Shown here one piece after another: positions 1 through 64,000 of a stretch of DNA of 64,000 nucleotides. A program made the position numbers and the translations under genes. Below the pieces are notes generated by a model. It saw nothing but the letters and a program-made list of their open reading frames with translations, did no database searches and had not been told where the DNA came from. The DNA is from Frigoribacterium endophyticum (lineage in GTDB: Bacteria > Actinomycetota > Actinomycetes > Actinomycetales > Microbacteriaceae), in assembly GCF_011759585.1 (NCBI RefSeq), contig NZ_JAAOYV010000002.1, forward strand, positions 62,001 to 126,000, read 5' to 3'. Within the stretch, counting starts at the first letter, position 1. Every line of letters starts with the position of its first letter.

Positions 1-215
1 TCACGCTGCACACGGTGCTCGTGCACCTCTGCGTCGAGACCGCCCGGCACGCGGGGCACGCCGACCTCGCCCGCGAGCTCGTGGACGGCCGCCTCGGCTC
101 CGGGCCGGGCGACCCGAACGTGCCCGACCGCGACGCGGCGGGCTGGCACACCCACCACGACCGGGTCGCCGAGGCCGCCCTCCGGGCGGCGGGGCTCGCG
201 CAGCCCCCGCGCTAG
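1..215 (+). CDS. DinB/DUF664-family protein, C-terminal part (5' end outside window)
   Basis: The first in-frame codon is at position 3 and about 70 residues are visible up to a TAG stop at 213-215. The visible part carries a VHLCVETARHAGHADLARE stretch followed by a DGR and a conserved tryptophan. This pattern (E-T-ARH-GH-D, then a W-x3-H) is typical of the C-terminus of DUF664/DinB-like four-helix proteins, many of which are thiol-dependent metalloenzymes in mycothiol-producing bacteria. The histidines would be metal ligands. The stop codon shares the palindrome CTAG (212-215) with the stop of the convergent helD gene, so the two genes overlap by 4 bp and no separate terminator fits between them. 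The assignment rests on the C-terminus only. Confidence 0.7.
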   Translation, partial: TLHTVLVHLCVETARHAGHADLARELVDGRLGSGPGDPNVPDRDAAGWHTHHDRVAEAALRAAGLAQPPR

Positions 216-2515
216 CCGACGACGGTGAGGCGCTGCGTCGGGCGGGTCATCGCGACGTAGAGGCTGGCGGCGCCGCGGGCCGACGAGGCCCGCACGCCCT
301 CGGGGTCGACGATCACGACGGCGTCGAACTCGAGGCCCTTCGACGTCGCGGGGCTGAGCACCGAGATCGGCTTGGTCAGCGACGCCGTGCCGGGGGCGAC
401 CTGCCCCGGGAACAGCTCGACGAGCCGGTCGACGAGCGGGCCCACGAGGCCCTGCGGGGCGATGACGGCCAGCGTCCCGGAGTCGTCGACGGCCCGGTCG
501 GCGGCGACCGCCTCGACGCCGGCGGCGACGAGGGCGTCGCGACCCACGACTCCCCCTGCTCCGCCGGCCCCGACGGCGACCTCGCGCACGGGCCACTCGC
601 TCGACCGGACGGAGCGGCTGGGCGTGATGCGCAGCCCCGCCTCGATCGCCAGCCGCTCGGCGTGGTCGACGATCTGGCTCGGCGTCCGGTAGTTGACGGT
701 CAGCTCCTCCAGGCGCCAGGGCGCCGAGGTGCCGGCGACCGACGAGCCCCGACGGCGACCGAGCAGGCTCTGCAGCGCGACGTCCCACGAGGAGGCCGCG
801 GCGGGGCTCGACGCCTGGGCGATGTCGCCCACGACGGTGAACGAGCGCAGCGGGCAGCGCCGCGAGAGCAGGCGCCACTGCATCGGCGAGAGCTCCTGCG
901 CCTCGTCGACGACGACGTGGCCGAAGGCCCAGGTGCGGTCGCCGGCGGCGCGCTCGGCGGTGGTCATCGACGCGGCGCGCTCGGCGAAGCCGCCCGCGAT
1001 CTGCTCGGCCGAGACCATGCCCTCCACGCCCATGTTCTCGATGGCGCGCTCGGCGTTCTCGATGTCGCGCTTGCGCTGCTGCTTGCGGGCCAGCCTCTCG
1101 GGGTCGACGCCGGCCTGGAACTCGCCCAGCAGCTCGGCGGCCTCGTCGAGCAGCGGCACGTCGGAGATCGTGAACTCGGAGCCGCGGGGCCGCTGCAGCA
1201 GGGCACGCTGCCGCGGGCTCCAGCGCTGGGTGATCGTCGCGAGCCACTGCGGGCGCGCGTACAGGTCTTCGATCAGCTTCTCGGCCGACAGGGGCAGCCA
1301 CGCGGTGTTCAGCAGCACCTTGACGTCGTGGGTCTGGCGGATGTCCTCGCGCAGCACGGCCTCGTCGGACTCGTCGACGGTGGTGCCGTGGTCGCGCATC
1401 TGCGCCACGAGCTGGCGGGTCAGCGCCGAGAGGGCCGCCTTGTTGAAGGTCACGCGACCGACGTTGTGCTGCTTGCCGCGCTCCTGCGCCTTGCGCATCG
1501 CCTCGGCGACCAGGTCGGGCTGCACGACGAGCCGCTCGCCGTTGACGTCGATCGTGGTCGGCTGCGTCGGTCGCACCTGCCGCGACCGCACCGCCCGGCG
1601 GATCAGGTCGGCCATCTCGGCCGAGCCCTTGAGCGCCGCGACCTCGGGCGCGTCGTCGGTCTGCGCCTCGACGCCCGGGTAGAGCCCGCCGAGGCTCGAG
1701 AGCACGACGCCGGTCTCGCCGAGCGAGGGCAGCACCTGCTCGATGTAGCGGAGGAACGACCGCGACGGGCCGACGACGAGCACGCCCGAGCCGCGCAGGC
1801 GGTCGCGGTGCGAGTAGAGCAGGTACGCGGCGCGGTGGAGAGCCACCGCCGTCTTGCCGGTGCCGGGCCCGCCCTGGACGACGAGCACGCCGTCGAGGGG
1901 CGAGCGGATGATGACGTCCTGCTCGGCCTGGATGGTCGCGACGATGTCGGTCATGCGGCCGGTGCGCTGCGCGGTCAGCGCCGCCATCAGGGCGCCCTCG
2001 CCCTGCAGCTGCACGTCGTCGCGGTCGAGCAGCTCGGGGTCGAAGACCTCGTCCTCCAGGCGCGTGACGCGACGACCGTCGAGGGTCAGGTGACGACGGG
2101 CCCGGGCGCCCATCGGCGTCGCCGCCGTCGCCTGGTAGAACGCGCTGGCCCCGGGCACGCGCCAGTCGAGCAGGATCGGGTGGTGCTGCTCGTCGCGGAG
2201 GCCGATGCGGCCGATGTAGCGGTAGCGGCCACCCGTGCCGGGCATCGCCACGGCGTCGCCCTGGCCCAGCTCGTCGGGCTGCTCGAGCTCGAGGCGGCCG
2301 AAGGCGAGGCGCTCGTCGACGGCGCCGAGCTGCGCGATCGTGTCTTCGTAGAGGCGCGCGTAGGCGTCGCGCTCGCTGCGGCTCTGGTGGTTGCCGCCCA
2401 CGGACTCGGCCCGGACGCGCTCGAGGCGCACGCGGGCGTCCTCCTTGAGCTCGTCGAGACGGGCGTAGAGCGTGCCCACGTAGGAGCGTTCGCGGTCGAG
2501 CTCGGATGATGTCAC
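212..2515 (-). CDS. helD: HelD-like RNA polymerase recycling motor ATPase (superfamily 1)
   Basis: This 767-residue UvrD/SF1-type protein is a motor ATPase that strips stalled RNA polymerase from DNA in Gram-positive bacteria; actinobacterial relatives are also linked to rifamycin tolerance. The N-terminus (residues 1-75) is a charged, coiled-coil-like arm. It is followed by the conserved HHPILLDWRVP and FYQAT blocks. Walker A is GGPGTGKT at residues 215-222. The DEAQ Walker B lies near residue 535 in VVVDEAQELSP, then VVGDIAQ, and a C-terminal VAMTRPTQRL motif ends the protein. I chose the GTG at 2515, preceded by a GAGGGG about 11 nt upstream; the reading frame upstream of it is arginine/serine-rich shadow sequence. 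Transcription runs away from the FKBP-AKR operon, from which it is separated by a hairpin. Length fits actinobacterial HelD. Confidence 0.9.
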   Translation of the reverse strand: MTSSELDRERSYVGTLYARLDELKEDARVRLERVRAESVGGNHQSRSERDAYARLYEDTIAQLGAVDERLAFGRLELEQPDELGQGDAVAMPGTGGRYRYIGRIGLRDEQHHPILLDWRVPGASAFYQATAATPMGARARRHLTLDGRRVTRLEDEVFDPELLDRDDVQLQGEGALMAALTAQRTGRMTDIVATIQAEQDVIIRSPLDGVLVVQGGPGTGKTAVALHRAAYLLYSHRDRLRGSGVLVVGPSRSFLRYIEQVLPSLGETGVVLSSLGGLYPGVEAQTDDAPEVAALKGSAEMADLIRRAVRSRQVRPTQPTTIDVNGERLVVQPDLVAEAMRKAQERGKQHNVGRVTFNKAALSALTRQLVAQMRDHGTTVDESDEAVLREDIRQTHDVKVLLNTAWLPLSAEKLIEDLYARPQWLATITQRWSPRQRALLQRPRGSEFTISDVPLLDEAAELLGEFQAGVDPERLARKQQRKRDIENAERAIENMGVEGMVSAEQIAGGFAERAASMTTAERAAGDRTWAFGHVVVDEAQELSPMQWRLLSRRCPLRSFTVVGDIAQASSPAAASSWDVALQSLLGRRRGSSVAGTSAPWRLEELTVNYRTPSQIVDHAERLAIEAGLRITPSRSVRSSEWPVREVAVGAGGAGGVVGRDALVAAGVEAVAADRAVDDSGTLAVIAPQGLVGPLVDRLVELFPGQVAPGTASLTKPISVLSPATSKGLEFDAVVIVDPEGVRASSARGAASLYVAMTRPTQRLTVVG

Positions 2516-2616
2516 TGGCGGTCGCACCCCTCGGGAAAGTCGGCGCGTCAGTCTACCGTCCACGCGACTCCCCCCGGCTCCACCCCCGGTGCACCCGGGC
2601 CCGCGGGCAGCACGAC

Positions 2617-2653
2617 GAGACCGCACCGGCCCGGTGCGGGTCGGTGCGGTCTC
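2617..2653 (-). terminator. Hairpin terminator after the FKBP-AKR operon
   Basis: Perfect 12-bp arms GAGACCGCACCG (2617-2628) and CGGTGCGGTCTC (2642-2653) flank a 13-nt loop that can itself pair. It starts 28 bp beyond the aldo/keto reductase stop. No T-tract follows, as is usual for actinobacterial terminators. Confidence 0.7.
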
Positions 2654-2681
2654 GGGGTTGTGCCGGAGGCGCGGCGGAGGC

Positions 2682-3521
2682 CTAGAACTCCTCGTGCGTC
2701 TCCGGGTCGCCGTCCCACAGCCGGCCGCGCTCGAGGCCGCTGATCGCGACGACCTCGGCCTCGGTGAGCTCGAAGTCGAAGACGTCGAGGTTCTCGCGCT
2801 GCCGGCCGGGGTCGGCCGACTTCGGCACCGGCACGGCGCCCAGCTGGACGTGCCAGCGGAGGACGACCTGCGTCGGCGTCTTCCCGTGGGCACGGGCGAT
2901 GTCGGTGACCACCGTCTCGGTGAGGAGCTCGCTCTGCTTCGCGAGCGGGCTCCAGCTCTCGGTGACGATGCCCATCCGCTCGTGCACCGCGCGGAGCTCG
3001 GCCTGCGGGAAGTACGGGTGCAGCTCGACCTGGTTGATGACGGGCACGACGCCCGTCTCGTCGGCGAGGCGCTGCAGGTGGGCCTCGGTGAAGTTCGAGA
3101 CGCCGACGGAGCGGACGAGGCCGTCCTCCTGCAGCTTCACGAAGGCGCGGAACGCGTCGACGTACTTGTCGACCCGGGGCAGCGGCCAGTGGATCAGGTA
3201 GAGGTCGACGACGTCGACGCCGAGCGCCGCCCGGCTCTCCTCGAAGCTGGCCAGGGCCTCCTCGTAGCCGTGGTGGCGACCGGGCAGCTTGGTCGTGACG
3301 ACGAGCTCGTCACGGGGCACGTCGACGCGGCGGATCGCCTCGCCGACGGCGCCCTCGTTGCCGTAGTTGAGAGCGGTGTCGAGGAGGCGGTAACCCGACT
3401 CGATCGCGCCGACGACCTGCGCCGCGCCCTCGTCGCCGTCCATGCCGTAGGTGCCGAGCCCCAGCGCGGGGATCGTGTGCCCGTCGGCCAGGCCGACCGA
3501 CGGGGCGGGACGCAGGGCCAT
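2682..3521 (-). CDS. Aldo/keto reductase (2,5-diketo-D-gluconate reductase type)
   Basis: A 279-residue cytoplasmic NAD(P)H-dependent reductase of the AKR superfamily, with an (alpha/beta)8 barrel. The catalytic tetrad is visible: Asp in LLDTALNYGNE, Tyr in the same block, Lys in TTKLPG and His in LIHWPLP. SVGVSNF and NQVELHPYF are also family signatures, and the C-terminal PKSADPGRQREN binds the NADPH phosphate. This fits the AKR5-like subgroup that reduces small ketones, aldehydes or keto-sugars; the exact substrate cannot be told. The ATG at 3521 overlaps the TGA of the upstream FKBP gene (TGATG), so the two are translationally coupled. A strong hairpin follows the stop. Confidence 0.93.
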   Translation of the reverse strand: MALRPAPSVGLADGHTIPALGLGTYGMDGDEGAAQVVGAIESGYRLLDTALNYGNEGAVGEAIRRVDVPRDELVVTTKLPGRHHGYEEALASFEESRAALGVDVVDLYLIHWPLPRVDKYVDAFRAFVKLQEDGLVRSVGVSNFTEAHLQRLADETGVVPVINQVELHPYFPQAELRAVHERMGIVTESWSPLAKQSELLTETVVTDIARAHGKTPTQVVLRWHVQLGAVPVPKSADPGRQRENLDVFDFELTEAEVVAISGLERGRLWDGDPETHEEF

Positions 3522-3895
3522 CAGCTGACGCCGAGGAGGTCGATGACGAAGATCAGGGTCTTGCCCGAGAGCGGGTGGCCGCTGCCGGCGGGGCCGTAGG
3601 CCAGCTGCGGCGGGACGACGAGCTGGCGGCGGCCGCCGACCTTCATGCCGGGGATGCCCTCCTGCCAGCCCTGGACGAGCGCGGCGAGGGGGAAGTTCAC
3701 GGACTCGCCGCGGCTCCAGGAGGAGTCGAACTCCTCGCCGGAGTCGAACTCGACGCCGAGGTAGTGGACGTCGACGGTCGAGCCGCGCTGGGCCTCGGCG
3801 CCGTCGCCGACGGTGATGTCGCTGATCTCGAGGTCGGCGGGGGCCGGGCCGGTGGGGGCGTCGATCTCGGGCTTGGTCTGGGGGTCGTGTGTCAT
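3521..3895 (-). CDS. FKBP-type peptidyl-prolyl cis-trans isomerase
   Basis: A 124-residue single-domain FKBP that speeds cis-trans isomerisation of X-Pro bonds. After about 30 residues of acidic leader come the family blocks VDVHYLGVEFDSGEEFDSS, PLAALVQGWQEGIPGMKVG, RRQLVVPPQLAYG and LIFVIDLL. The active-site aromatic positions (Y, F, W, Y, F) are present. No signal peptide or lipobox is seen, so the protein is probably cytoplasmic. The ATG at 3895 has GGGAGG five nucleotides upstream (GGGAGGC-ATG region), better than the in-frame codon 11 residues earlier. It is the first gene of a two-gene operon with the aldo/keto reductase. Confidence 0.93.
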   Translation of the reverse strand: MTHDPQTKPEIDAPTGPAPADLEISDITVGDGAEAQRGSTVDVHYLGVEFDSGEEFDSSWSRGESVNFPLAALVQGWQEGIPGMKVGGRRQLVVPPQLAYGPAGSGHPLSGKTLIFVIDLLGVS

Positions 3896-3957
3896 GCCTC
3901 CCATCCAAGCACCCGACCCCGGCACCACGGTGCGCGCGCGTGGACGATGATGGAGGC

Positions 3958-5316
3958 TTGTCCACTCCAGACCCCGCCCCCGAGACCGCGCCGTCCGAGG
4001 GCGCCCCGAAGGCCGCCGAGGCGCGCCGGCCGCTCTTCGTCGACACGACCCCGCTCCGGGCGAGCCCGGCCTTCGCGCGCCTGTTCGTCGGCAACACGAT
4101 CAGCGGCATCGGCACGCAGCTCACCCTCGTGGCCGTCGGCCTCGAGGTCTACGAGATCACGCGCTCGACGTTCTCCGTCGCCCTCGTGGGCGTGGTCTCG
4201 CTGGTGCCGATGATCCTCGCCGGCCTCTACGGCGGCATGCTCGCGGACGCCTTCGACCGCCGCAAGGTCGCGCTCGTCGCGGCCGTCTTCGCCTGGCTCT
4301 CGACCGGGGCGATCGCCCTGCACGCCTGGCTGGGCCTCCGCGAGGTGGTGCTGCTCTACGCGCTGACCTGCGTGAACGCAGTCGCGGGCACCATGATCGC
4401 GACCTCCCGGGCCTCGATCATCCCGCGCCTTCTGCCGGCCTCCCTGCTGCCCGCCGCCTCCGCCCTCAGCGGCATCGGCACGGGCCTGATGCTGACGGTG
4501 GGCCCGGCTCTCGCGGGCGTCCTCGTCGCCGGCGTGGGCTTCCCGCTGACGTACACGGTCGACGTCGTCCTGTTCAGCACCGCCTTCCTCGGCATCGTCA
4601 CCCTGCCGCCCATCCGGCCCGAGGGCGAGACGCAGCGGCCGGGGCTCTCGTCGCTGATGGTGGGCCTGCGCTTCCTCCGCCGCTCCCCCAACATCCGCAC
4701 GACGTTCGTGCTCGACATCGTCGCGATGACCTTCGGCCAGCCGCGCGTGCTCTTCCCCGTCGTCGGGGCCGTGGTGATCGGAGGAGGCGCGGTGACGGTC
4801 GGCGTCCTCACCGCCTCGTACGCCGTCGGGGCGCTGCTGAGCAGCGTGTTCAGCGGCCGCCTCGGCCACGTGCGCCTCCAGGGGCGCGCCGTGCAGCGGG
4901 CCATCGCGGTCTACGGCGGGTTCGTGCTCGCCTTCGGCCTCGTGCTGCTGCTCGCCCCCGGCCACGGGTCGGGCGGCCTGACCGAGGGCCTGGCCGAGGC
5001 CGACCTCCTGCCGCTCGCGGCGGCGGCGCTGGCGCTGGCCGGCGCGGGGGCGGCCGACAACGTCAGCTCGATCTTCCGCTCGACCATCCTGCAGGCCGCG
5101 GCGCCCGACTCCATGCGGGGGCGCCTGCAGGGCATCTTCATCGTCGTGGTGACCGGCGGGCCCCGGGTCGGCGACCTCTTCGTCGGGCTCGTCGCCGTGG
5201 CCGGCGTCGCCTGGCCGCCGCTGCTCGGCGGCTCACTGATCGTGGTGCTGATGGTCGTCGCGGCCCGGCTCACGCCCTCGTTCGGCCGCTACGACGCCGC
5301 GCACCCGACGCCCTAG
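3958..5316 (+). CDS. MFS exporter, EntS/DHA3-like (12 TM)
   Basis: About 452 residues of a major facilitator. It opens with a cytoplasmic acidic leader, then ARLFVGNTISGIGTQLTLVAVGLEVYEIT, the typical first helix of MFS_3/EntS-type exporters, and a GGMLADAFDRRK loop-2 motif. Twelve hydrophobic segments can be counted up to RLTPSFGRY at the C-terminus. The family exports siderophores or drugs; the substrate is unknown here. The start is uncertain. TTG at 3958 has the hexamer GATGAT ending 6 nt upstream, matching the leaderless pattern seen elsewhere in this window. GTG at 3940 and an upstream ATG at 3889 lack clear ribosome binding sites. It diverges from the FKBP gene and converges on prsW. 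Confidence 0.85.
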   Translation: MSTPDPAPETAPSEGAPKAAEARRPLFVDTTPLRASPAFARLFVGNTISGIGTQLTLVAVGLEVYEITRSTFSVALVGVVSLVPMILAGLYGGMLADAFDRRKVALVAAVFAWLSTGAIALHAWLGLREVVLLYALTCVNAVAGTMIATSRASIIPRLLPASLLPAASALSGIGTGLMLTVGPALAGVLVAGVGFPLTYTVDVVLFSTAFLGIVTLPPIRPEGETQRPGLSSLMVGLRFLRRSPNIRTTFVLDIVAMTFGQPRVLFPVVGAVVIGGGAVTVGVLTASYAVGALLSSVFSGRLGHVRLQGRAVQRAIAVYGGFVLAFGLVLLLAPGHGSGGLTEGLAEADLLPLAAAALALAGAGAADNVSSIFRSTILQAAAPDSMRGRLQGIFIVVVTGGPRVGDLFVGLVAVAGVAWPPLLGGSLIVVLMVVAARLTPSFGRYDAAHPTP

Positions 5317-5327
5317 CACCCGACGCC
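5301..5327 (+). repeat. 12-bp direct repeat across the MFS stop codon
   Basis: GCACCCGACGCC occurs at 5301-5312 and again at 5316-5327, a 15-bp period that spans the TAG stop of the MFS gene. It looks like a small slippage duplication. Confidence 0.7.
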
Positions 5328-5358
5328 GTGGCGGCCACCACCGTGACCGCCCCGCCCC

Positions 5359-6756
5359 TCACCAGTGCGGCGGCGGGACCGGCCGACCCCAGGGGTCGGT
5401 CTGCGGCGCCGGGCCCCCGGGCTGCCCGCCCTGCCAGTACGAGCCCTGCCCGTCGCCGACGGGCGGAGCGCCCCAGCCGGCCTGCTTCGGCGGCAGCTCG
5501 GGCCGCGGGGCGTGGCCCACGAAGGCGGCGGTCGGCGCCTGGAGCGCCGCCCGGCTGCGGGCGAGGGCCGTCAGCAGCTCGCCCTCGTCGCGCTGGGCCG
5601 ACGGGTCGCCGCCGCGGCTGCCCTTGACCATCCGCTGACGGGTGAAGGCGAGACGGGTGGCGTCGGAGACGAAGCGCTTCATGGCCGGCCCCACCCCCGC
5701 CGCCGCCGCCCAGCGCCGGGCCCGGCGACGACCGGCCGAGGTCGAGAGCATCGCGACCTCGTCGGCGCTGAACCAGCCCACGGCCGCGTACTCCGCGAGA
5801 CGGGCGTGCGTCACGCGCCGCTCGTTGCGGCGCAGGAAGACCACGAGGCCGATCATCGCCAGGAAGATCGGCACCTGCACGAGCAGGTAGTACACGAAGA
5901 AGGAGTCGCCCACCACGACGAGCGCGCCGTTCCAGAGCGCGTGCAGCAGCACCGCGGGCACGAGCCCGAGGAAGTAGAAGCCGATCGCGCCGTAGGGGCC
6001 CGTCCTCCGGGCCGCGTAGCCGAGCGCGATGCCCGTGCACGCCGTGTACATGACGTGGGCGAACGGCGACATCAGGGCCCGCACGACGAAGACGAAGACC
6101 AGCCCCTGGCTGCCGCTGAACAGGTCGTCGGTCACCTGGACCGCGAAGTACTGGATGTTCTCGACGAAGGCGAAGCCGGCCGCCACGGTCGCCGCGTAGA
6201 CGATGCCGTCGACCGGCCCGTCGAAGTGACGACGGAAGATCCACAGCACGAGCAGCACGCCGAAGCCCTTGGCGGCCTCCTCGACGATCGGCGCCTGGAC
6301 GACCGCGCCGAGCACCTCGGAGCCGCTCGAGGCGCCGATGCCGACGAGCGACTGGACGGAGCCGACCACGAGGTCGACGATCAGGGCCGTGCCCACCGAC
6401 ACCGCGCCTCCCCACAGGAAGGCGAAGAGGAGGGCCACACGGGGCTCGGGCTCCCAGCGGTCGACGAGCCAGATGCCGGTCAGCACGATCGCGAGCGGCA
6501 CGAACGCGAGCACGCTCGCCGCGACGATGACGGCCGGCTGCAGGAAGAGCAGGAAGTAGACGACCACGGCGAGCGCGAAGACGCCGATGACGGTGAAGCC
6601 GACCGCGAGCGAGACGGTGCTCGCCACGCGGCGTCGCGGGGGCGCCTGGGTGAAGACGGGCTGCACGGGGTACCAGACCGGGTCGGGGTTCGAGACCACG
6701 GGGCGCTGGGGGTCGTGGGGCCAGGGCTGCTGCCCGCGAGGGTCGGTCCAGGTCAT
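5359..6756 (-). CDS. PrsW-family intramembrane metalloprotease
   Basis: A 465-residue integral membrane protein of the PrsW/CAAX-like abortive-infection superfamily, glutamic-type membrane proteases that in Bacillus cleave an anti-sigma factor. The four conserved motifs are visible: EEAAKG at residues 159-164, FAFVENIQY near 195-203, the histidine of SPFAHVMYT at 234, and LHALWNG at 271-277. There are about nine TM segments between residues 45 and 310. The N-terminal 40 residues are proline-rich. A long cytoplasmic C-terminal tail (about 315-465) ends in a P/G/Q-rich disordered region. The ATG is preceded by TAGGGT with exactly 6 nt between, so the mRNA is predicted leaderless. The gene is divergent from the BrkB gene; no anti-sigma factor is adjacent. 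Confidence 0.87.
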   Translation of the reverse strand: MTWTDPRGQQPWPHDPQRPVVSNPDPVWYPVQPVFTQAPPRRRVASTVSLAVGFTVIGVFALAVVVYFLLFLQPAVIVAASVLAFVPLAIVLTGIWLVDRWEPEPRVALLFAFLWGGAVSVGTALIVDLVVGSVQSLVGIGASSGSEVLGAVVQAPIVEEAAKGFGVLLVLWIFRRHFDGPVDGIVYAATVAAGFAFVENIQYFAVQVTDDLFSGSQGLVFVFVVRALMSPFAHVMYTACTGIALGYAARRTGPYGAIGFYFLGLVPAVLLHALWNGALVVVGDSFFVYYLLVQVPIFLAMIGLVVFLRRNERRVTHARLAEYAAVGWFSADEVAMLSTSAGRRRARRWAAAAGVGPAMKRFVSDATRLAFTRQRMVKGSRGGDPSAQRDEGELLTALARSRAALQAPTAAFVGHAPRPELPPKQAGWGAPPVGDGQGSYWQGGQPGGPAPQTDPWGRPVPPPHW

Positions 6757-6762
6757 GGCACG

Positions 6763-6768
6763 ACCCTA
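6763..6768 (-). promoter_or_regulatory. -10 box of leaderless prsW-like gene
   Basis: TAGGGT on the minus strand, 6 nt before the ATG at 6756, placing the transcription start on the start codon. Confidence 0.65.
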
Positions 6769-6801
6769 CGCACCCGGCACGGGGAGGGCGCGCCGCGACG
6801 G

Positions 6802-6807
6802 TACCCT
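6802..6807 (+). promoter_or_regulatory. -10 box of leaderless brkB-like gene
   Basis: TACCCT, 6 nt before the ATG at 6814. It lies 33 bp from the opposing prsW box, so the two divergent promoters share one short upstream region. Confidence 0.65.
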
Positions 6808-6813
6808 CGGGGG

Positions 6814-7932
6814 ATGCCGTCGACGAGGTCCCTGCCGGAGAACCCGTCGCTCACCCGCTACGTCGTCATGCGGGTCTGGCACGACTTCCTGCGGCACCGC
6901 ACGATCGACGCCGCCGCGGCCCTCACGTTCTTCTCGACGCTGTCGATCCTGCCGACCGCCCTGGCGCTCGTCTCCGGCGTCGCGCTCTTCCAGGAGGGCG
7001 AGGAGGCGGTGGACGAGATCCTGGGGGTCGCCCGCTACGTGCTCACCCCGTCGGCCGTCGACACCCTCCGGGGCCCGCTGGAGCAGATGCTCAGCCTGTC
7101 GAACCCCGGCGTCGCCTTCGGCATCGGGCTGTGGCTGACCCTGTGGTCGCTCTCGTCGTACACGACCGCGTTCGGCCGGGCGATGAACACCGCCTACGAC
7201 GTCGAGGAGGGGCGCCGGATCTGGAAGTTCCGGGGCCACATGATGATCGTCACGCTCGTGCTGATGGTGTCGTTCGCCGTCATCGCGACCATCCTGCTCG
7301 TCACGCCGACGCTCGCCCGCGGCATCGGCGACGCCGTCGGGTTCGGGGAGCCGTTCCTCACCCTCTGGAACGTGCTGAAGTGGCCGGTGCTCGTCGCGCT
7401 GGCGGTCTTCGCGGTGGCGATGCTCTACTACTTCACCCCCAACGTGCGCCCTCCCCGCCTCCGCTGGGTGTCGTACGGCGCCATGTTCGCCCTCGGCATC
7501 TGGGCGGTCTGCACCGTCGGGTTCGCCCTCTACGTGACGACCTTCTCGAACTACGACCGCTTCTACGGCTGGCTCGGCATGGTCATCGTCGTGCTGCTCT
7601 ACTCGTACATCAGCAACTTCGTGCTCGTCATCGGCGGCGAGCTCGACAGCGAGGTGCTGCGGCTGCGGCAGCTGCGCCGCGGCCTGCAGGCCGAGGAGGT
7701 CATCCCCCTGCCGATGCGCGACACCGCCCGCAACCACATCCTCGCCCGCAACTCGGCGTGGGACGTCAGGGTCGGGCGCGCCATCCGCGAGCGGTCGCTC
7801 CGCGAGAACGGCGGCGTGCTCGACGCGGACGAGCTGCGGCACCTGCAGCTGCGCGGCGGGCGCCTGATCGGCGAGGGGACCCTCCGCCGCGCCTTCGGGC
7901 ACGAGGACGAGCCCGAGGTCGAGACGGACTGA
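6814..7932 (+). CDS. YihY/BrkB-family inner membrane protein
   Basis: A 372-residue multi-spanning membrane protein of the YihY/BrkB (virulence factor BrkB) family. The signature AAAALTFFSTLSILPTALAL begins near residue 32, followed by the LWSLSSYTTAFGRAMNTAY block, about six TM helices, NVRPPRLRWVSYGA and the NYDRFYGWLGMVIVVLLYSYI block. The family is widespread; roles in transport have been proposed but no substrate is agreed. A roughly 100-residue cytoplasmic tail extends beyond the family core. The ATG at 6814 fits a leaderless transcript. The stop is 16 bp from the convergent aspA stop with no room for a long terminator. Confidence 0.9.
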   Translation: MPSTRSLPENPSLTRYVVMRVWHDFLRHRTIDAAAALTFFSTLSILPTALALVSGVALFQEGEEAVDEILGVARYVLTPSAVDTLRGPLEQMLSLSNPGVAFGIGLWLTLWSLSSYTTAFGRAMNTAYDVEEGRRIWKFRGHMMIVTLVLMVSFAVIATILLVTPTLARGIGDAVGFGEPFLTLWNVLKWPVLVALAVFAVAMLYYFTPNVRPPRLRWVSYGAMFALGIWAVCTVGFALYVTTFSNYDRFYGWLGMVIVVLLYSYISNFVLVIGGELDSEVLRLRQLRRGLQAEEVIPLPMRDTARNHILARNSAWDVRVGRAIRERSLRENGGVLDADELRHLQLRGGRLIGEGTLRRAFGHEDEPEVETD

Positions 7933-7948
7933 GGCCGGCGCCCCCGCG

Positions 7949-9595
7949 TCAGCCCGCGGTCTCGTCGCCGGGGTTCCGCGCACCCGACTCGGCGGCGGCG
8001 CGCGTGACGGCCTCGACCGGGTCGGCGTCGACGTCGATGACCGGGATGGCGCTCGTGACCGCCTCGAGCCCCGACAGCCGCGCCGGCGAGAGCACCTTGC
8101 GGACCTGCTCCTCGCTCATGAGCCCGGCCGCGACGACGAGCGTCGAGATCGAGGCGTTCGTCGTGAGCGCCGTGTGCGCGATCGAGGCCGCCGCCGAGTA
8201 GCCGATGTAGGGCGTCAGCGCCGTCACGCTGCCCACGTTGGTGTCGACCTGCTGGCTGAGGCGGGCGCGGTTCGCCTCGATGCCGTCGACGCAGTTGACC
8301 CGGAGGGTGCGGCAGGCCGCGGTCATCCACTGGAGGCTCTGCATCACGGAGTGCGCGATGACCGGCTCGAAGGCGTTGAGCTGGAGCTGCCCCGCCTCGG
8401 CGGCCATCGTGACGGTGACGTCGGCCCCGGCCACGGAGAAGGCCACCTGGTTGACGACCTCGGGGATGACGGGGTTGACCTTGCCCGGCATGATCGACGA
8501 CCCGGCCTGGCGCGGCGGCAGCGTGATCTCGCCGATGCCGGCCTGCGGGCCCGACGAGAGGAGGCGGAGGTCGTTGCAGATCTTCGAGAGCTTGATCGCG
8601 CTGCGCTTGAGCGCCCCGCTGAGGGTCATGAACACGCCGGTGTCGCTCGTCGCCTCGATGAGGTCGGGCGCCGTGACGAGCTCCATGCCGCTGAGCTCGC
8701 CGAGGTGGCGGCGCACGGCCTCGGCGTAGAGCGGGTCGGCGGTGATGCCCGTGCCGATCGCGGTGGCGCCGAGGTTGATCTCGCCGAGCAGCGGCACGAC
8801 GTCGCGCAGCCGCTGCACGTCCTCGCCGAGGGTGTGCGCGAAGCCGACGAACTCCTGCCCGAGCGTCATCGGCACGGCGTCCTGCAGCTGGGTGCGGCCC
8901 ACCTTGAGCACGTCGTGGAACTCGGCGCCCTTCGTGGCGAAGGCCGTCGCGAGCAGGTCGAGCTCGTCGAGCAGGCGGCGCAGCGTGAGCACCATGCCGA
9001 TCTTGACCGAGGTCGGGTACGTGTCGTTCGTGCTCTGGCTGCGGTTGACGTCGTCGATCGGGTGCAGGTGCTCGTACTCGCCCTTGCCGTGGCCGAGGAG
9101 CTCGAGGGCGCGGTTCGCGATCACCTCGTTGCTGTTCATGTTCGTGCTCGTGCCCGCGCCTCCCTGGATGACCCCGACCGCGAACTGGTCGTGGAGCGCC
9201 CCGCCGCGGATCTCGACGCAGGCCCGCTCGATCGCCTCGGCCTTGCTCGGGTCGAGCACGCCGATCTCGACGTTCGCCCGGGCGGCCGCCTGCTTGACGA
9301 GCGCGAGGGCGACGACGAGGTCGGGGTAGACCGAGATCGGCCGCATGCTGATCGGGAAGTTCTCGAGCGCCCGGGCCGTGTGGATGCCCCAGTAGGCGTC
9401 GGCGGGGACCTCGCGGCTGCCGAGCGAGTCGCTCTCGACCCGGGTGGCGGCCCGGGCCGCGCGGCGCGTGCGCCCGGCGGCCGCGGCGCCGGTCGCGGGC
9501 CCGGCCTCGTGCTCGGGCCCGGGCTGGGGCGCGCCCTGGAGCAGCGGCGGAGCCGCGTCGGGAGCGTCGAGGGGGGTCAGGTCGTCAGTCGTCAC
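7949..9595 (-). CDS. aspA: Aspartate ammonia-lyase
   Basis: A 548-residue fumarase/aspartase superfamily enzyme that deaminates L-aspartate to fumarate and ammonia. Visible motifs are SREVPADAYWGIHTARA at the start of the conserved core, the GGAGTSTNMNSNEVIAN substrate loop, NRSQSTNDTYPT, the GRTQLQDAVPM helix, and the superfamily signature GSSIMPGKVNP with its mobile catalytic serine. TALTPYIGYSAAASIA and the VVAAGLMSEEQVRKVL C-terminus favour aspartase over fumarase. The first 55 or so residues are a low-complexity Pro/Ala extension absent from typical 470-residue aspartases, so the true start could lie downstream, at the GTG of VESDSLGSRE. The annotated GTG has GGAGG 10 nt upstream. A TAGGCT box at 9660-9665 would give a leader of about 60 nt. 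Confidence 0.9.
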   Translation of the reverse strand: MTTDDLTPLDAPDAAPPLLQGAPQPGPEHEAGPATGAAAAGRTRRAARAATRVESDSLGSREVPADAYWGIHTARALENFPISMRPISVYPDLVVALALVKQAAARANVEIGVLDPSKAEAIERACVEIRGGALHDQFAVGVIQGGAGTSTNMNSNEVIANRALELLGHGKGEYEHLHPIDDVNRSQSTNDTYPTSVKIGMVLTLRRLLDELDLLATAFATKGAEFHDVLKVGRTQLQDAVPMTLGQEFVGFAHTLGEDVQRLRDVVPLLGEINLGATAIGTGITADPLYAEAVRRHLGELSGMELVTAPDLIEATSDTGVFMTLSGALKRSAIKLSKICNDLRLLSSGPQAGIGEITLPPRQAGSSIMPGKVNPVIPEVVNQVAFSVAGADVTVTMAAEAGQLQLNAFEPVIAHSVMQSLQWMTAACRTLRVNCVDGIEANRARLSQQVDTNVGSVTALTPYIGYSAAASIAHTALTTNASISTLVVAAGLMSEEQVRKVLSPARLSGLEAVTSAIPVIDVDADPVEAVTRAAAESGARNPGDETAG

Positions 9596-9659
9596 GGTCG
9601 TCGTGCCTCCGTCGTCGTGCGCCCCGCGGCCTCGTGAGCTGCGGTGGTCGGCCCTGCCG

Positions 9660-9665
9660 AGCCTA
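9660..9665 (-). promoter_or_regulatory. Candidate -10 box for aspA
   Basis: TAGGCT on the minus strand, about 65 bp upstream of the aspA GTG. No good -35 element is visible. Confidence 0.4.
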
Positions 9666-9705
9666 GCGAGACGAGGAGGCGCGGGTCGGGACTCCGGGCG
9701 ATGAT

Positions 9706-9717
9706 CGACAGCTGTCG
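9706..9717. promoter_or_regulatory. 12-bp palindrome in the aspA/MFS intergenic region
   Basis: CGACAGCTGTCG is a perfect palindrome 45 bp upstream of the aspA -10 box and 105 bp upstream of the MFS ATG. It could be an operator, but a 12-mer palindrome can also arise by chance. Confidence 0.3.
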
Positions 9718-9821
9718 GTCACCTGCCGAACTCGTGGGAAGCTTCTCGGGCCGGCGAACGTTGCAGTGCCTGCACCTCGACCCGCTCCACCGCCGCCTCC
9801 GGGCCCCTGCCGAGAAGACAG

Positions 9822-11396
9822 ATGACGCTGACCCACGACGACGCCCAGCCGGGCGACCCCACCCCCGCAGCCCCCTCCCGCTCGGCCTCGCAGGTCGACG
9901 CGACCGCCGCCTCCCCCGGGCCCTCCGCGGAGCCGGGCGACCGGCGCCGCGCCCGGGAGCGCGCCCGGCTGACGCGAACCCGCGACCCCCGCGTCGTGAT
10001 CGCCGTGCTCGCCTTCTCGGGCATGGTGGCGGCGCTCATGCAGATGCTCGTCATCCCGATCGTGCCGTCGTTCCCGGAGCTGCTCGACGCCGACCCGGCC
10101 GACACCACCTGGATCATCACGGCCACCCTGCTCGCAGGGGCCGTCGTCACGCCGATCGCGGGTCGCCTCGGCGACCTCTACGGCAAGCGCCGCATCGTGC
10201 TCGTGCTCGTCGTCGTCATGGTGATCGGCTCCGTCGTCGCCGCCACCACCTCCGAGCTCGTGCCGCTGATCGTCGGCCGTGCCCTGCAGGGCACGGCGCT
10301 CGGCATCATCCCGCTCGCCATCAGCATCCTCCGAGACACGCTGCCCGCCGAGCGCCTCGGCGGCGCCGTCGCGCTCGTCAGCGCCACGCTCGGCTTCGGC
10401 GGCGCGATCGGCCTGCCGCTCAGCGCGTACATCTCGGTCACCTTCGACTGGCACGTGCTGTTCTGGACGGCCGCCGCGCTCGGCGTCGTGGTCTTCGCCC
10501 TCGTGGCGACGCTCGTGCCCGTCAGCACCCTCAAGACCCCCGGGCGGTTCGACCTCCCCGGGGCGATCGGCCTCGCCGTGGGCCTCACGGGCCTGCTGCT
10601 CGCCGTCTCTAAGGGCAACGACTGGGGCTGGGCGAGCACCTCCACGCTCGTCTCCGGCCTCGCCGGCCTCGTCGTGCTCGTCGCGTGGGGCGCCTACCAG
10701 CTGCGCGTCGCGAGCCCCCTCGTCGACCTCCGCGTCGCCGTCCGGCCCGCGGTGCTGCTCACCAACCTGGCGTCGGTCGCCCTCGGCTTCGCGCTCTTCG
10801 GCAGCAACGTCTCGCTGCCGCAGCTGCTCGAGCTGCCCGCGGAGACCGGGGTCGGCCTCGGCCAGACCGTCATGGTCGCCTCGCTCTGCCTCGCCCCCTC
10901 CGGCGTCGTGATGATGTTCATGGCCCCGGTCGCCGCCCGGGCCACCGCCCGCTTCGGCGCCCGGCTCTGCCTCGTCGTCGGCGGCGCGATCATCGTCGTC
11001 AGCTACGCGGTCGCGGCGCTCGCCTTCCGCGAGGTGTGGCAGATCGTGCTCGTCTCGGTGCTGATCGGCTTCGGCATCGGGCTCGCCTACGCGGCGATGC
11101 CGACGCTCATCATGCACGCGGTGCCCGCGACCGAGACCGCCGCGGCGAACGGCCTCAACACCCTCATGCGGTCGCTCGGCACCACGAGCGCCTCGGCCGT
11201 CGTCGGCCTGCTGCTCACCGCGAACTCCGTGCCGTTCGGCGACGCGTCCGTGCCGACCGAGGCGGGCTTCCGCCTCACCTTCGTGCTCGGCGGGGCGGTC
11301 GCCCTGGTCAGCGTGCTGCTCGCCCTGGCCATCCCGCGGCGCGAGCCGGAGTACGAGCGCGTGGCGCTGCCGACCGGGCCGGTGCGCACGAGCTGA
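9822..11396 (+). CDS. DHA2-family MFS drug exporter (14 TM)
   Basis: A 524-residue major facilitator. A disordered, charged N-terminus of about 60 residues precedes VVIAVLAFSGMVAALMQMLVIPIVPSFPELL, the first helix of 14-TM drug:H+ antiporters. The GRLGDLYGKRR loop motif (motif A) and LVPLIVGRALQGTALGIIP (motif C-like) follow. About 14 hydrophobic segments can be counted. Such proteins export drugs, dyes or toxic metabolites; the substrate is unknown. The ATG at 9822 has only a weak GAGAAG upstream, so the start is not certain. The gene is divergent from aspA and ends at a perfect bidirectional hairpin shared with the pit1 module. Confidence 0.88.
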   Translation: MTLTHDDAQPGDPTPAAPSRSASQVDATAASPGPSAEPGDRRRARERARLTRTRDPRVVIAVLAFSGMVAALMQMLVIPIVPSFPELLDADPADTTWIITATLLAGAVVTPIAGRLGDLYGKRRIVLVLVVVMVIGSVVAATTSELVPLIVGRALQGTALGIIPLAISILRDTLPAERLGGAVALVSATLGFGGAIGLPLSAYISVTFDWHVLFWTAAALGVVVFALVATLVPVSTLKTPGRFDLPGAIGLAVGLTGLLLAVSKGNDWGWASTSTLVSGLAGLVVLVAWGAYQLRVASPLVDLRVAVRPAVLLTNLASVALGFALFGSNVSLPQLLELPAETGVGLGQTVMVASLCLAPSGVVMMFMAPVAARATARFGARLCLVVGGAIIVVSYAVAALAFREVWQIVLVSVLIGFGIGLAYAAMPTLIMHAVPATETAAANGLNTLMRSLGTTSASAVVGLLLTANSVPFGDASVPTEAGFRLTFVLGGAVALVSVLLALAIPRREPEYERVALPTGPVRTS

Positions 11397-11416
11397 CCCG
11401 CGCCTCCCTCACCACT

Positions 11417-11453
11417 GAGAGGGCCCCGACGTCGTCGACGTCGGGGCCCTCTC
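11417..11453. terminator. Perfect 18-bp bidirectional hairpin
   Basis: Arms 11417-11434 and 11436-11453 (GAGAGGGCCCCGACGTCG and its exact complement) are separated by a single T. The element sits between the convergent DHA2 exporter and the pit1 module and serves both strands. It has no T-tract. Confidence 0.85.
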
Positions 11454-11501
11454 GCGCTGCCGCCGTCGCGGGAGGCGGAGCGGCGGATCAGCGGGGCGGC
11501 G

Positions 11502-11711
11502 TCAGCCGTGCAGGCCGGGCACGATCAGGTAGATGCCGTAGAGCACGCCGAGGGCGCAGACCACGAAGCAGGCGTACCCGGCCGCGGCGCGGGCCGTGCT
11601 GCGGCCCTCGAGCGTCACGAGCCGCAGGCCCAGCGAGTACAGGCTGACGAGCGCGGCCGCCGAGAACAGCGAGACGAGCGCGACGACGACGAACGCTGAC
11701 CAGTCGATCAT
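11502..11711 (-). CDS. Small two-TM membrane protein partnered with Pit1
   Basis: A 69-residue protein with two predicted TM helices, about 6-30 and 44-64, and no recognised enzyme motif. It starts MIDWSAFVVVALVSLFSAAA and ends VLYGIYLIVPGLHG. The same pattern (DWxAFVVV near the N-terminus, AAG-ACF then VLYG-IVP at the C-terminus) recurs in the small gene after the second phosphate transporter at 55557, which makes this a conserved pit-associated protein rather than a chance ORF. Its ATG overlaps the pit1 TGA as ATGA, so translation is coupled and near-equimolar amounts are likely. I infer a subunit, chaperone or regulator of the transporter. I do not recognise a named family. Confidence 0.8.
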   Translation of the reverse strand: MIDWSAFVVVALVSLFSAAALVSLYSLGLRLVTLEGRSTARAAAGYACFVVCALGVLYGIYLIVPGLHG

Positions 11712-13000
11712 CGGTTCTCCTCCTTGTCGGGGCGGGGGCCGCCCGAGAGCGTGCCGCGCGGGGCGACGGTCGGGGCCGCCTCGTCGAGGCGCACGAACGG
11801 GGCCTCGACGCCGGAGGCCGGCGTGTCGACGCGGCCCTTCTTCTCGAGCCGGCGGGCCCGGCGGCGCGAGAGCACGCTGGTCGCGGCGACGTCGACCTCC
11901 ATCGCGGCGCCCTGCTCGTGCGGGCGTCGGCGGGAGAGCAGGAAGATGCCGCCGATCACGACGACGCCCACCACGGCGTCGACGACGAGGCCGGCCGTGC
12001 CGAGGCTCGCGATCAGGGCGGCGACGGCCCCGACGGCGGCCGAGGCGGGGAGCGTGATGAACCAGGCGGCGACGATCTTGCCGGCGGTGCTCCACTGGAT
12101 CTTCGAGCCGCGGCGCCCGAGGCCCGCGCCGATGATCGAGCCGCTGGCGACCTGCGTCGTCGACAGCGCGAAGCCGAGGTGGCTCGAGGCGAGCACCGTG
12201 GCCGTCGTCGACGCCTCGGCCGCGAAGCCCTGCGTCGGCTTGACCTCGGTGAGCCCGCCGCCCATGGTCTGGATGATGCGCCAGCCGCCGGTGTAGGTGC
12301 CGAGCGCGATCGCGAAGGCGCAGACCACGACGACCCAGAGCGGCGGGCCGGATCCGGCGCCGAGGGCGCCCGAGGCGATCAGCGTCAGGGTGATGACGCC
12401 CATCGTCTTCTGGGCGTCGTTGGTGCCGTGGGCGAGGGCGACGAGCGACGAGGTGAAGATCTGGCCGTAGCGGAAGCCCCCGCGCTCGCTCTTGTCGTCG
12501 CGGCGGCGCGTGATCGTGTAGGCCAGGCGGGTCGCGGTGTAGCCGACGAGGCCGGCGATCAGCGGCGCGAGGAGCGCCGGCAGCACGACCTTCGAGAGCA
12601 CGACGGAGAAGTCGACCGAGCTGACGCCGGCCCCGACGACAGCGGCGCCGATGAGCCCGCCGAAGAGCGCGTGCGACGAGCTGGAGGGCAGGCCGCGCAG
12701 CCAGGTGATCATGTTCCAGACCACGGCGCCGATGAGGCCCGCGAAGATCATCTCGGGAGAGATCTGCACGCCCCCGTCGCCCTCGCGGATGATGCCGCCC
12801 GACACGGTCTTGGCGACCTCGGTGCTGAGGAAGGCGCCGACGAGGTTGAGCACCGCCGCCACCGTGACCGCGACCTTGGGCTTCATCGCCCCGGTCGCGA
12901 TCGGGGTCGCCATGGCGTTCGCCGTGTCGTGGAAGCCGTTGGTGAAGTCGAAGAACAGGGCCAGGGCGATGACCAGGACGACGATGAGCGTGAGATCCAC
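11708..13000 (-). CDS. pit: PiT-family low-affinity inorganic phosphate transporter (copy 1)
   Basis: A 430-residue phosphate:cation symporter of the PiT (PHO-4) family. Both family signatures are present: FDFTNGFHDTANAMAT near the N-terminus and its inverted repeat counterpart around ALAHGTNDAQKTMGV. GLPSSSSHALFGGLIGAA also matches. About ten TM helices are followed by an unusual 70-residue basic cytoplasmic tail (SRRRARRLEKKGR). The GTG at 13000 encodes VDLTLIVV and has GAGAG 7 nt upstream. A second copy at 54391 is closely similar over the membrane core but has a different, shorter tail. Immediately upstream is an array of 11-nt repeats that resembles PHO boxes, implying PhoP-type control by phosphate. 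Confidence 0.92.
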   Translation of the reverse strand: MDLTLIVVLVIALALFFDFTNGFHDTANAMATPIATGAMKPKVAVTVAAVLNLVGAFLSTEVAKTVSGGIIREGDGGVQISPEMIFAGLIGAVVWNMITWLRGLPSSSSHALFGGLIGAAVVGAGVSSVDFSVVLSKVVLPALLAPLIAGLVGYTATRLAYTITRRRDDKSERGGFRYGQIFTSSLVALAHGTNDAQKTMGVITLTLIASGALGAGSGPPLWVVVVCAFAIALGTYTGGWRIIQTMGGGLTEVKPTQGFAAEASTTATVLASSHLGFALSTTQVASGSIIGAGLGRRGSKIQWSTAGKIVAAWFITLPASAAVGAVAALIASLGTAGLVVDAVVGVVVIGGIFLLSRRRPHEQGAAMEVDVAATSVLSRRRARRLEKKGRVDTPASGVEAPFVRLDEAAPTVAPRGTLSGGPRPDKEENR

Positions 13001-13016
13001 CGGGGAACTCTCGCAG

Positions 13017-13082
13017 CATGGTGAACGCCGGTCAACTCGGAGGTGGACGGCGGGGTACAGGCAGGTGGACGACAGGTGTCCG
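13017..13082 (-). promoter_or_regulatory. Array of six 11-nt repeats resembling PHO boxes upstream of pit1
   Basis: On the minus strand the 66 bp divide into six 11-nt units: CGGACACCTGT, CGTCCACCTGC, CTGTACCCCGC, CGTCCACCTCC, GAGTTGACCGG and CGTTCACCATG. Most carry a GTYCACC-like core at nearly the same phase. Tandem 11-nt GTTCACC repeats are the hallmark of PhoP operators in actinobacteria. The last unit overlaps a CATGCT hexamer that could be the -10 box, 17 bp before the pit1 GTG. Confidence 0.65.
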
Positions 13083-13119
13083 CACGTCGTCCGCAGCGCG
13101 GCCCGGGCCGCCCTCCCGC

Positions 13120-14688
13120 TCAGATGTGCGGCACGAACGCCTGCCAGGCCCGACGGCGCTCGCCCCGGGGGTCGTGCTCGACGCGGTCGCGCACGTCGAT
13201 GATGAGGGTGCGCCGCCGGAAGGGGTCGTACGGGGGCCAGCCGTCGACCTCGCCCGTCCGGACGAACTCGATCCACCGGGCGCGCATCCGCGCCGCCGTC
13301 CGCAGGAAGGCCCGGCGGCCGCCGAGGGCGCTCATCGCCCAGCCGAACGCCGAGCCCATCCGGTCGTGCAGGGCCATCAGCTCCAGGCCGTGGAAGGCGT
13401 CGACGCCCGCGACGGCGAGCATGCGCGGGGCGGCGTCGAACCGGTAGAAGTAGACGCGCTGGTGCACGGCGTGCCGCTCGGCGACCTTGACGGTCGGGAA
13501 CCAGAACGCGAAGTCGCCGCCGAAGTCGAGGGCGGCCCGGCGGTCGGCGGGCAGGCCGGGGTACTGCCTCTTGATCGCCTTCCGGCTCTTCTTCTCGGTG
13601 GCGGCGAAGATCGCGCGGATGCGCGGCTTGGTGGTCGCGAGGATGTCGCGACGCCCCGTGAAGACCGAGCCCTCGCGGTCGTTGGTGCCGATGATCAGCG
13701 GAACGGGGTGCGCGCGGCCCGCCTTGAAGGCGTCGAGCGGTCGCTCGGGCAGGAAGTCGCCGTCGATGACGGGGCTGAGGCTGATGGTGCCGGGCTGCTC
13801 GTCGGGAGTCCGCAGCTGCAGCTCGGCCGAGGCCCGCACGACCGCCGCGACGGGCGCCTCAGCCAGCATCCGCCCGGCGTCCTCGACGGAGGTCGACTCG
13901 AGGTCGTCGTCGCTGACCTGGTGGGTCAGCAGCTCGAGGAACTCCCCCGCCCAGCGCCGCGTGACGTCGGGCGGGTAGAGCGCGTTCGTCGGCGAGCTCT
14001 GGGCGATCGCGCGGTGGAACAGCCCCCGCGCGGCCGGGACGGTCATCAGGGTGGTCACCGCGTTGCCGCCCGAGCTCTCGCCGGAGAGAGTCACCGCGCC
14101 CGGGTCGCCGCCGAAGGAGCGGACCTCGTCGCGGACCCACTCGAGCGCGGCCACCTGGTCGCGGAGGCCGAGGTTCGACTCCAGCGGCCGCTCGGGCGTC
14201 GACCAGGCCGTGAAGTCGAGGTAGCCGAAGGCGCCCAGACGGTAGTTGAAGCTCACGTAGACGATGCCGCCCTCGCGGACGAGCGCCTCCCCGTGCCGCG
14301 GGTGCTCCCGCGAGGAGCCGACGCTGTAGGCGCCTCCGTGCACGTAGACCAGCACGGGCAGGTCGTCGCCCGGGCGGGAGCCCTCGGGGGCGACGACGTT
14401 GATCGTCAGGCAGTCCTCGTCGGTCGGCGTCGTCGCGTCGACGCCGACGAACTGGCCGCGGTCCTGCGGGGCGGCCGGCCCGAAGTGCGCGGCGTCGCGG
14501 ACGCCCCGCCAGGGCTGCGCGGGCTCGGGCGCCCGGAAGCGCCGCGGGCCGGTGGGAGGCGCGGCGAAGGGCATCCCCCGCCACGCGACGACGCCGCGCT
14601 CGTGCACGCCGCGCACCCGGCCGTGCGTCGTGTCGCGCAGCAGGTCGGCGGCCTCGACGGCGGAGGCGGGTCGGGCGGCACGGGTCAT
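13120..14688 (-). CDS. Type-B carboxylesterase
   Basis: A 522-residue alpha/beta-hydrolase of the carboxylesterase/lipase type-B family (COG2272). Visible are RGMPFAAPPTGPRRFRAP near residue 37, EDCLTINVVAP, the oxyanion-hole motif YVHGGAY, and the nucleophile elbow GESSGGNAV. The acid and histidine positions are expected in the GTNDREGSVF and DAFHGLELMAL blocks. No signal peptide is seen, so it is probably cytoplasmic. The substrate range (aryl or acyl esters) cannot be inferred. TAGGGT lies 6 nt upstream of the ATG, predicting a leaderless mRNA. It is divergent from the antiporter gene and not in an operon. Confidence 0.92.
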   Translation of the reverse strand: MTRAARPASAVEAADLLRDTTHGRVRGVHERGVVAWRGMPFAAPPTGPRRFRAPEPAQPWRGVRDAAHFGPAAPQDRGQFVGVDATTPTDEDCLTINVVAPEGSRPGDDLPVLVYVHGGAYSVGSSREHPRHGEALVREGGIVYVSFNYRLGAFGYLDFTAWSTPERPLESNLGLRDQVAALEWVRDEVRSFGGDPGAVTLSGESSGGNAVTTLMTVPAARGLFHRAIAQSSPTNALYPPDVTRRWAGEFLELLTHQVSDDDLESTSVEDAGRMLAEAPVAAVVRASAELQLRTPDEQPGTISLSPVIDGDFLPERPLDAFKAGRAHPVPLIIGTNDREGSVFTGRRDILATTKPRIRAIFAATEKKSRKAIKRQYPGLPADRRAALDFGGDFAFWFPTVKVAERHAVHQRVYFYRFDAAPRMLAVAGVDAFHGLELMALHDRMGSAFGWAMSALGGRRAFLRTAARMRARWIEFVRTGEVDGWPPYDPFRRRTLIIDVRDRVEHDPRGERRRAWQAFVPHI

Positions 14689-14694
14689 CCCCCG

Positions 14695-14700
14695 ACCCTA
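14695..14700 (-). promoter_or_regulatory. -10 box of leaderless carboxylesterase gene
   Basis: TAGGGT on the minus strand with 6 nt to the ATG at 14688. Confidence 0.65.
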
Positions 14701-14789
14701 CGACCCGCGGGGGCGGACGCCGGGGCGCTGCCTCCCGGGCGACGCCCGTCGTTCATCCGGCCGCCTCCCGCCGGTCGCCTGCGAGACTG

Positions 14790-14806
14790 GGTGCAGACCC
14801 TGCACC
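14790..14806. promoter_or_regulatory. Palindrome near the presumed antiporter transcription start
   Basis: GGTGCAG (14790-14796) and CTGCACC (14800-14806) form perfect 7-bp arms around ACC. A GAGACT hexamer at 14783-14788 could be the -10 box, so the palindrome would overlap the transcription start as a repressor operator would. Confidence 0.4.
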
Positions 14807-14861
14807 GAGCCGTGTCGAGCTGGTCGGCCGGCGCCGCCGCCGTCTCCGCCGCACGCACCAC

Positions 14862-14899
14862 CCGCACCGCACCGCACCGCACCGCACCGCACCGCACCG
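14862..14899 (+). repeat. 5-bp tandem repeat (CCGCA), 7.6 copies, in the antiporter leader
   Basis: CCGCA is repeated seven times perfectly from 14862 to 14896 and continues CCG to 14899. It ends 28 bp before the ATG of the antiporter gene, upstream of the GGAGGA ribosome binding site. Confidence 0.95.
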
Positions 14900-14927
14900 A
14901 CCCACGACCCCGGAGGACCCGCGCCGC

Positions 14928-16640
14928 ATGGAGCTCGCCGAACTGCTGATCATCCTGAGCGGCTCGCTCCTCGTCACGGCGTTCGCGCGCTGGCGGGGCC
15001 TGCCCGCGCCCCTGCTCACGGTCGGCGTCGCGCTGCTGGTCTCGTTCGTGCCCGGGGTGCCCGACATCGAGATCGACTCCGAGGTGATCCTCACCGTCGT
15101 GCTGCCGCCCCTGCTCTACTCGGCGTCGCTCGACGTGTCGCTGCTGAACTTCCGCGAGAGCCGCGTGCAGATCCAGCGGCTGGGCATCGGCGCCGTCGTC
15201 GTCACGGCGTTCGTCGTCGGCGGCGTCGCGTACCTGCTCATCCCCGACATGACCCTGCCGGCCGCCATCCTCGTCGGTGCCGTGGTCGCCCCGCCCGACG
15301 CGGTGTCGGCGGCGGCGATCGGCCGCAAGCTCGGCCTGCCGCGCAAGGTGATGACCGTGCTCTCGGGCGAGAGCCTGATCAACGACGCGGCCTCGCTGAC
15401 GCTGGTGAAGGTGTTCCTCGCGATCGTGGGGGGCGCCTCCCTCACCCTCTGGCAGGACCTCGGCATCTTCGGCCTCGCGATCGGCGTGGGGGTCGCGGTC
15501 GGCCTCGTGCTCGGCGTCGTGGCCCACCGGGTGCGGGTGCGGATCGACGACCCGGTCATCGAGAACGTCATCGGGCTGCTGCTGCCGTTCGTCGCGTACA
15601 TCCTCGCCGAGGAGCTCAGCGGGTCGGGCGTGCTCGCGGTCGTCGCCGCCGGCCTCTACGTCGGCTTCAACTCGCCCCGCACGGGCTACGCGACGCGGCT
15701 GCAGGAGCGCCCGTTCTGGGCCGCCGCCGACGTGCTGCTCGAGGGCTTCGTCTTCGCGCTGATCGGGCTGCAGCTGAAGACCGTCGTGCTCGACGTCGCC
15801 GAGAGCGACCGCGGGCTCGCGCAGAGCGTCGGGGTGGCGTTCGTCGTGCTCGCCGTCGTGGTGCTCGTGCGGCCGGCGTTCGTCTTCGCGACCTACTACG
15901 CGGCCCGCGTGCTGCGGTACCTGCTGCTCGGCCGCCTGCTCCGTGGCCTGCGACGGGTGCCGGCCCTGCGCCGCCTGCGGTACCGCCCCCAGCCTCGCCT
16001 CGACCGGCGGCAGCTCACCGTGATCTCGTGGACGGGCATGCGCGGCGTGGTGACGCTCGCGGCGGTCGTGTCGATCCCGGCCGTGACCGACAGCGGCGTG
16101 CCCGTGCCCGCCCGCGACACGATGTTCCTCATCGCGTTCGTCGTCACGGTGGGGACGCTGCTGCTGCAGGGGCTGACGCTGCCGGCCGTGATCCGCTGGC
16201 TCGGGGTGCAGGACACCACACAGCGTGACCGCGACCTCGCGGCGCAGCTGGCGCTCCTCACGACGAGCACCGACGAGACCCTCGCGTACGTCCAGAGCCG
16301 CCGCCCCGCGTGGGAGGAGCTCTACGGGCCCGAGCTCACCGAGCGCGCGGTCCAGGCGACGACCGTGCGGCTCGTGCGCCAGTCGGAGGCGCTGCGGCGC
16401 GGAGCCCTCGAGGACGCCGAGGACCGCGAGCCGTCGAGCGCCGAGCGCGACCGACGGCGTGCGGTGCCCCGGGCGATCGGCCAGATCCGGCGCGAGCTGC
16501 TCGCGAAGCGCCGCGAGGTCGTGCTGCGCGAGCGCGACGCCGGGAAGCTCGACGAGGAGGTCATGCGGCAGGTGCTGCTCGGCCTCGACGCCGAGGAGCT
16601 CGCGATGGACACGAACGCGGTGTCGAGCACGCGCTCGTGA
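14928..16640 (+). CDS. CPA1-family Na+/H+ antiporter
   Basis: A 570-residue cation:proton antiporter of the NhaP/CPA1 group, likely used for pH and sodium homeostasis. About twelve TM helices span residues 3-420. Key family motifs are VAPPDAVSAAAIGRK (the ion-binding PDA/ND region) and SGESLINDAASLTLVKV. GMRGVVTLAAVVSIP is another conserved block near residue 365. A cytoplasmic C-terminal region of about 145 residues is charged and helical (RRAVPRAIGQIRRELLAKRREV), probably regulatory. The ATG at 14928 has GGAGGA 10 nt upstream. Its leader contains a palindrome and a 5-bp tandem repeat. The gene runs co-directionally into the downstream YhgE-like gene but that one has its own promoter-like box. 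Confidence 0.92.
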   Translation: MELAELLIILSGSLLVTAFARWRGLPAPLLTVGVALLVSFVPGVPDIEIDSEVILTVVLPPLLYSASLDVSLLNFRESRVQIQRLGIGAVVVTAFVVGGVAYLLIPDMTLPAAILVGAVVAPPDAVSAAAIGRKLGLPRKVMTVLSGESLINDAASLTLVKVFLAIVGGASLTLWQDLGIFGLAIGVGVAVGLVLGVVAHRVRVRIDDPVIENVIGLLLPFVAYILAEELSGSGVLAVVAAGLYVGFNSPRTGYATRLQERPFWAAADVLLEGFVFALIGLQLKTVVLDVAESDRGLAQSVGVAFVVLAVVVLVRPAFVFATYYAARVLRYLLLGRLLRGLRRVPALRRLRYRPQPRLDRRQLTVISWTGMRGVVTLAAVVSIPAVTDSGVPVPARDTMFLIAFVVTVGTLLLQGLTLPAVIRWLGVQDTTQRDRDLAAQLALLTTSTDETLAYVQSRRPAWEELYGPELTERAVQATTVRLVRQSEALRRGALEDAEDREPSSAERDRRRAVPRAIGQIRRELLAKRREVVLRERDAGKLDEEVMRQVLLGLDAEELAMDTNAVSSTRS

Positions 16641-16644
16641 GGCG

Positions 16645-16650
16645 TAGCGT
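16645..16650 (+). promoter_or_regulatory. -10 box upstream of the YhgE/Pip-like gene
   Basis: TAGCGT, with 6 nt to a GTG at 16657 that opens a 16-codon reading frame ending in a TGA overlapping the start of the downstream gene. Confidence 0.5.
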
Positions 16651-16656
16651 GGCGGC

Positions 16657-16707
16657 GTGATCGTCGGCCGCGGGTCGGCGGCGCCGGAGGAGGACGAGGA
16701 CACGTGA
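16657..16707 (+). CDS. Possible leaderless 16-residue leader peptide
   Basis: GTG at 16657 lies exactly 6 nt after TAGCGT, as at leaderless genes here. It reads 16 codons (VIVGRGSAAPEEDEDT) to a TGA at 16705-16707 that overlaps the GTG of the next gene as GTGA. Translation of this frame would couple to the downstream start. It is small and unsupported by homology, so it may equally be plain leader containing the GGAGGAGGA ribosome binding site. Confidence 0.3.
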   Translation: MIVGRGSAAPEEDEDT

Positions 16708-18038
16708 CGCGAGGCCGGGCAGACGACGGGGCCACGACCACGGGAGCGGGCGACACCGCCGGGGCCGCAGGGACGCCCAAGCCGCCGGTCGGTGCGTTCC
16801 GCCGCTGGTACTCCACCCTCCACCCGTCGCTGCAGCTCATCGGCCTCCAGCTCTGGCTGCCGCTCTTCTTCATCGTCGGCTTCTGCCTCTGCTACATCGC
16901 GGCCTTCCACGCCCCGCACCCGCACGACGTGCCGATCGCCGTCGTCGGCTCGTCGTCCGCCGCGTCGACCCTGCAGGCCGACCTCGACGACGCGCAGCCC
17001 GGCGTCTTCGACGTGCGCCCCTTCGACGACCTCGACAGGGCGCAGGAGGCGGTGCTCCGCGGGCAGGTGGCGGTCGCCGTCGACCCCGGCGACGCGCAGC
17101 TCTACAAGGCGAGCGCCCACCAGTACCAGGTCTCCGCCCTGATCCCCGCGATGCTGACGCCGGTGCTCACCGCCGAGGGCGACGCCCCGGCCGTCGTCGA
17201 CCTCGCCCCGCTGCCGTCGTACGACGAGTACGGCACGGTCTCGCTCTACCTGATGCTCGCCTGGTGCATCGGCGGCTACATGGTCGCCATGTTCATCGGG
17301 CTCATGGGCGCGCCCCTGCGGCACCGCACGCGCGTCACCGTGATCCTCGTCGGGGCCGCCGTCATCTCGCTCGTGACGAACCTGCTCGCGGGGCCCGTGG
17401 TGGGCGCCGTGCAGGGCCACTTCGCCGAGCTCGCCCTGCTCGGCTGGGCCTGGATCGTCGCCATCGGGCTCGCGGTCAACGGCATCAGCTACTTCGTCGG
17501 CCGGTTCGTCGCGCTGCCCGCGATGATCGTCTTCGTCTTCCTGTCGATGCCCGCCTCGGGCGGCGCGTACCCGGCGTGGTTCATGCCCCAGCCGTTCGCC
17601 GCCCTGAACGCCGTCGTCGTGGGCAGCGGCATCACCGAGATGCTCAAGCGCGTGCTCTACGACGTGGGGCCGGGGTACTCGCGCGGCCTCACGATGATGG
17701 CCTCGTACGCGGTGGCCGGCGTCGTGCTCATGCTCGTCGGCAAGCGGTGGTGGGAGGCCCGGCGCGTGCGGCGGATCGTGGAGGGGCGGACGACCATGTT
17801 CGCGGACGCGCAGACCGCCAACCGCGAGTTCCTCACCGCGGAGCGGGACGAGGTCCTCGCCCGCCACGGGCTCGTCGCGACCGACACGGGCACGATCCGC
17901 ACCGTGCCCGGCGACGAGCGGGCACAGCTCGACGAGGGCGGCGACATGATGTTCGGCGCCGCGGGCGGCCTCGAGGCCGAGGAGCTGCCGACCCGCCCCG
18001 TCCGCGTGGTCGACGAGCGGGACGCCCGCCGGGGCTGA
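16704..18038 (+). CDS. YhgE/Pip-like (DUF3533, ABC-2 fold) membrane protein
   Basis: A 444-residue membrane protein. A low-complexity N-terminus leads into one TM helix at about residues 47-67. Then comes an extracytoplasmic domain (about 70-175) starting VPIAVVGSSSAA, followed by five or six TM helices between about 179 and 345. This one-plus-five arrangement with a VPIAVV segment after the first helix matches DUF3533/YhgE-Pip proteins, relatives of ABC-2 permeases linked to type VII secretion or surface export in other Gram-positives. SMPASGGAYPAWFMPQPF is characteristic. The C-terminal 95 residues are acidic and cytoplasmic. No ATPase gene is adjacent, so function is open. The GTG at 16704 follows a purine-rich GGAGGAGGACGAGGA. 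Confidence 0.8.
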   Translation: MTRGRADDGATTTGAGDTAGAAGTPKPPVGAFRRWYSTLHPSLQLIGLQLWLPLFFIVGFCLCYIAAFHAPHPHDVPIAVVGSSSAASTLQADLDDAQPGVFDVRPFDDLDRAQEAVLRGQVAVAVDPGDAQLYKASAHQYQVSALIPAMLTPVLTAEGDAPAVVDLAPLPSYDEYGTVSLYLMLAWCIGGYMVAMFIGLMGAPLRHRTRVTVILVGAAVISLVTNLLAGPVVGAVQGHFAELALLGWAWIVAIGLAVNGISYFVGRFVALPAMIVFVFLSMPASGGAYPAWFMPQPFAALNAVVVGSGITEMLKRVLYDVGPGYSRGLTMMASYAVAGVVLMLVGKRWWEARRVRRIVEGRTTMFADAQTANREFLTAERDEVLARHGLVATDTGTIRTVPGDERAQLDEGGDMMFGAAGGLEAEELPTRPVRVVDERDARRG

Positions 18039-18048
18039 GCGAGGCCCG

Positions 18049-18384
18049 CTAGAGGTCGACGCCGCCGCGGTGCGCGCCGTCGAGGTGGACGCCCTGCCAC
18101 GACGCGCCGTCGAGCTGCTCGGCGAGCGTGCGGGCGGCGGTGCGGTCGGCGCTCGCCGAGGCGAGGGCGGTGACCCCGAACCCGACCAGCAGGGCGAGGA
18201 GGCCGAGCGTCGAGACGAGCATGCCCGGGCCGCCGACGACGGCCCCGACGACGAACAGGCCAGCCGCGGCGGTCCAGGCGACCACGACGGCCGCGGTGCG
18301 GACGGCGGAGAGGAGACGCGAGGGGGCGGTGGCCCGGCGGCGGATCCGGGGGGCGTCGAGGGCCAGGCCGTCGTAGCTGCTCAC
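18049..18384 (-). CDS. Small two-TM membrane protein of unknown function
   Basis: A 111-residue protein with a basic N-terminus (PRIRRRATAPSRLL) and two TM helices at roughly residues 30-50 and 55-78, then a helical cytoplasmic tail rich in Ala. I do not recognise a family. The GTG at 18384 has GGAGGA 5 nt upstream and is preferred over the GTG 13 codons earlier, which lacks a ribosome binding site. A TAGTGT box at 18445-18450 would give a leader of about 55 nt containing the palindrome at 18419-18433. It ends 10 bp from the convergent membrane-protein gene. Confidence 0.7.
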   Translation of the reverse strand: MSSYDGLALDAPRIRRRATAPSRLLSAVRTAAVVVAWTAAAGLFVVGAVVGGPGMLVSTLGLLALLVGFGVTALASASADRTAARTLAEQLDGASWQGVHLDGAHRGGVDL

Positions 18385-18418
18385 AGGGGTCCTCCGCAGG
18401 GGGTCGTGGGGGCGTTCT

Positions 18419-18433
18419 GTCACCCGGTGTGAC
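18419..18433. promoter_or_regulatory. GTCAC-N5-GTGAC palindrome in a leader
   Basis: GTCACCCGGTGTGAC lies just downstream of the TAGTGT box (minus strand 18445-18450) for the small membrane protein. It resembles a dimer-binding operator of the CRP/FNR half-site type, but this is only shape evidence. Confidence 0.3.
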
Positions 18434-18473
18434 GTCTCCCCTCGACACTACGGAGGGCCGCGGGGGCCGTCTG

Positions 18474-18503
18474 CCCCCTCTCCCGGTGACACCCGAGAGG
18501 GGG
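18474..18503 (-). terminator. Hairpin after the NUDIX gene
   Basis: Perfect 9-bp arms CCCCCTCTC (18474-18482) and GAGAGGGGG (18495-18503) around a 12-nt loop, 36 bp beyond the NUDIX stop. Confidence 0.65.
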
Positions 18504-18538
18504 AGGGACAGGCCCGTGTCCCCCTTGTGGCCGACGGG

Positions 18539-19030
18539 TCAGCGGGGGCCGGAGGAGCCTGCGGCGGCCTCCGAGACGACCGTCGCGAGGTCGGCCCCGA
18601 AGGTGTACGTCGCCGCGACGTGTCCCCCGGCGAGCACGCCGGGCAGCCAGCGCCGGGCGTCGTCCCACATGGCGTCGAGGGGCAGGGCGTCGACGTCGTG
18701 CCACGCGGGGTCGAGCTCGTCGGTCTCGACCGGCTCGCCCCGCCAGCGGCGCGCGACGAAGACGGACGACCGCTGGCTCCAGGCGGGCCGGTGCGGGAAG
18801 AGGTAGAGCAGCTCGCCGCGCGCCTCGAGGTCGGCCGGGCGCACCTCGACCCGCGCCTCCTCGGCGATCTCGCGGACGGCCGCCTCGACGGGCGTCTCGG
18901 AGCCCTCGAGCTTGCCGCCGAGGCCGACGTGGTAGCCGACGCCGAGCCCGGTCTTCTTGCGGCCGAGCAGCACCTGCCGGCGCCCGTCGAGCTCGCGTAG
19001 GAGGTAGGTGACGCACACGTCGTAGGCCAT
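18539..19030 (-). CDS. NUDIX hydrolase, 8-oxo-dGTP diphosphatase-like
   Basis: A 163-residue NUDIX protein that should hydrolyse a nucleoside diphosphate linked to another moiety. The Nudix box is intact at about residues 38-60: GGKLEGSETPVEAAVREIAEEA, matching GX5EX7REUXEEXGU apart from a variant last position. Upstream, LLGRKKTGLGVGYHVGLGGK resembles MTH1/MutT-like proteins that accept oxidised purine nucleotides. The specificity is inferred. TAGCCT on the minus strand sits 6 nt before the ATG, predicting a leaderless transcript, and faces a matching box for the divergent gene at 19087 across 44 bp. Confidence 0.9.
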   Translation of the reverse strand: MAYDVCVTYLLRELDGRRQVLLGRKKTGLGVGYHVGLGGKLEGSETPVEAAVREIAEEARVEVRPADLEARGELLYLFPHRPAWSQRSSVFVARRWRGEPVETDELDPAWHDVDALPLDAMWDDARRWLPGVLAGGHVAATYTFGADLATVVSEAAAGSSGPR

Positions 19031-19036
19031 GTCGGC

Positions 19037-19042
19037 AGGCTA
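19037..19042 (-). promoter_or_regulatory. -10 box of leaderless NUDIX gene
   Basis: TAGCCT on the minus strand, 6 nt before the ATG at 19030. Confidence 0.65.
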
Positions 19043-19073
19043 GCGGTCGACCGCGTCGTCAGCGTGCCCGGCG

Positions 19074-19079
19074 TAGGCT
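19074..19079 (+). promoter_or_regulatory. -10 box of leaderless gene at 19087
   Basis: TAGGCT, 7 nt before the ATG. Confidence 0.6.
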
Positions 19080-19086
19080 CGATCGC

Positions 19087-19437
19087 ATGCCCGAGACGCC
19101 CGACGCCCTCCGCGGCGGCGTGCCCGAGTTCCGCGGGGCGGGTCGCAGCCTCGAGGTGCTGCGCGCCGAGGCCCACGACGAGCTGGCGGCCCTGATCGAG
19201 CTCCGCTGCCGGGGCGGCGAGGACCCGTGGGACGTCATCCCGGGCCTGCCCACCGTCGACGAGCAGGTGGTCATCTCGCTGCGGGCCGACGCCCGCGGGG
19301 TCGACGGCGTGCCCTACGGGGGCGGCGGGGGCGCCGACGACGAGCTGCGGTTCCTCCGCGGCGTGGCCCTCTGGCACCCCGAGCTCTCCCGCGCCGTCTG
19401 GTCGCTGATGGGCCGCATCGACGCCGCCTCGCGCTGA
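19087..19437 (+). CDS. Small unknown protein
   Basis: A 116-residue soluble protein without a recognised domain. It is mixed alpha/beta with a conserved-looking stretch SLEVLRAEAHDELAALIELRCRGGEDPWDVIPGLPTVDEQVVISLRAD, a glycine-rich loop (YGGGGGADDE) and a C-terminal helix ending in LMGRIDAASR. The -10 box placed 7 nt upstream and codon use like its neighbours support a real gene. It is the first of three small co-directional genes before oligopeptidase B, each with its own leaderless promoter, so they are probably independent units. Confidence 0.7.
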   Translation: MPETPDALRGGVPEFRGAGRSLEVLRAEAHDELAALIELRCRGGEDPWDVIPGLPTVDEQVVISLRADARGVDGVPYGGGGGADDELRFLRGVALWHPELSRAVWSLMGRIDAASR

Positions 19438-19460
19438 GGCCCCCTGTCGGTGGGCGGCCG

Positions 19461-19466
19461 TAGCCT
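19461..19466 (+). promoter_or_regulatory. -10 box of leaderless gene at 19473
   Basis: TAGCCT, 6 nt before the ATG. Confidence 0.65.
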
Positions 19467-19472
19467 GGCCGC

Positions 19473-20027
19473 ATGCTCTGGACCGACGTCGTCACCGTCA
19501 CGCTGGGCGCCTTCGTGGGCGCCGGCGCCGCCTTCGGCGCCAACCTGCTCGTGCGTTGGCTCGAGTCGCGGCGGGCCGAGGCCTCCGCGCTGAACGAGCT
19601 CGTCACCGAGATCCACTTCCGGCGCGTGCTGCACCGCATCGTGCCGACGCGGAGCCCCGACGCCGAGACCGCCGACCCCGACTGGGCGACCGCGCGGCGC
19701 TCGATCGGCGGCCTGCGCGGCGTCGTCCGCTCGGCCCGGCGGCGGACCCGCCCGCGGTCGTCGGCGCTGCCCGTGCTCAACGAGATGACCCTCGCCTGCA
19801 ACACCTTCCTCGACGACAGCGAAGACGCGCCCGACCTCTACCGTCTGCACCTCATGCAGCTGCACGCCCGGCTCAACGCCGGCGTGCGGCGGCTGCGCTC
19901 GCAGCGCCGCGCGATCGCCGACCTCGAGCCGGGCCAGGCGCGGCTCGGCCCGACCGTCGCGGGGCTCCGGGCGCCGACCGCGGTGGCCGACGGGCCGGCC
20001 GACACCGAGGCGGGGAGGCGCGGGTAG
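19473..20027 (+). CDS. Single-TM membrane protein of unknown function
   Basis: A 184-residue protein with one N-terminal TM helix (about residues 7-27, VVTVTLGAFVGAGAAFGANLLV) followed by a basic cytoplasmic helical domain rich in Arg and Leu. Blocks such as LNELVTEIHFRRVLHRIVP and LYRLHLMQLHARLNAGVRRLRSQRRAI suggest amphipathic helices. No enzymatic motif is seen. The topology is like small membrane-anchored helical proteins of unknown role in actinobacteria. Its TAG stop at 20025-20027 doubles as the first three bases of the -10 box of the next gene. Confidence 0.72.
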   Translation: MLWTDVVTVTLGAFVGAGAAFGANLLVRWLESRRAEASALNELVTEIHFRRVLHRIVPTRSPDAETADPDWATARRSIGGLRGVVRSARRRTRPRSSALPVLNEMTLACNTFLDDSEDAPDLYRLHLMQLHARLNAGVRRLRSQRRAIADLEPGQARLGPTVAGLRAPTAVADGPADTEAGRRG

Positions 20028-20030
20028 CGT
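20025..20030 (+). promoter_or_regulatory. -10 box of leaderless gene at 20038, embedded in a stop codon
   Basis: TAGCGT, 7 nt before the ATG. Its TAG is the stop codon of the upstream gene. Confidence 0.6.
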
Positions 20031-20037
20031 CGGCCGC

Positions 20038-20343
20038 ATGAGCGACGCACCCGAGACCCCCGCCCCCGCCGACGCCACCGCGACCGACCCCGTCGAGGCG
20101 GCCGACGAGCAGGCCCAGTTCGACGCCGCCCGCCTCGCCGCCGGCGAGGACGTCGACGGCACGGCCACGCTCTCCACCGCCTCCTCGGCCGCCGCGCCGG
20201 AGAAGGCCGGCACGCAGGACGCCCTCGACGACGCGGCCCGCGAGGCGGCCGCGCCCGACCCCGCCGACGTCCACGTCGCCTCCGACGAGTACCCCGAGCG
20301 CCCGCGCCTGGGCGGGATCACCGCGAGCGACACGCAGATCTGA
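20038..20343 (+). CDS. Small acidic, probably disordered protein
   Basis: A 101-residue protein rich in Ala, Asp, Glu and Pro with almost no aromatic residues and no cysteine, so probably intrinsically disordered. It ends with a more ordered tail, YPERPRLGGITASDTQI. I do not recognise a family. The leaderless -10 box and in-frame continuity argue for expression. It lies directly upstream of oligopeptidase B but is separated by 98 bp with its own promoter for the latter. Confidence 0.6.
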   Translation: MSDAPETPAPADATATDPVEAADEQAQFDAARLAAGEDVDGTATLSTASSAAAPEKAGTQDALDDAAREAAAPDPADVHVASDEYPERPRLGGITASDTQI

Positions 20344-20429
20344 CTCGCGCCTCCCCGGGGGGGGCCCTCGAGCCTCCTCGGGGCTCCGTGGCCCGTGCCC
20401 GCCCGGGTCGCGCCGACGGGGTCGCTGGC

Positions 20430-20435
20430 TAGGCT
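20430..20435 (+). promoter_or_regulatory. -10 box of leaderless ptrB
   Basis: TAGGCT, 6 nt before the ATG at 20442. Confidence 0.65.
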
Positions 20436-20441
20436 GGGCAG

Positions 20442-22550
20442 ATGGCCTCGTCCCCCGCGCCCCGCGCCCCCCGGAAGCCCGTCACCCGCCGCCACCACGG
20501 TCACGAGTTCGTCGACGACTACGAGTGGCTGCGCGCCAAGGAGGACCCGGAGGTCATCGCCCACCTCGAGGCCGAGAACGCCCACACCGAGGCCGAGACG
20601 GCGCACCTGGCCGCCCTGCGCGAGACGATCTTCGAGGAGATCAAGGGCCGCGTGCAGGAGACCGACCTCGGCGTCCCCGTGCGGGAGGGCGAGTGGTGGT
20701 ACTACTCGCGCACCGCCGAGGGGGCCCAGTACGGCATCCACTGCCGGGTGCCCGTCGCCGACGCCGACGACTGGACCCCGCCGACGATCAGCCCCGACTC
20801 CGCCCCGGCGGGCGAGCAGGTGCTGCTCGACGGCAACGTCGAGGCCGAGGGCCACGACTTCTTCTCGCTCGGCAGCTTCGACGTCTCGGCCGAGGGCGGC
20901 CTGCTCGCGTGGGCGATCGACACCACCGGCGACGAGCGCTACGAGCTGCGCGTCCGCGACCTGACGACGGGCGTCGACCTGCCCGACCGGGTCGCCGACA
21001 CCGCCCCCGGCGCCGTCTTCGACGCCACCGGACGATTCGTCTTCTACCCGACGGTCGACGAGTCGTGGCGCCCCGACACCATCTGGCGCCACGAGGTCGG
21101 CGGCGGGGGCGACGACGTCACCGTCTTCACCGAGCCCGACGACCGGTACTGGATCGGCGTGGGCCTCACGCGGAGCCGCCAGTACCTCGTCGTCGACGTG
21201 GGGTCGAAGATCACGAGCGAGACCTGGCTGCTCGACTCGGCCGACCCGACCGGGGAGTTCCGTGTGGTGTGGCCGCGACGCGAGGGCGTCGAGTACGACG
21301 TCGAGCACGCCGTCGTCGCCGGCAGCGACCGCCTGCTCGTCGTGCACAACGACGGCGCCGAGAACTTCGAGCTCGTCGACGTGCCCGCCGACGACCCGAC
21401 CTCGGCCACCGACCGCCGTGTCGTCGTCGCCCACCGCGACGACGTGCGGCTCGAGTCCGTCGACGCCTTCGCCGGCCACCTCGTCGTCGAGCACCGCCGC
21501 GAGGCGCTGCCCCGGCTCTCCGTGCTGCCGCTCGGCCCCGACGGCTACGGCGACCTCGTCGAGGTCGAGTTCGACGAGCCCCTCTTCGCGGCGGGCGCGG
21601 GCGGAAACCCCGAGTTCGCGCAGCCCACCGTGCGCTTCGGCTACGCCTCGTTCGTCACGCCGTCGACGGTCTGGGACCTCGACGTGCGCACGGGCGAGCG
21701 CCGGCTGCTGAAGCGCCAGGTCGTGCTCGGCGGGTACGACCCCGCCGACTACGAGCAAGCCCGCGAGTGGGCGACGGCGGCCGACGGCACACGCGTGCCG
21801 ATCTCGCTCGTCTGGCGGCGCGACGCCGTGACGCCCGGCGAGCCCGCGCCGCTGCACCTCTACGGCTACGGCTCGTACGAGCACAGCATCGACCCGGGCT
21901 TCAGCGTGGCGCGCCTCTCGCTGCTCGACCGGGGCGTCGTCTTCGCGGTCGCCCACGTGCGGGGCGGCGGCGAGATGGGCCGCGCCTGGTACGAGCAGGG
22001 CAAGACCCTGACCAAGACGAACACCTTCACCGACTTCGTCGACGTCGCCCGCCACCTCGTCGCCGAGGGGCGCACCACGCCCGCGCAGCTCGTCGCCGAG
22101 GGCGGCAGCGCCGGGGGCCTGCTCATGGGCGCGGTCGCCAACATCGCGCCCGAGCTGTTCGCCGGCATCGTCGCGGCCGTGCCGTTCGTCGACGCCCTGA
22201 CGAGCATCCTCGACCCCGATCTGCCGCTGACCGTCATCGAGTGGGACGAGTGGGGCGACCCCCTGCACGACGCCGAGGTCTACGAGTACATGCGCGGCTA
22301 CTCGCCCTACGAGAACGTGCGGGAGGGCGTGCGCTACCCGCGCATCCTCGCGGTCACGTCGCTCAACGACACCCGCGTGCTCTACGTCGAGCCCGCCAAG
22401 TGGGCGGCCCGGCTGCGCGACGTCGGCGCGCCGGTGCTGCTCAAGACCGAGATGTCGGCCGGCCACGGCGGCGTCAGCGGCCGGTACGAGTCGTGGCGCG
22501 AGCGGGCCTTCGAGCTCGCCTGGCTGCTCGACGTGCTCGGGCGGGCCTGA
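20442..22550 (+). CDS. ptrB: Oligopeptidase B (S9A serine peptidase)
   Basis: A 702-residue prolyl-oligopeptidase-family peptidase that cleaves after Arg/Lys in short peptides. The N-terminal helix block DDYEWLRAKEDPEVIAHLEAEN is typical. A seven-bladed propeller domain (about 70-410) is followed by the hydrolase domain. LHLYGYGSYEHSIDPGFS and FAVAHVRGGGEMGRAWYEQGK lead to the nucleophile elbow GGSAGG with Ser556. The Asp lies in TSLNDTRVLY and the His in SAGHGG near residue 674. The VEWDEWGDPLHD block is characteristic of S9A enzymes. No signal peptide, so cytoplasmic. Leaderless promoter. Confidence 0.94.
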   Translation: MASSPAPRAPRKPVTRRHHGHEFVDDYEWLRAKEDPEVIAHLEAENAHTEAETAHLAALRETIFEEIKGRVQETDLGVPVREGEWWYYSRTAEGAQYGIHCRVPVADADDWTPPTISPDSAPAGEQVLLDGNVEAEGHDFFSLGSFDVSAEGGLLAWAIDTTGDERYELRVRDLTTGVDLPDRVADTAPGAVFDATGRFVFYPTVDESWRPDTIWRHEVGGGGDDVTVFTEPDDRYWIGVGLTRSRQYLVVDVGSKITSETWLLDSADPTGEFRVVWPRREGVEYDVEHAVVAGSDRLLVVHNDGAENFELVDVPADDPTSATDRRVVVAHRDDVRLESVDAFAGHLVVEHRREALPRLSVLPLGPDGYGDLVEVEFDEPLFAAGAGGNPEFAQPTVRFGYASFVTPSTVWDLDVRTGERRLLKRQVVLGGYDPADYEQAREWATAADGTRVPISLVWRRDAVTPGEPAPLHLYGYGSYEHSIDPGFSVARLSLLDRGVVFAVAHVRGGGEMGRAWYEQGKTLTKTNTFTDFVDVARHLVAEGRTTPAQLVAEGGSAGGLLMGAVANIAPELFAGIVAAVPFVDALTSILDPDLPLTVIEWDEWGDPLHDAEVYEYMRGYSPYENVREGVRYPRILAVTSLNDTRVLYVEPAKWAARLRDVGAPVLLKTEMSAGHGGVSGRYESWRERAFELAWLLDVLGRA

Positions 22551-22575
22551 GGCGCGGGGCGAGGGGGCCGAGGTC

Positions 22576-23187
22576 GTGGGCGAGGGCCCGGTGACGGTCG
22601 GTCGGTGGGCTGACGCGCCCGCCCCGGCAGCGGGTGCCGTCGACCACGTCGCCCTCTGGCGCGGCATCAACGTCGGCACGGCGAAGCGGGTCGGCATGGC
22701 CGACCTGCGGGCCGTCGCGTCGGGGCTCGGCCTCGTCGCGCCGGCCACCGTGCTCGCCAGCGGGAACCTCGTCGTCGGCGTGCCGACCGACCGGGCCGGC
22801 GACGTCGCCGCCGAGCTGAGGGCCGCCGTCGCGGCGGCCACCGGGGTCGACGCGGCCGTGCTCGTGCTCACGGGCGACGCCTTCCGCGCCCTCGCCGCGG
22901 CGAACCCGCTCCGGCGCGACGACCGCCCACCGGCGAGGGTCTCGGTGGCGGTCGCGGAGGTGCCCGGTGCGCTCGCCGGCACCGCGCCTCCCGCCGTCGA
23001 CCTCGGCGACGAGGAGATGGTCGTCGCTCCGGACGCCGTCTACCAGTGGCTGCCCGCCGGGGTGACGGGGTCGCCCGTGCCCGCCGCGTGGTGGCGGGGG
23101 CTGCCCACGACGGTCACGGCCCGGAACGACGCGACGGTGCAGAAGATCGTCGCCCTGCTCGACGCCCGGGCCGCGTCGCGGGGCTGA
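22576..23187 (+). CDS. DUF1697 family protein
   Basis: A 203-residue DUF1697 protein. The family signature is clear: VALWRGINVGTAKRVGMADLRAVASGLGL near residue 25, then TVLASGNLVV, and a C-terminal TTVTARNDATVQKIVALL that matches the family W-TxRNxxTxxKLxxL ending. These proteins form two ferredoxin-like subdomains and have no established activity. The frame opens at GTG 22576 without a good ribosome binding site; a GTG five codons later is an alternative. It follows ptrB after 25 bp and could be read through from it. Confidence 0.85.
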   Translation: MGEGPVTVGRWADAPAPAAGAVDHVALWRGINVGTAKRVGMADLRAVASGLGLVAPATVLASGNLVVGVPTDRAGDVAAELRAAVAAATGVDAAVLVLTGDAFRALAAANPLRRDDRPPARVSVAVAEVPGALAGTAPPAVDLGDEEMVVAPDAVYQWLPAGVTGSPVPAAWWRGLPTTVTARNDATVQKIVALLDARAASRG

Positions 23188-23215
23188 TCAGGCCCGCCGC
23201 CGGACCGTCGCCGGG

Positions 23216-23914
23216 TCAGTCGCCGAGCCCGAGGGCGAGCTTGGAGCGGTGCGCCGAGGGCCGGGCCCCGGCGGCGTGCAGCCGCGGCGCGACCGCGTCG
23301 AGCAGGGCGTCGCCCTCGGGGCCGTCGACGCCTCGGCCGAGCTCGGCCTCCCACTCGCGCCAGGCACGGACCCGCCCGTCGGCCGCGCGCGTCGCGCGCA
23401 CCACGTCGTCGGCGACCTCGACGAGCTCGCGCCCCTCGTGGTCGAGCAGGTGGTGCGCCGTCCGCCGCGTCTCGAGCAGGAGGACGGGCCGCAGCGCGGG
23501 CGCCCCGTCGCCGACACCGTCGCCGCCGCCCCCGGTCCCGAGCAGCGCCGCGACCCGGTCGAGCAGCTCGGCGGGCACCGGCTCGTCGTCCGCGCCCAGC
23601 GGGTGGTGCACCTCGCGTCGCCCGCCGCCCGCGACCTCCGGCGGCAGCTTGAGGTGCCAGCCCGCGTCGTGCCCGCCGGTGCGACGTCGGAGCGTCACCC
23701 GGGCCCCGAGGAGGCGGTGGTCGGGCGTGTCGTGGTAGGTCGCCGAGAGCGAGGCGGCCGGGTCGAGCTCGACGCGCGCGACCTCGAGGGCGCGACCCGC
23801 GCCTCCCCCGGCCCCGGCTCCGGCCCCGACGCCGACGCCGACCAGGTCGGGCACCGCGGCCTCGTCGTCGACGTCGTACTTGCGCTCGATCTCGATCTGC
23901 TCCGTGCCGGTCAT
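23216..23914 (-). CDS. CYTH-domain (triphosphate tunnel metalloenzyme) protein
   Basis: A 232-residue single CYTH domain. The defining ExExK motif is present at the N-terminus (IEIERKYDV), followed by YHDTPDHRLL, VTLRRRTGG and WHLKLPP with the basic tunnel residues, then the acidic LVEVADDVV and FxEWEAEL-like blocks. CYTH proteins bind triphosphates with Mg2+ and act as tripolyphosphatases, thiamine triphosphatases or adenylate cyclases; many bacterial ones bind polyphosphate through a CHAD partner, but no CHAD domain is present. A GAGAGAGGGAG linker interrupts the first strands. ATG 23914 is preceded by TACAAC with 6 nt between. Divergent from the maltokinase gene across a 21-bp tandem repeat. 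Confidence 0.88.
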   Translation of the reverse strand: MTGTEQIEIERKYDVDDEAAVPDLVGVGVGAGAGAGGGAGRALEVARVELDPAASLSATYHDTPDHRLLGARVTLRRRTGGHDAGWHLKLPPEVAGGGRREVHHPLGADDEPVPAELLDRVAALLGTGGGGDGVGDGAPALRPVLLLETRRTAHHLLDHEGRELVEVADDVVRATRAADGRVRAWREWEAELGRGVDGPEGDALLDAVAPRLHAAGARPSAHRSKLALGLGD

Positions 23915-23936
23915 CACCCCGTTGTAGTCGATCGGC

Positions 23937-23984
23937 CGGGCCCGCGTCGACGCGGACCGGGCCCGCGTCGACGCCGACCGGGCC
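23937..23984. repeat. 21-bp tandem direct repeat between divergent CYTH and maltokinase genes
   Basis: Two adjacent 21-bp units (23937-23957, 23958-23978) begin CGGGCCCGCGTCGACGC and differ at one position (CGGAC versus CCGAC). A partial third copy CGGGCC follows to 23984. Each unit holds the palindrome GCGTCGACGC. They lie just upstream of both start codons, where operators or a duplicated binding site would be. Confidence 0.75.
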
Positions 23985-24003
23985 GTCACCCCGCCGGTCG
24001 GCG

Positions 24004-24009
24004 TACTGT
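24004..24009 (+). promoter_or_regulatory. -10 box of leaderless maltokinase-like gene
   Basis: TACTGT, 7 nt before the ATG at 24017. Confidence 0.6.
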
Positions 24010-24016
24010 CGGGGCC

Positions 24017-25375
24017 ATGAGCGATGTCGCCCCGAGTCTGGCTGGTTGGATGGCGCGACAGCGCTGGTACGCGACGAAGGGGCGCACGCCTGCGATCCGG
24101 GTGATCGGGTCGTTCGAGGCCGACCTCGACGGCGTGCTCGCCATCACGCTCCTCGTCATCGACGAGGCCCCCGACGTGCCCGTGCTCTACCAGGTGCCCG
24201 TCGTGGCCCGCCGCAGCCCCCTGCCGGGCGGCGACGCGGCCTTCATCGGCTCGGCCGACGACCTCTACCTCTACGACGCCCCCCACGACCCGGCGTACGC
24301 GCGGCACCTCTTCGAGCTGCTGTCGTCGACGAGCCACGTCGACGGGTCGGACGTCGCGGTCGACGGCACGCTGCACGTCGCCGCCGGCACCGTGACCCGC
24401 TCGCGCGTGCTCTCGGGCGAGCAGTCGAACACGTCGATCATCTACGACGTCACGGGCGGCCCCGTCGAGCACGCCATCGCCAAGGTGTTCCGCGTGCTGC
24501 ACCACGGCGACAACCCCGACGTGACGACGCAGGCGGCGCTCACCGAGGGCGGCAGCACCCGCGTGCCCACGACCTTCGGCTCGCTGCACGCCACGTGGCC
24601 CGACCCGGGCCGCGACGGCGGCGTCGCGAGCGGCCACCTCGCCTTCTCGCAGGAGTTCCTGGCCGGCTCGGAGGACGCCTGGCGCGTGGCCCTCGACGCG
24701 GCCTCCGCCGGCCGGGGCTTCACGACCGAGGCCCACGACCTCGGCGTCGCCGTCGCCGAGGTGCACGCCACGCTCGCGCGCCAGCTCGGCACCGTCGAGG
24801 CCGACCAGGACGCCGTCGACGGGGCCCTCGTCAGCATGCGGCGCCGCATCACGACGGCCGCCCGCGAGGTGCCCGAGATCGCCCCGCACGCCGACGCCAT
24901 CCTGCGGGTCTACGACGCGGCCGGTGCGCTCACCTGGCCGCGACTCCAGCGGATCCACGGCGACCTCCACCTCGGCCAGGCGCTCCAGTCGCCGACGCGG
25001 GGCTGGACGCTGCTCGACTTCGAGGGCGAGCCCCTTCGGCCGATGCCCGAGCGCTCGCGCCCCGACCTGGCCCTGCGCGACGTCGCCGGCATGCTGCGGT
25101 CGTTCGACTACGTCGCGGGGTCGCTCGCGCAGCAGACGCCGCCGGTCGACGTCGGCACCTGGGCGCACGACGCCCGCGCCGCGTTCGTCGACGGCTACGT
25201 GGCGTCGTCGGGCGTCGACGTGCGGGCCCAGCGGGCCCTGCTCGACGCGTTCGAGATCGACAAGGCCGTCTACGAGGCGATCTACGAGAGCCGCAACCGG
25301 CCCGACTGGATCGGCATCCCCATCGCCGCGGTCGAGCGCCTCGTGGCGCGCTCCGCCCCCGCCGCCGGCCAGTAG
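24017..25375 (+). CDS. Maltokinase-like (Pep2/Mak) phosphotransferase
   Basis: A 452-residue protein of the maltokinase/Pep2 group, kinases with an aminoglycoside-kinase-like fold that make maltose-1-phosphate in the TreS-Mak-GlgE route. The N-terminal cap (QRWYATKGRTP, ending in VLYQVPVV) is specific to this group. The catalytic loop is RIHGDLHLGQAL, with the metal-binding Asp in LLDFEGEP. RSRPDLALRDVAGMLRSFDYVAG is the signature C-terminal block. In most genomes Mak is fused to or next to treS, glgE or glgB. None is in this window, so the enzyme stands alone or the other genes lie elsewhere. It converges on poxB at a long hairpin. Confidence 0.87.
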   Translation: MSDVAPSLAGWMARQRWYATKGRTPAIRVIGSFEADLDGVLAITLLVIDEAPDVPVLYQVPVVARRSPLPGGDAAFIGSADDLYLYDAPHDPAYARHLFELLSSTSHVDGSDVAVDGTLHVAAGTVTRSRVLSGEQSNTSIIYDVTGGPVEHAIAKVFRVLHHGDNPDVTTQAALTEGGSTRVPTTFGSLHATWPDPGRDGGVASGHLAFSQEFLAGSEDAWRVALDAASAGRGFTTEAHDLGVAVAEVHATLARQLGTVEADQDAVDGALVSMRRRITTAAREVPEIAPHADAILRVYDAAGALTWPRLQRIHGDLHLGQALQSPTRGWTLLDFEGEPLRPMPERSRPDLALRDVAGMLRSFDYVAGSLAQQTPPVDVGTWAHDARAAFVDGYVASSGVDVRAQRALLDAFEIDKAVYEAIYESRNRPDWIGIPIAAVERLVARSAPAAGQ

Positions 25376-25399
25376 GCCACCGGAGGCCGCGCTAGCCGC

Positions 25400-25457
25400 C
25401 CGAGTGGCCACGACCTGCTGCTCCCGTCACCGGGAGGAGCAGGTCGTGACCACTCGG
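25400..25457. terminator. Long hairpin between maltokinase-like gene and poxB (GAGTGG-type element A)
   Basis: Arms 25400-25426 and 25431-25457 pair over 27 bp with two mismatches around a TCAC loop. The outer part, GAGTGGCCACGA and TCGTGACCACTC, is nearly the same as in the hairpin at 51145-51201. It separates convergent genes and should terminate both. Confidence 0.8.
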
Positions 25458-25479
25458 CGCGCCCCGCCGGAGGCCCGGG

Positions 25480-27237
25480 TCAGGGGCGCGGGACGTTGCG
25501 GAGGTTCGAGCGGGCCATCGCCACGACCTCGCCCGCGCCTCCGTTCACGACGATCTTCGACATCGCCAGCGAGAAGCCCTTCACCTGGGAGCCCGTGATC
25601 GCCGGCGGCAGCGAGAGCGCCTGCGGGTCGGTGGCGATGTCGATCAGCGCCGGGCCGTCGTGCTCGAAGACCGCCTCGAAGCCGTCGCGGAGGTCGCCCG
25701 GCTGGTCGACGTGCACGGCGTGGATGCCGATCGACCGGGCCACGGCCGCGTAGTCGACGTAGGGCACGTCGACGCCGAAGTCGGGGTAGCCGTCGACGAG
25801 CATCTCGAGCTTGACGAGGCCGAGCGTCGAGTTGTTGAACACGACGATCTTCACCGGCAGTTCGTACATCTTCGCCGTGATCAGCTCGCCCATGAGCATC
25901 GAGAGGCCGCCGTCGCCCGACATCGACACGACCTGGCGGCCCGGGTGGGCGAACTGCGCGCCGAGCGCGTGCGGCAGGGCGTTCGCCATCGAGCCGTGCA
26001 GGTACGAGCCGAAGACGCGGCGCCCGGCCGTCGGGGTGACGTAGCGCGCCGCCCAGACGTTCGACATGCCCGTGTCGGCGGTGAAGATCGCGTCGTCGGC
26101 CGCGACCTCGTCGAGGATGGAGGCCGCGTACTCGGGGTGGATCGGCACGAGGGCGTCGGCCTTCTTCGTGTACGCCCCGACGACGCCGTTCATCAGCTTG
26201 TCGTGCTTCTTGAGCGTCTTGTCGAGGAACCTGCGGCTCTTCTTGTCGCGCACGAGCGGGGCGAGCGCCCGCAGGGTCGGGAGCACGGCCCCGTGCACGG
26301 GCACGTGGACCGTCGCGCGCCGCCCGATCACGGCGGCCTCGACGTCGACCTGGGCGATGCGCACCTGGTCGCCGTCGGGGAGGAACTGGGGGTACGGGAA
26401 GTCCGTGCCGAGCAGCACCAGGAGGTCGGCGTCGTGGATGCCCGCGTGCGCCGCCCCGTAGCCGAGCAGGCCGGTCATGCCGACGTCGTAGGGGTTGTCG
26501 TGCTGGATGACGTCCTTGCCGCGCAGGCTGTGCCCGATCGGCGCCCCCACCCGCCCGGCGAGCTCGATGATCTCGTCGTGCGCGCCGCGGCCGCCCTCCC
26601 CCACGAAGAACGCCACGGTGCCGGCCTCGTTGATCGCGTCGGCGAGGGCCTGCACGTCCTCCTGCGCGGGCACCAGCTCGGGCGCCCGGGTCGTGAGGTG
26701 CGGGGGCGTCGCGCCCTCGGCGTCGAGCTCGGCGACGTCGCCCGGCAGCGTGACGACGCTGACGCCGTGCCCGGCGAGCGTGTGGCGGATCGCCGCGGCG
26801 ACCACCGACGGCGACTGCACCGAGGTCGAGATCATCTCGCTGTAGCCCGAGCACTCGACGAACAGCCGGTCGGGGTGCGTCTCCTGGAAGTAGTCCGAGC
26901 CGATCATGGCGCTCGGGATGTGGCTGGCGATCGCGAGCACCTTGGCACGGCTGCGGTGCGCGTCGTAGAGGCCGTTGATGAGGTGCAGGTTGCCGGGGCC
27001 GCACGAACCCGCGCAGACGGCGAGCTCGCCGCTCATCTGGGCGTCGCCCGACGCCATGAACGCCGCGGCCTCCTCGTTGCGGACGTGGATCCAGTCGATC
27101 CCGCCCGCCTCCGAGCCGCCCGTGCGGCGCACCGCGTCGACGATCGGGTTGAGGCTGTCGCCCACGATGCCGTAGATGCGGCGGACGCCCGCCTGGACGA
27201 GCTGCGCGATGATCTGGTCGGCGACCGTGTCTGCCAT
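25480..27237 (-). CDS. poxB: Pyruvate dehydrogenase (quinone)/pyruvate oxidase
   Basis: A 585-residue ThDP- and FAD-dependent enzyme that decarboxylates pyruvate to acetate and CO2, passing electrons to the quinone pool. The Pyr domain (residues 1-180) has the catalytic Glu in VRNEEAAAFMAS, and CAGSCGPGNLHLINGLYDAHR is typical of PoxB. The central FAD domain follows. The PP domain carries the ThDP-binding GDGGLSMLMGELITA...NNS motif near residue 430. The C-terminal VKGFSLAMSKIVVNGG region corresponds to the membrane-binding segment of E. coli PoxB. The ATG at 27237 has AAGGAGA 6 nt upstream. It is monocistronic between hairpins and a divergent mycoredoxin gene. Confidence 0.93.
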   Translation of the reverse strand: MADTVADQIIAQLVQAGVRRIYGIVGDSLNPIVDAVRRTGGSEAGGIDWIHVRNEEAAAFMASGDAQMSGELAVCAGSCGPGNLHLINGLYDAHRSRAKVLAIASHIPSAMIGSDYFQETHPDRLFVECSGYSEMISTSVQSPSVVAAAIRHTLAGHGVSVVTLPGDVAELDAEGATPPHLTTRAPELVPAQEDVQALADAINEAGTVAFFVGEGGRGAHDEIIELAGRVGAPIGHSLRGKDVIQHDNPYDVGMTGLLGYGAAHAGIHDADLLVLLGTDFPYPQFLPDGDQVRIAQVDVEAAVIGRRATVHVPVHGAVLPTLRALAPLVRDKKSRRFLDKTLKKHDKLMNGVVGAYTKKADALVPIHPEYAASILDEVAADDAIFTADTGMSNVWAARYVTPTAGRRVFGSYLHGSMANALPHALGAQFAHPGRQVVSMSGDGGLSMLMGELITAKMYELPVKIVVFNNSTLGLVKLEMLVDGYPDFGVDVPYVDYAAVARSIGIHAVHVDQPGDLRDGFEAVFEHDGPALIDIATDPQALSLPPAITGSQVKGFSLAMSKIVVNGGAGEVVAMARSNLRNVPRP

Positions 27238-27346
27238 GGGGTGTCTCCTTCGTCGAGGTCGTGGGGCGATCGACGGCGGGCCCGCGGGGGCGCTCGTCGC
27301 GACCTGCTCCCAGCCAACTCCCCCGCGCCTCCCCGGCTCCTGGGCT

Positions 27347-27352
27347 TAGCCT
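27347..27352 (+). promoter_or_regulatory. -10 box of leaderless mycoredoxin gene
   Basis: TAGCCT, 6 nt before the ATG at 27359. Confidence 0.65.
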
Positions 27353-27358
27353 TGGACG

Positions 27359-27631
27359 ATGACCGACACCGCCACCTCCTACGTGCCCGACGCGGGCACC
27401 ATCACCATGTTCAGCACCTCGTGGTGCGGCTACTGCGCGCGCCTCAAGCAGCAGCTCGGCAAGCAGGGCATCGGCTTCACCGAGGTCAACATCGAGGAGG
27501 TGCCGGGCACCGCCGAGATCGTCGAGAGCGTCAACGGCGGCAACCAGACCGTGCCGACCGTCATCTTCCCCGACGGCTCCACCGCCACGAACCCCTCGCT
27601 CGCCGACGTGCAGGCCAAGCTCGGCCTCTAG
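27359..27631 (+). CDS. mrx1: Mycoredoxin (glutaredoxin fold)
   Basis: A 90-residue thioredoxin-fold protein that reduces mycothiol-protein mixed disulfides. The active site WCGYC lies at about residues 22-26, preceded by ITMFSTS. The cis-proline loop TVPTVIFPDGS and the GGNQTVP motif identify the mycoredoxin-1 subgroup. The length equals that of known Mrx1 proteins. Its presence implies a mycothiol-based redox system. It is leaderless and ends at a convergent hairpin shared with the VOC gene. Confidence 0.93.
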   Translation: MTDTATSYVPDAGTITMFSTSWCGYCARLKQQLGKQGIGFTEVNIEEVPGTAEIVESVNGGNQTVPTVIFPDGSTATNPSLADVQAKLGL

Positions 27632-27675
27632 CGGGCCGACCGCGTCGCGCCCGAGAGGGCAGGCGCCGAGACGAC

Positions 27676-27715
27676 ACGACGCCCCGTGCCTCCCGAGGGA
27701 GGCGCGGGGCGTCGT
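27676..27715. terminator. Bidirectional hairpin between mycoredoxin and VOC genes
   Basis: Arms of 19 bp (27676-27694 and 27697-27715) pair with one mismatch and a 2-nt centre. The 3' arm contains GGAGGCGCG, the recurrent 9-mer of this window. Confidence 0.85.
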
Positions 27716-27730
27716 CGCGTGCGGGTCGCG

Positions 27731-28141
27731 TCAGCCCTGCGGCGCGGCCGCGAAGAACTCGATCTGGTTGCCGTCCGGGTCCTTGACCATCAGCGTGGTG
27801 CCGAACTCCGGGTCCTCGAGGTGGGAGTCGATGCCGACCGAGCGGGCGTGCTCCTGCCAGGCGACGACGCCGTCGCGGTCGGCGACGGCGAGGCCGATGT
27901 GGTCGAGACCGGGCACGGTCGGGTCGAACGGGACGGCCTTGCCCTCGGTGTAGGCGGTGACCCCGAGGATCTGCCCGCCGCCGACGGAGAACAGCCGGCG
28001 GTCGAGGCCGTCGAGCTCGATGCGGCCGACCGGCGGGGCGCCGAGCAGCGACTCGTAGAACGCGAGGCTGCGGTCGAGGTCGGACACGGTGATGGCGACG
28101 TGGGCGTAGCCCTGGACTTCCGGCACGGGGTGCTCCTTCAT
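27731..28141 (-). CDS. VOC-family protein (glyoxalase/dioxygenase superfamily)
   Basis: A 136-residue vicinal-oxygen-chelate protein with two beta-alpha-beta-beta-beta modules. YAHVAITVSDLDRSLAFYESLLG carries the first metal-ligand His, PGLDHIGLAVADRDGVVAWQEH the second, and DPDGNQIEFFA the terminal Glu. Metal ligands therefore look complete, so it is probably an active metalloenzyme (glyoxalase, dioxygenase or epoxide lyase) rather than a bare resistance protein. Substrate unknown. It lies downstream of the SNF2 gene on the same strand but behind that gene's own hairpin. Confidence 0.88.
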   Translation of the reverse strand: MKEHPVPEVQGYAHVAITVSDLDRSLAFYESLLGAPPVGRIELDGLDRRLFSVGGGQILGVTAYTEGKAVPFDPTVPGLDHIGLAVADRDGVVAWQEHARSVGIDSHLEDPEFGTTLMVKDPDGNQIEFFAAAPQG

Positions 28142-28213
28142 TCGGGGTGGTCACCCCACCGAACGCGCCGCCGCTGGGAGCCGCACGGGCACCGGGCCCG
28201 GAGAGGGCCCGCG

Positions 28214-28240
28214 GCGCGCCGGGCGGACGGCCCGGCGCGC
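28214..28240 (-). terminator. Hairpin terminator of the SNF2 helicase gene
   Basis: Perfect 11-bp arms GCGCGCCGGGC and GCCCGGCGCGC around GGACG, 8 bp beyond the SNF2 stop. Confidence 0.8.
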
Positions 28241-28247
28241 TGCGCGG

Positions 28248-30380
28248 CTAGCCGCCGAGCGCCTCGGTGAGCAGCGCGACGAGGGCGCTGTGCTGGATGT
28301 CGGCCGAGTCCACGACCTCGCTGTCGTCGCCGTCGAGGGCCCGGGCGGCGAGGCCGGCCTTGCTGTCGATGAGCTCGGCGATCTTCGTGTCGATCGTCTG
28401 GGCCGCGATGACGCGCCACGCGGTGACGGGCTCCTCCTGGCCGATGCGGTGCACGCGGTCGATCGCCTGGGTCTGCTCGGCGTCCGTCCACGACAGCTCG
28501 GCGAGCACGACGTTGGAGGCGACCTGCAGGTTGAGGCCGACGCCCGCCGCGGTGAGCGAGCAGACGACGATCTCGACCTCGGGGTCGTCGACGAACGCGT
28601 CGATCTGGCGCTGGCGCACGGCGGGCGTCTGGTCGCCGCGGATCGAGGCGTACTTGATGCCGCGCTTCGCGAACGTCTGCTCGGCGGTGTCCATCACGTC
28701 GATGTGCTTCGCGAAGAAGACGACCTTGCCGACGTTGCGGGCCAGCTGCGCGGTGTAGTCGGCCGCGAGGCCGGCCTTCGCCTGGCCGATGCGGCGCACC
28801 ATGCTGAAGACGTTCTCGCCGCTGCTCGAGCTGCTGGCGTCCTCCAGCTCCCACTTCGCCACCTGGCGCACGAGGTCGTGGTCGATGCCCTCGACCCGGA
28901 CGCCGGAGGCGCGGGCCGCGAGGGCGGAGCGGTAGCGGCTGACGAGACGGCGGGCCAGCTCGCGCTCGGCCTCCCGGATCGACCGGCCGGCCTCGTCGTC
29001 GAGCTCGACCGGCAGGTCGGCGACGCGACGGGCGGGGATGTCGGCGGCGACGTCGACCTTGCGGCGACGGACGATGCCGAGGTCGATGACGATCTCGCGG
29101 GCGGACGGGAAGAAGCCCGGGTCTGCGGGGGTGAGCCCCGCCTCCTCCAGCTGCTCCATGAGCTCGGCGGCCGGCTTCTTGTCGCCGATCCAGCCGAGGA
29201 ACTGCCAGATCGCCCGGAAGTCCTCGGTGTCGTTGATCAGCGGCGTGCCCGTGAGGGCCATCAGCAGGGGGTGCGCGGTGCGGGCGCGGATGCGCTCGGA
29301 GAGCTGCAGCACGTGTCGCGACCGCTGCGACTCCTTGTTCTTGATGAAGTGGGCCTCGTCGACGATCATGCCCTTGAAGCCGAGGTCGCCGAGCCAGCCG
29401 ACGTGCCGGTCGAGCACCTCGTAGTTGACGATCACGACGTCGGCGAACGCGTCGAGGGTGTCGCCGTCGCCGTGGATGACCGTGGCGGTGCGCGTCGGGG
29501 TCCAGAGCTGGACCTCGCGGGCCCAGTTGGTCTTGACCACGTTCGGCACGACGACGAGCAGGGGGTAGGCCCCGGCGGCCTGCGCGGCGAGGAGCGACTG
29601 GGCGGTCTTGCCGAGGCCCGGCTCGTCGGCGAGCAGGTAGGTGCGGTGGCCCTGGCGGGCGGACTCGACGAGCTGCGCCTGGTGGTGCATGAGCGTCGCG
29701 CCGGCGGGGGCGTCGACCGTGCTGGGCTCGGGCAGGGGCATGCACGCCGAGCCGCCGCCGGCGCCGTACTCGAACGCCTTGAACAGGGGCCCGAAGAGCT
29801 CCCAGTTGGCGAGGCGCACGGGGTGCACCTCGCGCGAGACCTCGGCGAGCGAGAAGTCGGGCGGCAGGAACGGGTTCGCCAGCTGGCGCGAGACGACCGA
29901 CTGCGGCACGACCTGGCGCTCGGAGACGGGGGCGACGGGCGCGGCCTCGCGCACGACGACCTGCTCCTCCGGGGCGAGCTCCATGCCCGCGGAGAGCTGC
30001 ATGTCGCGCTTCAGCGCCTTGGCGCTCTCGGAGACGACGGCGTCCTCGCCGAGGAGGGCGATCAGCGACGTGTCGCGAGCAGCCGTCTTCGCGAGGATCT
30101 GCGCGACGCCGTCGAGGCGCTTCATCTGCTCGGCGCGCTCGCCGTCGGTGATGGCCTTGTCGACCTTCACCCGGGCGCGCTCCTCGCGCATGAGCAGGGC
30201 GATGACCTGGAACTTCGTGCGGCTGGAGGGCTTGACCTGCCCCCGCTGGGCCGCGGCCTCGACCTCGCGCACGGCGCGGGCGAGGACGGGGATCAGCCCG
30301 TCGTTGTCGACCTCGCGGCGACGGTGCGGACGCTGGGCGGTGCGGGTGCCGCCGGATCGGTTCTGGCCTGGTCGAGCCAA
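28248..30380 (-). CDS. SNF2-family DEAD/DEAH helicase
   Basis: A 710-residue Swi2/Snf2-type DNA translocase. Residues 1-215 form a helical N-terminal region without a recognised domain. The motor core begins at MHHQAQLVESARQGH. Motif I (Walker A) is DEPGLGKTAQ, motif II is VDEAHFIKNK, motif III is ALTGTPLIND. The second RecA-like lobe follows with VVFFAKHIDVMD, SLTAAGVGLNLQ and DRVHRIGQ (motifs V-VI). The lone SNF2 core without a SWIM or HepA N-domain fits bacterial repair or RNA-polymerase-remodelling helicases. The TTG at 30380 has GAGGAGG 5 nt upstream; the reading frame upstream of it is arginine-rich shadow. The nearest promoter-like box is about 310 bp upstream, giving a long leader. 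Confidence 0.9.
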   Translation of the reverse strand: MARPGQNRSGGTRTAQRPHRRREVDNDGLIPVLARAVREVEAAAQRGQVKPSSRTKFQVIALLMREERARVKVDKAITDGERAEQMKRLDGVAQILAKTAARDTSLIALLGEDAVVSESAKALKRDMQLSAGMELAPEEQVVVREAAPVAPVSERQVVPQSVVSRQLANPFLPPDFSLAEVSREVHPVRLANWELFGPLFKAFEYGAGGGSACMPLPEPSTVDAPAGATLMHHQAQLVESARQGHRTYLLADEPGLGKTAQSLLAAQAAGAYPLLVVVPNVVKTNWAREVQLWTPTRTATVIHGDGDTLDAFADVVIVNYEVLDRHVGWLGDLGFKGMIVDEAHFIKNKESQRSRHVLQLSERIRARTAHPLLMALTGTPLINDTEDFRAIWQFLGWIGDKKPAAELMEQLEEAGLTPADPGFFPSAREIVIDLGIVRRRKVDVAADIPARRVADLPVELDDEAGRSIREAERELARRLVSRYRSALAARASGVRVEGIDHDLVRQVAKWELEDASSSSSGENVFSMVRRIGQAKAGLAADYTAQLARNVGKVVFFAKHIDVMDTAEQTFAKRGIKYASIRGDQTPAVRQRQIDAFVDDPEVEIVVCSLTAAGVGLNLQVASNVVLAELSWTDAEQTQAIDRVHRIGQEEPVTAWRVIAAQTIDTKIAELIDSKAGLAARALDGDDSEVVDSADIQHSALVALLTEALGG

Positions 30381-30746
30381 GGCTCCTCCTCGTGGTCGAC
30401 GGTCACGTCGACGGTGCTGTGTCGTCGATGCGACGACGGGTGCTGCACCGGCCGACCCGCGGTGTGCGGGGGCCGGGACCGCGCACCGCGGCGATCGGGG
30501 CTGATCGCGGTCGATCTGGTGCGGCACGGGCGTACGACTGGGACGTGCGGGAGCGGACGGCCCGGAGGCCAGGCCCTCGCCCGGGGCACCGTCGCGCGAG
30601 GCGGGCCTCGAGGGCCGGCACGACGCTCAGATCTGCGCCTGTCGATCGGTCGGGGCACCGTGTCGGAGCCGACACGGACGGTGCTGCGCGCCACTTTACG
30701 CGGTCGACGGGGCCGGGCGCCACCTGCGCCGGGGCGTGTCCGCCGC
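30381..30746 (-). other. 366-bp intergenic region, probable long leader of the SNF2 gene
   Basis: No credible gene is present on either strand; the open frames through it are arginine- and proline-rich and lack ribosome binding sites. On the minus strand TAAAGT (30692-30697), the only AT-rich hexamer, could be a -10 box and would give a leader of about 305 nt. Several short GC-rich inverted repeats occur (for example around 30480-30510) but none resembles a riboswitch I know. Confidence 0.5.
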
Positions 30747-31955
30747 TCAGACGGCGGCGACGGGGCGCGGCCACAGGGTGCCGGAGGCGGCGCCCAGCAG
30801 CTGCACGGCCTTGCGGCGGCCGCTGTCGGTGCCGAGCGTCGCCTGCCCGCCCGCGTGCGCTAGCAGCTGCGACGCGACGGCGGGGGCGAGGCGGTCGGCG
30901 ATCGCGGGCGCCTCGCCGACCCAGGTGCGGCTCACCTCGTCGGCCAGGCGCTCGCAGGCGCGTGCCTCGGCCTCGTCGCCGTTGCCGCGGTGCCACTGGC
31001 CGGTGACGACGAGGTGGGCGACGAGCGCGCCCGCGTCGCGCGCCGGGTGCCCCTGCCCGGCGGTGTCGATGTCGAGCAGGCCCGTGACGCGCCACGGCTC
31101 GGCCGGGTGCACGAAGAGCTGCTCGAGGTGCAGGTCGCCGTGGATCACGCGCCGCGGGTCGCCGGCCCAGGAGGCGCGGCGCCGGTCGATCTCGTCGTAG
31201 AGGCCGTCGATCTCGGCGGCGCGCTCGGGGAGGGCGCTGCGGAGCGTCGCGCGGTGCCACGCGCCGTGGTCGAGGGCGTCCGACTGCGCGCTCGACGTCA
31301 CGTCGACCCGGGCGGTGCGGACGCCGAGCTCGACCACCTGCGCGACGAACCGCGGGTCGTCGGCCAGCTCGAGGACCTTCTGCCCGGCCGGCACGCCCGG
31401 CACGCGCTCGAGCACGAGGAGGCCGTCGGCCCGGGAGGCGAGCACCCGTGGCACCGGCAGACCCTGCGCCCGGAAGGCGGCGTGCAGCGCGACGATCGGC
31501 GCGACCCGGTCGGGCCGGATCACCTTGAGGAAGAGAGTGGTCTCGGCGCTGTCGAGGCGGATGACGGCGCGCTTGCCGGGCCGGTACGCGGCGACGGCGA
31601 GCGTCGGCGCGGTGACCGCGATGCCCAGGGCGGCGAGCGACTCCTCGACGCGGTCGGGGTAGGTCACCCCGGCGAGCGCCGGCAGCAGCGGATCGGCCGG
31701 GTAGGCCCACACGGCGAGGGGCTGGCCCGTGCCGGGGTCGGTGGTCAGCACGCTCGAGGCGTCGGCACCCGTGACGTCGGTGTCGATGAAGGTCAGGACG
31801 GTCGCGGTGACGCCCGCCGCGTCGACGGTGTCGACCTCGTAGCCGTAGAGGAACCCGTGGCCCGACGGCTCGACCGAGTGGGGGCGGAAGGCCACGACGG
31901 TGACCCCGGAGCCCTCGAAGGCCGCGGGGAGCACCTCAGCGGAGTTCGGCCACAC
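30747..31955 (-). CDS. Aminoglycoside-phosphotransferase-fold kinase
   Basis: A 402-residue protein kinase-like phosphotransferase. The first 120 residues form a cap with no clear family. The kinase core has the ATP lysine in TTLFLKVI, the hinge LLVLERVPG, the catalytic loop VIHGDLHLEQLFV and the metal Asp of LLDIDTAGQG. APH-family enzymes phosphorylate small molecules such as aminoglycosides, homoserine, choline or sugars; the HGDLH-x2-Q form resembles the maltokinase-like protein nearby. It is a housekeeping kinase of unknown substrate more likely than a resistance gene, since no mobile context is present. The GTG at 31955 lies 6 nt after TTTGAT, suggesting a leaderless start. Confidence 0.82.
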   Translation of the reverse strand: MWPNSAEVLPAAFEGSGVTVVAFRPHSVEPSGHGFLYGYEVDTVDAAGVTATVLTFIDTDVTGADASSVLTTDPGTGQPLAVWAYPADPLLPALAGVTYPDRVEESLAALGIAVTAPTLAVAAYRPGKRAVIRLDSAETTLFLKVIRPDRVAPIVALHAAFRAQGLPVPRVLASRADGLLVLERVPGVPAGQKVLELADDPRFVAQVVELGVRTARVDVTSSAQSDALDHGAWHRATLRSALPERAAEIDGLYDEIDRRRASWAGDPRRVIHGDLHLEQLFVHPAEPWRVTGLLDIDTAGQGHPARDAGALVAHLVVTGQWHRGNGDEAEARACERLADEVSRTWVGEAPAIADRLAPAVASQLLAHAGGQATLGTDSGRRKAVQLLGAASGTLWPRPVAAV

Positions 31956-32047
31956 GCGTCCATCAAAGCGCGTCGGAGGCGCGGTGGGCGCCAGGCGGGC
32001 CCGTCACGTCGCCACGGTGACCTGATCGTGATGTGCCGGGGCCTGGC

Positions 32048-32053
32048 TACGCT
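32048..32053 (+). promoter_or_regulatory. -10 box of leaderless FUSC-like gene
   Basis: TACGCT, 6 nt before the ATG at 32060. Confidence 0.65.
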
Positions 32054-32059
32054 GGCCGC

Positions 32060-33118
32060 ATGGAGATCGTCTCGCGGGTGCGCCAGACGAAGCGCACTCC
32101 CCTGCTGCAGGTGGTGAAGACCAGCGTCGCCGTCGTCGTGGCCTGGTTCGCCTCGATCGCCCTGGTGCAGCAGCCCCTGCCGATCTTCGCGGCCATCGCG
32201 GCCCTGCTCGTCGTGCTGCCGAGCGTCAACCAGTCGTTCGTGCGCGGGCTGGAGCGCAGCGTCGGCGTGATCGCGGGCGTCGTGATCGCGTACGGCGCGG
32301 GCCAGCTGCTCGGTGACGGCAGCGGCGTGGTGCTCGGCATCGTCGTGGTGAGCCTGCTCGTCTCCTGGGCGCTCCGCCTGACCCCGAGCTCGGCGAACCA
32401 GGTGCCCATCTCGGCCATGCTCGTGCTCGCCATCGGGGCGCAGACCCCCGACTACGCGCTCGACCGCATCGTCGAGACGATCATCGGCGCCGTCGTGGCG
32501 CTCTCCGTCAACGCGCTCATCGTGCCGCCGGTGCTGCTCGCGCCGGCACACCTGGCCGTGGGCCGCCTGGCGCGCGGCCTCGCCGGCGTGCTCGACGACC
32601 TCGCGGGCGTGCTCGAGGCGCCGACGGCACCCGACCGCGTGACGGCGGTGCTCACCCGGGCCCGCGACCTGCGCGACCTGCAGGCGCGAGCGGTCGCGGC
32701 CGTCGCCGCCGGCGAGGAGAGCCTCATGCTCAACCCGCGGGCCAGCCGGCAGCGCACGGTGCTGCAGGCCGACGCCGCCCTGCTCGTGCGGCTCACCGTG
32801 CTCGTCAACCGCGTCGTCGGAATGACCCGGTCGGTGCGCGACAACTACGAGCCCGAGCTGGCCGACGACCCGGTGGTCGAGGAGATCTCGGTCGAGCTGC
32901 GACGCGCCGCCCACGACGTGCGGCTGCTCGCCCGCGACGTCGAGGGCGCTCGGGGGGCGCCGGCGGCGGGCACCGCCCCCGTGCCCGGGGCCGCCGACGA
33001 GTCGCCCGCCCTCACCGCCCCGGTGCAGGTGCTGCGCCCCGACCCCGTGCACTGGGTGCTCGTGGGCTCCTTGCTCGAGGACATCCGCCGGGTGCGCGAG
33101 GAGATCATCGGTGCCTGA
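32060..33118 (+). CDS. FUSC/aromatic-acid-exporter-like membrane protein
   Basis: A 352-residue protein with five or six N-terminal TM helices (residues 20-175), starting LLQVVKTSVAVVVAWFASIALV and LPIFAAIAALLVVLPSVNQSFVRG, followed by a helical cytoplasmic domain (180-350). This layout and the PIFAAIAALL-P block match FUSC/ArAE_1-type proteins related to the aromatic acid exporter AaeB, at half the usual size. The transported substrate is unknown. A P/A-rich linker sits near residue 300. Leaderless start. The last 8 bp overlap the alpha/beta-hydrolase gene, so the two form an operon. Confidence 0.82.
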   Translation: MEIVSRVRQTKRTPLLQVVKTSVAVVVAWFASIALVQQPLPIFAAIAALLVVLPSVNQSFVRGLERSVGVIAGVVIAYGAGQLLGDGSGVVLGIVVVSLLVSWALRLTPSSANQVPISAMLVLAIGAQTPDYALDRIVETIIGAVVALSVNALIVPPVLLAPAHLAVGRLARGLAGVLDDLAGVLEAPTAPDRVTAVLTRARDLRDLQARAVAAVAAGEESLMLNPRASRQRTVLQADAALLVRLTVLVNRVVGMTRSVRDNYEPELADDPVVEEISVELRRAAHDVRLLARDVEGARGAPAAGTAPVPGAADESPALTAPVQVLRPDPVHWVLVGSLLEDIRRVREEIIGA

Positions 33119-34043
33119 CGCCGGCAGCGGGCCCTCCCTGTACGCGCCCTTCGGGCTCGACGACGACCCCGGGGCGCTCGGGCTCGCCCGGCTGGTCGCC
33201 CCCACCCCCGACGGCGCGGTGCTCGTGCACCACCGGCGAGCAGATCCCGCCGACCCGGCCGACCCGGCCGCCCCCGTGACGATCCTGCTGCACGGCGCGG
33301 CGGGCTCGTGGACGACCTGGACCCCGTACCTCCGCGCCGCCGCCGAGGCCGGCCGCCCGGTCGCGGCCCCCGTGCTCGTCGACCTGCCGGGGTGGGGCGG
33401 GTCGCCCGCGCCGACGCCCGCCCTCGACGTCGACGCCGCCGCCCGGGTCGTCCTCGCGGTCGCGGACGCCCTCGGGCACCCGCGGTTCGAGCTCGTCGGG
33501 CACTCCCTCGGCGCCCTCGTCGCCCTGCACGTCGCGGCGACGAGCCCGGGGAGGGTCACGCGGCTGGGGCTGGTCTCGCCGACGACCTTCTCGGCGCTCG
33601 AGGCCGCCGCCCGCCCGTGGAGCGGGGTGCGGCGGCTGCCGGCCCTGGTGCTGCTGCGGGGCGTGTTCGCGGTGCTGCCCCGCGCCTCCTCGGTGCTCCT
33701 CCGGGCCGCGGCCCGCGTCGGGCTGCTCACGGCGCTGGCGTCGCCGGTGTTCCGGCACGCCCGGCGGGTGCCGCGGTCGGTGCGGGAGGCGTTCGTCGCG
33801 GAGGTGCGGCCGGTCGCCTTCGTCGTCGCCACGCGGTCGGCCCCGGGGTACGACACGTCCGCCTGGTCGGCCTACCGCGGGCCGGCCTCCGCCGCGGCGG
33901 GCGCCGACGACGCCTTCGCGGAGCTCGACGACCTCGTGCGCCTGCGGGCGGTGCTGCCGCAGTGCCGCACCACGCTGCTGCCCGAGTGCGGTCACTTCGC
34001 GCACGTCGAGTGGCCCGCCGCGACGGTCGACGCGCTCGCCTGA
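33111..34043 (+). CDS. Alpha/beta-hydrolase
   Basis: A 310-residue alpha/beta-hydrolase-fold enzyme. The oxyanion motif ILLHGAAGSWTTW lies near residue 62, VDLPGWGGSP follows, the nucleophile elbow is GHSLGA and the catalytic His is in ECGHFAHVEWP near the C-terminus. A DPADPADPAAP slippage-type repeat precedes the first strand. The cap domain (about 180-250) is basic and hydrophobic. No signal peptide. Substrate unknown. Its GTG overlaps the upstream membrane-protein gene by 8 bp, so it is co-translated with it. Confidence 0.88.
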   Translation: MPDAGSGPSLYAPFGLDDDPGALGLARLVAPTPDGAVLVHHRRADPADPADPAAPVTILLHGAAGSWTTWTPYLRAAAEAGRPVAAPVLVDLPGWGGSPAPTPALDVDAAARVVLAVADALGHPRFELVGHSLGALVALHVAATSPGRVTRLGLVSPTTFSALEAAARPWSGVRRLPALVLLRGVFAVLPRASSVLLRAAARVGLLTALASPVFRHARRVPRSVREAFVAEVRPVAFVVATRSAPGYDTSAWSAYRGPASAAAGADDAFAELDDLVRLRAVLPQCRTTLLPECGHFAHVEWPAATVDALA

Positions 34044-34083
34044 CCGCGGGGCGGCCCGGACGACGCCCAGCCCTGGGCCGCGG

Positions 34084-34821
34084 TCAGCCCGCGTCGTGAG
34101 TCACAGCGTCGGGCCCGTGCTCGACCGCGGCGACCACCATGTCGATGCACTCGGGGTTCCCGAGCGGCCGGAAGTGGCCGTCGACGGGGAACGTCACGTT
34201 CGTCGCCCCGGGCAGGACGCTGCCCTCGGTCACGTGCGCGTCGAAGCCGGACGCCATCGAGGTGATGCGCGAGTTGGCCTCGAGCTGGTCGGCCAGCCGC
34301 AGCAGGTCGGCGTCGCGGGGCGAGAACGCCTTGAGCGTCCGGTTCGGCAGGTACAGCGACCAGCGCGTGCCCGAGAACGGGCTGTTGACCGTGACCATGC
34401 GCGCGAGGCGGCCGTCGCGGTCGGTCGAGACCATCATCGTCTTCCCGATCAGGCCGCCCTTGCTGTGAGCGAGCACGACCACGTCGCGCAGGTCGTGCGC
34501 GTCGACGATGCGCTGGGCGACGGTCGCGGTGGCGGCGACGGGGCGCCGGTTGTGGCCCATGCCCGGCACGACGACGATCGGGTGCCCGAGCTCGTGGAGG
34601 CGCTCGGCGATCGGGCGGAGGAAGCGCCAGGTCTCGTAGACGCCCGGCAGGAGCAGCACGGGGGCGCGGTCGCCGCGGCGCCAGTCGGCCGGGACGCGTC
34701 GGGCGGACCGGGGCACGAGGTGCACGCGGACGACGTAGGGGTAGTCGAAGAGCAGCGTGCGGACGAAGCGCCGGAGGCCGACCCGACGGTGCCCCTCGCC
34801 GCGGGTGGGAGTGGAGCTCAT
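34084..34821 (-). CDS. Alpha/beta-hydrolase, lipase-like
   Basis: A 245-residue alpha/beta-hydrolase. VLLLPGVYETWRFLRPIAERLHELGHPIVVVPGMGHN covers the oxyanion strand and the first helix. The nucleophile lies in VVLAHSKGGLIG (AHSKGG elbow). The GHFRPLGNPE block near residue 217 supplies the catalytic His. This sequence style resembles triacylglycerol lipase/esterase proteins of the EstA-like group. No secretion signal, so cytoplasmic. TACCGT sits 7 nt before the ATG, predicting a leaderless mRNA. Confidence 0.85.
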   Translation of the reverse strand: MSSTPTRGEGHRRVGLRRFVRTLLFDYPYVVRVHLVPRSARRVPADWRRGDRAPVLLLPGVYETWRFLRPIAERLHELGHPIVVVPGMGHNRRPVAATATVAQRIVDAHDLRDVVVLAHSKGGLIGKTMMVSTDRDGRLARMVTVNSPFSGTRWSLYLPNRTLKAFSPRDADLLRLADQLEANSRITSMASGFDAHVTEGSVLPGATNVTFPVDGHFRPLGNPECIDMVVAAVEHGPDAVTHDAG

Positions 34822-34828
34822 GGGGTCG

Positions 34829-34834
34829 ACGGTA
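34829..34834 (-). promoter_or_regulatory. -10 box of leaderless lipase-like gene
   Basis: TACCGT on the minus strand, 7 nt before the ATG at 34821. Confidence 0.6.
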
Positions 34835-34870
34835 GGCGCAGGGAGTCGCCCCCGCCCGGCGTGCCGCCCC

Positions 34871-35248
34871 CTACGCCACGCGGGAGGACAGGCCCTGGTC
34901 GCCCGCCGCCCCGGAGGCGCCGACCAGCGGCCAGCCCTCGGGCCAGGCGACGCACTCCACCGCCTCGATCGAGACGCGGAGCGCGTGCTCCCACTTCGTG
35001 CAGATGCCCGCCCACGGCGGCGGGAAGGCGAGCGCGTCGTGCAGGAGCGACAGCGCGGCCTCGCCCCAGCCGGCCCGCGCCGCCGCGTTGGCCGCGTCGG
35101 GCAGGGCGCCGACGACGTAGCGGACGACGAGCACGCGGTGCTCCCACGTCATCTCGTCGATCGCGTCGAACGCGCCCCAGGCGCTGTCGATCTCGCGTCG
35201 CAGGCGAGTGATCTCGTCGGAGTCGAACCCCGATGTGCCGCTGATCAT
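34871..35248 (-). CDS. Small unknown soluble protein
   Basis: A 125-residue helical protein with five tryptophans and no recognised domain. The N-terminal half has an acidic/aromatic helix (ITRLRREIDSAWGAFDAIDEMTWEHRVLVVRYVVGALPD). The middle has AAARAGWGEAALSLLHDALAFPPPWAG, reminiscent of repeat-like helical hairpins. The ATG at 35248 has a strong GAGGGGGG 7 nt upstream. It is divergent from dps and lies just before the lipase-like gene in the same direction, which has its own promoter. Confidence 0.7.
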   Translation of the reverse strand: MISGTSGFDSDEITRLRREIDSAWGAFDAIDEMTWEHRVLVVRYVVGALPDAANAAARAGWGEAALSLLHDALAFPPPWAGICTKWEHALRVSIEAVECVAWPEGWPLVGASGAAGDQGLSSRVA

Positions 35249-35415
35249 GCTGAGCCCCCCTCAGAGCAGATCGTCCGCCCCTCGGGGCGGCCGAGCGACG
35301 TCGCGGTCGCTCCCCGGAACATACCACCCAGACGGTACCCACCGGTATCCAGACGCGCCTCCACGCACGCCCGGTCTGTCCCCCGCTGCCTGGACCCGGG
35401 CCGAGGGCGACGGTC

Positions 35416-35421
35416 TACCGT
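35416..35421 (+). promoter_or_regulatory. Candidate -10 box for dps
   Basis: TACCGT, giving a transcription start near 35428 and a leader of about 52 nt that includes the GGGAGA ribosome binding site. Upstream, CGGTACCCAC and CGGTATCCAG form imperfect 10-bp direct repeats (35334-35353). Confidence 0.45.
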
Positions 35422-35479
35422 GCACGACGCACCCACCGGTGCGACGACTCCGCACTGACCCACGACGAACGGGAGAACC

Positions 35480-36019
35480 ATGTTCCAGGGATCCGACACT
35501 CTCCGCGAGAACCTCCAGAAGGTCCTCGTCGACCTCATCGAGCTGCACATCCAGGGCAAGCAGGCCCACTGGAACCTCCTCGGCTCGAACTTCCGCGACC
35601 TGCACCTCCAGCTCGACGAGATCGTCGACGCGGCCCGCGAGTTCTCCGACGAGGTCGCCGAGCGCATGCGCGCCGTCTACCTCATCCCGGACGGCCGCTC
35701 GAACGTCGTCTCCGGCGGCACGAGCCTCCCGCAGTTCCCCGAGGGGCCGGTCGAGACGACCGCCGTCGTCGACCTGATCGTCGACCGCATGTACGCCGCG
35801 ACCGACACCATCCGCACCGTGCACGACGACATCGACGACGAGGACCCGACGACGGCCGACGTGCTGCACGGCATCCTCGAGCGCCTCGAGCAGCTGGCCT
35901 GGATGACCGGCGCCGAGAACCGCCACCCGCAGCGCGACGCCGCGGACGCCGGCACCCGTCAGCGCGACGAGGAGGCGGCCGAGGAGGGCCTCGACCGCGT
36001 CGGCGCCATCGCCAACTAG
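35480..36019 (+). CDS. dps: Dps-family ferritin-like DNA-protection protein
   Basis: A 179-residue four-helix ferritin-like protein that stores iron using peroxide and shields DNA. The intersubunit ferroxidase site is visible in KQAHWNLLGSNFRDLHLQLDEIVD (His, and the D/E pair of the second helix). AREFSDEVAERMRA continues the second helix. The C-terminal tail is longer than in classical Dps and strongly acidic (RDEEAAEEGLDR), so it is not the usual lysine-rich DNA-binding tail. It may act through iron and oxidant removal more than DNA binding. SD GGGAGA is 4 nt from the ATG. Followed by a hairpin, then the FAD reductase gene. Confidence 0.92.
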   Translation: MFQGSDTLRENLQKVLVDLIELHIQGKQAHWNLLGSNFRDLHLQLDEIVDAAREFSDEVAERMRAVYLIPDGRSNVVSGGTSLPQFPEGPVETTAVVDLIVDRMYAATDTIRTVHDDIDDEDPTTADVLHGILERLEQLAWMTGAENRHPQRDAADAGTRQRDEEAAEEGLDRVGAIAN

Positions 36020-36028
36020 CACCGCCAC

Positions 36029-36048
36029 CGCCCGTGGCACCACGGGCG
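36029..36048 (+). terminator. Hairpin after dps
   Basis: Perfect 9-bp arms CGCCCGTGG and CCACGGGCG around CA, 10 bp past the dps stop. Confidence 0.75.
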
Positions 36049-36058
36049 CACACCGACT

Positions 36059-36104
36059 GGGCACCGCCCCGGAGATCCCCTACGCGACCTCCGGTGCGGT
36101 GCCC
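36059..36104 (+). promoter_or_regulatory. Stem-loop in the leader of the FAD reductase gene
   Basis: Arms 36059-36074 (GGGCACCGCCCCGGAG) and 36089-36104 (CTCCGGTGCGGTGCCC) pair over 16 bp with one mismatch and a 14-nt loop. It sits 22 bp before the TTG start and just upstream of AGGAGA. It may be a second terminator of dps, an attenuator, or a stabilising leader structure. Confidence 0.6.
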
Positions 36105-36126
36105 TCGCCACGACCAGGAGACGACC

Positions 36127-37356
36127 TTGACCGACACCACCACCCCCGACGGCGACGTCACCGCAGCCGCTCCCGTCACCGAGGCCTTCGACCACGTCGT
36201 CGTCGGCGGGGGCATGACCGCCGACGCCGCCGCGACGGCGATCCACGAGGCCGACCCCGAGGCGACCGTCCTCGTGGTCAGCGACGACGTCGACGAGCCC
36301 TACACCCGCCCCGCGTTGTCGAAGAAGCTCTGGATCGACCCCGACTACACCGAGGCCGACAACGACCTGGGCACCCGCGAGGCCTCGGGGGCCGAGATCC
36401 GCCTCCGTACCTCGGTGACCGCCGTCGACCGCGAGCGCCGCACCGTGACGACCAGCGACGGGCGGACGGTGTCGTGGGGGCGCCTCCTCCTGGCCACGGG
36501 CGGCTCACCGACGCGTCTGGACCTGCCCGAGGACGACCGCGTGGTCCACTTCCGCACGGCCGCCGACTACCGCCGCCTGCGGGCGCTCTCCGGCGACGGT
36601 CGCCGGGTCGTCGTCGTCGGCGGCAGCTACATCGGCACCGAGCTCGCCGCGGCGCTCGTGCAGAACGACACGCGCGTGACCCTCGTCACGCCGGACGACG
36701 TGCTCGGCGGCTCGGTGTTCCCCGCCGCCGTCGCCGCGCGCTTCCAGGCCGCCTTCGAGGAGGCGGGCGTCACCCTGGTGACCGGGCGTCGCGTCGAGGG
36801 CGGCACGGCCTCCGAGGCCGGGCTCGTGGTCAGGCTCGACGACGGCTCGACGCTCGACGCGGACGCCGTCGCGGTGGGCCTCGGCATCACGCCGTCCACG
36901 GAGCTGGCCGAGGCCGCGGGCCTGGAGGTCGAGGACGGCGTCGTCGTCGACGCCTCGCTGCGCACCTCCGACCCGGACGTCTTCGCCGCCGGTGACGTCG
37001 CCTCCTACCCCGACCGCATCCTGGGCCGCCGCCGCGTCGAGCACGTCGACAACGCCAAGGAGCAGGGCGCGCTCGTCGGCCGCGTCATGGCGGGCTCGGC
37101 CGAGGAGTACGACCACACGCCGTACTACTACTCGAAGGTCCTCGACATCTCGTACGAGGCCGTCGGCACGCTCGACGCGTCGCTCGAGACCGTCGTCGAC
37201 GACGAGGGCGACGGGTCGACCGTCGTGTACTACCTCACGGACGGCGCGGTGGCCGGCGTGCTGCTCTGGAACGTCGAGGACGCCCGCGACGCCGCCCGGG
37301 CCGTGCTCGCCGAGGGCACGGCCGTCGACCGGGACGGGCTCGTGGGCCGGATCTGA
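36127..37356 (+). CDS. FAD-dependent ferredoxin/rubredoxin reductase-like oxidoreductase
   Basis: A 409-residue flavoprotein disulfide-reductase-fold enzyme of the ferredoxin-NAD+ reductase group that passes electrons from NAD(P)H to ferredoxins, often for P450 or dioxygenase systems. The FAD dinucleotide motif is VVVGGGMTADAAA with YTRPALSKK following. The NAD(P)H motif is RRVVVVGGSYIGTELAAAL, and VFAAGDVASYPD is the second FAD contact. The C-terminal 80 residues form the reductase domain. The TTG at 36127 has AGGAGA 6 nt upstream and there is no better start. The partner ferredoxin is not in this window. Position after dps across two hairpins suggests partial read-through at most. Confidence 0.88.
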   Translation: MTDTTTPDGDVTAAAPVTEAFDHVVVGGGMTADAAATAIHEADPEATVLVVSDDVDEPYTRPALSKKLWIDPDYTEADNDLGTREASGAEIRLRTSVTAVDRERRTVTTSDGRTVSWGRLLLATGGSPTRLDLPEDDRVVHFRTAADYRRLRALSGDGRRVVVVGGSYIGTELAAALVQNDTRVTLVTPDDVLGGSVFPAAVAARFQAAFEEAGVTLVTGRRVEGGTASEAGLVVRLDDGSTLDADAVAVGLGITPSTELAEAAGLEVEDGVVVDASLRTSDPDVFAAGDVASYPDRILGRRRVEHVDNAKEQGALVGRVMAGSAEEYDHTPYYYSKVLDISYEAVGTLDASLETVVDDEGDGSTVVYYLTDGAVAGVLLWNVEDARDAARAVLAEGTAVDRDGLVGRI

Positions 37357-37368
37357 CCCGGATCGGCC

Positions 37369-38244
37369 TCAGCCGCGCGGGCCGAAGAGGAACGGCGCCC
37401 GCCCGGCCCGGTCGAGGTCGAGAGCGAACACCCCGCCGCTCACGGGGTGCTCGGCGAGCTGCGCCTCGTCGAGCCCCTCGCGGGCGGAGAGCACGAAGAG
37501 GGTCCGCAGGTCGGCGCCCCCGAAGCCGATGCCCGTGAGCAGCGGGACGGGGAACTCGACGCGCTCGAGCACCTCCCCGTCGCGGTCGAGGTGTACGACG
37601 ACGCTCTCGCCGTGCACGGCGCCCCAGAACTCGCCCCGCTCGTCGCGGGCGAGCCCGTCGTGCGAGCCGCCCGTCGAGAACGGCTCCAGCTCGCCGAGGG
37701 CGCCGTCGGCGCCCCACGAGGCCCGGTAGATGGTCTCGCGGTCGGTGTCGGTGAGGAAGATCTCGGAGCCGTCGTCGTTCCACTCGAAGCCGTTGGTGGT
37801 CGTGAAGTCGTCGCGCAGCATCGTGACGCCGCCGTCGGGGCCGACGCGCCAGAGGCCCGCGACGGGCTCGCCGTCCGGGTCCATGGCGCCGACCACGAAG
37901 GCGCCGAACGGGTCGCACTTGCCCTCGTTGAGCCGCATGCCCTCCTTGGCGAGCTCGATCGTCGCGAGCACCTGGAGGGAGCCGCCGTCGTCGTCGGTGA
38001 GGACGACCTGGTCCTCGAGGGCCGCGACGAGCCCACCGCCGCGTCGTCGCTGGAAGCTCGGGAGGGGCGGGTCGACCGGCAGGGAGCGGTCTCGCAGGCC
38101 GTCGGCGGAGGTACGGTGCAGCAGCCCGGGGGTGATGTCGGTCCAGACGAGCTCCTGCGCGTCGACGTCCCACACGGGGCTCTCGCCGAGCGTCGCCCGG
38201 GCGTCGAGGAAGAGTCGGGGGCGAGGCGTGGCGCTGTCGGTCAT
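37369..38244 (-). CDS. SMP-30/gluconolactonase family protein
   Basis: A 291-residue six-bladed beta-propeller lactonase of the SMP-30/regucalcin family. The metal-binding Glu is in ATLGESPVWD, the Asn in TTTNGFEWNDDG, and the Asp in GGSHDGLARDERG; all three calcium/zinc ligands appear present. LLTGIGFGGADLRTLFV is the usual late blade. It could open sugar lactones, for example gluconolactone, which would fit the gluconokinase at 52.7 kb. The ATG at 38244 is preceded by TACACG with 6 nt between. It is divergent from the GH15 gene. Confidence 0.9.
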   Translation of the reverse strand: MTDSATPRPRLFLDARATLGESPVWDVDAQELVWTDITPGLLHRTSADGLRDRSLPVDPPLPSFQRRRGGGLVAALEDQVVLTDDDGGSLQVLATIELAKEGMRLNEGKCDPFGAFVVGAMDPDGEPVAGLWRVGPDGGVTMLRDDFTTTNGFEWNDDGSEIFLTDTDRETIYRASWGADGALGELEPFSTGGSHDGLARDERGEFWGAVHGESVVVHLDRDGEVLERVEFPVPLLTGIGFGGADLRTLFVLSAREGLDEAQLAEHPVSGGVFALDLDRAGRAPFLFGPRG

Positions 38245-38366
38245 CACTCCCGTGTACGCGCCCGACCTGGTCACCCGCTCCTCCCCAGGGGTACGCGAGG
38301 GCCCCCAGCACACAGCCTCCTGCGAGCGCCGAGCGCGAGGAGGCACGGGAGAGCACCGTAGGAGGG

Positions 38367-40316
38367 GTGACCGACACCCTCGAGAGCGTCCACGAGACGA
38401 CCGACTCCTTCCGCGACGAGCCCGACGCCTGGCAGGCGCCCGACCCCCGGGAGGACGGCTACGTCGCCCTGCGCTCCTACGGCGCGATCGGCGACGGCCG
38501 CACCGTCGCCCTCGTCGCCGGCGACGGGCAGATCGACTGGCTGCCGATGCCGTCCCTCTTCACCGACCCCGTCTTCAGCGGCATCGTCGACTCCCGCACC
38601 GGCGGGCGGGTCGAGCTGCGCCCGGTCGATGACGACTTCACCGTGCAGCGGGCCTACGTGCCCGGCACCAACGTGCTGCGCACGCGCTTCCGCACCTCCA
38701 CGGGCATCGTCGAGGTGACCGACGCCCTCATCACCGGCGTGGCCGGCCGGCTGCCCTGGAGCGAGCTGGCCCGCCGGGTCGACGGCCTGCGGGGCCGCGT
38801 CGAGATGCGCTGGGCCGTCGTGCCGGGCAACTCGTTCGGCACGCACCCGATCCGCCGCGTCGACACCCCGCACGGGCCGGTGCTGCGCGCCGCCGACATC
38901 AACCTCGCCCTGGTCGGCTTCGAGCACGGCCGCACCGACCCGACCGAGCCCGGCCACGGCGAGGAGGCCGACGGCCCGCTCGAGTTCCGCGGGTCGTTCA
39001 CCACGTCGCCCGGCTCGCGCTCGCTGCTCTGCCTCTGCGGCGTCGACGACGAGCCCCTGCACCTGCCCGACCCGCGAGTGGTGGACCAGGGCATCGACCG
39101 CACGATCGAGAACTGGGAGACCTGGTCGACCGAGTTCAGCTGGGACGGCCCCTGGGCCAAGGCGGTGCACCGCAGCGCGCTCGCGCTCAAGCTGCTGATC
39201 TTCAGCCCCACCGGCGCGATCGCCGCCGCGGCGACGACGGCCCTGCCCGAGAACTTCACCGGCGACAAGAACTGGGACTACCGCTTCGCGTGGGTGCGCG
39301 ACCTCGCCTACACGGTCAACGCGCTGCTGCGGTTCGGCCTCCGCGAGGAGACCCACGGCGCGGTGTCGTGGATGCTCAAGGCGCTCAAGGCCAACGGGCG
39401 CGAGATGCACATCTTCCTGCGCCTCGACGGCTCGGTGCCCGACGGCACCCACGGGACGGGCTCCGAGGGCTGGCGCGGCATCGGCCCGGTGTACAAGGGC
39501 AACCCCGCCGGCGAGCAGCTGCAGCTGGGCGTCTTCGCCGACATCCTCGCCGTGATGAGCCAGTACGCGGAGGGCGGCAACATCCTCGACGAGTCGACCG
39601 CCGACCTGCTGGCCGGCTTCGCCGACGACGCGTGCCGTCGCTGGCAGGAGAAGGACAGCGGCATGTGGGAGCTGCCGGAGGAGCAGCACTACGTGAGCAG
39701 CAAGATGGGCTGCTGGCAGGCCATCACCTCCGCCCTCGAGCTCGCGGAGCAGGGGCAGATGCACCCCGACCCCGACGACCTGGAGCACTGGAAGGCGAAC
39801 CGCGACCTCATCGTCGAGTGGATCGACGAGCACGGCTGGTCGGAGGAGCGCGGCGCGTACCTGATGTACCCGGGCAGCGACGCGATCGACGCCTCGGTGC
39901 TGCTGCACGCGCCCAGCGGCTTCGACCGCGGCGAGCGCATGTCGCGCACCATCGACGCCCTGCGCGACGAGCTCGGCGCCGGCCCGCTGCTCTTCCGCTA
40001 CAGCGACGTCGCGGAGGAGGAGGGCACGTTCGTGGCCTGCGCCTTCTGGCTCGCGGGCGCCCTCGCCTGCGTCGGCCGCGTCGACGAGGCCGTCGAGCTC
40101 ATGGACCAGCTCGTCGAGCAGTCGAACGACCTGGGGCTCTTCACCGAGATGATCAGCGCCGACGACGGGCAGTTCCTCGGCAACATGCCGCAGGGCCTGA
40201 GCCACCTCGCCCTGGTCAACGCCGCCATCACCATCGACGAGATGCGCCGTGCGCGCGGCGAGGACGTCGACGACGCCTCCGACGACCGGGCCGACGAGGC
40301 CAGCCGCGAGCAGTAG
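38367..40316 (+). CDS. Glycoside hydrolase family 15 protein (glucoamylase/trehalase type)
   Basis: A 649-residue GH15 enzyme. The N-terminal beta-sandwich domain opens with YGAIGDGRTVALVAGDGQID, seen in actinobacterial trehalase-like GH15 proteins. The (alpha/alpha)6 catalytic domain contains NWDYRFAWVRDLAYT near residue 308, with the substrate-binding DYR-WVRD cluster, and SEGWRGIGPVYKGN. The catalytic acids are expected near GYLHDEA-type positions and the late TFVACAFWLAG/LFTEMIS blocks. It hydrolyses alpha-glucosidic bonds, either in trehalose or in maltodextrins. The GTG at 38367 is only 2-3 nt from AGGAGG, so the start is not secure. The phosphoketolase gene follows in the same direction after 61 bp. 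Confidence 0.9.
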   Translation: MTDTLESVHETTDSFRDEPDAWQAPDPREDGYVALRSYGAIGDGRTVALVAGDGQIDWLPMPSLFTDPVFSGIVDSRTGGRVELRPVDDDFTVQRAYVPGTNVLRTRFRTSTGIVEVTDALITGVAGRLPWSELARRVDGLRGRVEMRWAVVPGNSFGTHPIRRVDTPHGPVLRAADINLALVGFEHGRTDPTEPGHGEEADGPLEFRGSFTTSPGSRSLLCLCGVDDEPLHLPDPRVVDQGIDRTIENWETWSTEFSWDGPWAKAVHRSALALKLLIFSPTGAIAAAATTALPENFTGDKNWDYRFAWVRDLAYTVNALLRFGLREETHGAVSWMLKALKANGREMHIFLRLDGSVPDGTHGTGSEGWRGIGPVYKGNPAGEQLQLGVFADILAVMSQYAEGGNILDESTADLLAGFADDACRRWQEKDSGMWELPEEQHYVSSKMGCWQAITSALELAEQGQMHPDPDDLEHWKANRDLIVEWIDEHGWSEERGAYLMYPGSDAIDASVLLHAPSGFDRGERMSRTIDALRDELGAGPLLFRYSDVAEEEGTFVACAFWLAGALACVGRVDEAVELMDQLVEQSNDLGLFTEMISADDGQFLGNMPQGLSHLALVNAAITIDEMRRARGEDVDDASDDRADEASREQ

Positions 40317-40377
40317 CGGCACCGACACCGGCAGCACCGCCACCAGCAGCACCGACCCACCGCCAGGAGGAGAACCG

Positions 40378-42786
40378 ATGAGCGACCACAGCGCGTCCCC
40401 CGCCGCCCCCGCGAGCCCCGCCACGCCCGACGAGCTCGAGCTCGTCGACGCGTGGTGGCGGGCGGCCAACTACCTCACGGTGGGCCAGATCTACCTCCGG
40501 GAGAACGCGCTGCTGACGCGCCCGATCGCGCGCGACGACATCAAGCCACGCCTGCTCGGGCACTGGGGCACCTCCCCCGCGCTGAGCCTCGTCTACGCAC
40601 ACCTCAACCGGGTCATCCGCCGCGACGACCGCGACCTGCTCTACGTCTGCGGCCCCGGCCACGGCGGGCCCGCGATGGTCGCGAACACCTGGCTCGAGGG
40701 CACCTACAGCGAGCTCTTCCCGGACGTCAGCCTCGACGCGACGGGCATGGAGCGGCTCTTCCGGCAGTTCAGCTCCCCCGGCGGCATCCCCTCCCACGCC
40801 GCGCCGGAGACGCCGGGCTCGATCAACGAGGGCGGCGAGCTCGGCTACTCGCTGAGCCACGCCTACGGCGCCGTGCTCGACGACCCCGACCTCGTCGCCG
40901 TGTGCGTCATCGGCGACGGCGAGGCCGAGACGGGCCCGCTGGCGACCAGCTGGCACGCGAACAAGCTCCTCGACGCCGTCCACGACGGCGCCGTGCTGCC
41001 GATCCTCAACCTCAACGGCTACAAGATCGCCAACCCGACGATCCTCGCGCGCATCCCCGAGGGCGAGCTGCTCGAGCTGTTCCACGGCTACGGCTACCAG
41101 CCCATCGTCGTCTCGGGCGGCTTCGACGGCGAGGACCCGATGGTGGTGCACCGCCAGATGGCGGCGGCGCTCGACGAGTCCTTCCGGCGCATCGACGAGA
41201 TCCAGCGGGAGGCGCGCTCCGGCGACGGCGTCGAGCGCCCGCGCTGGCCCATGATCGTCCTGCGCAGCCCCAAGGGCTGGACGGGCCCGAGGGAGGTCGA
41301 CGGGAAGAAGGTCGAGGGCACCTGGCGTGCCCACCAGGTGCCGCTGAGCGGGGTCCGCGAGAACGACGAGCACCGGGAGCAGCTCGACGCCTGGATGCGC
41401 TCGTACGGCGCGGAGGGGCTCTTCGACGAGTCGGGGGCGCCGGCCGCGTTCCTCGACGCGCTGCGCCCCCGGGGCGAGAAGCGGATGAGCGCGATCCCGG
41501 TCTCGAACGGCGGCCTCGTGCGCCGTGACCTGTCGCTCACCGACTACCGCGCGCACGCCGTGGAGACGAGCGACGACCGCCGCACCACCGCCGAGGCGAC
41601 CCGCGTGCTCGGCCGCTGGCTGGCCGACGTCGTCCGTGACAACCCCGAGACCTTCCGGCTCTTCGGGCCCGACGAGACGGTGTCGAACCGCCTCGACCCG
41701 GTGTTCGACGTCACCGACCGGGTCTGGGCCGCCGACATCGAGGCGGACGACGAGCACGTCGCGCGGAGCGGCCGTGTGATGGAGGTGCTCAGCGAGCACC
41801 TCCTGCACGGCCTGATGGAGGGCTACCTGCTCACGGGGCGCCACGGCCTGCTCAACACCTACGAGGCGTTCGTGCACATCGTCGACTCGATGTTCAACCA
41901 GCACGCCAAGTGGCTCGAGAGCGCCGCCGAGATCGAGTGGCGCGCCCCGATCTCGGGCTTCACCTACCTGCTCTCGTCGCACGTCTGGCGACAGGACCAC
42001 AACGGCTTCTCGCACCAGGACCCGGGCTTCCTCGACGTGGTCGTCAACAAGCAGGCGCACCTCGTGCGGATCTACCTCGCGCCCGACGCGAACACGCTGC
42101 TGGCCGTGGCCGACCACGCCCTCCGCACCACCGACGTCGTGAACGTCATCGTGGCGGGCAAGCAGGAGGCGCCCGCGTGGCTCTCCCTGGAGGAGGCGGA
42201 GGCGCACGTCGCCGCCGGGGCCGGCATCTGGGAGTGGGCGGGCACGGAGGGCACGCCGGTCGAGGGGGTCGACCCCGACGTCGTGCTCGCGTGCGCCGGC
42301 GACGTGCCCACGCTGGAGACCGTCGCCGCCGCCGACATCCTGAAGAAGCGACTCCCCCAGCTCGTCACGCGGGTCGTGAACGTCGTGGACCTCATGCGCC
42401 TGCAGGACGTGCGGGAGCACTCGCACGGGCTCACGAGCGACGACTTCGACGCCTTGTTCACGACGTCGGCGCCGGTCGTCTTCGACTTCCACGGCTACCC
42501 GTCGCTCGTGCACCAGCTGACCTACCGGCGCACGAACCACGACTCGCTGCACGTGCGCGGGTTCCAGGAGAAGGGCACGACCACGACGCCCTTCGACATG
42601 GCGATGCTCAACGACATCGACAGGTTCCGGCTCGTGCTCGACGTGCTGCACCGCGTGCCGGGCCTCGCCGACGAGCACCCCGAGCTCGTCGCCGAGTTCG
42701 AGGCGAAGCGCGAGGAGGCGCGGGCGTACGCCTACGAGCACGGCGAGGACCTGCCCGAGGTCGTCGAGTGGGAGTTCGGCCGCTAG
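40378..42786 (+). CDS. xfp: Xylulose-5-phosphate/fructose-6-phosphate phosphoketolase
   Basis: An 802-residue ThDP-dependent enzyme that splits xylulose-5-P (and often fructose-6-P) with phosphate to acetyl-P and a shorter sugar phosphate. Family blocks: WWRAANYLTVGQIYL, LYVCGPGHGGPAMVANTWLEG, SSPGGIPSHAAPETPGSINEGGELGYSLSHA and the ThDP site GDGEAETGPLATSWHANKL with NLNGYKIANPT. The second half has RQDHNGFSHQDPGF and FHGYPSLVH, all classic. Length equals that of known Xfp proteins. SD AGGAGG lies 7 nt before the ATG. It is probably co-transcribed with GH15, linking glucan or trehalose breakdown to an acetate-forming bypass. Confidence 0.95.
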   Translation: MSDHSASPAAPASPATPDELELVDAWWRAANYLTVGQIYLRENALLTRPIARDDIKPRLLGHWGTSPALSLVYAHLNRVIRRDDRDLLYVCGPGHGGPAMVANTWLEGTYSELFPDVSLDATGMERLFRQFSSPGGIPSHAAPETPGSINEGGELGYSLSHAYGAVLDDPDLVAVCVIGDGEAETGPLATSWHANKLLDAVHDGAVLPILNLNGYKIANPTILARIPEGELLELFHGYGYQPIVVSGGFDGEDPMVVHRQMAAALDESFRRIDEIQREARSGDGVERPRWPMIVLRSPKGWTGPREVDGKKVEGTWRAHQVPLSGVRENDEHREQLDAWMRSYGAEGLFDESGAPAAFLDALRPRGEKRMSAIPVSNGGLVRRDLSLTDYRAHAVETSDDRRTTAEATRVLGRWLADVVRDNPETFRLFGPDETVSNRLDPVFDVTDRVWAADIEADDEHVARSGRVMEVLSEHLLHGLMEGYLLTGRHGLLNTYEAFVHIVDSMFNQHAKWLESAAEIEWRAPISGFTYLLSSHVWRQDHNGFSHQDPGFLDVVVNKQAHLVRIYLAPDANTLLAVADHALRTTDVVNVIVAGKQEAPAWLSLEEAEAHVAAGAGIWEWAGTEGTPVEGVDPDVVLACAGDVPTLETVAAADILKKRLPQLVTRVVNVVDLMRLQDVREHSHGLTSDDFDALFTTSAPVVFDFHGYPSLVHQLTYRRTNHDSLHVRGFQEKGTTTTPFDMAMLNDIDRFRLVLDVLHRVPGLADEHPELVAEFEAKREEARAYAYEHGEDLPEVVEWEFGR

Positions 42787-42792
42787 CGGCCC

Positions 42793-42817
42793 GGGGCGCC
42801 CGGGTCGCGGGCGCCCC
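42793..42817. terminator. Bidirectional hairpin between xfp and the photolyase-like gene
   Basis: Perfect 10-bp arms GGGGCGCCCG and CGGGCGCCCC around GGTCG. Confidence 0.8.
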
Positions 42818-42832
42818 TGACCCAGGCTCTGC

Positions 42833-44029
42833 TCAGAGCTGACGCACCAGTGCCGGGATCCGTTCGCGGAACGGGAAGAAGCCGCGGGCGGCGTGGGGCC
42901 AGGCGGTGCCGTCCCACCGGCGGCGGACCGTCACGAGGGCGATGCCCTCGGCGTCGAGCACGGGGCGCAGCGCCTCCAGTCGCTCAGCGACGGGCCCGAC
43001 CGGGGCGAACGGCACGACGACCGTGTCGAGGCCCTCGGCCCGCGCCCAGCTCAGCACCGTCGCGGGCGCCGCGTCGGCGAGGACCCGGGCCCGGCGCCCG
43101 CTCGCGTCCGGCGTGCGCGCCGCGGCGTCGGCCACGGCCCCGGCCGTGAAGGCGGCGACGACGGGTGAGACCCCCGAGGGGGACCGCGCACCGGCGTCGG
43201 CGCTCACGGCCGTGGCCAGGAGCGTGTGGACGAGGTCGGGCCGCTCGGCGAGCAGGCTGCCGGCCTCGAGGTCCTCCTCGTGCAGCAGCAGTCCGACCCG
43301 GTCGCCGACCCGCCCCACGACGTCGTCCAAGTCGATGGGGGTCCGGGCTGGCAGCGCCTCCTCGTCGAGGGCGCGGGCCGTCGTGGCCAGGCCGGCCGGC
43401 GAGAAGCGGCCGTCGGTGAACCGCGAGATGTTCGAGGCCGTCGCGAGGTAGGTCTTGCCCCGCGTCTGCAGCCCGGCGACCCAGCGCCACGAGAGCGTGT
43501 TCGAGGCGGCGTCGCCGTCGAGCAGGTGCCGGTGGAAGAAGTCGGCGCCGAGCTGCCAGGGCAGGCCGAGCGTGAACACCCAGATGCTGGCGAACCACAT
43601 GCGCGTGTGGTTGTGGAGGTAGCCGGTGTCGACCAGCTCGCGCACCCAGGCGTCCATCGCCTCGATGCCCGACCGCCCCTCGACGGCGTCGTGGTGGCCC
43701 GGGGGGAGGTCGCCCGCCGTGAGCTCGGCGACGTCGTGACGGTACCGCCGCCAGACCTCGGGGTTCTGCTCCAGCCACCCCTTCCAGTACGTGCGCCAGA
43801 ACACCTCCTGGACGAACTTCTCGGCGGCCCCGAGGCTGGTGTGGGCCAGGACGGCCTCGACGACCTCCTGCTCGGTCACGAGGCGGTGGCGCAGGTACGG
43901 CGACAGCCCGGAGACGTTGCTCCGGGAGGGCCCGTCGTCGTGGTTGCGGTCTCGGGCGTAGGCGGCGCCGGCGCGGGGGACGAAGTCCTCCAGCGCGTCG
44001 AGGCCGGCGGCTCTGGTGGGGGTGGGCAC
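42833..44029 (-). CDS. Photolyase/cryptochrome-like protein with reversed domain order
   Basis: A 398-residue flavoprotein. Residues 1-250 match the helical FAD-binding domain of photolyases: SNVSGLSPYLRHRLVTEQEVV near residue 35, then FVQEVFWRTYWKGWLEQNPEVW, then DTGYLHNHTRMWFASIWVFTL, DGDAASNTLSWRWVAGLQ and NISRFTDGRF. In normal photolyases this domain follows an alpha/beta antenna domain. Here it comes first, and residues 255-398 are an alpha/beta region (VVVPFAPVGPVAERLEALRPVLDAEG, ending ARGFFPFRERIPALVRQL) that looks like a degenerate antenna domain moved to the C-terminus. Function (repair or light sensing) is unknown. GTG 44029 lies 6 nt after CATGAT. It is divergent from the Rho_N gene. 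Confidence 0.82.
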   Translation of the reverse strand: MPTPTRAAGLDALEDFVPRAGAAYARDRNHDDGPSRSNVSGLSPYLRHRLVTEQEVVEAVLAHTSLGAAEKFVQEVFWRTYWKGWLEQNPEVWRRYRHDVAELTAGDLPPGHHDAVEGRSGIEAMDAWVRELVDTGYLHNHTRMWFASIWVFTLGLPWQLGADFFHRHLLDGDAASNTLSWRWVAGLQTRGKTYLATASNISRFTDGRFSPAGLATTARALDEEALPARTPIDLDDVVGRVGDRVGLLLHEEDLEAGSLLAERPDLVHTLLATAVSADAGARSPSGVSPVVAAFTAGAVADAAARTPDASGRRARVLADAAPATVLSWARAEGLDTVVVPFAPVGPVAERLEALRPVLDAEGIALVTVRRRWDGTAWPHAARGFFPFRERIPALVRQL

Positions 44030-44035
44030 CGGCCC

Positions 44036-44041
44036 ATCATG
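44036..44041 (-). promoter_or_regulatory. -10 box of leaderless photolyase-like gene
   Basis: CATGAT on the minus strand, 6 nt before the GTG at 44029; one base from the TATGAT consensus. Confidence 0.6.
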
Positions 44042-44095
44042 CGCCCCACGGGGTGGGCGACGCCGGGGCGGCGGGACAGCGCGGTCGACGCGGCG

Positions 44096-44101
44096 TACGG
44101 T
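44096..44101 (+). promoter_or_regulatory. -10 box of leaderless Rho_N-domain gene
   Basis: TACGGT, 7 nt before the ATG at 44109. Confidence 0.6.
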
Positions 44102-44108
44102 CACGGGC

Positions 44109-44384
44109 ATGCCGAAGGACGAGACGCCCCCGCAGCTGAAGAACCCCGAGATGTACGAGGCCCTGCGTGAGGAGGGCGCCTCGAAGGAGAAGTCGGCGCG
44201 CATCTCCAACGCCGCTGCTCAGAAGGGCAACAGCGAGGAGGAGGTCGCGGCGAAGGGCGGGCGGTCGGGGTCGTACGACGACTGGACCGTCGACGACCTC
44301 CGCGGCCGCGCGAAGGAACTGGGGCTCAGCGGGTACAGCGACCGGAAGAAGGACGAGCTGATCGAGATGCTGCGCGACCACTGA
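44109..44384 (+). CDS. Small Rho_N/SAP-like domain protein
   Basis: A 91-residue protein. The N-terminal 50 residues (NPEMYEALREEGASKEKSARISNAA and a GGRSGSYDDW turn) match the small actinobacterial proteins that precede a Rho termination factor N-terminal domain. The C-terminal TVDDLRGRAKELGLSGYSDRKKDELIEMLRDH is a helix-extended-loop-helix nucleic-acid-binding motif of the Rho_N/SAP type. Such proteins probably bind DNA or RNA; a role next to Ku is attractive, since bacterial Ku proteins sometimes carry SAP domains. Convergent with ku across a short hairpin. Confidence 0.85.
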   Translation: MPKDETPPQLKNPEMYEALREEGASKEKSARISNAAAQKGNSEEEVAAKGGRSGSYDDWTVDDLRGRAKELGLSGYSDRKKDELIEMLRDH

Positions 44385-44385
44385 G

Positions 44386-44405
44386 GTCGGGGCGACGGCC
44401 CCGAC
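44386..44405. terminator. Bidirectional hairpin between the Rho_N gene and ku
   Basis: Perfect 8-bp arms GTCGGGGC and GCCCCGAC around GACG. Confidence 0.7.
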
Positions 44406-44408
44406 GGG

Positions 44409-45422
44409 TCAGCTGGCCTCCTTCGTCGCCGCGGTCTTCTTCGCGGGATCCTTCTTCGCCGGAGCCTTCTTCGCTGGCTCCTTCTTCGCCGGCTCCTTCT
44501 TCGCGGGCGCCTTCTTCGCGGGCGCCTTCTTCGCGGCCGCCTTCTCGGCCGGGGCCTTCCCGCTCGCCGACCCCGCGCCTCCGGTGCGCTTCTTCGCGGG
44601 GGCGCGTGACGACCCGGCCGACCGGCTGCGCTCGACCGACTGGCGCAGCGCCTCCATGAGGTCGATGACCTCGCCGTCCGACCCGCCGTCGCCCTCGTCG
44701 TCGTCGTCCTCGCTGCGGCCGAAGGTCGCGTCGGTGTCGAGCGACTCGCCCTCCTCGAGCTTGGCGTCGATGAGCTTGCGCAGCTCCTCCTGGTAGTCGT
44801 CCTCGAACTGCGACGGGTCGAAGTCGTCGCCGAGCGACTCCACCAACGAGCCCGACATGTCGAGCTCCTTCGAGCTGATCCGCACCGTCTGGTCGAGCAC
44901 CGGGAAGCGCGCCTCGCGCACCTCGTCGTCCCAGAGCAGCGTCTGCAGCATCAGCACGTCGCCGCGCACCCGCAGGGCGGCGAGGCGGGTCTTCTGGCGC
45001 AGCGAGAAGTGCACGATCGCGGTGCGCTCGGTCTCCTCCAGCGTGCGCCGCAGCAGCACGTACGCCTTGGGCGACGACGAGTCCGGCTCGAGGAAGTAGC
45101 TGCGGTCGAACATGATCGGGTCGAGCTGGTCGCTCGGCACGAACTCGAGCACGTCGATCTCGCGCGAGCGCTCCTCGGGCAGCGACTTCAGGTCGTCCTC
45201 CGTCAGCACGACCGTGCGGTCGCCGTCGTCGAAGGCCTTGTCGATGTGCTCGTAGTCGACGACCTTGCCGCAGATCTCGCAGCGTCGCTGGTAGCGGATC
45301 CGCCCGCCGTCGGCGTCGTGCACCTGGTGCAGCGAGACGTCGTGGTCCTCCGTGGCGCTGTAGAGCTTCACGGGCACGTTGACGAGCCCGAACGTGATCG
45401 CGCCCTTCCAGATCGATCGCAT
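44409..45422 (-). CDS. ku: Non-homologous end-joining protein Ku
   Basis: A 337-residue bacterial Ku. MRSIWKGAITFGLVNVPVKLYSATEDHDVSLHQVH is the canonical start. The Ku core ring follows (RRCEICGKVVDYEHIDKAF, FDRSYFLEPD, AYVLLRRTLEET, LRQKTRLAALRVRGDVLMLQTLLW) and ends near residue 250. The C-terminus is a long basic tail built of AKKAPAKKEPAKK-type repeats, like the lysine-rich DNA-bridging tails of mycobacterial Ku. It should homodimerise on DNA ends and recruit LigD, encoded nearby on the other strand. CATGAT lies 6 nt before the ATG, so the mRNA is predicted leaderless. Confidence 0.95.
   Translation of the reverse strand: MRSIWKGAITFGLVNVPVKLYSATEDHDVSLHQVHDADGGRIRYQRRCEICGKVVDYEHIDKAFDDGDRTVVLTEDDLKSLPEERSREIDVLEFVPSDQLDPIMFDRSYFLEPDSSSPKAYVLLRRTLEETERTAIVHFSLRQKTRLAALRVRGDVLMLQTLLWDDEVREARFPVLDQTVRISSKELDMSGSLVESLGDDFDPSQFEDDYQEELRKLIDAKLEEGESLDTDATFGRSEDDDDEGDGGSDGEVIDLMEALRQSVERSRSAGSSRAPAKKRTGGAGSASGKAPAEKAAAKKAPAKKAPAKKEPAKKEPAKKAPAKKDPAKKTAATKEAS
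44421..44545 (-). repeat. Degenerate tandem repeat encoding the Ku lysine-rich tail
   Basis: Units of 15 bp, encoding APAKK/EPAKK, repeat about seven times within the ku 3' end. Such a stretch can vary in length by slippage. Confidence 0.8.
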
Positions 45423-45428
45423 GGGGTC

Positions 45429-45434
45429 ATCATG
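45429..45434 (-). promoter_or_regulatory. -10 box of leaderless ku
   Basis: CATGAT on the minus strand, 6 nt before the ATG at 45422; identical to the hexamer of the photolyase-like gene. Confidence 0.6.
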
Positions 45435-45445
45435 CCTCCGAACGC

Positions 45446-45469
45446 ACCCCGAACGACCGGGTTCGGGGT
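45446..45469. promoter_or_regulatory. 24-bp perfect palindrome in the ku/SDR divergent region
   Basis: ACCCCGAAC-N6-GTTCGGGGT, with arms 45446-45454 and 45461-45469. It sits 12 bp upstream of the ku -10 box and about 40 bp before the SDR start. A dimeric repressor or activator could control both genes. The CGAAC-N6-GTTCG core is like a LexA box but with two extra bases in the spacer. Confidence 0.55.
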
Positions 45470-45505
45470 ACAACGGCCGAGCACGGGGAGGCGCGCGGGA
45501 GCACG

Positions 45506-46402
45506 GTGGACCGCATGAGCCAGTACGACAAGAAGGACCCCGTCGACCTCTACCCCGTCCCGCCCTTCCCCGAGCAGGAGCAGTCGCTGCCGGGCGAGGC
45601 GCGGCGGATGGACCCGAAGCCCGACCACGGCGAGACCAGCTACGTCGGCAAGGAGCGCCTCACCGGCTACCGCGGCGTCGTCACCGGCGCCGACTCGGGC
45701 ATCGGCCGCGCCGCCGCCATCGCGCTCAGCCGCGAGGGCGCCGACCTCGTGCTCAGCTACCTGCCCGACGAGCAGGCCGACGCCGAGGAGGTGCGCGACC
45801 TGCTCGAGGGCGAGGGCCGGAAGGCCGTGCTCTTCCCCGGCGACATCAGCGACGAGCAGTACTGCCACGACCTCGTGTCGAAGGCCGTCGAGGAGCTCGG
45901 CGGCCTCGACACGCTCGTGATGGTGGCCGGCCACCAGGAGAGCCACGAAGACATCCTCGAGATGACGACCGAGGGCATCGACCAGACGATCAAGACCAAC
46001 GTCTACTCGCTCTTCTGGCTGACGCAGGCGGCGCTGCCGCACCTCGAGCCCGGCTCGGCGATCGTCACCACCGGGTCGATCCAGGGCACGCAGCCCTCCC
46101 CCGACAAGCTCGACTACGCCCTGACCAAGGGCGCCATCGGCGTGTTCACGGCGGGCCTCGCCCAGCAGCTCGCGCCGAAGGGCATCCGCGTCAACCAGGT
46201 CTCGCCCGGCCCGATCTGGACCCCGCTGCAGCCCGCCTCGCAGGACGGCGAGACCGTCTCCGAGTTCGGCATGCAGGCCCCGTACGGCCGCCCCGGCCAG
46301 CCCGCCGAGCTCGGTGCGGCGTACGTGCACCTCGTCAGCCCCGAGTCGAGCTACACGAGCGGCGCCACGATCACGATCGCGGGCGGCACCCCGGCCGTCT
46401 GA
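45506..46402 (+). CDS. Short-chain dehydrogenase (YhdF/GSP39-like stress SDR)
   Basis: A 298-residue NAD(P)-dependent SDR. A proline-rich leader (DPVDLYPVPPFPEQEQSLPGEARRMDPKPDHGE) precedes the fold, as in the general-stress-protein-39/YhdF group. The nucleotide motif is GADSGIGRAAA, the catalytic Ser lies in VTTGSIQG and the YxxxK pair in LDYALTKGA. PGPIWTPLQPA is typical. These enzymes are induced by salt, ethanol or desiccation in other bacteria; substrates are poorly known. Placement between ku and ligD is unusual. GTG 45506 and ATG 45515 are both possible starts; I give the longer form, with GGGAG five bases upstream. A 13-bp hairpin follows. Confidence 0.9.
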   Translation: MDRMSQYDKKDPVDLYPVPPFPEQEQSLPGEARRMDPKPDHGETSYVGKERLTGYRGVVTGADSGIGRAAAIALSREGADLVLSYLPDEQADAEEVRDLLEGEGRKAVLFPGDISDEQYCHDLVSKAVEELGGLDTLVMVAGHQESHEDILEMTTEGIDQTIKTNVYSLFWLTQAALPHLEPGSAIVTTGSIQGTQPSPDKLDYALTKGAIGVFTAGLAQQLAPKGIRVNQVSPGPIWTPLQPASQDGETVSEFGMQAPYGRPGQPAELGAAYVHLVSPESSYTSGATITIAGGTPAV

Positions 46403-46422
46403 CCGGCACCGCGCCTCCTGCC

Positions 46423-46453
46423 GGCCCGCCGTCCGCCCGTCGGACGGCGGGCC
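46423..46453 (+). terminator. Hairpin terminator after the SDR gene
   Basis: Perfect 13-bp arms GGCCCGCCGTCCG and CGGACGGCGGGCC around CCCGT. Confidence 0.85.
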
Positions 46454-46525
46454 GCTCCGTGCCCGACGCGGCGCGGAACGGGTAGAACGAGACCACCAGC
46501 CACGGACGACACGAGGAGGCGCGCC

Positions 46526-49123
46526 ATGGGCCCGAAGGGACGCGGCGAGCGCGTGCAGGTCGGCGGCCACACGCTGCAGCTCACCAACCTCGACAAGGTC
46601 CTGTACCCGGCCACGGGCACGACCAAGGGAGACGTGCTCGGCTACTACGCCGCCGTCGCCGAGTGGATGCTGCCGCACGTCGAGGGCCGCCCGGCCACCC
46701 GCAAGCGCTGGGTGAACGGCGTCGACGGCCAGGTGTTCTTCGAGAAGAACCTGCCCGACTCGGCGCCGGAGTGGGTGGCGCGCCACGAGATCCAGCACAG
46801 CGACCACGCCAACACGTACCCGCTCGTCAACGACCTCGCGACGCTGACCTGGCTCGGCCAGGTCGCCGCGCTCGAGGTGCACGTGCCGCAGTGGCGCTTC
46901 GGCCCGCGCGGCGCGCAGCGGAACCCCGACCGGCTCGTGCTCGACCTCGACCCGGGCGAGGGCGTCGGCCTCGCCGAGTGCGTCGAGGTCGCGCAGCTGC
47001 TGCGGCCGCTCCTCGAGGGCATGGGCCTCGAGCTCGTGCCGGTCACGAGCGGCAGCAAGGGCGTCCACCTCTACGCGCGGCTCGACGGCGGGCAGACGAG
47101 CGCCCAGGTCAGCGACGTCGCCCACGAGCTCGCCCGGGCCGTCGAGGCCGACCACCCCGACCTCGTGATCAGCACGATGGGCAAGGCCGACCGCCGCGGC
47201 AAGGTGCTGCTCGACTGGTCGCAGAACAACGGGAACAAGACCACCGTCGCGCCGTACTCGCTGCGCGGGCGCGAGCGGCCGACGGTCGCGACGCCGCGCA
47301 CCTGGCGCGAGCTGGCGTCGAGGCAGCTGGGGCAGCTGGAGTACCCCGAGGTGCTGGCGCGCCTGCGGCGACGCGGCGACCCGTTGGCCGACGTGTCGAG
47401 CGGCACGCCCGTGCCGCCGGGTGAGCTCGGCGACGACATGCGCAACACCGAGTCGCCGGAGCACGATCCGTCGGGCGACGGCGAGACCCGCCAGCGCCGC
47501 GACAGGCTCGCGACGTACCGCTCCATGCGCGACCCCGCCAAGACGCGCGAGCCCGTGCCCGCCGAGGCGCCGCCGACGAGCGACGGCCGCAGCTTCGTCA
47601 TCCAGGAGCACCACGCGAGCCGCCTGCACTGGGACTTCCGCCTCGAGCACGACGGCGTGCTGGTCAGCTGGGCGCTGCCGAAGGGCGAGCCCGACGACCC
47701 CGGCCAGAACCACCTCGCCGTCCAGACCGAGGACCACCCGCTCGAGTACGGCACCTTCGAGGGCACGATCGCGAAGGGCGAGTACGGCGCGGGCGAGGTC
47801 ACCATCTGGGACTCCGGCACGTACGAGCTCGAGAAGTGGCGGGAGGGCGAGGAGGTCATCGCGGTGCTGCACGGCGAGCAGCGCGGCAGCCGGCGGGTCG
47901 CCCTCATCCACACCGGGCACGGCGGCGGGTCGTCGGAGAAGAACTGGCTGATCCACCGCATGGCCGACGACGCGGGACGCGCGGGCGCCGACGGGCACGG
48001 CGGTCACGGCGGCCACGGCGGCCACGGCTCGACGGGGGCCGCCGCAGGGAAGAAGAAGAAGGGCCGGACGGTGATCGGCTCGGGGGCCGGCAGCGGGGCC
48101 GCCCGCTCGACCCGCGACTCCTCGGGGTCGTCGCCGTCGTCGAGCGGCCGCGGCGACGCGGGCGACCTCGAGCCCGTCTCCCCCATGCTCGCCGTCGCCG
48201 GCACCGCGGCCGACGTCGACGACGACTGGGCCTACGAGATGAAGTGGGACGGCATCCGCGCGGTCGCCGTCGTCCAGGGCGACCGCGTCACCCTGACCAG
48301 CCGCAACGGCCACGACCTGACGCCCGCCTACCCCGAGCTGCAGGCGCTCGCAGGCCTCGTCGACAGCGAGGGAGGCGCGGTGCTCGACGGCGAGGTCGTG
48401 GCCGTCGACGAGACCGGTCGCCCCGACTTCGGCCTGCTGCAGACGCGGATGGGCCTGACGAAGCCCCGCGAGGTGGAGGCCGCGGCGAAGGGCGCGCCCG
48501 TGCGGTACCTGCTCTTCGACGTGCTGCACGCCGAGGGCAGGTCGCTCGTGCGACGCACGTACGACGAGCGCCGCGAGGTGCTCGAGCGCGTGGTGCGGCC
48601 GGAGGGCGCGGTCGACGTGCCGGTCGTCTTCGACGGCGACCTGGAGGCGGCGATGCGGACGTCGCAGCGCCTCCGGCTGGAGGGGGTCGTGGCGAAGCGC
48701 CGCGACGCGGCCTACAGCCCCGGCCGGCGCTCGCGGGCCTGGATCAAGATGAAGCACCACGCGACCCAGGAGGTGGTGATCGCCGGGTGGCGGCCCGGCA
48801 ACGGTCGCCGCGCCTCCGGGGTGGGCTCGCTGCTGATGGGCGTGCCGGGCGACGACGGGCTGACGTACGTCGGGCGCGTCGGCACCGGGTTCCGCGACCG
48901 CGACCTCGACGAGCTGCTCACCGAGTTCCGCCGCGTCGAGAGGAAGACCAGCCCGCTCGTCGACGTGCCGGCGGCCGACGCCCGCGACGCGCACTGGATC
49001 ACGCCGTCGCGCGTCGGCGAGGTGTCGTTCGCGGAGTGGACCTCGACCGGGCGGCTGCGGCAGCCGTCGTGGCGCGGCTGGCGACCCGACAAGTCGCCGG
49101 GCGACGTGGTGCGCGAGAGCTGA
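46526..49123 (+). CDS. ligD: Multifunctional ATP-dependent DNA ligase LigD (Pol-PE-Lig)
   Basis: An 865-residue NHEJ enzyme with three domains in the mycobacterial order. The primase-like polymerase (1-300) has the metal pair in VLDLDPGEG at residues 139-147, SGSKGVHLY, and the third Asp of LLDWSQNN. The 3'-phosphoesterase (about 335-480) has FVIQEHHASRLHWDFRLEHDG and ENHLA-like NHLAVQTEDHPLEYGTFEG with catalytic His residues. The ATP-dependent ligase (540-865) has the adenylated Lys573 in EMKWDGIRA and the C-terminal OB-fold. A GHGGHGGHGGHG linker lies near residue 490, followed by a KKKKG and Ser-rich spacer. SD GGAGG is 5 nt from the ATG, inside the recurrent GGAGGCGCG 9-mer. Confidence 0.95.
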   Translation: MGPKGRGERVQVGGHTLQLTNLDKVLYPATGTTKGDVLGYYAAVAEWMLPHVEGRPATRKRWVNGVDGQVFFEKNLPDSAPEWVARHEIQHSDHANTYPLVNDLATLTWLGQVAALEVHVPQWRFGPRGAQRNPDRLVLDLDPGEGVGLAECVEVAQLLRPLLEGMGLELVPVTSGSKGVHLYARLDGGQTSAQVSDVAHELARAVEADHPDLVISTMGKADRRGKVLLDWSQNNGNKTTVAPYSLRGRERPTVATPRTWRELASRQLGQLEYPEVLARLRRRGDPLADVSSGTPVPPGELGDDMRNTESPEHDPSGDGETRQRRDRLATYRSMRDPAKTREPVPAEAPPTSDGRSFVIQEHHASRLHWDFRLEHDGVLVSWALPKGEPDDPGQNHLAVQTEDHPLEYGTFEGTIAKGEYGAGEVTIWDSGTYELEKWREGEEVIAVLHGEQRGSRRVALIHTGHGGGSSEKNWLIHRMADDAGRAGADGHGGHGGHGGHGSTGAAAGKKKKGRTVIGSGAGSGAARSTRDSSGSSPSSSGRGDAGDLEPVSPMLAVAGTAADVDDDWAYEMKWDGIRAVAVVQGDRVTLTSRNGHDLTPAYPELQALAGLVDSEGGAVLDGEVVAVDETGRPDFGLLQTRMGLTKPREVEAAAKGAPVRYLLFDVLHAEGRSLVRRTYDERREVLERVVRPEGAVDVPVVFDGDLEAAMRTSQRLRLEGVVAKRRDAAYSPGRRSRAWIKMKHHATQEVVIAGWRPGNGRRASGVGSLLMGVPGDDGLTYVGRVGTGFRDRDLDELLTEFRRVERKTSPLVDVPAADARDAHWITPSRVGEVSFAEWTSTGRLRQPSWRGWRPDKSPGDVVRES

Positions 49124-49159
49124 GCCGCGCCTCCCCGCCGCATGGAGGAGACTCGGGGC

Positions 49160-50530
49160 ATGACAGACGCCCGCGGCCAGCGCATCGTGCTCGTGGTCGC
49201 GGTGCTCGCGTCGTTCGTGGCGTTCCTCGACGGATCGATCGTGACGGTCGCCCTGCCGGCCATCGCCGGCGAACTCGGCGGCGACCTCACGCTGCAGCAG
49301 TGGGTCGTCGACGCGTACCTGCTGACGCTCGGCTCGCTGATGCTCGTGGCCGGCTCGCTCAGCGACACCTTCGGGCGCGTCCGGGTGCTGCGCGCCGGGC
49401 TCGTCGCCTTCGCCGCCACGAGCGCGCTCGCGGCCCTCGCCCCCGACCCCGGCCTGCTCATCACGGCCCGCGCGCTGCAGGGCGTGGCCGCGGCCCTCCT
49501 CGTGCCGAGCAGCCTGGCCCTCATCACCTCGACCTACAGCGGCCCCGAGCAGGGCCGCGCCATCGGCCGCTGGACCGCCTGGACCGGGGTCGCCTTCCTC
49601 GTCGGCCCGCTCACCGGCGGCGCCCTCGTCGACACGATCGGCTGGCGCTGGGTCTTCGGGGTGGTGGTGCTGCCGGTGGCGGTGACGCTGGTGCTCATGA
49701 CGCGCCTCCCCGGCGACGCCCACCGCGGCACGCCCGACGCCCCCGCCCGCGTCGACGTGGTGGGCGCCGTGCTCGCCGCGGTGGGCCTCGCCGGGCCCGT
49801 GTTCGCGCTGATCGAGGGGCAGCGCGTCGGCTTCGGCACCTGGTTCGTCCTCGTGCCGCTCGTCGTCGGCCTCGTGGCCCTCGTGGCGTTCGTGACCTGG
49901 GAGCGGCGCACGCCGCACCCGATGATGCCGCTCGACCTCTTCCGCACCCGCGAGTTCACCGTCGGCAATCTGGCGACGGTGGGCCTCTACGCGGCGCTCA
50001 ACCTCGGCACGCTGACCATCCCGCTCGTCGTGCAGGAGCTCGCTGGCCTGTCGGCCACCGTCGCCGGGCTCGTCACGCTGCCGACGACGATCGTGTCGCT
50101 GCTCTTCTCCACCCTGTTCGGCACGCTCGCCGCGACGCACGGCCCCCGTCTGTTCATGACGGTCGGGCCGCTGATCACGGCGAGCGGGTTCGTCTGGATG
50201 CTGCTCGTCCGCGACCCGATCGACGTCTGGTGGCAGGTCGTGCCCGGCGTCGTGCTCTTCGGGTTCGGCCTCGCGGTGACGGTGGCGCCGCTGACCTCGG
50301 CCGTGCTGTCGCAGGTCTCGCCGGCCCGGTCGGGCATCGCCTCGGCGGTCAACAACGCGATCTCGCGCGTCGCCGGGCTCGTCGCCGTCGCGTTCCTCGG
50401 CGTGATCGCCGGAGGCGCGCTGACCGTCGACGGGTTCCACCGCGTCGTCGTCGTGGTCGCGGTGCTGCTCGTGGGGAGCGCCGCCGTGTCGTTCGTCGGT
50501 CTGCGGGGGTCGGGCCGCGCCTCCTCGTGA
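49160..50530 (+). CDS. MFS drug-exporter-like protein (DHA2/EmrB-type)
   Basis: A 456-residue major facilitator. VAVLASFVAFLDGSIVTVALPAIAGEL is the first helix typical of EmrB/QacA-type exporters, GSLSDTFGRVRVLRAG is motif A, and ITARALQGVAAALLVPSSLALITSTY is motif C, specific to antiporter-type exporters. The count of hydrophobic segments is about 13-14. Substrate unknown. The ATG at 49160 follows GAGACT by 6 nt, and also GGAGGAGA by 9 nt; the earlier in-frame ATG at 49142 has neither. The stop TGA lies inside the sequence TCGTGACCACTCG, a half of the hairpin family at 25400 and 51145. Confidence 0.88.
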   Translation: MTDARGQRIVLVVAVLASFVAFLDGSIVTVALPAIAGELGGDLTLQQWVVDAYLLTLGSLMLVAGSLSDTFGRVRVLRAGLVAFAATSALAALAPDPGLLITARALQGVAAALLVPSSLALITSTYSGPEQGRAIGRWTAWTGVAFLVGPLTGGALVDTIGWRWVFGVVVLPVAVTLVLMTRLPGDAHRGTPDAPARVDVVGAVLAAVGLAGPVFALIEGQRVGFGTWFVLVPLVVGLVALVAFVTWERRTPHPMMPLDLFRTREFTVGNLATVGLYAALNLGTLTIPLVVQELAGLSATVAGLVTLPTTIVSLLFSTLFGTLAATHGPRLFMTVGPLITASGFVWMLLVRDPIDVWWQVVPGVVLFGFGLAVTVAPLTSAVLSQVSPARSGIASAVNNAISRVAGLVAVAFLGVIAGGALTVDGFHRVVVVVAVLLVGSAAVSFVGLRGSGRASS

Positions 50531-50537
50531 CCACTCG
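50525..50537 (+). repeat. Solitary half-site of the GAGTGGTCACGA hairpin family
   Basis: TCGTGACCACTCG spans the MFS stop codon. The same 13-mer ends the 3' arms of the hairpins at 25400-25457 and 51145-51201, but no complementary arm lies nearby. Confidence 0.7.
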
Positions 50538-50548
50538 CGGCGGCGCGC

Positions 50549-50554
50549 TAGCGT
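50549..50554 (+). promoter_or_regulatory. -10 box of leaderless acetyltransferase gene
   Basis: TAGCGT, 6 nt before the GTG at 50561. Confidence 0.65.
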
Positions 50555-50560
50555 CGTCGG

Positions 50561-51121
50561 GTGCTCACCACCGACCGTCTCCTGCTGCGCCGCTGGCGCG
50601 ACGCCGACCGTGCCCCGTTCGCGGCGATGAACGCCGACCCCGTCGTGATGGAGTTCTTCCCCTCGACGCGCACGCCCGCCGAGTCCGACGCGCTGGTGGA
50701 CCGCATCGAGGCAGGCTTCGAGCGCGACGGCTTCGGCCTCTGGGCGGTGGAACAGCGGGCTGACGGCGAGTTCGTCGGCTTCGTCGGCCTGTCGCGTCCG
50801 TCGTTCGAGGTCGTCGCCGGGGGCCGGGCCCTCGTCGACCCCGTCGAGATCGGCTGGCGCCTCCGTCGCGACTCGTGGGGCCGGGGGCTCGCGACCGAGG
50901 CCGCGCGCGAGGTGCTGCGGCACGCGCTCGACCCTGCCGGTGCCGACCTGCCCGGCGTCGTGAGCTTCACGGCGGCGCTCAACCTGCGCTCCCGGGCGCT
51001 GATGGAGCGGATCGGCCTGCGGCGCGACCCGGCCGACGACTTCGCGCACCCGGCCCTGCCGCCGGGCCACCGCCTCCGGCCCCACGTCCTCTACCGGGCG
51101 GATCGCGCCTCGTCGGCCTAG
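50561..51121 (+). CDS. GNAT-family N-acetyltransferase (RimJ/RimL-like)
   Basis: A 186-residue GNAT enzyme transferring acetyl from acetyl-CoA. TDRLLLRRWRDADRAPFAAMNADPVVMEFFP is the usual RimJ/RimL-type start (TxRLxLRxW). EIGWRLRRDSWGRGLATEAAREVLRHAL contains the acetyl-CoA pyrophosphate-binding R-x-x-x-G-x-G/A pattern (RDSWGRGLAT). The ALNLRSRALMERIGLRR block is motif B. The acceptor (ribosomal protein N-terminus or a small amine) cannot be told. Start is the leaderless GTG. A long bidirectional hairpin follows. Confidence 0.9.
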   Translation: MLTTDRLLLRRWRDADRAPFAAMNADPVVMEFFPSTRTPAESDALVDRIEAGFERDGFGLWAVEQRADGEFVGFVGLSRPSFEVVAGGRALVDPVEIGWRLRRDSWGRGLATEAAREVLRHALDPAGADLPGVVSFTAALNLRSRALMERIGLRRDPADDFAHPALPPGHRLRPHVLYRADRASSA

Positions 51122-51144
51122 CCCCCCGTCGCCCGGGTCAGGGT

Positions 51145-51201
51145 CGAGTGGTCACGAACTGCGCCTCGACCGGGGTCGGAGCGACAGTTCGTGACCACTC
51201 G
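51145..51201. terminator. Hairpin between acetyltransferase and alcohol dehydrogenase genes (GAGTGG-type element B)
   Basis: Perfect 17-bp outer arms CGAGTGGTCACGAACTG (51145-51161) and CAGTTCGTGACCACTCG (51185-51201) with a partly paired 23-nt centre. The outermost 12 bp match element A at 25400-25457. Confidence 0.8.
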
Positions 51202-51323
51202 GCGGGGACGGGGAGGACGCGAGGGCGGGGCTGATCGCCAGGCGGCGGGGCGATGGTCGAACCGCAGCCGCGCGACACGGCGCCCGCTCACCGGCCGGCG
51301 ACGCCGCCTGACCCGGCACGCGG

Positions 51324-52571
51324 TCACCGCCCGCCGGCTCGCCCCGGCCGCACCCCGACCCGCACCGGCGCCCCCGGCGCGCTCGCGAGCCGCAGCGCGT
51401 CGTCGAGCTGCTCGAGCGGCACGACGTGCTCGACGAGCTCGGCGAACGGGTAGCGGTGCCGCTGCTCGGAGACGAACGCGACCGCGGCGACGAGGCTCGC
51501 GGGCGCGTAGTCGTGCACCCCGGTGAGGGTGAGCAGCCCCCGCTCCACCCTCTCGGGCAGCACCGGCACGGCCGCTCCCGGCGCGACCGGCCCGGCGAGC
51601 ACGACCACCCCGCCCACGCCGACCGTGTCGACGAGCAGCGCCACGGCGGCGGAGCTGCCCGAGGTCTCGAGGGCGACGGTGCGGTGGCGGCCCGAGCGGT
51701 CCACCTGCGCGAGCGCCCGGGCGAGGCTCAGCGGGCCCCGCGACTCCCCCGGGTCCGCGACCGCGGCCGCTCCGAAGCGGCACGCGAGCAGCCGCCGGCA
51801 CTCCGAGGCCTCGACGACCACGACCCGGGCCCCCGCCTGCGTCGCCATCGCCGTCGCCGCGAGCCCGCGCGCCCCGGCCCCCGAGACGACGACCACCTGC
51901 CCGCGGAGCGCCTCCGCGACCGCGCCCCCGGCCGCCAGGGCCAGCAGCGAGGAGGCGCGGTGCACGGCCTCCGCGGCGGTCGCGACCGCGCACGACGCGG
52001 GGGCGAGCACCTCGTCGGGCACCGCGTCGTCGTCGACGACGACGACCGCGGCCCCCCGGCGCACGTGGACGTGGCTGGCGAACCCGCCGCCGAGCTCCCA
52101 CGAGCGACGGACGGCCGCGTGCCCGTGCCGTTCGAGGCTCGCGCAGGCCTGCGGCAGCCCGCGGTGGCACTCCACGCACCGGCCGCACGCCACGACCACC
52201 GACCAGACGACGCGCATGCCCGGCAGCAGCCGGCGCCCGTCGACCGACCGCGCGTGCGCGTCGGCGTCGACGACGCGCCCCACCTGCTCGTGGCCGAGCA
52301 CGCACGGGGTCGCGCCCGGCCGACGCCCGGCGACGGTGTGCACGTCGGAGTCGCAGATCGTGGCGAGGTCGACCCGCACGAGCGCGTCGCCGCGCTGCAG
52401 CCGCACCCCGGGCACGGCGACGGCCTGCAGCGGGCGGCCCGGGCCCTGCCAGGTCATCGCGACCGCCGCCTCCGGCAGCACCAGGTCACGCCCCGGCGGC
52501 AGCGTCACGGGCCCCGTCGCGGTGCCGCCCGCGCCCCGCGCCCCCGCGCGGGTCGTCGCCCTGTTCGTCAT
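51324..52571 (-). CDS. Zinc-dependent alcohol dehydrogenase-like MDR protein
   Basis: A 415-residue medium-chain dehydrogenase. The catalytic Zn ligands are Cys in LATICDSDVHT, His-Glu in LGHEQVGRVV and a Cys downstream (CAVATAAEA). The structural zinc cluster is ACGRCVECHRGLPQACASLERHGH. The nucleotide fold follows as VVVSGAGARGLAATAMA with an acidic residue (VVEAS) favouring NAD+. The CDSDVHT-GRRPGATPCVLGHE and GLPQ-C blocks resemble alcohol dehydrogenases associated with phosphonate catabolism, but no phosphonate genes are nearby. An N-terminal extension of about 35 residues is low-complexity. It may be co-transcribed with gntK, which lies 117 bp upstream on the same strand. Confidence 0.8.
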   Translation of the reverse strand: MTNRATTRAGARGAGGTATGPVTLPPGRDLVLPEAAVAMTWQGPGRPLQAVAVPGVRLQRGDALVRVDLATICDSDVHTVAGRRPGATPCVLGHEQVGRVVDADAHARSVDGRRLLPGMRVVWSVVVACGRCVECHRGLPQACASLERHGHAAVRRSWELGGGFASHVHVRRGAAVVVVDDDAVPDEVLAPASCAVATAAEAVHRASSLLALAAGGAVAEALRGQVVVVSGAGARGLAATAMATQAGARVVVVEASECRRLLACRFGAAAVADPGESRGPLSLARALAQVDRSGRHRTVALETSGSSAAVALLVDTVGVGGVVVLAGPVAPGAAVPVLPERVERGLLTLTGVHDYAPASLVAAVAFVSEQRHRYPFAELVEHVVPLEQLDDALRLASAPGAPVRVGVRPGRAGGR

Positions 52572-52688
52572 GCCGTGCCGCCCCCGTCGCGCGCCGCGGC
52601 TCCGGTGCCCGCGTCGTGCCCCCGACGCTACGGAGCGCCGGTGATCGGCCGGCGTCCGGCAGGTGAACGAGAGGAGGCGCGGTGCCGG

Positions 52689-53306
52689 TCAGCGGGTCGG
52701 CGAGAGCCCCAGCAGCCGGATGACGTCGTCGGCCTCCTGCTCGGGCGTCTGCGTCGCGTCGACGACGATGTGGCGCTCGTCGGCCTGCGGCGGCTCGAGG
52801 GTCGCGAGCTGCGAGTCGAGCAGCGAAGCCGGCATGAAGTGGCCGGGGCGCGCCGCCATCCGGCCGCCGATGAGGTCGTTGCTGCCGCGGAGGTAGACGA
52901 AGACGACGTCGAGCTCGCGCAGCACGTCGCGGTAGCTGCGCTTGAGCGCCGAGCAGGTGATGACGCCGGGCACGCCCTGCATCGCGTGCTCGATGATCCA
53001 CGACGAGACGGTGTCGAGCCACGGCGCCCGGTCGTCGTCGTCGAGCGGCACGCCGGCCGCCATCTTCGCCACGTTCTCGTCGGGGTGGAGGTCGTCGCCC
53101 TCGGCGTGGTCCCAGCCGAGGCGCTCGGCGACCAGCGCCGCCACGGTCGACTTGCCCGAGCCCGAGACGCCCATCACGACGAGCACGGGGGCGCCCGACC
53201 AGCGGCGCGCGGTCTCGGGCACCTGCGCCGCGCCTCCGGTCGGCACGTCGCGGGAGGCGTCACGCAGCAGGGGGCCGGAGGCGGGAGTCGGGGAGGGAGA
53301 GGTCAT
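52689..53306 (-). CDS. gntK: Gluconokinase
   Basis: A 205-residue P-loop kinase phosphorylating D-gluconate to 6-phosphogluconate, an entry to the pentose phosphate pathway. About 40 unstructured residues precede the core. The core starts PVLVVMGVSGSGKSTVAALVAERLGW (Walker A) and continues EGDDLHPDENVAKMAAGVPLDDDDRAPWL, the substrate-binding block of GntK, then CSALKRSYRDVLR and PGHFMPASLLDSQLATLEPP. All are diagnostic. ATG 53306 has GGAAGGA 9 nt upstream. It diverges from a GntR-type regulator with a clear operator between, so it is very probably induced by gluconate. Confidence 0.95.
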   Translation of the reverse strand: MTSPSPTPASGPLLRDASRDVPTGGAAQVPETARRWSGAPVLVVMGVSGSGKSTVAALVAERLGWDHAEGDDLHPDENVAKMAAGVPLDDDDRAPWLDTVSSWIIEHAMQGVPGVITCSALKRSYRDVLRELDVVFVYLRGSNDLIGGRMAARPGHFMPASLLDSQLATLEPPQADERHIVVDATQTPEQEADDVIRLLGLSPTR

Positions 53307-53447
53307 GGTGTCGCGTCCTTCCGAGGACGCTTCTCTGCGACCTCGTCGTCTGGGGAGGGCCCGCGCGCACCGCCCGGCGGGGCGGCGTCGGTCGGCCGGT
53401 CGTGGAGGCCGGGGCTGCCGGTCTGCCATCCTGGGAGGACGCGCGGA

Positions 53448-53470
53448 TCTGAATAATCAGATTAATCAGA
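53448..53470. promoter_or_regulatory. AT-rich operator between gntK and the GntR regulator gene
   Basis: TCTGAATAATCAG followed by ATTAATCAGA forms a 23-bp dyad with one mismatched pair (TCTGAxTAATC centre GATTAxTCAGA). It is the most AT-rich stretch in a GC-rich window and lies 66 bp before the regulator start and 140 bp before gntK. It fits a dimeric FadR/GntR binding site controlling both genes. Confidence 0.7.
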
Positions 53471-53536
53471 CCCCAGGAGTGTGCCACACGGCGACTTCCC
53501 CCGGCAAGACGCCCGCGAGGGCTCAGGAAGACCACG

Positions 53537-54271
53537 ATGACGACCGGACTCCCCTCCGCCTCCCGCGACCGCGGGCTCCACGCCCGCGTCGTCGACGCAC
53601 TCGGCCAGGACATCGTCGACGGGCGCCTCGCCCCCGGCGCCATCCTCAACGTCGAGGCGATGAGCGAGCGGTTCTCGGTGTCACGGTCGGTTCTGCGCGA
53701 GGTGCTCCGCGTGCTCCAGTCGCTCGGGATGGTGGAGCCCCGGCAGCGCACCGGGACCCAGGTGCTGCCCCGCGCCTCCTGGGACCTGATGAGCCCGCAG
53801 GTGATCCTCTGGCGCGGCCGCGGCCCCGAGTACTTCACCCAGATGCGCGAGCTGCTCGAGCTGCGGCTCGGGCTCGAGCCGATGGCCGCCCGCCTCGGCG
53901 CGCTGACGCCAGACCCGCTGCAGGCCGCCGTCGTGCTGGAGGCCGCCCGCACGATGGTCGATGCCGACGCCGCGGGCGACGGGCCCCGCTACCTCGAGGC
54001 CGACGTCGCCTTCCACACCGCGCTGCTGCGCGGCTCGGGCAACCAGGTGATCGGGCACTTCGCCACCCAGGTCGAGGCCCTGCTGCGCACCCGCGTCGAG
54101 GAGGCCCGCGCGACGATCACCGACTGGACGCCCGCCGCCGCCGCCGCGCACCTCGCCCTCGCGGAGGCGCTCGCGGCCGGCGACGCCGACGTGGCGTTCC
54201 GCGCCGCGTGGGAACTGATCTCGGGCACGGTCGACGAGTTCGTCCGTGAGTCGGACGAGGAACTGCACTGA
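53537..54271 (+). CDS. gntR: GntR/FadR-family transcriptional regulator of gluconate use
   Basis: A 244-residue regulator. The winged-helix GntR domain (about 13-80) has VVDALGQDIVDGRLAPGAILN, the recognition-helix block SERFSVSRSVLREVLRVLQSLGMVEPRQRTGTQVLP. The FCD ligand-binding domain (95-235) has LELRLGLEPMAARLGA, the metal-binding DVAFHTALLRGSGN and HLALAEALAAGD helices, placing it in the FadR subgroup whose ligands are sugar acids and other carboxylates. Divergence from gntK and the shared operator imply control of gluconate use, with gluconate or 6-phosphogluconate as the likely effector. The ATG at 53537 has only a weak AGGA-like site. Confidence 0.9.
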   Translation: MTTGLPSASRDRGLHARVVDALGQDIVDGRLAPGAILNVEAMSERFSVSRSVLREVLRVLQSLGMVEPRQRTGTQVLPRASWDLMSPQVILWRGRGPEYFTQMRELLELRLGLEPMAARLGALTPDPLQAAVVLEAARTMVDADAAGDGPRYLEADVAFHTALLRGSGNQVIGHFATQVEALLRTRVEEARATITDWTPAAAAAHLALAEALAAGDADVAFRAAWELISGTVDEFVRESDEELH

Positions 54272-54279
54272 CCGCAAGC

Positions 54280-54301
54280 GTTCACGCGCCGTTCATCGCG
54301 G
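54280..54301 (+). promoter_or_regulatory. Two 11-nt repeats resembling a PHO box upstream of pit2
   Basis: GTTCACGCGCC (54280-54290) is followed directly by GTTCATCGCGG (54291-54301). A TAGCGT -10 box at 54319-54324 lies 17 bp downstream, so the second repeat occupies the -35 region, as at PhoP-activated promoters. Confidence 0.55.
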
Positions 54302-54318
54302 GCGGCCCGGCTCCGGCC

Positions 54319-54324
54319 TAGCGT
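54319..54324 (+). promoter_or_regulatory. -10 box of pit2
   Basis: TAGCGT; the transcription start would be near 54331, giving a leader of about 60 nt before the GGAGGGA ribosome binding site. Confidence 0.5.
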
Positions 54325-54390
54325 CGGCCGGGCAGGGGGCGCGGCGCCGCCGTCGCGACGCACCGGCCGCCCCTCGGAGGGACGACGACG

Positions 54391-55554
54391 ATGGACGTGC
54401 TCGTCACGGTCATGCTGGTGATCGTCGTGGCGCTCGTGTTCGACTTCACGAACGGGTTCCACGACACCGCGAACGCCATGGCGACCTCGGTCGCCACCGG
54501 GGCGCTGCGACCCAAGGTCGCGGTGCTCATCTCCGCCGTGCTCAACCTCGTCGGGGCGTTCCTCTCGACCGAGGTCGCGAGCACGGTCTCGAACGGGCTC
54601 ATCCGCGAGGGCGAGGGCGGGGTGCAGGTCACGCCCGTCATGATCTTCGCCGGGCTGGTCGGCGCCGTGCTCTGGAACCTCGCCACCTGGTACCTCGGCC
54701 TGCCCTCGAGCTCGTCGCACGCGCTGTTCGGCGGCCTGATCGGCGCGGCGGTGATCGGTGCCGGCATCGGCTCGGTCGACTTCGCGGTCGTGCTGTCGAA
54801 GGTCGTGCTGCCCGCGATCATCTCGCCGGTCGTCGCGGGGGTGGTCGCGCTCGTCGCGACCTACGTCGCCTACCGCATCACCCGTCAGGCGACCCTCCGC
54901 GGGTCGACCGCCGCCTTCCGTCACGGCCAGACCGTGAGCGCCTCGCTGGTGTCGCTCGCGCACGGCACGAACGACGCCCAGAAGACGATGGGCGTGATCA
55001 CGCTCACCCTCATCGCGGCGGGCTACCAGGGCGCGGGCACCGGCCCGCAGCTCTGGGTGATCGTCGCCTGCGGGCTCGCGATCGCGCTCGGCACCTACCT
55101 CGGCGGCTGGCGGATCATGCGGACGGTCGGCAAGCGCATCACCGACGTCAAGGCGCCGCAGGGCTTCGCCGCCGAGACCAGCTCGGCGGCCACCATCCTG
55201 ATCTCGTCGCACCTCGGCTTCGCCCTGTCGACGACGCAGGTGACCTCGGGCTCGATCGTCGGGGCCGGCCTCGGCGCGAAGCTCGCGACCGTGCACTGGG
55301 GCGTCGTCGGCAAGATCGCCTCGGCGTGGGTCTTCACGCTGCCCGCCGCCGCGCTGGTCGGCGGGGTCTCCGCCTGGCTGGCCAGCACGAGCACGGCGGG
55401 CCTCGTCGTCGTCGCCCTGCTCGCCCTCGGCGGGGGCCTGGCCTTCGCCTTCCTCGCGCGGCGGCACCCCGTCACGCACGAGACCGTCAACGACGGCGAC
55501 GAGGCTCCCGCGGCTGCCCAGCCGGCCGGCGCCTCCCGCCAGCAGGGAGAGTGA
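54391..55554 (+). CDS. pit: PiT-family low-affinity inorganic phosphate transporter (copy 2)
   Basis: A 387-residue PiT phosphate symporter, clearly paralogous to copy 1 at 11708-13000. Both share FDFTNGFHDTANAMAT, GAFLSTEVA, GLPSSSSHALFGGLIGAA, ALAHGTNDAQKTMGVITLTLIA (here SLAHGTND), GTY-GGWRI and SSHLGFALSTTQV. About ten TM helices. The C-terminal tail is short and acidic (NDGDEAPAAAQ), unlike the basic tail of copy 1, so the two may be regulated differently. GGAGGGA lies 8 nt before the ATG. A small membrane-protein gene follows immediately, as in copy 1. The PHO-box-like repeats suggest phosphate control. Confidence 0.92.
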   Translation: MDVLVTVMLVIVVALVFDFTNGFHDTANAMATSVATGALRPKVAVLISAVLNLVGAFLSTEVASTVSNGLIREGEGGVQVTPVMIFAGLVGAVLWNLATWYLGLPSSSSHALFGGLIGAAVIGAGIGSVDFAVVLSKVVLPAIISPVVAGVVALVATYVAYRITRQATLRGSTAAFRHGQTVSASLVSLAHGTNDAQKTMGVITLTLIAAGYQGAGTGPQLWVIVACGLAIALGTYLGGWRIMRTVGKRITDVKAPQGFAAETSSAATILISSHLGFALSTTQVTSGSIVGAGLGAKLATVHWGVVGKIASAWVFTLPAAALVGGVSAWLASTSTAGLVVVALLALGGGLAFAFLARRHPVTHETVNDGDEAPAAAQPAGASRQQGE

Positions 55555-55556
55555 CC

Positions 55557-55877
55557 GTGTTCCTCGGAGTGGACTGGGGCGCCTTCGTGGTCGTCTTCCT
55601 CGTCGCCCTCGCGGCGACGGCCGTGATCGTCACGTCGTTCGCGCTGGGCATCCGCGCGTTCGCGGCCGGGGCGGAGGAGCCGGCGGGTGCCGGTGCCGGT
55701 GCCGGTGCTGGTGCCGGTGCTGGTGCCGGCTCCGACGGGGCGACGGCGGCCGTGGCCGCGGGCCCGGGCCCGGTCAGCCGCCCGGCCGGGGCCACCGCCG
55801 CGGGGCTCGCCTGCTTCGCCGTGGGCGTGGCCGCGGTGCTCTACGGGCTGTGGATGATCGTGCCGCAGTTCCACTGA
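55557..55877 (+). CDS. Small two-TM membrane protein partnered with Pit2
   Basis: A 106-residue paralogue of the 69-residue protein at 11502-11711. It shares VDWGAFVVVFLVALAATAVI at the N-terminus and AAGLACFAVGVAAVLYGLWMIVPQFH at the C-terminus. Two TM helices are joined by a loop expanded with a (GA)n repeat. GTG 55557 has GGAGA 6 nt upstream; an in-frame GTG at 55551 overlaps the pit2 stop as GTGA. Conservation of both the sequence ends and the gene order argues that the protein works with Pit. Role unknown. Confidence 0.78.
   Translation: MFLGVDWGAFVVVFLVALAATAVIVTSFALGIRAFAAGAEEPAGAGAGAGAGAGAGAGSDGATAAVAAGPGPVSRPAGATAAGLACFAVGVAAVLYGLWMIVPQFH
55686..55730 (+). repeat. Hexanucleotide repeat GGTGCC/GGTGCT in the pit2 partner gene
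   Basis: About 7.5 copies of a 6-bp unit, alternating GGTGCC and GGTGCT, encode the Gly-Ala loop between the two TM helices. A change in copy number would keep the reading frame. Confidence 0.85.
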
Positions 55878-56036
55878 CGACGTCGAGGCGCCCCGTCCTG
55901 GGTCCTGCCGCACGGTGGGGGCCCAGGGCGGGGCATCTCGGTGCCCGGGCGGCGCCGAGGAGTCGCGGGTCGGGTCGACGACGAGTCGTCACGTCGCGTT
56001 CACGCGCGCGTCGCATCGGCGGCGCACCATCGACGC

Positions 56037-56348
56037 ATGATCGCCATGAGCGCCCTCGTCCGGCCCACCGCCGGCATCCGCCCCGTCCGCCAGCTCGAGC
56101 AGAGCCTGCGACGGGACTACGAGAGCGTCCCGGTCACGCCCCACCGCTTCCTGGTGCGGTTCGCGGACGGGCCCGTGCTGATCACCGACGAGCTCGGCTC
56201 GCTGCGCGTCGACGTGGTCGTCTCGGACGAGCGAGCGGCACGGCACTTCGAGGACTCCTTCCGCACCGAGATCGCGGTGCGGCTCGAGGAGGGCTCGCTC
56301 GACGTGAGCTGGTCGCGCCCCGCGACCGTGCCCCAGCCGCTCCGCTGA
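56037..56348 (+). CDS. Small unknown protein
   Basis: A 103-residue soluble protein of mixed alpha/beta character without a recognised domain. TPHRFLVRFADGPVLITDELGSLRVDVVVSDERAARHFEDSFRTEIAVRLEEG contains several amphipathic strands and a helix. The ATG at 56037 lies 6 nt after CACCAT, a weak version of the leaderless -10 box; a second ATG follows three codons later. It opens a run of four small co-directional genes of unknown function (56037-58390). Confidence 0.62.
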   Translation: MIAMSALVRPTAGIRPVRQLEQSLRRDYESVPVTPHRFLVRFADGPVLITDELGSLRVDVVVSDERAARHFEDSFRTEIAVRLEEGSLDVSWSRPATVPQPLR

Positions 56349-56404
56349 CGGCCGCCGCCGCTGCGCGCGACGATGCGCTCGACCCGTGCGATGATCTGGG
56401 CGAC

Positions 56405-57055
56405 ATGACAGCGACAGGCACACCGGCACCGGCACCGGGATCGGCACCGGCGCACCGCGACTCGACGACCGACGCGGCTCCGCAGGAGGTGACCCGCGCC
56501 TCCCTGGTGGCCGTGTGGGCGGGGCGGGTGCTGGTGCCGCTCACGGCGGCTCTGGTGGTCGCCACCCGGCTGACCCGCCCGTGGTGGGAGCGACAGGGCC
56601 TGGACGAGACCGGGTACCCCGCGCACTGGCTGCCGAACGTCACGTTCGCCCTCCTCCTCGCGGTGGGGATCCTGGCCCCGTGGCTCTGCGGCCTGGTGGC
56701 GTCGCCCTGGGCTTCTCGGCGGGACGGAGCGGAGATGGTCGTCACGTCGGTGACGGGTCGCCGCCGCTTCAGCGTCGCGTCGTGCCGCGTCGTCGACTTC
56801 CGCATCCTCAGCACCCCGTCGACCTCGCACGGCGCCGTCGTCGTGGGGCCGCGCGGGGGGGTCGTCGTCCTGCTGGCCGGGCTCCCCCACGGAGGCAGGC
56901 GACGCATCACCGCACTGCTCGGCGATCAGCCGCGCGACGGCCTCGGCCGCGCCGTCCGCGAGCACCTGCTCGGCCTGGCCCTGCTCCTCCTCACCGTCGC
57001 GGTGGTGTTCGGGGTCCTCGGCCTCGGCTCCTGGGCCGCCGGCGGCGTCCTCTGA
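56405..57055 (+). CDS. Membrane protein with possible PH-like segment, unknown function
   Basis: A 216-residue protein. A Pro/Ala-rich N-terminus is followed by two TM helices (about 33-53 and 75-98), a cytoplasmic beta-rich stretch (MVVTSVTGRRRFSVASCRVVDFRIL) and a C-terminal TM helix (190-212). The strand-rich segment between helices resembles the bacterial PH-like domains found in small membrane proteins, but this is a shape argument. The ATG at 56405 has GATGAT/TGATCT 7-9 nt upstream. Confidence 0.62.
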   Translation: MTATGTPAPAPGSAPAHRDSTTDAAPQEVTRASLVAVWAGRVLVPLTAALVVATRLTRPWWERQGLDETGYPAHWLPNVTFALLLAVGILAPWLCGLVASPWASRRDGAEMVVTSVTGRRRFSVASCRVVDFRILSTPSTSHGAVVVGPRGGVVVLLAGLPHGGRRRITALLGDQPRDGLGRAVREHLLGLALLLLTVAVVFGVLGLGSWAAGGVL

Positions 57056-57111
57056 GGCGCGGTCACCGCCGCTGCCCCGCGACCGGCGTCGCGCTCTGCG
57101 AAGATCGCGTC

Positions 57112-57810
57112 ATGGACCCCTCCGCGCCGGGCGCGCACGCCCGCGCGTCGAGCGGTCCGGGGCCCCTGCGGGAGCGCGTGCACCGCGACGCGAGCGACCT
57201 CGACGCCCGGGCGGAGCTGGCCGGCCTGCACAGGGCCGCCGGGCACGCCGACCAGGCGGGCCGGTGGGCGCTGCTCGTCCCGGGCATGACGACCGCAGCA
57301 GAGAAGCAGGCGTTCATCGACTGGATCGTGCGGAGCGGCGAGGCGGACCGCGACCGGCTGCTGCGGTTGCTCTTCGTCCCGAGGACGTTCTCGGCCGCCG
57401 AGGTCGACCCCGCGGGCGTGCTCCCCGGGTTCGTGGACCAGCTGCGCCGCGACGCGTCCACGTACGCCCGGGCGTCGTCGACGAGCATCCGGGGGTGGAT
57501 CGCCGACACGGTCGTCGGCGTCGCGGCCGTCGTCGTGCTCGGGGCCGTCGTCGGAGGCGCCGCCTCGGCCACGCACGCCGTCGCGCTGGCCACGGGGTCG
57601 CCCGTGCTGGAGTGGGGCATCTGGCCCGACGGCTGGGCCGAGCTGTGGATCGCCACGGGCGTGCTCACCCTGGGCGTGGCGGCGATCGTCGCCCTGTGGT
57701 CCGCGGCGGCCCTGGCCGCCCGGCTGCCCGAGGTGATCGCGGACCGGCGCCGGCGAGCGCGCCGCTCGCCTCGCCGCGACGGCAGCCGCAGCGCCGGCGG
57801 CCGCGGCTAG
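57112..57810 (+). CDS. DUF6584-like membrane protein
   Basis: A 232-residue protein. The N-terminal region (LDARAELAGLHRAAGHADQAGRWALL) resembles the tetratricopeptide-like start of DUF6584 proteins, an actinobacterial family of unknown role. A helical stretch follows, then two TM helices at about 130-152 and 178-203 and a very basic C-terminus (DRRRRARRSPRRDGSR). The ATG at 57112 lies 6 nt after GAAGAT. Its TAG stop (57808-57810) forms the first half of the -10 box of the next gene. Confidence 0.65.
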   Translation: MDPSAPGAHARASSGPGPLRERVHRDASDLDARAELAGLHRAAGHADQAGRWALLVPGMTTAAEKQAFIDWIVRSGEADRDRLLRLLFVPRTFSAAEVDPAGVLPGFVDQLRRDASTYARASSTSIRGWIADTVVGVAAVVVLGAVVGGAASATHAVALATGSPVLEWGIWPDGWAELWIATGVLTLGVAAIVALWSAAALAARLPEVIADRRRRARRSPRRDGSRSAGGRG

Positions 57811-57813
57811 GGT
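57808..57813 (+). promoter_or_regulatory. -10 box of leaderless gene at 57821, embedded in a stop codon
   Basis: TAGGGT, 7 nt before the GTG. Its TAG is the stop of the preceding gene. Confidence 0.6.
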
Positions 57814-57820
57814 CGGCAGG

Positions 57821-58390
57821 GTGACCGAGCACACGCAGGACGGTGCGATCATCGTCCGCCTCTTCCCTGGCCACGCCGGCACCGTGATCTGGTCCGGCGG
57901 GCCCGTGCCGTACGACGAGGCTGGCCTGTCGCCGCTGCTGGAGGCCGACCTCCGAGCCTGGGAGGCGTTCCACCGCGCCCGGCTCGACCCTGACCTGGCC
58001 CCCCACGCCCCGGACGACGAGGACGAGTTCGCCACCACCGGCGCGGCCGTGGCCGCTCGACTGGCGGACGAGCTCGGGAGCCGGTTCGAGGTGCACCACA
58101 TCCACCGCGGCCGCGAGGTGCTCAGGTCGACCGAGCCGCCGACGAACCCAGGCGCTGCGCGCGCACTGCGCACGCGCGCCCGACGCCAGGCGTCGGAGGC
58201 ACGGGCGGTCGTCGAGGAGCTGGGCGGCGGCGCGTGGTTCGCGTACTCGCCGGCCTCGGGCAACCGCTTCTACCCCGGGCGCGGGGCGGTGGACGCGGCA
58301 GACGTCGGCCCTGACGACGTCGAGGTGCGCGACGCCGACCTGCGCGACCTCGACCGCGGCGGCCACGACGACGACGTCGCCGGCGGGTGA
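57821..58390 (+). CDS. Unknown soluble protein
   Basis: A 189-residue acidic protein without a recognised domain. The N-terminus (GAIIVRLFPGHAGTVIWSGGPVPYDEAGLSPLLEADLRAWEAFH) forms strands and a helix. The middle has EFATTGAAVAARLADELGSRFEVHHIH. The tail is rich in Asp. It reads like a small immunity- or accessory-type cytoplasmic protein, but no toxin is adjacent, so I do not assign one. It converges on the pseudo-ArsC gene with 18 bp between stops. Confidence 0.65.
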   Translation: MTEHTQDGAIIVRLFPGHAGTVIWSGGPVPYDEAGLSPLLEADLRAWEAFHRARLDPDLAPHAPDDEDEFATTGAAVAARLADELGSRFEVHHIHRGREVLRSTEPPTNPGAARALRTRARRQASEARAVVEELGGGAWFAYSPASGNRFYPGRGAVDAADVGPDDVEVRDADLRDLDRGGHDDDVAGG

Positions 58391-58408
58391 CACCGTGACC
58401 CACCCCCG

Positions 58409-59764
58409 CTAGAGGAACCCACCCGCCCACTCCGTCTCGAGGTCCGGGTAGACGCGCAGCGCCGCGGCCGGCACGACCTCCCAGGTGCGACGGTCCTCCT
58501 CCGAGAACCGCATCTCGGCCATGGCGGGGTACTCGCCGGCCAGGCCTCGGGGCCACTGGTCGAACGGGTGGTCGTGGTCGCGCTGAGCCGTCCCCGACGC
58601 GCACAGGGCGTCGCGCTGCTCCGACGACAGGGGCCGGAGGACGCCCGCGCCCTCGAGCCACTCGACGACGAGCCCGAGGCTCTCCTCGGCCCGGGCCTGG
58701 TCGGCGCCCGTGACCGCCCGCCAGCGGAGCTCGGCCTGGAGGGCCGTCTCCGCCGCGCCCACCGACGCCAGCCACGGCATGGTGAGGGCCGGGGCGAACG
58801 GGTCCCGGCCGTTGACGGTCGCGGCCGTGAGCGGGGCGTCGGTGATCTCGACCAGCAGCCGGGCCTCGGCCGCCGAGAACCACTCGGCGACGTCGTCGGC
58901 GAGCGCCGGGTACGCGATGGTCGCCCTCCCCGCGGCCACGCTCGCCCGCTGCCGGGGGATCGTGCGGTCGCGGAGCGCGAGCGACGGCCGGTCGAGCCCC
59001 AGGTCGGCGGCGAGCTGCTCGACGCGCCCCTTCAGGTCGTCCCGGATCGTCAGGACGGCGAGCAGGTCGGCCCCGATCGGGTCGGGCACGTCCCAGTCGA
59101 GCACCGGGGTGCCGCGGGGCACGGGGAACGAGCCGGGGCAGCCGATCCGCACGACGAGGTCGGCCGCCCGCACCGGTGCCGCCATCACCTTCGCCGGCAC
59201 CTGCTCCGTCTCGACGGGGGCCTTGTCCATCCCCATCACGACCACCACGTCCCCCTGCACGAGCGGGCTCACGCGCCCCTCCTGCGGCGAGACGCCCCGG
59301 GCCTCGACCAGGAACACCGCCCCGTCGAGCGCCCGCAGGTACGCGGCCGCCATGACGCTCCGCCCGATGCCCCGAGGGCTCACGACCATCACACGCGGGA
59401 TGCGGTCGCCGTCGAGGAGGGCCGCGAAGGAGGCGCGTTGCGCGGCGCTGAGGCGAGGTCGCCCCGGTGCGGCGGCGCCCCGGGCCGCGGCGGCGGCGCG
59501 CCGACGGACGGCCCCGATGAAGCGGATCTCACGGGCGTACAGCACCCCGAACGCGACGGAGAACCCGAGGCACAGGAGGGCGCCGACGTACCCGAGGACG
59601 ACGCGGAACCAGAGCGCCCCCGCGACCGGCCAGCCCGCCGCGAGCTGCGCCCGCTGCTCGACGTCGGGGAAGAGCCAGGCGTCGGTGCTGATCACGGCCA
59701 CGACGACGGCCATGACGGGGAAGACGGGGAGGCACCACAGCATCGCGCGCTGCGCCTCGGTCAC
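58409..59764 (-). CDS. Membrane-anchored ArsC/LMW-phosphatase-like protein lacking the catalytic cysteine
   Basis: A 451-residue protein. Two TM helices (about 8-28 and 53-77) lead into a cytoplasmic domain at 122-256 that follows the pattern of thioredoxin- or mycothiol-coupled arsenate reductases. RVMVVSPRGIGRSVMAAAYLRAL matches the P-loop strand and helix (ArsC: C-V/I-x-N-x-x-R-S), but the nucleophilic Cys is Ser129. VVRIGCPGSFPVPRG, LDWDVPDP and IRDDLKGRVEQLAADLG match the later ArsC blocks in order. Residues 270-451 are a helical C-terminal region I do not recognise. It is probably a pseudoenzyme or a diverged phosphate/oxyanion sensor. GTG 59764 (VTEAQRAM) is the only plausible start before the helices. 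Confidence 0.72.
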   Translation of the reverse strand: MTEAQRAMLWCLPVFPVMAVVVAVISTDAWLFPDVEQRAQLAAGWPVAGALWFRVVLGYVGALLCLGFSVAFGVLYAREIRFIGAVRRRAAAAARGAAAPGRPRLSAAQRASFAALLDGDRIPRVMVVSPRGIGRSVMAAAYLRALDGAVFLVEARGVSPQEGRVSPLVQGDVVVVMGMDKAPVETEQVPAKVMAAPVRAADLVVRIGCPGSFPVPRGTPVLDWDVPDPIGADLLAVLTIRDDLKGRVEQLAADLGLDRPSLALRDRTIPRQRASVAAGRATIAYPALADDVAEWFSAAEARLLVEITDAPLTAATVNGRDPFAPALTMPWLASVGAAETALQAELRWRAVTGADQARAEESLGLVVEWLEGAGVLRPLSSEQRDALCASGTAQRDHDHPFDQWPRGLAGEYPAMAEMRFSEEDRRTWEVVPAAALRVYPDLETEWAGGFL

Positions 59765-59777
59765 GACGGCTGCCCTG

Positions 59778-59787
59778 GTGACGTCAC
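59778..59787. promoter_or_regulatory. 10-bp palindrome just upstream of the pseudo-ArsC gene
   Basis: GTGACGTCAC, 14 bp before the GTG start on the minus strand. It could be an operator half or chance. Confidence 0.25.
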
Positions 59788-59906
59788 GACGACCTGCCCT
59801 CCCCCTGCGGCAGGACCCGCGCCTCCCCCCGGACGATCCTGGCGGAGGCGCCCGCCCCGGTCGATCCCGCGTCAGGGGGCCATCCACCGGCGCCACCGGG
59901 ACGACG

Positions 59907-59930
59907 CGCTCCGACGAGACCACCGGAGCG
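59907..59930 (-). terminator. Hairpin after the lipoprotein gene
   Basis: Perfect 7-bp arms CGCTCCG and CGGAGCG around a 10-nt loop, 6 bp past the lipoprotein stop. Confidence 0.6.
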
Positions 59931-59935
59931 GAGGG

Positions 59936-60628
59936 TCAGCCCCAGATGCGGTCGACGATCGCGCCGAGCAGGTCGTCCGTCGGGTAGTTCGACTGGCGCA
60001 CCGTGACGACGACGCCGTCGCGCACGAGGACGGTCTCGGCGAAGTCCGTGTCGTACTGCTGGTCCTTCGTCGTGTACTGGCACACGGTGCCGCCGAGGCG
60101 CTCCGAGCAGTCGTAGACGACGTCCGCGCCCCGCCGTTCGGTGTCGACCGTGGGGTCGGCGAGCCAGTCCAGGTAGGAGGCGGCGGCCGCGTCGTCCACC
60201 GTGGCCACGTCGACGAACAGGCCGGTGACGTCCGCCCGCGGGTCGCGCCAGCCGCAGGTCAGCTGCGTGGCGGCCACGACCGTCTCGTAGGGGTCGGCGC
60301 CCGCGGGTGCCGGGCTCGGCTGGAGCTGACCCGTCGGGCCCGTGAAGAAGTCAGGGTCGTTGAGCGGCGTCTCGCCCATCGTCGCGGCGTAGGTGGCCGG
60401 GTCGACGATGTCGGTGCAGTCCGTCGGGATCGACGCGACGGCGGGCTCCGCGGGCGTGGCCGACGGCGTGGGGGCAGGGGTCGCCGAGGCCGTGCTCGCC
60501 ACGTCGGTCGCGGTCGGCGTCTCGTCCGGCGAGCCGTCCGCCCCCGTGCCGCACCCGGTCAGGGCGAGCGTGAGCGCCACGAGGGCGCCCGTCGTCGTGG
60601 CGGTCCAGGTCGCGCGTGCGTGCCTCAT
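59936..60628 (-). CDS. Secreted lipoprotein of unknown function
   Basis: A 230-residue predicted lipoprotein. The signal peptide has a basic start (MRHARATWT), a hydrophobic core and the lipobox LALTGC with lipidated Cys26. A Thr/Ala/Pro linker (about 30-65) typical of exposed lipoproteins follows. The domain beyond has three cysteines (PTDCTDIVD, LTCGWRDPR, DCSERLGGTVCQY), likely forming disulfides. This pattern (DCT-I then CGW) resembles DUF3558-like or similar small actinobacterial lipoproteins, but I cannot name the family with confidence. GGGGG lies 5 nt before the ATG. Upstream of it is the ABC exporter gene, also on the minus strand. Confidence 0.82.
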   Translation of the reverse strand: MRHARATWTATTTGALVALTLALTGCGTGADGSPDETPTATDVASTASATPAPTPSATPAEPAVASIPTDCTDIVDPATYAATMGETPLNDPDFFTGPTGQLQPSPAPAGADPYETVVAATQLTCGWRDPRADVTGLFVDVATVDDAAAASYLDWLADPTVDTERRGADVVYDCSERLGGTVCQYTTKDQQYDTDFAETVLVRDGVVVTVRQSNYPTDDLLGAIVDRIWG

Positions 60629-60687
60629 GGTGTCCCCCTCCGGACCGACCGCGCCGGGCGTGCCCCGTCCGTGGTCGTGCGTCGACC

Positions 60688-62592
60688 TTACCGAGGCTCG
60701 GTCACCGCGTCCTCGTCGGCAGCGACGTCCACCTGCACGGCGAACTGCGTCCGGTGCAGCTCCTCGTAGCGGCCGGCGGCGGCCAGCAGCTCCTCGTGCG
60801 TGCCGCGCTCGACGATCGAGCCGTCCTCGACCACCAGGATGAGGTCGGCGCTGCGGATCGTGGAGAGGCGGTGGGCGATGACCATCGCCGTCCGCCCCTC
60901 GAGCGCCTCGCTGAGCGCGGCCTGCACCGCCGCCTCCGACGTGCTGTCCAGCGCCGCCGTCGCCTCGTCGAGGATGACGACCTGCGGCCGGGCGAGCAGC
61001 AGCCTCGCGATGGTCATGCGCTGGCGCTCGCCGCCGGAGAGCCGGTAACCCCGCTCCCCCACCATCGTGTCGAGCTGGTCGGGCAGCGAGCGGACGAGCG
61101 GCTCGAGCCGCGCCCGACGGACGGCGTCCCACACCTCGTCCTCGGTCGCCTCCGGCCTCGCGAGCCGCAGGTTCGACAGGATCGTCTCGTGGAACAGGTG
61201 GCCGTCCTGGGTCACCATCCCCAGGGTGTGCCTCAGGGAGGCGAAGGTCACGTCGCGGACGTCGGCCCCGGCCAGGCGCACGGCACCGCCGTCGACGTCG
61301 TAGAGGCGCGAGAGCAGCTGGGCGATCGTCGACTTGCCCGCCCCGGAGGTGCCGACGAGCGCGACGGTCTGGCCCGGCTCGATGCGGAACGACACCCCGT
61401 GCAGCACCTCGTCGCCGCCCCTCGTGTCGAGCGTGGAGACCTCCTCGAGGGAGGCGAGCGACACCTTGTCGGCGGACGGGTACGCGAAGCGGACGTCGTC
61501 GAACTCGACGCTCACCGGGCCCTCGGGCACGGTGGCGGCGTCGGCCTTCTCCCGGATGAGCGGTTCGAGGTCGAGCACCTCGAAGACGCGCTCGAAGCTG
61601 ACCACCGCGCTCATGATCTCCACCCGCGCGTTCGCGAGGCCGGTCAGCGGCACGTAGAGGCGGGTGAGGAGCAGCGCCAGGGTGACGACCTCGCCGGTGT
61701 CGAGTTGGCCGGCGAGCGCGAGGGCGCCGCCGAGCCCGTACACGAGCGCGAGGGCCAGGGCGGAGACGAGCGTCAGGGCGGTGACGAAGACGAACTGCAG
61801 CAGCGCGGTCCGCACCCCGATGTCGCGGACGCGGGCGGCGCGGACACGGAACTCCGCCGACTCCTCGTCCGGGCGGCCGAACAGCTTGACGAGGGTGGCG
61901 CCGGGCGCGGAGAAGCGCTCGGTCATCTGCGTGCTCATCGCGGAGTTGTGGTCGGCGGCCTCGCGTCGGAGCGCGGCGAGGCGACTGCCCATGCGTCGCG
62001 CGGGGACCAGGAAGATCGGCAGCATGACCACCGCGAGGACGGTCACGAGCCACGACGTGCTCAGCATCACGATCAGGGTCAGGACGAGTGCCACGACGTT
62101 CGTGACGACGCCGGACAGCGTGCCGCTGAAGGCCTGCTGGGCGCCGATCACGTCGTTGTTGAGACGGCTGACGAGGGCGCCCGTCCGGGTGCGGGTGAAG
62201 AACGCGATCGGCATCTTCTGCACGTGGTCGAAGACGGCGGTGCGGAGGTCGAGGATCACGCCCTCCCCGATCCGGGCCGAGTACCACCGCGTGACGAGCG
62301 AGACGCCGGCGTCGGCGACCGCCACGACCCCGATGAGGACGGCGAGCCGCACGATCGTGGAGACGTCGCCCCGCGCGACGATGACGTCGACCACGCGGCC
62401 GGCCAGCACCGGCGTCGCGACCGCGAGGAAGGCCCCGACCACCGAGAGGCTGATGAAGAGCACCAGCTTCGACCGGTAGGGCACCGCGAACGTCATGATG
62501 CGCCGGACGGACGCCCGCGAGATGCCGTGCGCGCCGTCGCGAGCGGACGAGATCTTGTAGAGCGAGCTCCAGGCCGCGCCTTCCATGCTCAT
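60688..62592 (-). CDS. ABC exporter, fused TM and ATPase domains (multidrug type)
   Basis: A 634-residue ABC half-transporter that acts as a dimer. Six TM helices (about 40-330) begin VPYRSKLVLFISLSVVGAFLAV; the coupling-helix region FFTRTRTGALVSRLNNDV is typical of type IV exporters. The ATPase domain carries Walker A GTSGAGKST, the Q-loop in GMVTQDGHLF, the signature LSGGERQR, Walker B VVILDEATAALD and the H-loop in VIAHRLSTI. Substrate is probably a drug or lipid-like compound. ATG 62592 has GGAAGGA 6 nt upstream; an in-frame ATG two codons later is less well placed. Divergent from a MerR regulator that probably controls it. Confidence 0.93.
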   Translation of the reverse strand: MSMEGAAWSSLYKISSARDGAHGISRASVRRIMTFAVPYRSKLVLFISLSVVGAFLAVATPVLAGRVVDVIVARGDVSTIVRLAVLIGVVAVADAGVSLVTRWYSARIGEGVILDLRTAVFDHVQKMPIAFFTRTRTGALVSRLNNDVIGAQQAFSGTLSGVVTNVVALVLTLIVMLSTSWLVTVLAVVMLPIFLVPARRMGSRLAALRREAADHNSAMSTQMTERFSAPGATLVKLFGRPDEESAEFRVRAARVRDIGVRTALLQFVFVTALTLVSALALALVYGLGGALALAGQLDTGEVVTLALLLTRLYVPLTGLANARVEIMSAVVSFERVFEVLDLEPLIREKADAATVPEGPVSVEFDDVRFAYPSADKVSLASLEEVSTLDTRGGDEVLHGVSFRIEPGQTVALVGTSGAGKSTIAQLLSRLYDVDGGAVRLAGADVRDVTFASLRHTLGMVTQDGHLFHETILSNLRLARPEATEDEVWDAVRRARLEPLVRSLPDQLDTMVGERGYRLSGGERQRMTIARLLLARPQVVILDEATAALDSTSEAAVQAALSEALEGRTAMVIAHRLSTIRSADLILVVEDGSIVERGTHEELLAAAGRYEELHRTQFAVQVDVAADEDAVTEPR

Positions 62593-62617
62593 GGCTGTTC
62601 CTTCCGTCGGTACCAGG

Positions 62618-62623
62618 CTCAAC
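62618..62623 (-). promoter_or_regulatory. Candidate -10 box for the ABC exporter
   Basis: TAGGTT on the minus strand, giving a leader of about 20-25 nt that includes the GGAAGGA ribosome binding site. In the same region TTGCAC (62694-62699, plus strand) is a good -35 match for the MerR gene. Confidence 0.4.
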
Positions 62624-62763
62624 CTAGACGTCGGGCGACGCTCGACTCGCAGCCGACCGAGCCAGGAGGAGTCGCGGCCTGACCGAGGCGGGGTTGCACC
62701 TGCCGCAGCGTCATGTGGTCTGCTCGGAGCACGTCCCGTCCCGCCCGCCCCGAGAGGTCCGCC

Positions 62764-63654
62764 GTGCACTCCCTCCCGACTCCGCCCCGTCAGGTCATGA
62801 TCGGCGACGCCGCAGCGTTCGTCGGCACCACTCCCCGGGCCATCCGCCACTGGCACGAGGTCGGCCTCCTCCCGGAGCGCGAGCGGGGCAGCGACGGCCG
62901 ACGCCGGTACGGCTACGCCGAGATCATCCGGCTGCTCTGGATCCGACGGATGGCCGACGCCGGGATCGCCCTCGACGACGTCCGCGACGCGTTCACCGAC
63001 GCCGCACCGGGCGGGGTCGAGGGCGAGGTCGCGAGCGTCCTCGCCCGGCTGGAGGACAGCCTGGCGGCGCAGGAGGCCGAGCTGCGGCGGAAGCGGGCCG
63101 CGGTGCAGCGCATGCGCGCCCGCGGCGACCGCCTGGGGCTGCTCGACGACATCGTCTCCGACCGCCTCCAGGCCGCACCCGAGGGCTCGCTGCGCCAGGA
63201 CGACCTCGACACGCTGCTCGTCACCGAGCGCATCTTCGGTCCGCTCGGAGCGGTCGCGCAGGCTGGCCGGTTCCTCACGCTGGCCCTCCACCCCGAGCTG
63301 CGCGCCGAGTCCGACCGCGTCGACGCCGCGGAGGAGTCCCTCGACGACACGGTCGCCGTCGACGACCCGCGGGTGGCCCGCGTGGCGGCCGAGCGGCACG
63401 CCTTCGAGACCACGCTCATGCGGGTCATCGAGGAGTCCGGTCAGCTGGAGGAGGACGACGCCATCTTCGACGCCTGGGAGGAACTGCACCCACAGGGGGA
63501 CGCGGACGTGGCGCCCGACCGGGTCGGGAGCTCGCAGGGCAGGAGCGCGGCGGAGATAATCCGGAGCCTGCCCTCCGACTTCTCTCCGGCCCGCCTGCGC
63601 TGCAGCGAGCTGGCGGTGCAGCTGGGGGCGTCGGCGGCGGCCTCGGCGCCCTGA
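62764..63654 (+). CDS. MerR-family transcriptional regulator
   Basis: A 296-residue regulator. The N-terminal MerR winged helix-turn-helix is QVMIGDAAAFVGTTPRAIRHWHEVGLLPERERGSDGRRRYGYAEIIRLLWIRRMADAGIALDDVRDAF, residues 10-75. The dimerising coiled coil (VLARLEDSLAAQEAELRRKRAAVQRM) follows, then a C-terminal effector domain of about 180 residues. This size matches drug-sensing MerR regulators of the TipA/BmrR kind, although no GyrI-type pocket is obvious. GTG 62764 has AGAGG 5 nt upstream; ATG 62797 is an alternative. Divergence from the ABC exporter implies that drug binding induces export. Confidence 0.88.
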   Translation: MHSLPTPPRQVMIGDAAAFVGTTPRAIRHWHEVGLLPERERGSDGRRRYGYAEIIRLLWIRRMADAGIALDDVRDAFTDAAPGGVEGEVASVLARLEDSLAAQEAELRRKRAAVQRMRARGDRLGLLDDIVSDRLQAAPEGSLRQDDLDTLLVTERIFGPLGAVAQAGRFLTLALHPELRAESDRVDAAEESLDDTVAVDDPRVARVAAERHAFETTLMRVIEESGQLEEDDAIFDAWEELHPQGDADVAPDRVGSSQGRSAAEIIRSLPSDFSPARLRCSELAVQLGASAAASAP

Positions 63655-63812
63655 GCCAGGCATGCGTCGGGGTCTGCTGAGGCCAGACCGGCCGTGACGA
63701 CCCGTCAGGGGGACCACGCCAGGGCCTCCCTCACACGGCGGGTCCGGTGTTCCGTGGACGACAGGACCCCGACGAGCGGCCCTCGCACGACACGACGGAC
63801 AGGAGCACCACC

Positions 63813-64000
63813 ATGGCCGACCAGCCGACGCAGATCGGGGGCGGGCGCCGCACGTTCGGGGACTTCGCCCCGAAGCTCGCCGCCCTCACCGACGACGTCC
63901 TCTTCGAGGACGTCTGGAACCGCCCCGAGCTCTCCGCCCGAGACCGGAGCCTCGTCACCGTCGCCGTCCTCGCCGCCGGCGGGCACACGGGGCAGCTCGA
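63813..64000 (+). CDS. Carboxymuconolactone decarboxylase-family protein (3' end outside window)
   Basis: The first 62 codons are visible: MADQPTQIGGGRRTFGDFAPKLAALTDDVLFEDVW followed by RPELSARDRSLVTVAVLAAGGHTGQL. The D-V-L-F-x-x-V-W and ARDRSLVTVA-LAA-G blocks are the signature of the carboxymuconolactone decarboxylase fold, shared by the protocatechuate-pathway enzyme and AhpD-like alkylhydroperoxidases. The catalytic Cys-x-x-Cys, if present, lies beyond the window, so the subgroup is unknown. AGGAG lies 7 nt before the ATG. The 158 bp before it hold only a weak hairpin (GGTCTG/CAGACC, 63671-63689). Confidence 0.85.
   Translation, partial: MADQPTQIGGGRRTFGDFAPKLAALTDDVLFEDVWNRPELSARDRSLVTVAVLAAGGHTGQL

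Follow-up and report, generated by a model that had tools for sequence, protein, structure and literature searches.

The window, that is, the whole stretch of 64,000 nucleotides of Frigoribacterium endophyticum DNA that we analysed, carries on its minus strand a gene (42833..44029) that very probably encodes a NewPHL-type photolyase, with an N-terminal FAD/catalytic domain followed by a C-terminal α/β domain; this class is assigned by the features of the protein and by the orders of the hosts of its relatives. The initial annotation of the DNA recognized the unusual order and suggested something new, that is, a light sensor or a repair enzyme without the usual antenna; however, passages of PMC13274461 and PMC9426592 trace this topology to a 2020 description under the name NewPHL, and the published class repairs cyclobutane pyrimidine dimers (CPDs) in single-stranded DNA. 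The reversed domain order of the window protein is real, not chance, yet already known, and the gene looks like one more NewPHL member.

Domain order, relatives and genome context

The initial annotation gave the correct coordinates and named no strand. The minus-strand gene is translated from a GTG start into 398 residues, with the stop codon at 42833-42835, and the motifs originally quoted (SNVSGLSPYL, TGYLHNHTRMW, DGDAASNTLSWRWVAG and FFPFRERIP) are all present in this translation. In the alignment described below, the start codon occupies the same column in 27/27 rows of the clade that contains the window protein, so a longer frame that opens with TTG and extends to 44209 is not needed. 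The N-terminal FAD/catalytic domain (residues 1-213; 43391..44029, minus strand) is delimited by Pfam, by phmmer (to 1dnp) and by the structural model: FAD_binding_7 matches residues 72-195 (E 3.5e-22), and a phmmer search of the PDB aligns residues 10-195 with residues 208-396 of E. coli photolyase and also with the corresponding regions of further photolyases and cryptochromes; therefore, the protein opens with its FAD domain, as had been proposed, and this domain is ~213 residues long instead of the 250 first estimated. A linker (residues 214-235; 43325..43390, minus strand) that lacks secondary structure in the AlphaFold2 model leads to the C-terminal α/β domain (residues 236-398; 42836..43324, minus strand), which has an antenna-like fold and occupies the position of the published 'Z-domain'. 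The photolyase models in NCBIfam match the protein far below their cut-offs, and none of the listed PDB matches, whether by sequence or by structure, is a FAD-first entry.

Purifying selection acts on both halves of the protein: dN/dS against seven orthologs lies at 0.23-0.33 in the first half (residues 2-213) and at 0.24-0.39 in the second (residues 214-398). The Pfam antenna domain, PF00875, is absent from the window protein. Its single match genome-wide lies within another gene, on contig C1, that encodes a classical photolyase of 459 residues (PF00875 at 6-170, PF03441 at 274-426); this is the one full-length classical photolyase in the genome, and the two PF03441 matches in the genome are its gene and the window gene. 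The PF00875 search therefore found no missing N-terminal antenna domain encoded upstream, the circumstance that the initial annotation had named as fatal to its reading.

Homologs with the same reversed order had been proposed as a further check. Full-length homologs that share the FAD-first order were found in the best 80 loci from a scan of genome contigs (at least 594 stretches, at least 589 of them encoding relatives) and, within a relatives set of 60 genomes that includes the window genome, in 12 of the other 59. Counted with its own genome, the protein has full-length relatives in 13/60: its own, 10/15 from the same genus, 2/21 from the same family and 0/23 from the same order. The remaining matches in this set (E 2e-22 to 1e-13) span the FAD part, except for one (in G024) that covers residues 9-311 and contains an internal stop. 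When 296 genomes sampled from the phylum were searched at E ≤1e-25, the window genome, which is one of them, gave the only full-length match; four others match over ~200 residues. Eight plasmid records contain relatives of the window type, as read from the identities, and three of these match over 99% of the query; the two plasmid relatives that we inspected (Ruegeria TM1040 and Asticcacaulis) both have the FAD domain first.

The hosts of the best 80 loci include Frigoribacterium, Curtobacterium, Rathayibacter, Cryobacterium, Lacisediminihabitans and numerous Rhodobacteraceae/Roseobacteraceae, along with Sphingomonadales, Rhodospirillales, Hyphomicrobiales and further groups, five Gammaproteobacteria and one bin labelled cyanobacterium. 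We aligned these 80 loci with the 13 loci of the relatives set to obtain 93 rows (90 distinct, window gene included; the three identical pairs seem to stem from genomes present in both collections), and every row is a complete ORF of 384-427 residues with the same domain order. The nearest named relatives, from Frigoribacterium, share 80% identity with the window protein; 64 relatives outside the window's Microbacteriaceae clade and two Microbacteriaceae bins share 44-56%. In an unrooted tree, one clade (branch value 100) amid mostly alphaproteobacterial rows unites 27 rows, of which 14 are named Microbacteriaceae and 13 belong to the window's family, and three actinobacterial rows form a separate clade (99); transfer between phyla is possible.

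In Frigoribacterium sp. CG_9.8 (G366; loci L044/L048), PF03441 matches four times: once in a classical photolyase, twice in NewPHL-like proteins that share 71% and 72% identity with the window protein, and once weakly, at C1:970598-970930 (40.5 bits). In Ruegeria arenilitoris and Silicibacter lacuscaerulensis (L069, L082), the NewPHL-like gene adjoins another photolyase gene (G352:C12:166394-167941 and G353:C1:465602-468995, respectively); in the latter, a third, weak PF03441 match accompanies the pair.

The window gene is flanked by genes for a phosphoketolase and a DUF7218/Rho_N protein, and Ku, SDR and LigD lie further out; in the interval 44409-49123, the SDR near the photolyase stands between the end-joining repair proteins Ku and LigD, the latter with polymerase, phosphoesterase and ligase domains. 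A repair island, suggested by the Ku/LigD neighbors, was considered and rejected: Ku, LigD and the phosphoketolase have no match in the best 80 loci (flanks up to 5 kb, some shorter), so the adjacency is not conserved there; the SDR is matched at 27-35% identity in 7 of these loci. PADLOC assigned no family to the window gene.

Fold and sequence kinship of the C-terminal domain

The full-length AlphaFold2 model, built on 75 rows (pLDDT 96.5, pTM 0.93), contains helices without strands up to residue 204, then the linker, and strands and helices in alternation in residues 245-397. Photolyases align with this model over only 207-244 columns (TMq up to 0.44 among the 50 listed matches), which fits the FAD half; swapped domains are beyond the reach of a sequential aligner. 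Among the PDB matches listed, no solved structure matches the whole protein. A library of viral structures yielded three matches at E ≤0.001 (TMq 0.34-0.39), and the two that are named are photolyases.

The initial annotation also called for structure prediction and fold comparison of the last domain. When residues 236-398 are modelled alone with 77 rows (pLDDT 95.0, pTM 0.89) and compared with the PDB using Foldseek, ranks 1-4 are photolyase/cryptochrome chains (3umv A, 3umv B, 6lz7 and 8zlr; E 2.0e-3 to 4.7e-3, TMq 0.48-0.59), with no PDB match at E ≤0.001; other cryptochromes reach TMq 0.61 (6fn3). These matches presumably fall in the antenna domains of their targets. The list also includes phosphopantetheine adenylyltransferases and universal stress proteins (TMq ~0.4-0.5), which have HUP-type folds, as do antenna domains; unlike folds (OMP decarboxylase, tryptophan synthase alpha) have TMq <0.3. 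The antenna-like character claimed for the last domain is thus upheld at the level of the fold, and the sequence kinship is weak: in hhalign, the domain aligns colinearly with 44 classical-photolyase antenna domains over 71 columns (14%, E 0.002; reversed decoys, 0.2%), and PF00875 touches 1/77 C-terminal domains (E 0.01), fewer than does the unrelated BLH_phosphatase family (6/77).

Two other matches were taken as general likeness among α/β domains and set aside: PF04273 (BLH_phosphatase) at residues 321-365 (E 0.022, short of its cut-off), a family that touches 6/77 C-terminal domains with a best E of 0.0069, and BdcA, matched by the C-terminal profile at E 0.003 over 60 columns. The best-conserved stretch of the domain in the 93-row alignment is residues 370-385 (42875..42922, minus strand); the C-terminal residues kept in at least 95% of the rows are D253, P343, G345, R370, D373, W377, P378, A380, G383 and F385.

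Catalytic residues and assignment to a class

Residues of the window protein were mapped to E. coli photolyase using the phmmer alignment and counted on the 93 rows (90 distinct). Identical in 93/93 rows are Y24 (E. coli Y222), E75 (E274), W78 (W277), R79 (R278), N140 (N341), R143 (R344), M144 (M345), D171 (D372), D173 (D374), N177 (N378), W181 (W382) and W183 (W384); N177 corresponds to the asparagine at FAD N5. The CPD-type catalytic positions E75, W78, R79, N140, M144 and W183 are therefore intact, and Asn and Met at E. coli positions 341 and 345 point to CPD rather than (6-4) lesions. E. coli W271 and W338 are not kept (F72 and Y137 are in their place), nor is the segment 234-238 as such, in a stretch that is poorly aligned. 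The window protein contains no cysteine.

The first Trp of the electron-transfer chain, E. coli W382, is W181 (43487..43489, minus strand), a Trp in 93/93 rows, and the second, W359, is W158 (43556..43558, minus strand), a Trp in 92/93. The column of E. coli W306 holds G106 in the window protein and a Trp in 0/93 rows; residues 100-112 of the window protein include no Trp, in a region where the alignment is loose. Trp occurs in the column of H112 in 24/93 relatives and in four nearby columns in a few. By sequence, then, the protein has a Trp dyad (W181 and W158) without a counterpart of W306, the alignment there being loose.

These features agree with the published descriptions of NewPHLs. In the passages that describe them, NewPHLs or SPLs have an inverted topology and repair CPDs in single-stranded DNA (PMC13274461), the D. 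shibae NewPHL uses a Trp dyad instead of a triad or tetrad (PMC8948257), the asparagine that faces FAD N5 is conserved in NewPHL (PMC12083526), and Phr7 of Prochlorococcus consists of a FAD domain and then a Z-domain (PMC9426592). The window protein has the FAD-first order in one gene, no Fe-S cysteines, the N5 asparagine and the Trp dyad; also, the orders of its relatives include those of the four NewPHL species that PMC13274461 names with accessions (A8LJA9, M7YZC8, Q2N8F4 and B6IPR5), that is, Rhodobacterales, Hyphomicrobiales, Sphingomonadales and Rhodospirillales.

A second group of proteins has the FAD domain first together with Fe-S cysteines: this inverted order with cysteines is described for Phr4/5/6 (passages of PMC9426592), and SPL photolyases are treated in PMC9649867 and PMC9178010. 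A Deinococcus plasmid encodes such a protein (L119:2887-4254, plus strand, 456 residues), in which PF00875 matches residues 300-395 (E 7e-4, short of its cut-off). When used as the query against the 296 phylum genomes, it matched 15 at E ≤1e-30, one match being the window gene; 11 of the 14 others (L158-L166, L168, L169) and the Deinococcus protein make up our SPL-like set. All 12 proteins have a Cys set spaced by 84-85, 3 and 6-7 residues, compared with the published 85, 3 and 6 of RS9916 Phr4 (PMC9426592). In a joint alignment, three of the four Cys columns hold in 12/12 and the fourth is split by one residue (1/12); at least three of the four columns are occupied by Cys in 0/93 NewPHL-like rows, as against the set in 12/12 SPL-like proteins. 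In 31/93 NewPHL-like rows a Cys occupies the position of the first Fe-S cysteine (the column of C155 in L119), possibly the trace of a lost cluster.

The SPL-like C-terminal domains align with classical antenna domains in hhalign at 96.5% (E 8e-10; decoys <0.6%); when compared alone, window-type and SPL-like C-terminal domains reach 0.5%, no better than decoys. The whole proteins of the two types align colinearly at 99.9%, to which the FAD half may be the main contributor. In a quick, unrooted tree of 84 FAD domains (28 of the 93 NewPHL-like rows, 12 SPL-like and 44 classical), for which the program warned of the long row L119 and of long branches meeting, the 28 NewPHL-like rows lie on one side (99), the 12 SPL-like rows form a branch (90), and both are separated from the classical rows (99); a single origin of the inverted order would fit this tree.

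Membership of the window protein in the Fe-S group itself is very unlikely: the two share the domain order and are joined against the 44 classical rows, but the window protein has no cysteine, and the NewPHL-like and SPL-like rows occupy separate branches. Equally hard to credit is a front-truncated or misassembled classical photolyase followed by an unrelated Rossmann-type domain. The weak or absent sequence matches between the C-terminal domain and antenna domains speak for it; against it stand the full-length relatives in 12/59 other genomes and the best 80 loci, the purifying selection on both halves, and the fold search with the C-terminal domain, in which photolyases and cryptochromes rank highest. 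The part of this explanation that invokes an assembly artefact is refuted, because independent genomes hold full-length relatives.

Two further readings are improbable, though less so than these. The protein could be an inverted cryptochrome-like photoreceptor in which repair has been lost and the C-terminal domain serves for signalling; its FAD-site residues are intact, its domain order is unusual, and a few residues can be all that separates a cryptochrome from a photolyase, but the CPD-contacting positions E75, W78, N140, M144 and W183 are kept in 93/93 rows and repair of CPDs is the published activity of NewPHL. We give a similarly small chance to the C-terminal domain being a displaced, working antenna, with a second chromophore that passes light to FAD from the opposite end of the chain and with NewPHL and the Fe-S FAD-first group derived from one permuted or domain-swapped ancestor. 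The phylum of the window protein makes F420-type deazaflavins; if this reading were true, the inverted class would not be antenna-free.

Proposed function and comparison with known photolyases

The preferred reading, judged from the sequence, is that the window protein is probably a CPD photolyase for single-stranded DNA that lacks a working antenna and acts beside the classical photolyase of the genome. Blue/UV-A light would excite the reduced FAD directly, an electron from the excited FAD would split the cyclobutane pyrimidine dimer, and the two-Trp chain (W181 and W158) would re-reduce the flavin. The C-terminal domain has a conserved W377-P378-x-A-x-x-G-F-F tail and probably lacks a working antenna pigment; it may close the FAD site, a role played in classical photolyases by C-terminal helices. 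By analogy with the published class, dimers in single-stranded DNA are the probable substrate; we infer the repair activity, this preference, the pigment content and the sealing role.

Emmerich and co-workers described NewPHL in 2020 (Nucleic Acids Res 48:12845); in that work the C-terminal domain reportedly seals the FAD site and NewPHL reportedly substitutes for DASH photolyases. The window enzyme might likewise complement the classical photolyase and stand in for a DASH enzyme. In 16 genomes of relatives, chosen for holding the gene, the DASH profile (TIGR02765) is matched over its cut-off in 0/16, compared with 1/14 control genomes; each of the 16 has at least one photolyase of classical order that matches along the whole DASH profile. 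These 16 genomes contain 17 PF03441 matches of the NewPHL-like kind (68-91 bits) and two weaker, unassigned ones. The lack of a DASH match over the cut-off in these gene-holding genomes agrees with the published idea that NewPHL replaces DASH.

These results locate inverted photolyases in a branch of the Microbacteriaceae, alongside a classical enzyme, and the FAD-domain tree links them to the Fe-S FAD-first proteins. Because none of the listed matches is a solved structure that covers the whole protein, this actinobacterial member, for which the model is confident, is a reasonable target for establishing the function of the C-terminal domain and whether the inversion has a single origin. Our literature search for an actinobacterial NewPHL found no report; we make no claim that none exists.

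The FAD-domain residues of the window protein are like those of class I CPD photolyases (E. coli, A. nidulans) and of the 459-residue paralog in the same genome. In class I enzymes the antenna domain comes first, whereas the window protein lacks an N-terminal PF00875; the E. coli enzyme also has a third Trp (W306) and C-terminal helices. The domain order of DASH photolyases is classical, in contrast to the inverted order of the window protein, which scores 62.7 bits on TIGR02765 against a cut-off of 317.05; passages of PMC9649867 describe repair of single-stranded DNA by DASH photolyases. With SPL, Phr4+Phr5 and Phr6, the window protein shares the inverted order and a grouping in the FAD-domain tree; however, the SPL-like proteins have Fe-S cysteines and an antenna-homologous C-terminal domain, and the window protein has no cysteine and a weak antenna likeness by profile. 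With the NewPHLs (Dinoroseobacter shibae, Methylobacterium mesophilicum, Prochlorococcus Phr7) it has in common the N-terminal FAD domain and C-terminal 'Z-domain', the absence of Fe-S cysteines, the Trp dyad, the N5 asparagine and relatives from the same orders; it differs from the published members in being of the Microbacteriaceae type, with its nearest named relatives in Frigoribacterium, and in that its activity is a predicted one.
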